From Thalassiosira profunda (lineage: Eukaryota; Bacillariophyta; Thalassiosirophyceae; Thalassiosirales; Thalassiosiraceae), in the NCBI GenBank assembly GCA_036939355.1, contig JALLAP010000148.1:1-17946 (forward strand): a DNA stretch of 17,946 bases, read 5' to 3'. The position numbers and the translations under genes were made by a program. Numbering within the stretch: position 1 is the stretch's first letter; each line of letters opens with the position of its first letter. The notes beneath the pieces are model-generated. The model ran no database searches. It saw nothing but the letters and a program-made list of their open reading frames with translations, and was not told the DNA's origin. Positions 1-17,946 of the stretch are shown here, piece by piece.

Positions 1-159
1 GTGAGAACGAATGGCGATGAGCGATGAACGTGCGTTGCGAATTTATGACCTCGCTCGTGTTCAATGAGGCCGACCTGTCAACTGAGCAGTGCTCAATCAG
101 GCCGGATTGCACAAAATCCTACGCATCTGCTCAGCGTAGAAATGTACCAGTTCCTACAA

Positions 160-205
160 TTAAGTACCGTGCTAGCAAGTTACGTAGTACGGTACGGGGT
201 ATGTA
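160..205. promoter_or_regulatory. Palindrome-rich upstream region of the coiled-coil/GOLD gene
   Basis: Positions 1-317 contain no gene I can support. Within them, this segment is dense in GTAC and TACGTA palindromes: TTACGTA at 180-186, and an inverted pair GTACCGT (164-170) / ACGGTAC (189-195). A similar TTACGTAA lies upstream of the minus-strand gene near 3804. TACGTA is a core bound by plant and algal bZIP-type factors, so a promoter role for the gene starting at 318 is plausible, but this is inference from motif and position only. No TATA box is evident. Confidence 0.25.
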
Positions 206-317
206 GTTAGGTCTTTCGCTCAAGGGCCCTTCCAAACTGCTCAGTCGACAGGCCCTCTACCAGCAAACGCCCCGAACCCCGAAGCAAGCCTGAGAATGAT
301 TGGTCGGTGCATCCACC

Positions 318-2295
318 ATGGAGCCCGACCCATTCCTAGCCCTGGACGCCGCCGCCGCGCCACCGCTGCCTGCGGGGGAGGCTCTCTCCCCTTTTGAAGG
401 GGGGTCGTCGGCCGATGGCGCCTTTGCAGGGGCAGAATCGGCAAGTGCACCCGAAGATACCTCGGCATCCGAGGCTGCACCTCCACATCCAACAACTGCC
501 CCTGATGCCGCCGCATCACCACCCGCCCCTGCCGCCGCGCCTGCACCTCAATCGTCTGGGGAGGCATCCGTAAAATTATCTCCCAAGCTTCCAGCAAAGC
601 CACCGCCGCCGTCTGGGACGAAACTGACGCCTACGCCGGCGAAGGCTGCACCGAGTCCGAGCGCCGGTGGCGGAGCACCTGATGGTGAGTCTGTTGCCGC
701 TTTGATAGGCGATGCATGCATAGGCCATGTGTGCGCCATTGGTCCTTCGGATACCGCGTCTTTTTGCCTGCATATCACATCTTGCCAGTTTGTGCACATC
801 TTGTGCATCAACTCACACTGCAATTGCTCTCCCCAACACAGATCTCCAAGAGGAGCTGGCCACCCTCCTCCTCAAAAAGCAACTCCCCCAAACCTCCGTG
901 GCCGCCCTCCAAAACCTCCTCCGCGAGAATGCCACCCTCAAAGAAAAGAACAACAAGCTCAAATCCCTCCTGGGACGGTCGGCCAAAGCGCAGCGCGACG
1001 CCAAGAACGAATTGGAGCAGATGAAGAGGCTGTACGAGGCCGCGCGGACGGAGAACGACCGGCTGGAGAAGCGCGTGGAGGTATTGGCCAATCGTCCCAC
1101 GCACATGGATTTGCTGGCGGACTTTGAGACCAACTTCGATCGGGCGCTGCTGTCCATCGGGGGCGGGGAGACGAAGTCGTCGCAGCAGAGCGGGGGGGAG
1201 AACGCGGCCGAGTCGTCGTCTTCGTCGGGGATGGCCGCGGACGGGGGATTGTCCCTGTACGAGGACGCGTCCCGGGCGGCGTACGGGCAGGGCGGCAAGG
1301 CCGACTCCCTCCTTTTGACCGAGCTCAACGAGGCCAAGGCCCGCATCGCCCACTTGGAATCGCTCAACAACTCGTTTCAGGGACGGTACAACAACCTCGA
1401 GCACACGCACAAGGCGCTGCTGAACGACCAGCAGAGCAGCAAGAACACGCTGACGAACCTCCAGCTGGAATTGCGCATGTCGAAGATGGAAACGGAACAC
1501 GCGCTGCGCAGCCTAAGGGAGAAGGAGGCAATTGTAACAGAGATGCAGATGGAGATTAATTTGGTGACTCAGTCGGCCGTCGATGCGAACAAACGCGCCG
1601 CCGAGGGGATGGAGGTGGCCCAAGGCGCCAAAGCGGACAAGGAGTACGTGGACGGACTGGAGGCCAAGGTCGTGGCGCTGCAGGAGTGGGCATTGGCGAG
1701 CACGGAGAGCAAGCGGCTGACCACCGAGCGGTGTCGGGGATTAGAGGGAAGGGTCAAAGAACTCGAGGACGTGGTGCGAAAGGTGACGTCCGGAGGAGAG
1801 GACGGGCTGGGATCGGGGCTGCTCGATTTGTCAGAATTGTCCGAGCACCTGAATTTGACGCCCAGGCCCCTTACTTCCTCCAGCGCGAGCTCCGTCGTCA
1901 GTGGCAAAGACGACCACGAGCGCAAGCTGTGGACGCAGTCCGCGTCCCTCGTCGTGGGCGCCGGCACCGTGGGTCAGGCCGTCCTAGAATTGGGCCAGGT
2001 TCACATTGAGCCGTACGAGACGGTGGTCTTGCGATGGAAGTTTGACGTGACTCCGGGAGATTTGGACATTTACTTCTCGGTGCTGAAAGGGATACACGAG
2101 GACAAGAAGAAACAGCGCGGGGCGGACGCGTGCTTCCGCAATCGACACGTGATGGGAGGGGGCGCCGGGGATGTGAGCGGGGCGTTTGCGGTGCAGAATG
2201 CGTGCACGCTGGTGTGGTCGAACGAAATGTCGTGGGTGCGGCCGCGAACGGTCAAGTGGACTGTCGATGCCGTGGCCATTGAGTGGAGTGATTAA
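318..2295 (+). CDS. Coiled-coil protein with C-terminal GOLD-like domain (two exons)
   Basis: I read this as exons 318-684 and 842-2295 (606 aa). The intron (685-841) starts GTGAGT, ends ACACAG, and joins a split GAT codon in frame. The ATG at 318 has a near-perfect start context (CCACCATGG); the frame is open a few codons upstream but has no earlier ATG. Residues 1-122 are Pro/Ala/Ser-rich and probably disordered. Two long heptad-like coiled coils follow (about 124-230 and 290-460), rich in Leu, Glu and Lys. From about 480 to the end the sequence has the beta-rich pattern of a GOLD domain, with V-LRWKFDV near 515, then DLDIYFSV, and an aromatic-rich end (LVWSNEMSWVRPRTVKW). GOLD domains occur in Golgi and endosome trafficking proteins (p24, Sec14-like, FYCO1), so a membrane-tethering or cargo-adaptor role is likely but inferred. 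No transmembrane segment is visible. Confidence 0.8.
685..841 (+). other. Spliceosomal intron (157 bp)
   Basis: The donor is GATG|GTGAGT and the acceptor is CCCCAACACAG|AT. The two flanking frames differ, and the splice restores one continuous frame through a phase-1 GAT codon. The intron contains TGCATC-type hexamers (711-716, and near 804). Confidence 0.85.
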
Positions 2296-2310
2296 GTGTA
2301 TCAGATTTTG

Positions 2311-2335
2311 ACTCTCTCCTACTGGGGGAGAGAGT
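2311..2335. repeat. Hairpin between convergent stop codons
   Basis: A perfect 9-bp stem (ACTCTCTCC at 2311-2319, GGAGAGAGT at 2327-2335) with a 7-nt loop sits in the 60-bp gap between two tail-to-tail genes. It would fall in the 3' UTR of either transcript. A role in 3'-end formation or transcript stability is possible but not shown; no AATAAA-type poly(A) signal is seen nearby. Confidence 0.5.
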
Positions 2336-2355
2336 TGACACATAAGTCTCCTCAT

Positions 2356-3768
2356 TCAGCCGAACTCATTGGCCAACACAGTCGCAAGCTCGTCTGCCAC
2401 CTCCTCGCAGATATCGACCCGTGCCCGGCGCACCCGCGCGGCCAGCGCCTCCGGACCATACTGCCCCATCGCCCCTGTTCCCTCGCACGCGAACGACTGC
2501 GGCAACTCCTGCCACAGCGCCTCCGTCGCGTCGTCGGCGTCAGCGCCATCGCATAATCGCTGCCACTGCCCCGGCGGGGGCGTCCCAAGGCTCCGTCGCA
2601 CGTCGTCGTCCGGCCCTCTCTTTAAGCGGGGCGCCCACTCGTTCGAGAATGAGAGGAGGTACTTTCCCGCGTCGCGCTGGGCCTCGCCGCCGTCGTCACC
2701 TTGAAGCTCCTCGACAGCACGGCGTAATGCGGCCCGGGTGCAAAACCGAGCGACGAGGCGGGCGTTCAGTTTGTGGAGGGGCGTTCCCTGGTCATCACCC
2801 TCCCCGCCCGCCACGACCTGCCGCTCGAGGTAAAAGGCACGTTCAGCGTCTTTTTTGGTTTGCAGTTTGGGCGGGACCACCGCCCCCTCGCGAGTGGCGT
2901 CGACGTGGAGTGCAAGCCTCGTTCGGTCCTTCGCTGCCAGCTCCTTCAGGTCCTCGGCCCACTCCTGTCCGAGGCTTCGCGCCACTGCCCGTAACGTCTG
3001 AGATATCGTCCTCGGATCGATTGTCTCCTCGTAGCTCCGGCCTTCCGATGCCTGCGCGGCGAGGTAGGGGTTCCTCCGCTGCTGCGCGCTGAGGCGGGGC
3101 GGCGCGAGCTGCACGGTGATCGTCAACGGCGGGGCTTCCTCGAGGCGCGGCAGATATCCGCGCCACCCCGCCCCCTCCACGCACAAGCCGTCGAGCTCAT
3201 TGAAACGCCCTCTGTCGTCCAGGTGGTCGTGGCCTAAGAAGCCCCGCAGCCATTTGTAAGTTGGTTCGTCGCGCAGGTCGGCGAGGTAGTAGAGTTGTGT
3301 CTGGATGGCCCGTTGCAGGAGCAGACGACCGATGTCGTGTGTCGAACGGGGGGATGCATTCGCGGCTGCTGTTCTAACATCGTCCTGTACAGCGGTTGGT
3401 GCATCTGAAATAATATCATCCGGCACATCGGATGCACCGGCAGCTGCCTCGTCCTGCAGCCTCTGTTGCAAATACTCCTCGAAGGAGGGGACGGCCGACA
3501 TGGTTCTTCCTTGAAACACGGCCGTCGGATGCGAGGCGAGCGCGATGGCCGCGAGAAGGCGTCGGTGCATCTCGCCAAGATCAACGCAACGCATGTTGCT
3601 GTCCCTTTCATCGTGCCTTTTCAGAAGCACAGGTGAGAGCTGGACATCAATGGATATGATCACATCGTTATCCGAGAGGTAGGTGACGGAGGAACATGTT
3701 GTGATGGGCGAGGCGAGGAGAAGGCGCGCGAGGAACCGCGGGGCGAGGCCGAGGAACAGAGTCGTCAT
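2356..3768 (-). CDS. Hypothetical protein, possibly organelle-targeted
   Basis: This intronless frame encodes 470 aa from the ATG at 3768. I do not recognise a family. The frame stays open further upstream to 3921, but 3768 is favoured because a TTACGTAA palindrome lies 36-43 nt before it and the predicted N-terminus (MTTLFLGLAPRFLARLLLAS) is hydrophobic and basic, like an organelle presequence. Other candidate starts are 3594, 3570 and 3501. The 3570 start would give a hydrophobic stretch ending near AVFQ, resembling a plastid-type bipartite signal. The body is soluble and mixed alpha/beta, with a motif-like block (WLRGFLGHDHLDDRG), a TITVQLAPPRL strand, and Arg/Asp-rich helices to the C-terminus. 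Sustained sense over 400 codons with acidic and basic helices supports real coding; function is unknown. Confidence 0.65.
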   Translation of the reverse strand: MTTLFLGLAPRFLARLLLASPITTCSSVTYLSDNDVIISIDVQLSPVLLKRHDERDSNMRCVDLGEMHRRLLAAIALASHPTAVFQGRTMSAVPSFEEYLQQRLQDEAAAGASDVPDDIISDAPTAVQDDVRTAAANASPRSTHDIGRLLLQRAIQTQLYYLADLRDEPTYKWLRGFLGHDHLDDRGRFNELDGLCVEGAGWRGYLPRLEEAPPLTITVQLAPPRLSAQQRRNPYLAAQASEGRSYEETIDPRTISQTLRAVARSLGQEWAEDLKELAAKDRTRLALHVDATREGAVVPPKLQTKKDAERAFYLERQVVAGGEGDDQGTPLHKLNARLVARFCTRAALRRAVEELQGDDGGEAQRDAGKYLLSFSNEWAPRLKRGPDDDVRRSLGTPPPGQWQRLCDGADADDATEALWQELPQSFACEGTGAMGQYGPEALAARVRRARVDICEEVADELATVLANEFG

Positions 3769-3822
3769 TGGTCTACGTACGTAAAGGGGGTACATACCAT
3801 AGGTTACGTAAGTACTAACCTC
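3769..3822. promoter_or_regulatory. Palindromic TTACGTAA region before the minus-strand gene
   Basis: The 8-bp palindrome TTACGTAA (3804-3811) lies inside a larger inverted repeat, AGGTTA...TAACCT (3801-3821). Another ACGTACGT lies near 3775. It resembles the TTACGTA cluster before the gene at 318. Position just upstream of the favoured ATG at 3768 suggests a promoter element; this is inference. Confidence 0.3.
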
Positions 3823-3950
3823 CCAACTCGTCCACGCCAGCCACGCACGCACTTTCACCCTCTCGCTCTCACAATGAGCGCCTCCTCCCGCCTTATCCAC
3901 TCCCTCATCTACCCCCCTCATAGCAACAGACCGATGCGCCAGAACCGGGA

Positions 3951-3977
3951 GATGGGCTGCTGCTTCAGGCGCAAGAC
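3951..3977 (+). other. Partial copy of the ctpA start region
   Basis: These 27 bases match 14321-14347, the first codons of ctpA, at 25 of 27 positions, including an uninterrupted 16-base identity. Both copies begin at an ATG and encode MG-x-x-FRRKT. Here the frame runs MGCCFRRKTVTAAAVAIGAW and then into a telomere-like repeat, with no mature protease sequence following. It could be a decayed duplicate of the ctpA 5' end, or a leader shared by several genes. An ORF spanning it (3874-4140) is too poor to call a gene. Confidence 0.5.
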
Positions 3978-4025
3978 AGTGACCGCTGCGGCGGTGGCGA
4001 TTGGCGCTTGGGCGTACTCAAGAAG

Positions 4026-4062
4026 CCTAACCCTAACCCCAACCACAACCCTAACCCTAACC
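4026..4062 (+). repeat. Interstitial telomere-like repeat
   Basis: About six imperfect units of CCCTAA (complement TTAGGG), with variants CCCCAA and CCACAA in the middle. TTAGGG is the telomere repeat of many stramenopiles and other eukaryotes. Coding genes lie on both sides, so this is an internal array and not a chromosome end. Confidence 0.75.
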
Positions 4063-4136
4063 TCCGGGTTTCGAGCTCGAACAGACCTCTCCCGCTTTAT
4101 TTTATACCTATTCCACAGTTATGCGAGCTATCCAAG

Positions 4137-4391
4137 ATGAAAAAGGCTATCGCTGCCCGGGAGTCAAAGAGCAAAGCAACAACGAACATTCCTCTCAAGC
4201 GCCGACGGCATTGGCCCCCTCATAGCGCGTCCAACCCCTCCAGCGGTGGCGCCCCGACACTCCGCCATCGCCCAGGTCTAAGACCGACCCTCCCATCGAT
4301 ACCGCTAGGAGAGCCGCCGAGAGGATGGAGGGCTCGGCGTCGAACGCCGGCACCGAGGACGGTCGTCGGAATCGAGCTTTGCTCTCGATGA
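4137..4391 (+). other. Upstream ORF overlapping the PDZ-gene start
   Basis: An 84-codon frame opens at the ATG at 4137 (A at -3, a favourable context) and runs past the PDZ-gene ATG at 4325 in another frame, stopping at 4391. A shorter upstream ATG (4121) opens 34 codons ending near 4224. A TATA-like TTTATTTTATA lies at 4096-4106. If transcription starts upstream of 4121, these ORFs could lower translation from 4325. Alternatively the 5' region is spliced or transcription begins later. No homology is recognised; this is a regulatory candidate only. Confidence 0.25.
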
Positions 4392-6348
4392 AGCTCAGCG
4401 ATCGAGCGTCCTCCTCCGCACAACCACACAACGCCCCTCCGCCGGCTGGAGCCCACGAGGGCGTCCCGCGAGGAGGGGCGGCCGATGGCGGCGTTGCGGC
4501 GTGTGTCGCCGCGGGCGTGGAGGGCGCCGCGGGCAATGCCGACGCACCGGGAGCGAAGCGTCCACGCTCATCGACTCGTCGTGATGGTGATGGATTGGCT
4601 ACCGCACACTCCACTCCTGCGCGCGCTCGGTCCCTGCGGACGGCTGTGCGGGGGGTGGAGGAGGAAGACGGTGGGGCCGTCGAGGAACGAGCGGCGCTCG
4701 AACTGGCTTCGGGGAGCTCCCCAGCAAGATTGAAGTCTGCATCCGACGGGAGAGGAGTCCTCTCCCCCAGTACCCTCAAGGGGAGGAGCCGGCCAGTCAG
4801 CGAGAAGGGGGCGAGGAAGCGTCCCCATGCATCTTCTGACGACAATGAGAATTACAGCAACAGCAATATCGGCCGCCCGGGGGTTGCACGTGGCTCATCG
4901 TCGAAAAGAAACGGCGTAAGAAACCTCCCGCCGCCGCAGCACCCCACCCGGCCGCCCTCGTCTTCCCTACACAGCCCCGCGCTTGACAATGCCGCGCGCC
5001 AAAATGAGGGCGTTGAAACGGCGGAGACGAGCGGCGACGCGGCCGGCCGAGATGTGGTGTCTCCTTCTCAAGTCGTCTCGACAGCAACAATGGGAGGCAG
5101 ATGCGGAATCGTGGTGTCCATTGTAATCCCCACCCGAGAGTCTTTTGGGGCGGATCTCTCCGCAGAGAAAAAGACACGGCTGTCGCAGTTTTCGAAGGTC
5201 TATGTTGGGAGCCAAGCGGAGACAGCGGGGCTGCTGGCTGGTGACATGCCCTTGTCCTTGGGGAAGAGAATCTCTTACGATGCATTCTTGGAATTGGTCA
5301 AGAGAGGACCTAGACCGCTCACCTTCCACGTGTTCCGGAACGCCGAGAGCGAGGCGGTAGCCCACGAGGCCGGATTCGTGGAGACGGCCGCGGCGAGCAG
5401 CGCCAGGGACGTAGACGAAATTGTCACCATTGTTGATGGCGATGCATTGTCGGTGCTTGGCACGCTCAAGCACGGAGAGGGGGTCGGGGATGCATTGGCC
5501 ATCGCGATCCGCCAGAGGATGACGGACACCAACGCGCCCGGCGACATGGTGGTGGAAGAGGAGTGTGGTAGAGGGGGGGGAATCGTCGCCCTCACTGTTG
5601 GCGGTGAGCGGGAGTTGACTGTTTTCGGCACGCAGCACTGCTTGTCGCTGCTACCGCCGCGCAAAACTCTTGGTAAGAATTTCACTTCTTTGGCTGGTGG
5701 ATCGACCAATACTCACGTTCCTCTTCAGTCTCTAAAAAGCGCAAGCAGAGGCGACACACCAATCCAGTGCTGAGACGACAAAAGAGCCGCAACAAGGGCG
5801 GCAGGAAGAGCGGCGGGGGTGGCGGGCGGAGCAGGGCCGCCAAAAAGGGGGCCGCGTCCGAATCCAAATCTGCGCAGCTTCCCGGCAAGGAGAGCCGCTC
5901 GACTGTTGCCTCTGAGATGGAGGTGGCCCCCGAAGAGGTCATCGAAGAACTGGACGTGTCAGCCGCGCTCGAGGCCGCCGCTGCGTCTAGAGCTGCCGGA
6001 GTCGCCATTGCCCGGGTATTGGTGGGCGACCTTCTGCAACACGTGCTAGAGTATGTCGGTATCGGTGAAGTCAACAGGCCGTATCTTTTTGCGCATGTCT
6101 ACGGCCAAGGTCCCGACGCTCTCGACCCCCAGGGCACGCTGATGCAGTATCTGGACTCCAGGGGCCTCGCTAGATACCCTAAGAATCGCAGCCGTCTCTT
6201 GCGGGATCAATGCGTGGACACTGACGAGTGGCGGGAGCTGGAGCGAGTGGTGCTTTTGGACGACGAAGCTCGATTTGTAGGGCCGGCCCTCGTCCCTCCC
6301 GATGGCCTTCTTTCCTCGCGCATTTCCCTCCAAGGGATGAAGCCATAG
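4325..6348 (+). CDS. PDZ-domain protein with basic nuclear-type region (two exons)
   Basis: I read this as exons 4325-5672 and 5729-6348 (655 aa). The 56-bp intron rejoins the frame through a split GTC codon. The ATG has A at -3 and G at +4, and the first in-frame stop upstream is near 4277. Residues 1-250 are low-complexity (Ala, Gly, Ser, Arg) with KRPR and RKRP clusters. Residues 258-340 resemble a PDZ domain: CGIVVSIVIP as the carboxylate-loop strand, VGSQAETAGLLAGDMPLSLG as the AxxAGL-x-GD segment, and FLELVKRGPRPLTFHVFR at the end. After the splice a strongly basic stretch (KKRKQRR, then Gly/Arg/Lys) looks like a nuclear localisation signal. The last ~110 residues are acidic to mixed and unrecognised. 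A nuclear scaffold or regulatory role is inferred. The 3' end is uncertain: a splice from 6277 or frameshifts could link it to the downstream Cys-rich ORF. Confidence 0.7.
5673..5728 (+). other. Short spliceosomal intron (56 bp)
   Basis: The donor is CTTG|GTAAGA and the acceptor is CCTCTTCAG|TC after a pyrimidine-rich run. The upstream frame meets a stop at 5773 unless the intron is removed. Splicing moves it into the frame that stays open to 6348, giving a phase-1 junction. A second possible intron at 6277-6367 (GTAGGG...CTCAG, 91 bp) would fuse this gene to the next ORF in frame but has a weaker donor. Confidence 0.75.
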
Positions 6349-6397
6349 CGAACGGTGGCCTCCTCAGCCTGGATTACGACGGCCAGCCGGGTGCTGT

Positions 6398-7813
6398 TTG
6401 CTGGAGGGCTCTGTTCGACGTCTCAGCCACCACACTCGGCGTTGTGTGGGGAATGCCAAAGGCAATCGCGGGCCCGAAGTGGTAGCAAACGTCTCCCCAT
6501 TTGAGGCTGATGCAAAGGCGGACACCGACGCTGCATCACGGCCGTTCTTCCGGAGCGTGAGGGAGCGGACTGATCCATTGATGCGGCCTCTGATCGAGCG
6601 TCTGCCTGACATTCTTCCGAACCTTCGCGTCGCGCTCGTGCTTGGAAAGGCTGCGTGGGAGTTCATGGAAGAAGCAGATCTTCCTGATGGGATGCTCCTT
6701 CAGACTGAGGCTCTTGCCCACATGACACTCATCGTCATGCGCTGGCTGACTGAGCGCCAGCGCGAGTTGCTTGTTCGAACTATCATCAGAATGTTTGCCA
6801 GGGTGATGGGAGTCAGCGAGCCCGCGGTGACCGACGCGCAGTTGAACGCAATCTACGAGCGCCTCCCTGTCAGCGGAGGGCGACGGGTATTGGAAAAACA
6901 TCTCCAGCCTGTGTTCCTCGACCTCGTCCATTTCCACGAAGGCCGAACGGATTGCCGCATGTCAAAATGGTTCCTTAGCGTGGTCGATGAGCAATACCAG
7001 TCGATGGCAGAAATGGAGGCGAGCCAGCTGAGGGCGTGGTTCCATAGCGCGAATACAGCACGAGGGCACAACCAGCTTGCTTTCGTGAACGTGTGCGAGT
7101 GCAACGGCCCAAACTGCAGCCGAAGGGCGCTCGCGGTCTATGGCGCCAGGCACAGGGGCCCCCGGACAGACACTGAATCCAACGATGTGTGCACCGGCAG
7201 ATTCGTCATGCGCCCTGTCTTGGACGACCAGGGACAGCCGGTTCTGGAGGAGGATGGAACTACGCGCATGGTCGACCCCGGCTACCTCGGGCGGTGCACC
7301 AACACTGGCTGCTCGAAAGCCGGCTCCTTGAACATTGGAGTATGCAGGGGCAAGGGTTGCAACTCCGCCAGCTTCAAGAATCCAATCATTCCGGCCACTT
7401 CTCACGATGGAGACGGGAACGCGATTCGTTCACTGGGAGATCACCGCATCGCTGTGTTCGACGAGGCCACTAGACTCTTGATCACCTGGGGTAGCTCCTT
7501 GACGATTTATCAGCAATATGCCAAGCCCGCAGCTCAGGCAGAGATCGACGCTGGGCACTCGGAGCGCGTTCCTGCAACTTTGCTGAAGAGGGATGGCAAC
7601 TTGAAAGCTGATAATGGTGCCCAAAGAGCCTTCTCGACTATCATTGGCGATCCTCCTCGCGACGATGAGGGCGCACTCATCCACCCAAGTGATCCATCTG
7701 GCGGGAAGTGGGGCAGCCATACTGGGGTGGTTGTTCTCAACGGGCTTCGCTTCGAGGGCGTTGGCTCTTGGACCTTTGGTGTCTGCCAAATCGCCAGCAA
7801 CACTCGGTTCTAG
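6398..7813 (+). CDS. Cys-rich hypothetical protein, 5' end unresolved
   Basis: The frame is open from about 6341 to the TAG at 7813. The first ATG inside is at 6581 (410 aa), but sense-like sequence (SRPFFRSVRERTDPL) continues upstream of it, so the true start is probably earlier, spliced or broken. The N-terminal half is alpha-helical (LMRPLIERLPDILPNL, MRWLTERQRELLVRTIIRMF). A Cys-rich middle (about 7090-7380) holds CECNGPNC, then RCTNTGC and VCRGKGC, suggesting zinc binding. The C-terminal third contains RIAVFDEATRLLITWGSS and then a Gly/Asp-rich tail. I do not recognise the family; no transposase or polymerase signature is visible. A protein-like stretch in another frame (6335-6475, containing LSLDYDGQPGAVCWRALFDV) could be its original upstream part, shifted by an indel. 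Confidence 0.5.
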   Translation: MLEGSVRRLSHHTRRCVGNAKGNRGPEVVANVSPFEADAKADTDAASRPFFRSVRERTDPLMRPLIERLPDILPNLRVALVLGKAAWEFMEEADLPDGMLLQTEALAHMTLIVMRWLTERQRELLVRTIIRMFARVMGVSEPAVTDAQLNAIYERLPVSGGRRVLEKHLQPVFLDLVHFHEGRTDCRMSKWFLSVVDEQYQSMAEMEASQLRAWFHSANTARGHNQLAFVNVCECNGPNCSRRALAVYGARHRGPRTDTESNDVCTGRFVMRPVLDDQGQPVLEEDGTTRMVDPGYLGRCTNTGCSKAGSLNIGVCRGKGCNSASFKNPIIPATSHDGDGNAIRSLGDHRIAVFDEATRLLITWGSSLTIYQQYAKPAAQAEIDAGHSERVPATLLKRDGNLKADNGAQRAFSTIIGDPPRDDEGALIHPSDPSGGKWGSHTGVVVLNGLRFEGVGSWTFGVCQIASNTRF

Positions 7814-7869
7814 CTAGACTCCTACTTCTACTACCTACCATCTATTGTAGAGGTGTAAAGATAGTTTGT

Positions 7870-7905
7870 TGCATCTTTCTGCATCTTTGTGCATCTGTAA
7901 ATCTC
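7870..7905 (+). promoter_or_regulatory. TGCATCT triple repeat, former ctpA promoter
   Basis: TGCATCT occurs at 7870, 7880 and 7890, exactly 10 bp apart, giving a roughly one-helical-turn phase. Before the retrotransposon inserted, this block lay about 40-75 bp upstream of the ctpA ATG. TGCATC/GATGCA hexamers are frequent in the host part of the window and occur near other starts (308-313, 17714-17721). A core-promoter role is inferred. Confidence 0.4.
7901..7905. repeat. Target-site duplication, left copy
   Basis: ATCTC directly precedes the left LTR and is repeated at 14278-14282 directly after the right LTR. Five bp is the usual duplication size for Ty1/copia integrases. Confidence 0.9.
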
Positions 7906-8184
7906 TGTTAAAAATAAACCCCTCTCACGGCCGGATCATCGGCCTAGCGCGAGATATCGGGCACCATGCAATTGACTTCGTAACCACAGATTCTATCAAA
8001 GAAGTGAGAGGAGGCGAGGAGGCTCCGATGAGCCCTCAACGCTCCTCTCATCTTGCTGTTATCTACGTATCTTGCTGAGTCAGCGACTCACGACTCGCTT
8101 CCACGTGAAGCTAGTATGGCGATCATACTCGCCATCAGTCGCGCGGACGAAATCGTGCTTGCTCGAAGCACTCTTCGCCCAACA
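7906..8184 (-). repeat. 3' LTR (279 bp)
   Basis: This copy is identical base for base to 13999-14277 by direct comparison. It starts TGTTA and ends CAACA on the plus strand. In element orientation it is the 3' LTR because the coding frame reads leftward into it. Confidence 0.95.
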
Positions 8185-8252
8185 CACTCCTGCGGTCTTC
8201 GCTCGGCCCTCGGCCTGAGCGTATGACCGTTTAATTACTAATTGGCAGCCGT

Positions 8253-11200
8253 CTAGGCTGCCGCCGCTGCACTTGCTGGTCCCAACGTTTCGTCTGGCCA
8301 GGTGAGAGGGCAGTTCATCATGTGACTGCGGTCGACGCGGAACGGAGTCCCTTGCTTGGGCTTCGTGTTCATGTCGATCCACATCTCCTCCGTCGGCTTG
8401 TACGTCACGGCGACCTCGCCCTGCTCGATCTTGTCCTTCACGAAGAAGTACTTGACCTTGATGTGCTTCGTCCGCTTGCTGCTGGACATCTTGCCGTTCC
8501 TCTCGAGAAGAATGGCACTCTTGTTGTCTTGGAAGATCTCCGCGTGCGTCATGTCGTACCCCTGCTCCTGGATGAAGTACAGGCTCCACAGGACCTCGGA
8601 CATCGCGTCGTCCACTCCGACGAGCTCGGTCTCGGTCGAGCTCTTCGTGTTGATCTTCTGCTTCCGAGAGAAGCTAATCACGGCTCCCTTGCCGAGCGTC
8701 ATTCCGGCGCCGGTTTGACCTTTGCAGTCCCAGTGCACCGCGTGGGACGCGTCGACTGCCCACGTTGCACTCGTCAGCTTGTCCACTGTCAGTCGCAACG
8801 GAAGCGTCCGCGTGCCCTTCAAATACCGCAGGACCCGCTTCAGCTTTCCCCAGTCGTCCTCGTCCGGCTTCTTCACTCGCGTGGTGAGGAAAGCCACCGC
8901 CGTCTGGATGTCTCGCCGAGCTCGCGACGAGAGGAAGAGGAGCTGTGCCACGGAGTGGTGGAACATCACGGCCTGCTCTTCGGGCAGGTACTTCGCTTCG
9001 TCCTCGTCTCGGACCTTGAACAGGTGGTCCGCGTGCGGCGTCGGAGCACTCTTGGTGATCTCCTCGGGGAAATCCTCGTGGATTTTGTCGATGTACGGCA
9101 CCATCGATACCTTGAACACCCCGTCCTCGGAGTAGTCGATATCCATTCCGAGGTAGTCGTGCTTCTTGCCTCGGTGCACCACAATCTTGTCGCCGTAGAA
9201 TCCCTTCAGGTAGATCAACAGCTTCGTCACCTCGAAGCTGTCAGCGCACGAGATCTTCAGGTCGTCCACGTGCCACAGGACGGTCATTTGGCCGCTCGGT
9301 GTCTCCATGTTGGCGACGCACGGGTCGTACGGATTGATGCTGAATCCGTAGTCGAGCAGCTCCTGCTTGAGCTTGCGGTAAAACAGCAGAGCCGACCTCA
9401 ACAGGCCATACAACGACTTGTACAGTTGCACGTACAGAATGGGCTTGCCTCGGCCGTCCCTCGTCACGTACTTGCGGTACAGCTTCGGGTTCACCTTCAC
9501 CATCAGCTCCGCGAGCTCGCCCCGCAGCGCCATGATGATGTGCTCGTCCGTTAGGGTGTGGAGGAACGCGCCGGGCAGGTCGCACGTTGCAACGTCTCGC
9601 TGTTCGTGGGCGTCGATCGCCCCCGTGATGAAGATCGAGTTCGTTGCCACGGTCGGCGAGGAAGCGTCCTCCTTCCTGATGTACTCGCGCTGGGGCGCAC
9701 CGTTGATGCACGTTCGTCCCTTGATGGACTCGTCCCGCTTCTCCTTCAGGAAGATAAGCGACGCCAGCGCCTTCCGGCGCTCTTCTTTCGATAGCGACCT
9801 CGCGTCGCGCGGGAAGAAAGCGTCCATATCGTGGAGTTGGCGCATTTCCTTCATGGCGCCCTCCTCGGCCCGCTCTCGGCCGAACTGCTTAATGCCCTGC
9901 TTCATACTGAGCTGGGCCATGATGATGCCGACCAGCTGAACCTCGTCCTCGTGGACGAGCAGCGGCGCTGTCCCGTCGTCCGACTCCTCGTCGGTCAGGG
10001 AGCACGTGGACTCGGTGCGCTCGTCGTCCTCCAGCGGGCGGATGCTCACGAGCCCGCCGCATGCCGCCTTCACCGCTTGGGCGTCAAACAGGCTCGGACA
10101 CATGATGTGGATCCGGTTTGGTGCGGCATTCTTGTCGGTGCCGCTGGGCTCCGATGCGGCATCGGAGTCGTCGTCCGCGGCGCTCGCCGCGACGTTCATG
10201 TATCGCTCGTCCTCGCGGAAACGAGGTTGGGTCCGCATCCCCGCGTTCTCCCGGGCGCTGCGTCGCTGACCCTCGGCCGCTTCCGCTGGCTCTTCGACAA
10301 ACTCGTCGGGGTCGAGCGCGTCCTCGAAGTCGGCGGACTCGTCGGATTCGGACTCCTCGGCGGGATCGTAGTCCTCGTCGTCCGAGGAATCGTCCTCATA
10401 CTCGAGCTCTGGCGCCGCCTCATCGTCGGAATCGGGGTGCACGACATTCACGTTGAACGTGATGTTCTGTTCGTTGCCCCCGTCCACTCCTGCATTTCCG
10501 CCTTGGCCCAGGAGCGACCTCGCTCTGGGTCCAAAATCGGCGTTCTCGGCGGCGGCCGCCGCCCTCTCCGCTAGGGACGGCTCGGGGTCGTCGATAACGG
10601 CGGGCGTACCCTCGAGCCCCTCGTAGTCCGACTCCATCGTCACTCCTGGCATCTCGGCCGGGATGTCGGGGTACGGCGCATGCTCGGGCTCGGGCGCGTT
10701 GTCCTCGATGAGGATCTCGCCCTCCTCGTCCGTCCAATCGAACGGCTGGTTGTTTCGGTCGCAGAAGCGGAGCCGTCCGCTCCGCTGGTCGCGGCGGCCC
10801 CACCGCTCGACCTTCCTCTTGATGCTTTCGGGCATCGGGTACTCCCTGAAGTCGCGGCGCTTCACGAACTTCCCCGTCCGCAGGGACAGGAACTTGTAGG
10901 AGCCCTGCCTGTTCCCCGTCGGTCCGCAGCAGATCGCGTCTTGGCTCCGCTCCTCCTGCGTGTTGGTGATGCTCGGGTCCTCAAAGGCCTGGCAGAAGCT
11001 TCCGAACTGCCCCCGCATGTGGTTCTTCACGCTCAGCTGCCACCGCAGCACCAGCTGACGGGGCGAGTAGACCTCCGAGATGCCCTGGGGGTCCACGTAG
11101 GCGTTGATGAACATGACGGCGTTCCTGACCAGCTCCTTGATGAGCTGATTCGGGAGGATGTCGAACGGCATGTCGGCCTGGATGCAGCGGCACCGCTCCT

Positions 11201-13958
11201 TGACATAGCGGATCTTCCGCTCGATCTCGCCCACGTGCTCGTTCTTGGCCGTGGTGTTGATGACGATCATGTCCCGCGTCTTCTCCTTGATCTTTTCGAA
11301 CTCGCCGTCCATGAGGGCGGTCTGGCAAAGGAAGCCGGCGCGTCGGTAAAGCTTAACAACATCAATTAGAGCATTACCCAGCTCGGCCTTAGACCTACGG
11401 GGGACGAACTGAACGGTCAAGAATCTTATCTTCCTCGAAAGGGTGATCAAGAATGGCAAGCCGCTCACGAACATCACATCCGCCACCAGCGTCACGAGCT
11501 TGTGCCTCTCAACGACGCTGGCGGGGATGGAGTCGTACTCCGTTTCTACCCTTTCGGGTTTACTCCGAACCCATTTGCCTTTTGCACACGGAAGCGATGG
11601 TCCGAAGATTGCGTCGGCATTAGAGATGTCATCAGTGTTGATGGGACAATCTCGAAACAGGGAGCTTTCGCTCTTACGACTCACCTCCTTCTTGTAGGCG
11701 GCCGTGCTGGGATGCCCCGCCCTGGCTTGGAGCTTCCTCGCGAGGTAGGCCCGCTGGACCTCCTTCTTGGTGTACCCCTCGAAGTTCTTGCGGATGGTCT
11801 GCTGTATCAGCATGGCCGAGTCATCGGCGTCGATGCCGATCTGCAGCAGGTACGCCGAGGGGTCCTCGCCGAGGGACTCCTGAGGCTTCCCCTGGGGCTC
11901 CTCCTGGGGCTCCTCCTGGGGCTCCTCCTGGGGCTCCTGCTCCGCGCACTCCTGGGGTTCCACCTCGGCCGCCTCCTCGGCGGCGTGGAGCTCCTCGGCG
12001 GCGCTGTGGATGAACTGGGTGGCGGCGCCGCCATCCTCTTCGGATAGGTCCACGTACGGGAAGCCCGTCCTGGGGCAGCGCTTGAACACGGCTTCGCCCG
12101 CAGGGGTGTGGCAGATGAACGCCCCGCCCCTCTCGGTGCTCTTGTACTCCACCGTGCCCATCGCCTCCAGCTGCTTGAGGGACACGACGTTCGCGATCCC
12201 CTCGCGGTCCAGCCAGAACCTGGTCTTGCCGAAGTACCCCTCCTCGGAGGTGGTGCTCGGCCCTCCGTTGGTCTGGAGGGTGAGCGGTTTGTCGGCCTTG
12301 CCGACGTCGGTAAGGTGGTCGGCCACCACCATCTGGTTGTCGGTGGTGCACGTGTCGAGGTAGAGCCAGTCCTTGTTGAGGGTGGAGGACTTCTTGACCT
12401 CGCCGCCGCCTTGGAAGAGCGTGGCCCCCGACGCCTCGGCGTCGTCAGCCACGTTCAGCAGCTGGGCGCGGATGCCCTGCTTCTGCTCGGCGGTCAGCTT
12501 GGGGCAGTCCTTCATGGCGTGGCCCCCTCCGCAGTGCATGCAGTTGAGAGGCTTCCCGCTCGGAGCCTCGGGCTTGGCGGCCTTGCGCGCCTGCCTCTTC
12601 TGCTGAGCGGGGGCCGATGGCTGATCGGGCTGCCCGCCCTGGGCGGCGCTCGCGTAGCTCTTGGCCTGCTTCTTCTGGGCCGTCCCCTTGGACATCATCA
12701 TGTTCACCCCCTCGGGGGCGTCGCCGTCCGTCTCGGCGGCGGCGTTGTCGGCGTCCTCCCCGGCCTGCATGAAGTTGAGGCCGTCCTCGGCGTCGTCATC
12801 GGCGGGGGGAGCCTGGTATCGCCCCTCGTTGCGGGGCTGGCGGTGCCTCGCCTTGGCGGTCTGGAAGTTGTCCATCATGGACAGCAGCTCGTTGCAGTCG
12901 CGGGGGTAGTTGTTCTGCTTGCCCACCGCGAAATCGTTGCTGCACTTCTCTTTGAGGCGCCAGTGCCGACCGTCGTCGGCTCCGCTCAACATGAAGGCGG
13001 CCTTGGATTCGTTTTCGACCTCGACGGTCGCCCGCGCCACATCGGCTGGAGTGGGAGCTGGATTGCCGTCGGCGCCCAGATGGGCCTCCTCCTCGGCTAT
13101 GGCCCTCGCCCGGTCGGCGATGAGCCCCGGGTGGCGGGTGATGCAGCCCCCTTGCTGCTCGATGGCGTCGAAGTGTCCCTCGATGCGCTCCTTCCACGCG
13201 GCGTTGGCCTCTTTGGGCCCCTGCACGTCCGTCAGCACGATCTTGATCATCTCGGCCATGCTCCAATTGGGCTCCTGGTGGGCCTCCCGGCCGCACACGA
13301 TGTTCCTGATCTCGTCGAGGAGGGCGATGGGGTTCTTGGCCCGATCGAAGGTGTCGTAGTTGGGCACTGCCTCCAGCTTGCTCCTCACGACCTTGGAGCA
13401 CTGCTCCCAGATCGTCTCATACGCGGCGACGAGGTCCTTCGCCAGGTCGTCGCGCTTCTTGGGCACGCGCTTGATCTCGCCCTCCCAGATGAGCACGGCT
13501 CCACGGTTGGACCGCTCCTCGGGGATGAACTGCCCCTGGTTGTCGGGGTCAGGCACCATGTTGGGGACGGGAGGACCGTTTGGGTCGTTGGGGTTCGGCA
13601 CCATCACCGGCAACGTCGCCGGCGGTTCGGCCGGTTCGGTGATGGTGGGGAGCACGCCCGCCTCTAGCGCGTCTGCCACCAGGATACGCTCGTCCCCGCC
13701 TTCACGGCGGAGGTAGGCGATGACCGCCTTCTTCGTCCTCTCGTACTGGGCCGCGTGCTCGGGCCTCCCGCACTCAAACACGTCCGTCTTGATGGCGGTG
13801 ATGGCCGACACGTGCGCCTTTGGTTTGTTGGCCTTCCCTCGGCCTCCTCTCTTCCCCCCTCCGCGTCCTCCGCGGCCTTCTCCTCCACGGCCTGCACGGC
13901 CGTCTCCACCTCGGCCTGCACGGCCTCCTCCTCGGGCGGGTGCACCCCGTCCGCTCAT
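8253..13958 (-). CDS. Gag-Pol polyprotein of copia-type retrotransposon
   Basis: The frame encodes 1901 aa from the ATG at 13958 (A at -3); a GTG-led extension to 13985 is not a credible start. Residues 2-42 are an Arg/Gly-rich tail. Gag follows to about 375, then a zinc knuckle at 473-485 (CMHCGGGHAMKDC) spaced C-x2-C-x3-H-x4-C, one residue shorter than usual. The protease active site is LDTCTT, with D535 and Cys where Gly is normal. Integrase catalytic residues are D827, D884 and E913; its N-terminal zinc domain keeps only scattered ligands (GHPST, LPCAKGK). An acidic linker lies near 1175-1220. Reverse transcriptase carries D1460 and HVDD at 1563-1566, and RNase H D1736 with E and D near 1772 and 1810. 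There is no frameshift between gag and pol, so Gag excess must arise by processing or another route. The stop is TAG. Confidence 0.93.
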   Translation of the reverse strand: MSGRGAPARGGGRAGRGGDGRAGRGGEGRGGRGGGKRGGRGKANKPKAHVSAITAIKTDVFECGRPEHAAQYERTKKAVIAYLRREGGDERILVADALEAGVLPTITEPAEPPATLPVMVPNPNDPNGPPVPNMVPDPDNQGQFIPEERSNRGAVLIWEGEIKRVPKKRDDLAKDLVAAYETIWEQCSKVVRSKLEAVPNYDTFDRAKNPIALLDEIRNIVCGREAHQEPNWSMAEMIKIVLTDVQGPKEANAAWKERIEGHFDAIEQQGGCITRHPGLIADRARAIAEEEAHLGADGNPAPTPADVARATVEVENESKAAFMLSGADDGRHWRLKEKCSNDFAVGKQNNYPRDCNELLSMMDNFQTAKARHRQPRNEGRYQAPPADDDAEDGLNFMQAGEDADNAAAETDGDAPEGVNMMMSKGTAQKKQAKSYASAAQGGQPDQPSAPAQQKRQARKAAKPEAPSGKPLNCMHCGGGHAMKDCPKLTAEQKQGIRAQLLNVADDAEASGATLFQGGGEVKKSSTLNKDWLYLDTCTTDNQMVVADHLTDVGKADKPLTLQTNGGPSTTSEEGYFGKTRFWLDREGIANVVSLKQLEAMGTVEYKSTERGGAFICHTPAGEAVFKRCPRTGFPYVDLSEEDGGAATQFIHSAAEELHAAEEAAEVEPQECAEQEPQEEPQEEPQEEPQGKPQESLGEDPSAYLLQIGIDADDSAMLIQQTIRKNFEGYTKKEVQRAYLARKLQARAGHPSTAAYKKEVSRKSESSLFRDCPINTDDISNADAIFGPSLPCAKGKWVRSKPERVETEYDSIPASVVERHKLVTLVADVMFVSGLPFLITLSRKIRFLTVQFVPRRSKAELGNALIDVVKLYRRAGFLCQTALMDGEFEKIKEKTRDMIVINTTAKNEHVGEIERKIRYVKERCRCIQADMPFDILPNQLIKELVRNAVMFINAYVDPQGISEVYSPRQLVLRWQLSVKNHMRGQFGSFCQAFEDPSITNTQEERSQDAICCGPTGNRQGSYKFLSLRTGKFVKRRDFREYPMPESIKRKVERWGRRDQRSGRLRFCDRNNQPFDWTDEEGEILIEDNAPEPEHAPYPDIPAEMPGVTMESDYEGLEGTPAVIDDPEPSLAERAAAAAENADFGPRARSLLGQGGNAGVDGGNEQNITFNVNVVHPDSDDEAAPELEYEDDSSDDEDYDPAEESESDESADFEDALDPDEFVEEPAEAAEGQRRSARENAGMRTQPRFREDERYMNVAASAADDDSDAASEPSGTDKNAAPNRIHIMCPSLFDAQAVKAACGGLVSIRPLEDDERTESTCSLTDEESDDGTAPLLVHEDEVQLVGIIMAQLSMKQGIKQFGRERAEEGAMKEMRQLHDMDAFFPRDARSLSKEERRKALASLIFLKEKRDESIKGRTCINGAPQREYIRKEDASSPTVATNSIFITGAIDAHEQRDVATCDLPGAFLHTLTDEHIIMALRGELAELMVKVNPKLYRKYVTRDGRGKPILYVQLYKSLYGLLRSALLFYRKLKQELLDYGFSINPYDPCVANMETPSGQMTVLWHVDDLKISCADSFEVTKLLIYLKGFYGDKIVVHRGKKHDYLGMDIDYSEDGVFKVSMVPYIDKIHEDFPEEITKSAPTPHADHLFKVRDEDEAKYLPEEQAVMFHHSVAQLLFLSSRARRDIQTAVAFLTTRVKKPDEDDWGKLKRVLRYLKGTRTLPLRLTVDKLTSATWAVDASHAVHWDCKGQTGAGMTLGKGAVISFSRKQKINTKSSTETELVGVDDAMSEVLWSLYFIQEQGYDMTHAEIFQDNKSAILLERNGKMSSSKRTKHIKVKYFFVKDKIEQGEVAVTYKPTEEMWIDMNTKPKQGTPFRVDRSHMMNCPLTWPDETLGPASAAAAA
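11891..11938 (-). repeat. 12-bp tandem repeat encoding EEPQ
   Basis: Four exact copies of CCTGGGGCTCCT on the plus strand encode repeated Glu-Glu-Pro-Gln on the minus strand, in the spacer between protease and integrase. Copy number may vary between element copies. Confidence 0.85.
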
Positions 13959-13982
13959 CTTCACGATGACACACAAAGAATG

Positions 13983-13998
13983 CACTTCTTTGATAGAA
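13983..13998 (-). other. Primer-binding site complementary to own LTR
   Basis: The 16 nt adjoining the 5' LTR read TTCTATCAAAGAAGTG in element orientation. They lack the TGG expected opposite a tRNA CCA end. They are a perfect complement of an LTR segment (14083-14098; 17 bp if the terminal LTR base is included). The same LTR segment is at 7990-8006 in the other LTR. Position and complementarity match the self-primer site of Tf1-type elements. Confidence 0.6.
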
Positions 13999-14277
13999 TG
14001 TTAAAAATAAACCCCTCTCACGGCCGGATCATCGGCCTAGCGCGAGATATCGGGCACCATGCAATTGACTTCGTAACCACAGATTCTATCAAAGAAGTGA
14101 GAGGAGGCGAGGAGGCTCCGATGAGCCCTCAACGCTCCTCTCATCTTGCTGTTATCTACGTATCTTGCTGAGTCAGCGACTCACGACTCGCTTCCACGTG
14201 AAGCTAGTATGGCGATCATACTCGCCATCAGTCGCGCGGACGAAATCGTGCTTGCTCGAAGCACTCTTCGCCCAACA
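13999..14277 (-). repeat. 5' LTR (279 bp)
   Basis: This is the upstream LTR in element orientation, identical to 7906-8184. An initiator-like TCACTTC lies at about 14094-14100 on the minus strand, placing a likely transcript start near 14098. U3 would then be about 178 bp, and R plus U5 about 100 bp. Confidence 0.95.
14155..14200 (-). promoter_or_regulatory. Likely U3 enhancer cluster in the LTR
   Basis: The segment combines TACGTA (near 14157), a hairpin palindrome TGAGTC-AGC-GACTCA (14169-14183) containing an exact GCN4/AP-1 type TGAGTCA, and a CACGTG box (14195-14200) flanked by CTTC/GAAG symmetry. These are bZIP and bHLH target consensus sequences. They lie about 60-100 bp upstream of the inferred transcript start, where LTR enhancers are expected. 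The same sites occur in the other LTR (TGAGTCA at 8076). Function is inferred. Confidence 0.4.
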
Positions 14278-14282
14278 ATCTC
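14278..14282. repeat. Target-site duplication, right copy
   Basis: ATCTC directly follows the right LTR and matches 7901-7905 exactly. Confidence 0.9.
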
Positions 14283-14321
14283 CCCCACATCTCATCTCGT
14301 CCTCTCGCCGAGGACCAAACG

Positions 14322-15803
14322 ATGGGCAGCAGCTTCAGGCGCAAGACGGCGGCGACGGCGGTGATGCTGCTTGCAATCGAAGGCGCAGCCTTCGCTCCAC
14401 CTCCACCCCGCGGCGCCCTCGCCCGTTGCAATCCCAGAATACGCCCGCGTTGCAACGCGCTGCAGCAAACGAGTGCCAACGATGTCTCGGACATAGCGTC
14501 GCGGCTGCAGCGAGGCGTCGCCTCTATAAGTACATCTGCTGCAATTATCGCCGCGACGCTCTTCTCCCCGCTCAGCATCCACGTCGACCAACAGATCCCA
14601 CATGCACCGTCATTATCGATAGAGCGCTCGCGAGCGTTGGCGCTGACGGAAAACCAGCAGTTCGTTGCCGATGTGTGGTTCGCCGTCAGCGCACAATACT
14701 TCGACCAGTCCTTTAATGGGCTGGGCGAGGAGGGATGGCAGGCAAAAGAGAAGGAGGCGATACAGGCCGTGGCCGATACGGGCCCTGACGATGAGGTAGT
14801 GGTTGAGAGTGCAATCAAGACGATGCTCTCGGCGCTGGACGATCCCTACACGAGATATCTGCCGCCGCAAAAGTACGAGGCGCTGACGGCGTACGCCACC
14901 GGCCGGAGCAGTGCGGGCATAGGTGTGCAGCTGTTGGAAGATCCTAGAACGAAGAACGTAATGGTGATGGCCACAACGGCCGGAGGCCCGGCGGAAAAGG
15001 CCGGCGTGCGCGCGGGCGACGTCATACTCAAGATTGACGGGGAAAGCATGGAGGGAGCGTCGGCCGAGGAGGTCGCGGCCAAATGCCGAGGCGAGTCGGG
15101 AGGGAAGGTAGATGTCGATTATTTGCGCATGGGCGAGGATGGGAAGAAGAAGGATGCAAAGGAGGAGCATGTGACGCTGACGAGAGCGGTGATCAATGCA
15201 AACCCGATACAGGCATCGACGTTTGTTTCTGATAACGGCAAGAGGGTGGGAATGCTGCGGGTGCCGTCATTTAGCACAGAAACGGTGTCGCAAATGGTGG
15301 ACGCGCTCCGCTCGGTGGAAGATGACAAAGTCGATGCCATTGCAATCGACATTCGTGGCAATGTGGGCGGCTACATGCCCGCGGGGGTCGATGCCGCGAA
15401 GTTGTTCCTACCAGCAAGAGCCCACATTATAGCGGAGGTTGGCAAATCCGGCTCCTCTGTGAAAACGTACGACGCCGAAGGAATTGGGGCGGAGACGTCC
15501 CTTCCAGTATACCTCTTGGTGGACAAGCGAACGGCCAGCGCGTCAGAAATCTTCGCGGCCGCTTTGCAGGACAACCGACGCGCATTCGTTGTGGGCACCA
15601 CCAACACCTTTGGCAAGGGGCGGATACAGAACGTTCAACCCCTCGAAAACGGAAGTGGGGTGGCTGTCACTCGCGCTAGATACATCACGCCGAGAGGGAG
15701 GGATATCCACGGCGTTGGCATCCAACCAAACAAGAAGCCGGGGAGGTGCGAAGCCAATGATTCAGCAAAGCTTTGCCTCTCGGACATTGTGGACGTGTAT
15801 TGA
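14322..15803 (+). CDS. ctpA: Plastid C-terminal processing protease (CtpA, S41 family)
   Basis: This 493-aa intronless gene encodes the serine endoprotease that trims the C-terminal extension of precursor D1 (PsbA) in the thylakoid lumen, needed to assemble the photosystem II manganese cluster. Residues 1-23 form a signal peptide, followed by AAFAP (22-26), the secondary-plastid import motif with Phe at the cleavage site. A second hydrophobic stretch (about 68-86) fits a thylakoid transfer signal. The family N-domain (110-185) is followed by a PDZ domain (196-270) and the S41 core. By alignment with E. coli Prc and plant CtpA, the Ser-Lys dyad is S406 in TASASEIFAA and K432 in TFGKG, with one extra residue between them. 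The usual NNPGG motif reads RGNVGG (345-350). A retrotransposon LTR ends 44 bp upstream of the ATG, displacing the native promoter by about 6.4 kb. Confidence 0.92.
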   Translation: MGSSFRRKTAATAVMLLAIEGAAFAPPPPRGALARCNPRIRPRCNALQQTSANDVSDIASRLQRGVASISTSAAIIAATLFSPLSIHVDQQIPHAPSLSIERSRALALTENQQFVADVWFAVSAQYFDQSFNGLGEEGWQAKEKEAIQAVADTGPDDEVVVESAIKTMLSALDDPYTRYLPPQKYEALTAYATGRSSAGIGVQLLEDPRTKNVMVMATTAGGPAEKAGVRAGDVILKIDGESMEGASAEEVAAKCRGESGGKVDVDYLRMGEDGKKKDAKEEHVTLTRAVINANPIQASTFVSDNGKRVGMLRVPSFSTETVSQMVDALRSVEDDKVDAIAIDIRGNVGGYMPAGVDAAKLFLPARAHIIAEVGKSGSSVKTYDAEGIGAETSLPVYLLVDKRTASASEIFAAALQDNRRAFVVGTTNTFGKGRIQNVQPLENGSGVAVTRARYITPRGRDIHGVGIQPNKKPGRCEANDSAKLCLSDIVDVY

Positions 15804-15905
15804 CGAAAGAACGAGGCTGTCATGGACGCAGATTCCTCGACACAATACGCTAATGCTACTCTATCAATACACCGGTCTGCTCTTAGGGCAACAACCTCAA
15901 ATGCA

Positions 15906-17615
15906 TCAGTAAACCCGGACGCCCAGCAGCTTGAACTTGTTTTCCGTGCCTTCTGTCAGTTTCTCACTCTTCGGGGTGAGACAAATATGAAGTGTCTTCT
16001 GCTCGCCCTCTTTGATTCTGTAGGATAGCAGATCCACCTTTGGCACCGACGCCCGCTCTGCCCAACCGGCAAACAGGCGGTGCGGTTCGCCCCTGGGGCT
16101 AGGCTGCCACTTGTCCACGGTTTGTTTGCAAATGCTTTGTTTGGTATTGGGGCTCCGGTCGCTCACCCAAGCGAGTGCCGTGCCAAAGTTTTCGTAGGAG
16201 ACAACATATGAAACCTCGACGATGCCATGTCGACCGCCGCTCAGAGATAGTGCAATGTGCTGCCCTCCGTCAACGCCGTTTGCAATGTACCCAAACTTGT
16301 CTTTGTCAGCGTTGTCGGCAAACCACTCCCATCCGTTGTTTGATACGATAGAATCCTTCCAGGACCGTTTCCAGCGCGGATCAGTAAAGTCCAGGCCGGA
16401 GGAATCGAGGCTGTTTTGCACGTACAGCTGCTCTTCGTCATCTGACAGATATATTGGATCTCGCAACAATGGCGTGTCAAGAGCAGTGAGATCCCTTTGT
16501 TCCTCTACCACCATGTCAGCATCATTGTATGTGGGCATGGCTTTCTCCTCTTCCACCATGCAGTAAGCCAACACGAGACTCAGGATCAAATGCCCCTCCT
16601 TTCTCGGATGGCAGCACGCGTCGGTGTGCCACCGACTGGTGGCATAAGGATAAGTGCCGTTGAATTGTTGCTCCGTACCTCTCTTTCCGGCCAATGGTAG
16701 CATCCAGATCGACGCGCTGAATACCGGTATTTCGTACATTGAAGAGAGAAACAGCTTCATTGGCTCTTGGTTGTTGCGGAAGAGCGTCTTGCGCGTCTGC
16801 TCTGGCTCTGACCAGGGCGGAGGCGCCCAATTCCGTCCATGATAGTCGGCATTGAACGTAATAACTGCTGGAGGATCGGGTTTTCTCGCCAGGAGTATCC
16901 GTCGGAGCAGCACCTCGAAGTACCATGCACTAACATATTCCGGACGAGTCTTCTCTCCCCCAAACTCGTCCTCCACCTTCTTCTCCAACGCGTGCGGTAT
17001 GTCCGGAATAAAGTGATCATTCACATTGAACTCGAATATGACCAAGTCAAAGCGCTCGATTCCATCCACCATCGACCACGAGGTAAAGTGCCGCTGGGAA
17101 TTGGACGCGTGCGTCTTCTTGAACTCGTGCTCGCCCTTCGATCCGCCGTCCAGCCGGCAGGGATAGCGCTCGTTGAGCCACTCTATGAAATTGTAGGTAT
17201 ATGCGTTCTTCCTCCCCTTGACGTGATGCCCGGCGCTGATGGACCCGCCGAGGACGAGCACGGTAGTGCACTGGCCCGATTGCAATTTGCGCAGGTAGGC
17301 GTGCAACCTCTCCACATTGCCCACCACAGGCCTCGATTGGCGGAGCATCGATCTTGACACGGGGAACTGAAAATTGTCCTGTTGATATTTGGGCAGCAGA
17401 TTTTGTGGAATATATTCCTCGAGGAAGTTGCCGCCCGGGCTTGCGCGGGATCGCTCTGCAACTGCCGCTCTGTTCCGATTAATGCTCGGTTCTTGGAGCG
17501 CCCGAAGGTCCACCGACTCCGTCGCCCTTGGGGGAGATGCACCGAGATCGATGACGCCACTCAGGGTCAGCCCGAGGGCCACCCCCAGCACGAGGCACCC
17601 GGCCGACGCCCACAT
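15906..17615 (-). CDS. SGNH-hydrolase-like membrane protein
   Basis: The frame encodes 569 aa from the ATG at 17615; an in-frame stop lies shortly upstream. A single N-terminal hydrophobic segment (about 5-23) suggests a signal anchor, with the rest in the secretory lumen or outside. SGNH/GDSL signatures are visible: block I VLGGSISAG with nucleophile candidate S125; block III FNVND with N199; and block V DACCHP with D332 and H336, spaced D-x3-H instead of the usual D-x2-H. Residues 345-569 hold a second, beta-rich region. Such proteins in algae are thought to act on glycan or polysaccharide acyl esters, so an esterase or acetyltransferase-type role is plausible; the substrate is unknown. Its stop lies 102 bp from the convergent ctpA stop. 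Confidence 0.8.
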   Translation of the reverse strand: MWASAGCLVLGVALGLTLSGVIDLGASPPRATESVDLRALQEPSINRNRAAVAERSRASPGGNFLEEYIPQNLLPKYQQDNFQFPVSRSMLRQSRPVVGNVERLHAYLRKLQSGQCTTVLVLGGSISAGHHVKGRKNAYTYNFIEWLNERYPCRLDGGSKGEHEFKKTHASNSQRHFTSWSMVDGIERFDLVIFEFNVNDHFIPDIPHALEKKVEDEFGGEKTRPEYVSAWYFEVLLRRILLARKPDPPAVITFNADYHGRNWAPPPWSEPEQTRKTLFRNNQEPMKLFLSSMYEIPVFSASIWMLPLAGKRGTEQQFNGTYPYATSRWHTDACCHPRKEGHLILSLVLAYCMVEEEKAMPTYNDADMVVEEQRDLTALDTPLLRDPIYLSDDEEQLYVQNSLDSSGLDFTDPRWKRSWKDSIVSNNGWEWFADNADKDKFGYIANGVDGGQHIALSLSGGRHGIVEVSYVVSYENFGTALAWVSDRSPNTKQSICKQTVDKWQPSPRGEPHRLFAGWAERASVPKVDLLSYRIKEGEQKTLHICLTPKSEKLTEGTENKFKLLGVRVY

Positions 17616-17881
17616 GATGTCGGAAGGCGCCAGATACTGAGTGAGCTGCTACCTAGGTGCTCATCGGCAATGCAATGACGGACGGGGTGAAGGTGAACGG
17701 AGAAGTTGAGGGAGATGCATCCAGCTCCTCCCGTAGAAAATTCACGTAGGAGCCAGTACAACTCTTCTGATTTTGGTTGCACCTTCGTTTTGCAACCCTC
17801 ATCGGCGCCCACTCCTTCCTCGCCAACCACGACGGAGAAGTGGAAGCCCATTGACCCGCGGCGGGCTTTCAGGTTGGCAAC
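17616..17881. promoter_or_regulatory. Divergent intergenic region with GATGCATC palindrome
   Basis: These 266 bp separate the minus-strand SGNH gene from a probable plus-strand gene start. The perfect palindrome GATGCATC lies at 17714-17721, about 100 bp upstream of the SGNH start codon. A minus-strand ORF covering the region (17567-17851) has no protein-like character. A bidirectional promoter is inferred from layout. Confidence 0.3.
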
Positions 17882-17946
17882 ATGAGCAACAGCAACGGGC
17901 GTCCAAATTACGGTGGCACCGACGATGCCCCCGACCGAGACCGAGG
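17882..17946 (+). CDS. Possible 5' end of a further gene (partial)
   Basis: An ATG at 17882 with A at -3 opens a frame that stays open to the window edge (21 codons; MSNSNGRPNYGG and then Asp/Arg-rich). The polar, low-complexity start resembles a disordered N-terminus. It is too short to identify, and the call rests on start context, open frame and divergent placement. Confidence 0.35.
   Translation, partial: MSNSNGRPNYGGTDDAPDRDR

What the first reader, a model, noticed from the sequence alone, without database searches (positions are those of the whole stretch)
13983..14099. Self-priming signature in a Ty1/copia-type retrotransposon
The 16 nt next to the 5' LTR (TTCTATCAAAGAAGTG in element orientation) perfectly complement an LTR segment at 14083-14098; counting the last LTR base the match is 17 bp. 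A chance match of this length within one 279-bp LTR at exactly this position is extremely unlikely. No TGG for a tRNA CCA end is present. An initiator-like TCACTTC places the inferred transcript 5' end at the edge of the complementary segment, as in yeast Tf1, where the RNA's own 5' end folds back to prime cDNA. Self-priming is known best from the Ty3/gypsy Tf1/sushi group, so it would be unusual in a copia/CoDi-like element.
Basis: partly seen in the sequence, partly recalled or inferred. Interest (0 to 1): 0.8.

Follow-up and report, generated by a model that had tools for sequence, protein, structure and literature searches.

The report
Self-priming copia retrotransposon in a diatom
A jumping gene in a diatom appears to start copying its RNA into DNA with a fold-back piece of its own RNA instead of a borrowed cell tRNA, a trick best known from a different class of elements in fission yeast.

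Summary
None of 2,000 LTR shuffles gave more than 10. No tRNA held from the host assembly matches more than 7 nt in a row.

The decisive new evidence is a second intact element in the same genome (C371; pol 59% identical over residues 1327-1899). Its post-LTR sequence differs, yet pairs for 14 bp with the same place of its own LTR: 6 of 13 shared pairs changed on both sides. Three LTRs of the clade share CTCA-N12-AATCT, framing a 15-nt primer. Two other copia elements of this genome match tRNA-Met or tRNA-Ile anticodon arms instead.

Best reading: Tf1-like self-primed reverse transcription in a CoDi-like diatom element. Not shown: transcript 5' end, RNase H cut, cDNA. Self-priming is already predicted for plant TAR copia elements, so this is a new variant of a known kind.

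The parts
7906..14277 (-). Whole Ty1/copia-type LTR retrotransposon, 6,372 bp
   Evidence: Identical LTR pair and matching 5-bp flanks; RVT_2 in the long ORF
13999..14277 (-). 5' LTR, 279 bp, TG...CA
7906..8184 (-). 3' LTR, identical to the 5' LTR
   Evidence: no differences in 279
14278..14282 (.). Target-site duplication, 5' side (GAGAT in element orientation)
7901..7905 (.). Target-site duplication, 3' side (GAGAT in element orientation)
13983..13998 (-). Primer-binding site (inferred), complementary to the element's own LTR; begins at the first base after the LTR
14083..14099 (-). LTR segment that pairs with 13983-13999 (17 bp); the inferred 15-nt self-primer is 14084-14098
   Evidence: fold
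14098..14101 (-). CTCA shared by three LTRs of the clade; its A (14098) is the inferred transcript start (inference)
   Evidence: LTR alignment
14081..14085 (-). AATCT shared by three LTRs; inferred RNase H cut between 14084 and 14083 (inference)
8185..8193 (-). Putative polypurine tract GCAGGAGTG before the 3' LTR; same 9 bases in C371 and C849
   Evidence: Read
8253..13958 (-). Single gag-pol ORF from the first in-frame ATG (13958); the mechanical ORF list starts it at GTG 13985
   Evidence: ATG read
9066..9740 (-). Copia-type reverse transcriptase (RVT_2), residues 1416-1640
   Evidence: E 5.3e-12

Best explanation
The element primes reverse transcription with its own RNA. Transcription is inferred to start at the A of CTCA in the LTR (14098). 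The first 15 nt of the transcript fold back and pair with the 15 nt directly after the 5' LTR. The element's RNase H is inferred to cut after nt 15 (AA|UCU), leaving a 3'-OH exactly opposite the last LTR base, from which minus-strand synthesis copies U5 and R. When the plus strand copies the primer, the next copy's binding site is made from the primer, so one LTR mutation changes both partners at once. Shown: the complementarity, its exact place, its upkeep through two-sided changes in a diverged relative, the lack of a good match among the tRNAs held, and the predicted fold. Inferred: transcript start, cleavage, priming and the copying step.
For: 17-bp match, 0 of 2,000 shuffles, maximum 10. 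C371: 14-bp match at the same place of a quite different sequence, 0 of 2,000 shuffles, maximum 12; 6 of 13 shared pairs changed on both sides, 7 unchanged. Aligned LTRs of C148, C849 and C371 put the segment in the same columns, each with CTCA before it and AATCT across its end, primer length 15 in all three. Predicted RNA fold from the inferred start pairs primer with binding site at probability 0.92 or more at 12 of 15 positions in each of the two elements. No contiguous tRNA match over 7 nt (window) or 8 nt (C371). Control elements of the same genome: C661 matches 13 nt of a tRNA-Met, C61 14 nt of tRNA-Ile with one mismatch, and C661, C282 and C61 show no self-match over 7 nt starting within 5 nt of the LTR edge (of C661's LTR only 103 nt were seen).
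Against: No transcript, cleavage or cDNA data. In C371 the first two nt of the inferred 15-nt primer do not pair, so the primer there may be 13 nt or the start may differ. The window's whole-leader fold is only mildly more stable than shuffles (z -1.92; 7 of 200 at least as stable). The two extra duplexes of the Tf1 'pretzel' found no support. The binding site can form a competing local hairpin. Only two elements have both partners readable. The tRNA set is incomplete, and with one mismatch allowed 10-nt matches occur for both elements, one of them for C371 at the LTR edge to the antisense strand of a tRNA stretch.
Confidence: 0.85

Rival explanations
1. The element uses a tRNA or half-tRNA primer like other copia elements, and the LTR match is incidental.
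For: Half-tRNA-like sites exist in other copia elements of the same genome; the assembly's tRNA set is incomplete (for example no tRNA-Tyr among the 42 sequences).
Against: Longest contiguous tRNA match 7 nt (window) and 8 nt (C371), neither starting at the LTR edge; with one mismatch at most 10 nt. No TGG at the site. Self-match is 17 and 14 bp starting exactly at the LTR edge in both.
Confidence: 0.04
2. The two segments form a structural stem of the leader (packaging, dimerisation or translation control), or a 5'-3' panhandle with the same segment in the 3' LTR, and do not prime.
For: The predicted fold forms the stem as a closing helix; the segment also lies in the 3' LTR (7991-8006).
Against: A stem alone need not begin at the first base after the LTR in both elements, nor fill the place where a primer site must be while no other primer site is seen (inference).
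Confidence: 0.08
3. Primer is supplied between two RNA molecules, or from the 3' copy of the segment, rather than by fold-back of one RNA.
For: The same segment is present near both ends of the transcript if it lies in R (inference from LTR identity).
Against: Fold-back pairing is predicted at high probability in one RNA; the known precedent Tf1 uses the mRNA's 5' end (PMC10085805 passages).
Confidence: 0.03

Closest known systems
Tf1/sushi group (Ty3/gypsy chromoviruses), e.g. Tf1 and Tj1 of fission yeasts
   Same: Primer-binding site directly after an LTR ending in CA is complementary to an LTR segment at the (here inferred) transcript 5' end (PMC10085805, PMC4600332, passages)
   Different: Polymerase is copia-type (RVT_2); primer about 15 nt instead of 11 (Tf1 figure recalled); no support for the two extra pretzel duplexes
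TAR lineage of plant Ty1/copia (Houba, Osr-1)
   Same: Copia elements for which self-priming is predicted from LTR complementarity (PMC6317226, passages)
   Different: Land-plant hosts; no TAR sequence was compared here, so relationship and geometry are untested
CoDi elements of diatoms
   Same: Diatom host and copia pol; named relatives from Cyclotella, Thalassiosira, Conticribra and Cyclostephanos
   Different: In Maumus 2009 (PMC2806351) 'tRNA' does not occur and 'PBS' only as the buffer (12 of 15 places seen); how other CoDi elements prime was not seen in print
Fungal GalEa copia with Conserved Hairpin Site
   Same: Lack a tRNA-type primer site and have a hairpin at that place; put in branch 1 of copia together with Ty and CoDi-like clades by PMC5445492 (passages)
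   Different: Its authors never found an LTR segment complementary to the site; here there is one

Membership tests
Ty1/copia (Pseudoviridae) | RVT_2-type reverse transcriptase | tested here: met
   E 5.3e-12, 46.3 bits over a 31.6 cut-off; at E 0.1 or better in 21 of 21 aligned members
Ty1/copia (Pseudoviridae) | Integrase before reverse transcriptase | tested here: inconclusive
   No integrase hit in the window protein. In relative P0001 SH3_retrovirus (919-975, below its cut-off) lies before RVT_2 (1322-1450), the copia order
Ty1/copia (Pseudoviridae) | TG...CA LTRs and 5-bp target duplication | tested here: met
   shared with other LTR elements, so not specific
CoDi group of diatom copia | Clusters with CoDi reference elements | not tested
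   No named CoDi references at hand; the species-named relatives among the 120 listed are diatom proteins
Tf1/sushi self-priming elements | Post-LTR site complementary to the transcript's 5' end | tested here: inconclusive
   Complementarity to the LTR met; the transcript 5' end is only inferred
Tf1/sushi self-priming elements | Ty3/gypsy chromovirus polymerase | tested here: not met
   Copia-type RVT_2; no gypsy-type RT or chromodomain among the families hit
Tf1/sushi self-priming elements | Three-duplex pretzel leader | tested here: inconclusive
   Central duplex predicted; extra duplexes no better than shuffles (202 and 231 of 300 as low in the window, 257 and 69 of 300 in C371), but the test is crude for short duplexes
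Half-tRNA primed copia (hemivirus type) | Post-LTR site complementary to an internal tRNA stretch | tested here: not met
   At most 7 contiguous nt in an incomplete tRNA set; positive control C661 gives 13

The most novel reading that the evidence does not exclude
Self-priming is the normal mode of this whole CoDi-like clade, separate from Tf1/sushi and from plant TAR elements. It uses a fixed 15-nt primer framed by an initiator (CTCA) and a cut motif (AATCT), whose letters drift freely because each round of replication copies the primer into the binding site. That would mean self-priming arose more than once, or is older than tRNA priming in copia elements.
Probability: 0.5. Interest if true: 0.72.

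Novelty: new variant of a known kind. Interest (0 to 1): 0.58.

Why it matters
Self-priming was demonstrated in Tf1 and has since been implicated in other elements (PMC4600332, passages). A diatom copia clade with the same layout, and with both partners changing together, is comparative evidence that the mechanism works outside gypsy. One diatom genome also holds half-tRNA-like copia sites, so self-primed and tRNA-primed copia elements could be compared in one cell. It bears on whether tRNA priming came late in LTR-element history, as suggested in PMC3601003 (passages). It also has a practical side: a diatom repeat annotation kept only LTR candidates with a recognised primer-binding site (PMC7466962, passages), a filter that could discard self-primed elements (inference).

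Tried and rejected
The phage collection gave no match. No other copy of the C849 LTR turned up, so its 5' end seems absent from the assembly and its pairing cannot be checked. Pretzel duplexes: no support. A genomic source of the 16-mer outside the element: none exact; 8 places with 2 mismatches against 5 for the reversed-pattern control. Other reverse transcriptases (RVT_1) of this genome were listed (18 matches) but their priming was not examined. A profile of 21 relatives against solved structures hit 7 sequences at E 0.01 or better: MPE1 and several retroviral gag or nucleocapsid chains, and the Copia VLP protein (E 0.0052), but no polymerase.

Rows dropped and gaps: the RT tree left out C534, C514 and C1207 as too short and C680, which was not extracted, and used 20 of the 120 listed relatives; it flags long branches for C61, C282 and C570, so only the grouping of C148, C849 and C371 with 7 other relatives (support 99/92) is used. 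Of 11 contigs with copia RT (12 hits), an LTR pair and post-LTR site could be read in 5 (C148, C371, C282, C661, C61); C570 and C1207 were read by motif only, without an LTR pair; C849 has one LTR; C534, C680 and C514 gave none. The LTR of C661 is cut by the end of the fetched stretch. In the wider scan C661 has a 9-nt self-match 28 nt downstream of its LTR edge. Of the 46 tRNA matches, 2 were not fetched by themselves: C1108:8957 is seen within L035, and C931:2299 should lie in the flank of L026.

Full report
WHAT IS THERE. The window holds a 6,372-bp LTR retrotransposon on the minus strand, 7906-14277, with two identical 279-bp TG...CA LTRs and GAGAT on both flanks. Identical LTRs point to a recent insertion. 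One long ORF (8253-13985, first ATG read at 13958) encodes gag-pol with a copia-type reverse transcriptase (RVT_2, E 5.3e-12). The neighbour gene at 14322-15803 is an S41/CtpA-type peptidase whose best named relative is from Thalassiosira sp. AJA248-18 (71% identity), and pol relatives with species names come from Cyclotella, Conticribra, Thalassiosira and Cyclostephanos. The host is therefore most likely a Thalassiosirales diatom; the assembly has 21.8 Mb in 1,366 contigs.

THE MATCH. Directly after the 5' LTR comes TTCTATCAAAGAAGTG (13983-13998). It is the exact reverse complement of LTR bases 14084-14099, and 17 bp counting the last LTR base (14083-14099). No shuffle of the LTR reached more than 10 (0 of 2,000 reached 17). 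Within the element, start offsets 16-179 give at most 10.

A SECOND ELEMENT SHOWS CO-CHANGE. A search of the same genome found a second full element on C371 (LTRs 251 bp, identical, 5-bp duplication GCCGC), with 59% identical pol over residues 1327-1899. Its post-LTR sequence, TTGCCTAATAAAAGG, is unlike the window's, yet pairs for 14 bp with its own LTR, again starting at the last LTR base (0 of 2,000 shuffles, maximum 12). Comparing the two over the inferred 15-nt primer, 13 pairs are standard in both; 6 of these changed on both sides and 7 are unchanged; the two at the primer's 5' end do not pair in C371. A third element, C849 (74% identical pol over residues 724-1901), has one LTR but its 5' partner was not found in the assembly.

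A SHARED FRAME. Aligned by MAFFT without regard to pairing, the three LTRs place the segment in the same columns. Each has CTCA just before it and AATCT across its end, so that from the A of CTCA to the inferred cut inside AATCT there are 15 nt in all three. If the transcript starts at that A, the primer is the first 15 nt of the RNA, and its 3' end lies opposite the base before which copying must begin. The start and the cut are inferences. The distance from inferred start to LTR end is 100 nt in the window, 67 in C371 and 101 in C849. Predicted folds from the inferred start form the primer-site helix, at probability 0.92 or more for 12 of 15 positions in each element. For the window the whole leader is only mildly more stable than shuffles (z -1.92), for C371 clearly so (z -4.81).

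PHYLOGENY. In a tree of 27 RT segments, C148, C849 and C371 lie in one group (support 99/92) with 7 other relatives; C371 pairs with P0020, and C148 with C849. The two elements with readable pairs are thus not nearest neighbours, which suggests that the group's ancestor already had the trait (inference). The elements with half-tRNA-like sites (C61, C282, C570, C661) fall outside; the tool flags the branches of C61, C282 and C570 as long and the joins as possibly false.

THE tRNA TEST AND INTERNAL CONTROLS. tRNA genes were taken from the same assembly: 46 matches, 30 with loci and 16 short stretches fetched (two of these repeat earlier ones). They gave 42 distinct sequences and 4 stretches without an ARAGORN call, which were scanned raw on both strands. 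The set is not complete. Within 20 nt after the LTR the window's site matches at most 7 nt in a row and C371's at most 8, neither at the LTR edge; with one mismatch both reach 10, in C371 once from the LTR edge to the antisense strand of a tRNA stretch. Other copia elements in this genome behave differently. C661 matches 13 nt of a tRNA-Met anticodon arm, C282 8 nt of the same, and C61 14 nt of tRNA-Ile(AAT) with one mismatch at the first anticodon base; C570 and C1207 carry the same two motifs. C61's mismatch is the one expected if A34 is edited to inosine, as described for plant Bianca elements (PMC6317226, passages). C661, C282 and C61 have no self-match over 7 nt starting within 5 nt of the LTR edge.

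WHY BOTH SIDES CHANGE TOGETHER. Under self-priming the plus strand copies the primer to make the next binding site, so one LTR change alters both partners in one round (inference from the general replication scheme, recalled). Free drift of letters with kept complementarity is what this predicts.

WHAT IS KNOWN. Self-priming was found in Tf1 and is described for the Tf1/sushi group (PMC10085805, passages; PMC4600332, passages). In copia it has been predicted for the plant TAR lineage (PMC6317226, passages). Fungal GalEa elements, grouped with CoDi-like clades in one copia branch, have a hairpin at the primer place and no LTR complement (PMC5445492, section 10 and passages). In the paper that defined CoDi (PMC2806351) the word tRNA does not occur and PBS only as the buffer (passages). 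A search for self-priming, retrotransposon and diatom returned two papers, neither of which, in the passages seen, reports it for a diatom element. Titles and abstract starts listed by the searches (20 of 223 shown), 50, 57, 61 and 62 name no such report either. This library lacks most subscription papers, so absence from print is not shown.

VERDICT. The finding is confirmed and strengthened. It works like Tf1 priming in layout but is not a member of Tf1/sushi. It is a new variant of a known kind; the mechanism remains to be shown at the bench.

Noticed in passing
C61 (L064) and C1207 (L066, position 140 on +): Copia elements whose post-LTR site GTTTATCAGACCCA (C61) matches the tRNA-Ile(AAT) anticodon arm except at the first anticodon base, as if paired to inosine-34; like plant Bianca elements, here in a diatom. 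C1207 was found by motif only.
   Followed up: partly
C661 (L062), C570 (L061), C282 (L060): Copia elements with half-tRNA-Met-like primer sites (GGTTATGAGCCC); C282 has one extra base within it, C570 was found by motif only.
   Followed up: partly
window 14277-14322: The element ends 44 bp upstream of the start codon of an S41/CtpA-type peptidase gene, head to head with it, so it may alter that gene's promoter.
   Followed up: no
window 14322-15803: The peptidase protein is also listed, 100% identical, on a contig of 1,389,754 bases (P0121), so a longer assembly of this or a very near genome may exist in which the missing C849 5' end could be read.
   Followed up: no
window 3951-4003 and 14321-14373: Two copies, 75% alike, of a 53-bp stretch; the second is the start of the peptidase gene, possibly a shared targeting-peptide start.
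   Followed up: no
window 13974-13992, minus strand: The binding site can also form a local 7-bp hairpin with the bases after it (CAAAGAA/TTCTTTG), which could compete with the primer.
   Followed up: partly
window 11877-11936: Four overlapping 24-nt copies at 12-nt spacing within the pol ORF, a short tandem repeat in coding sequence.
   Followed up: no
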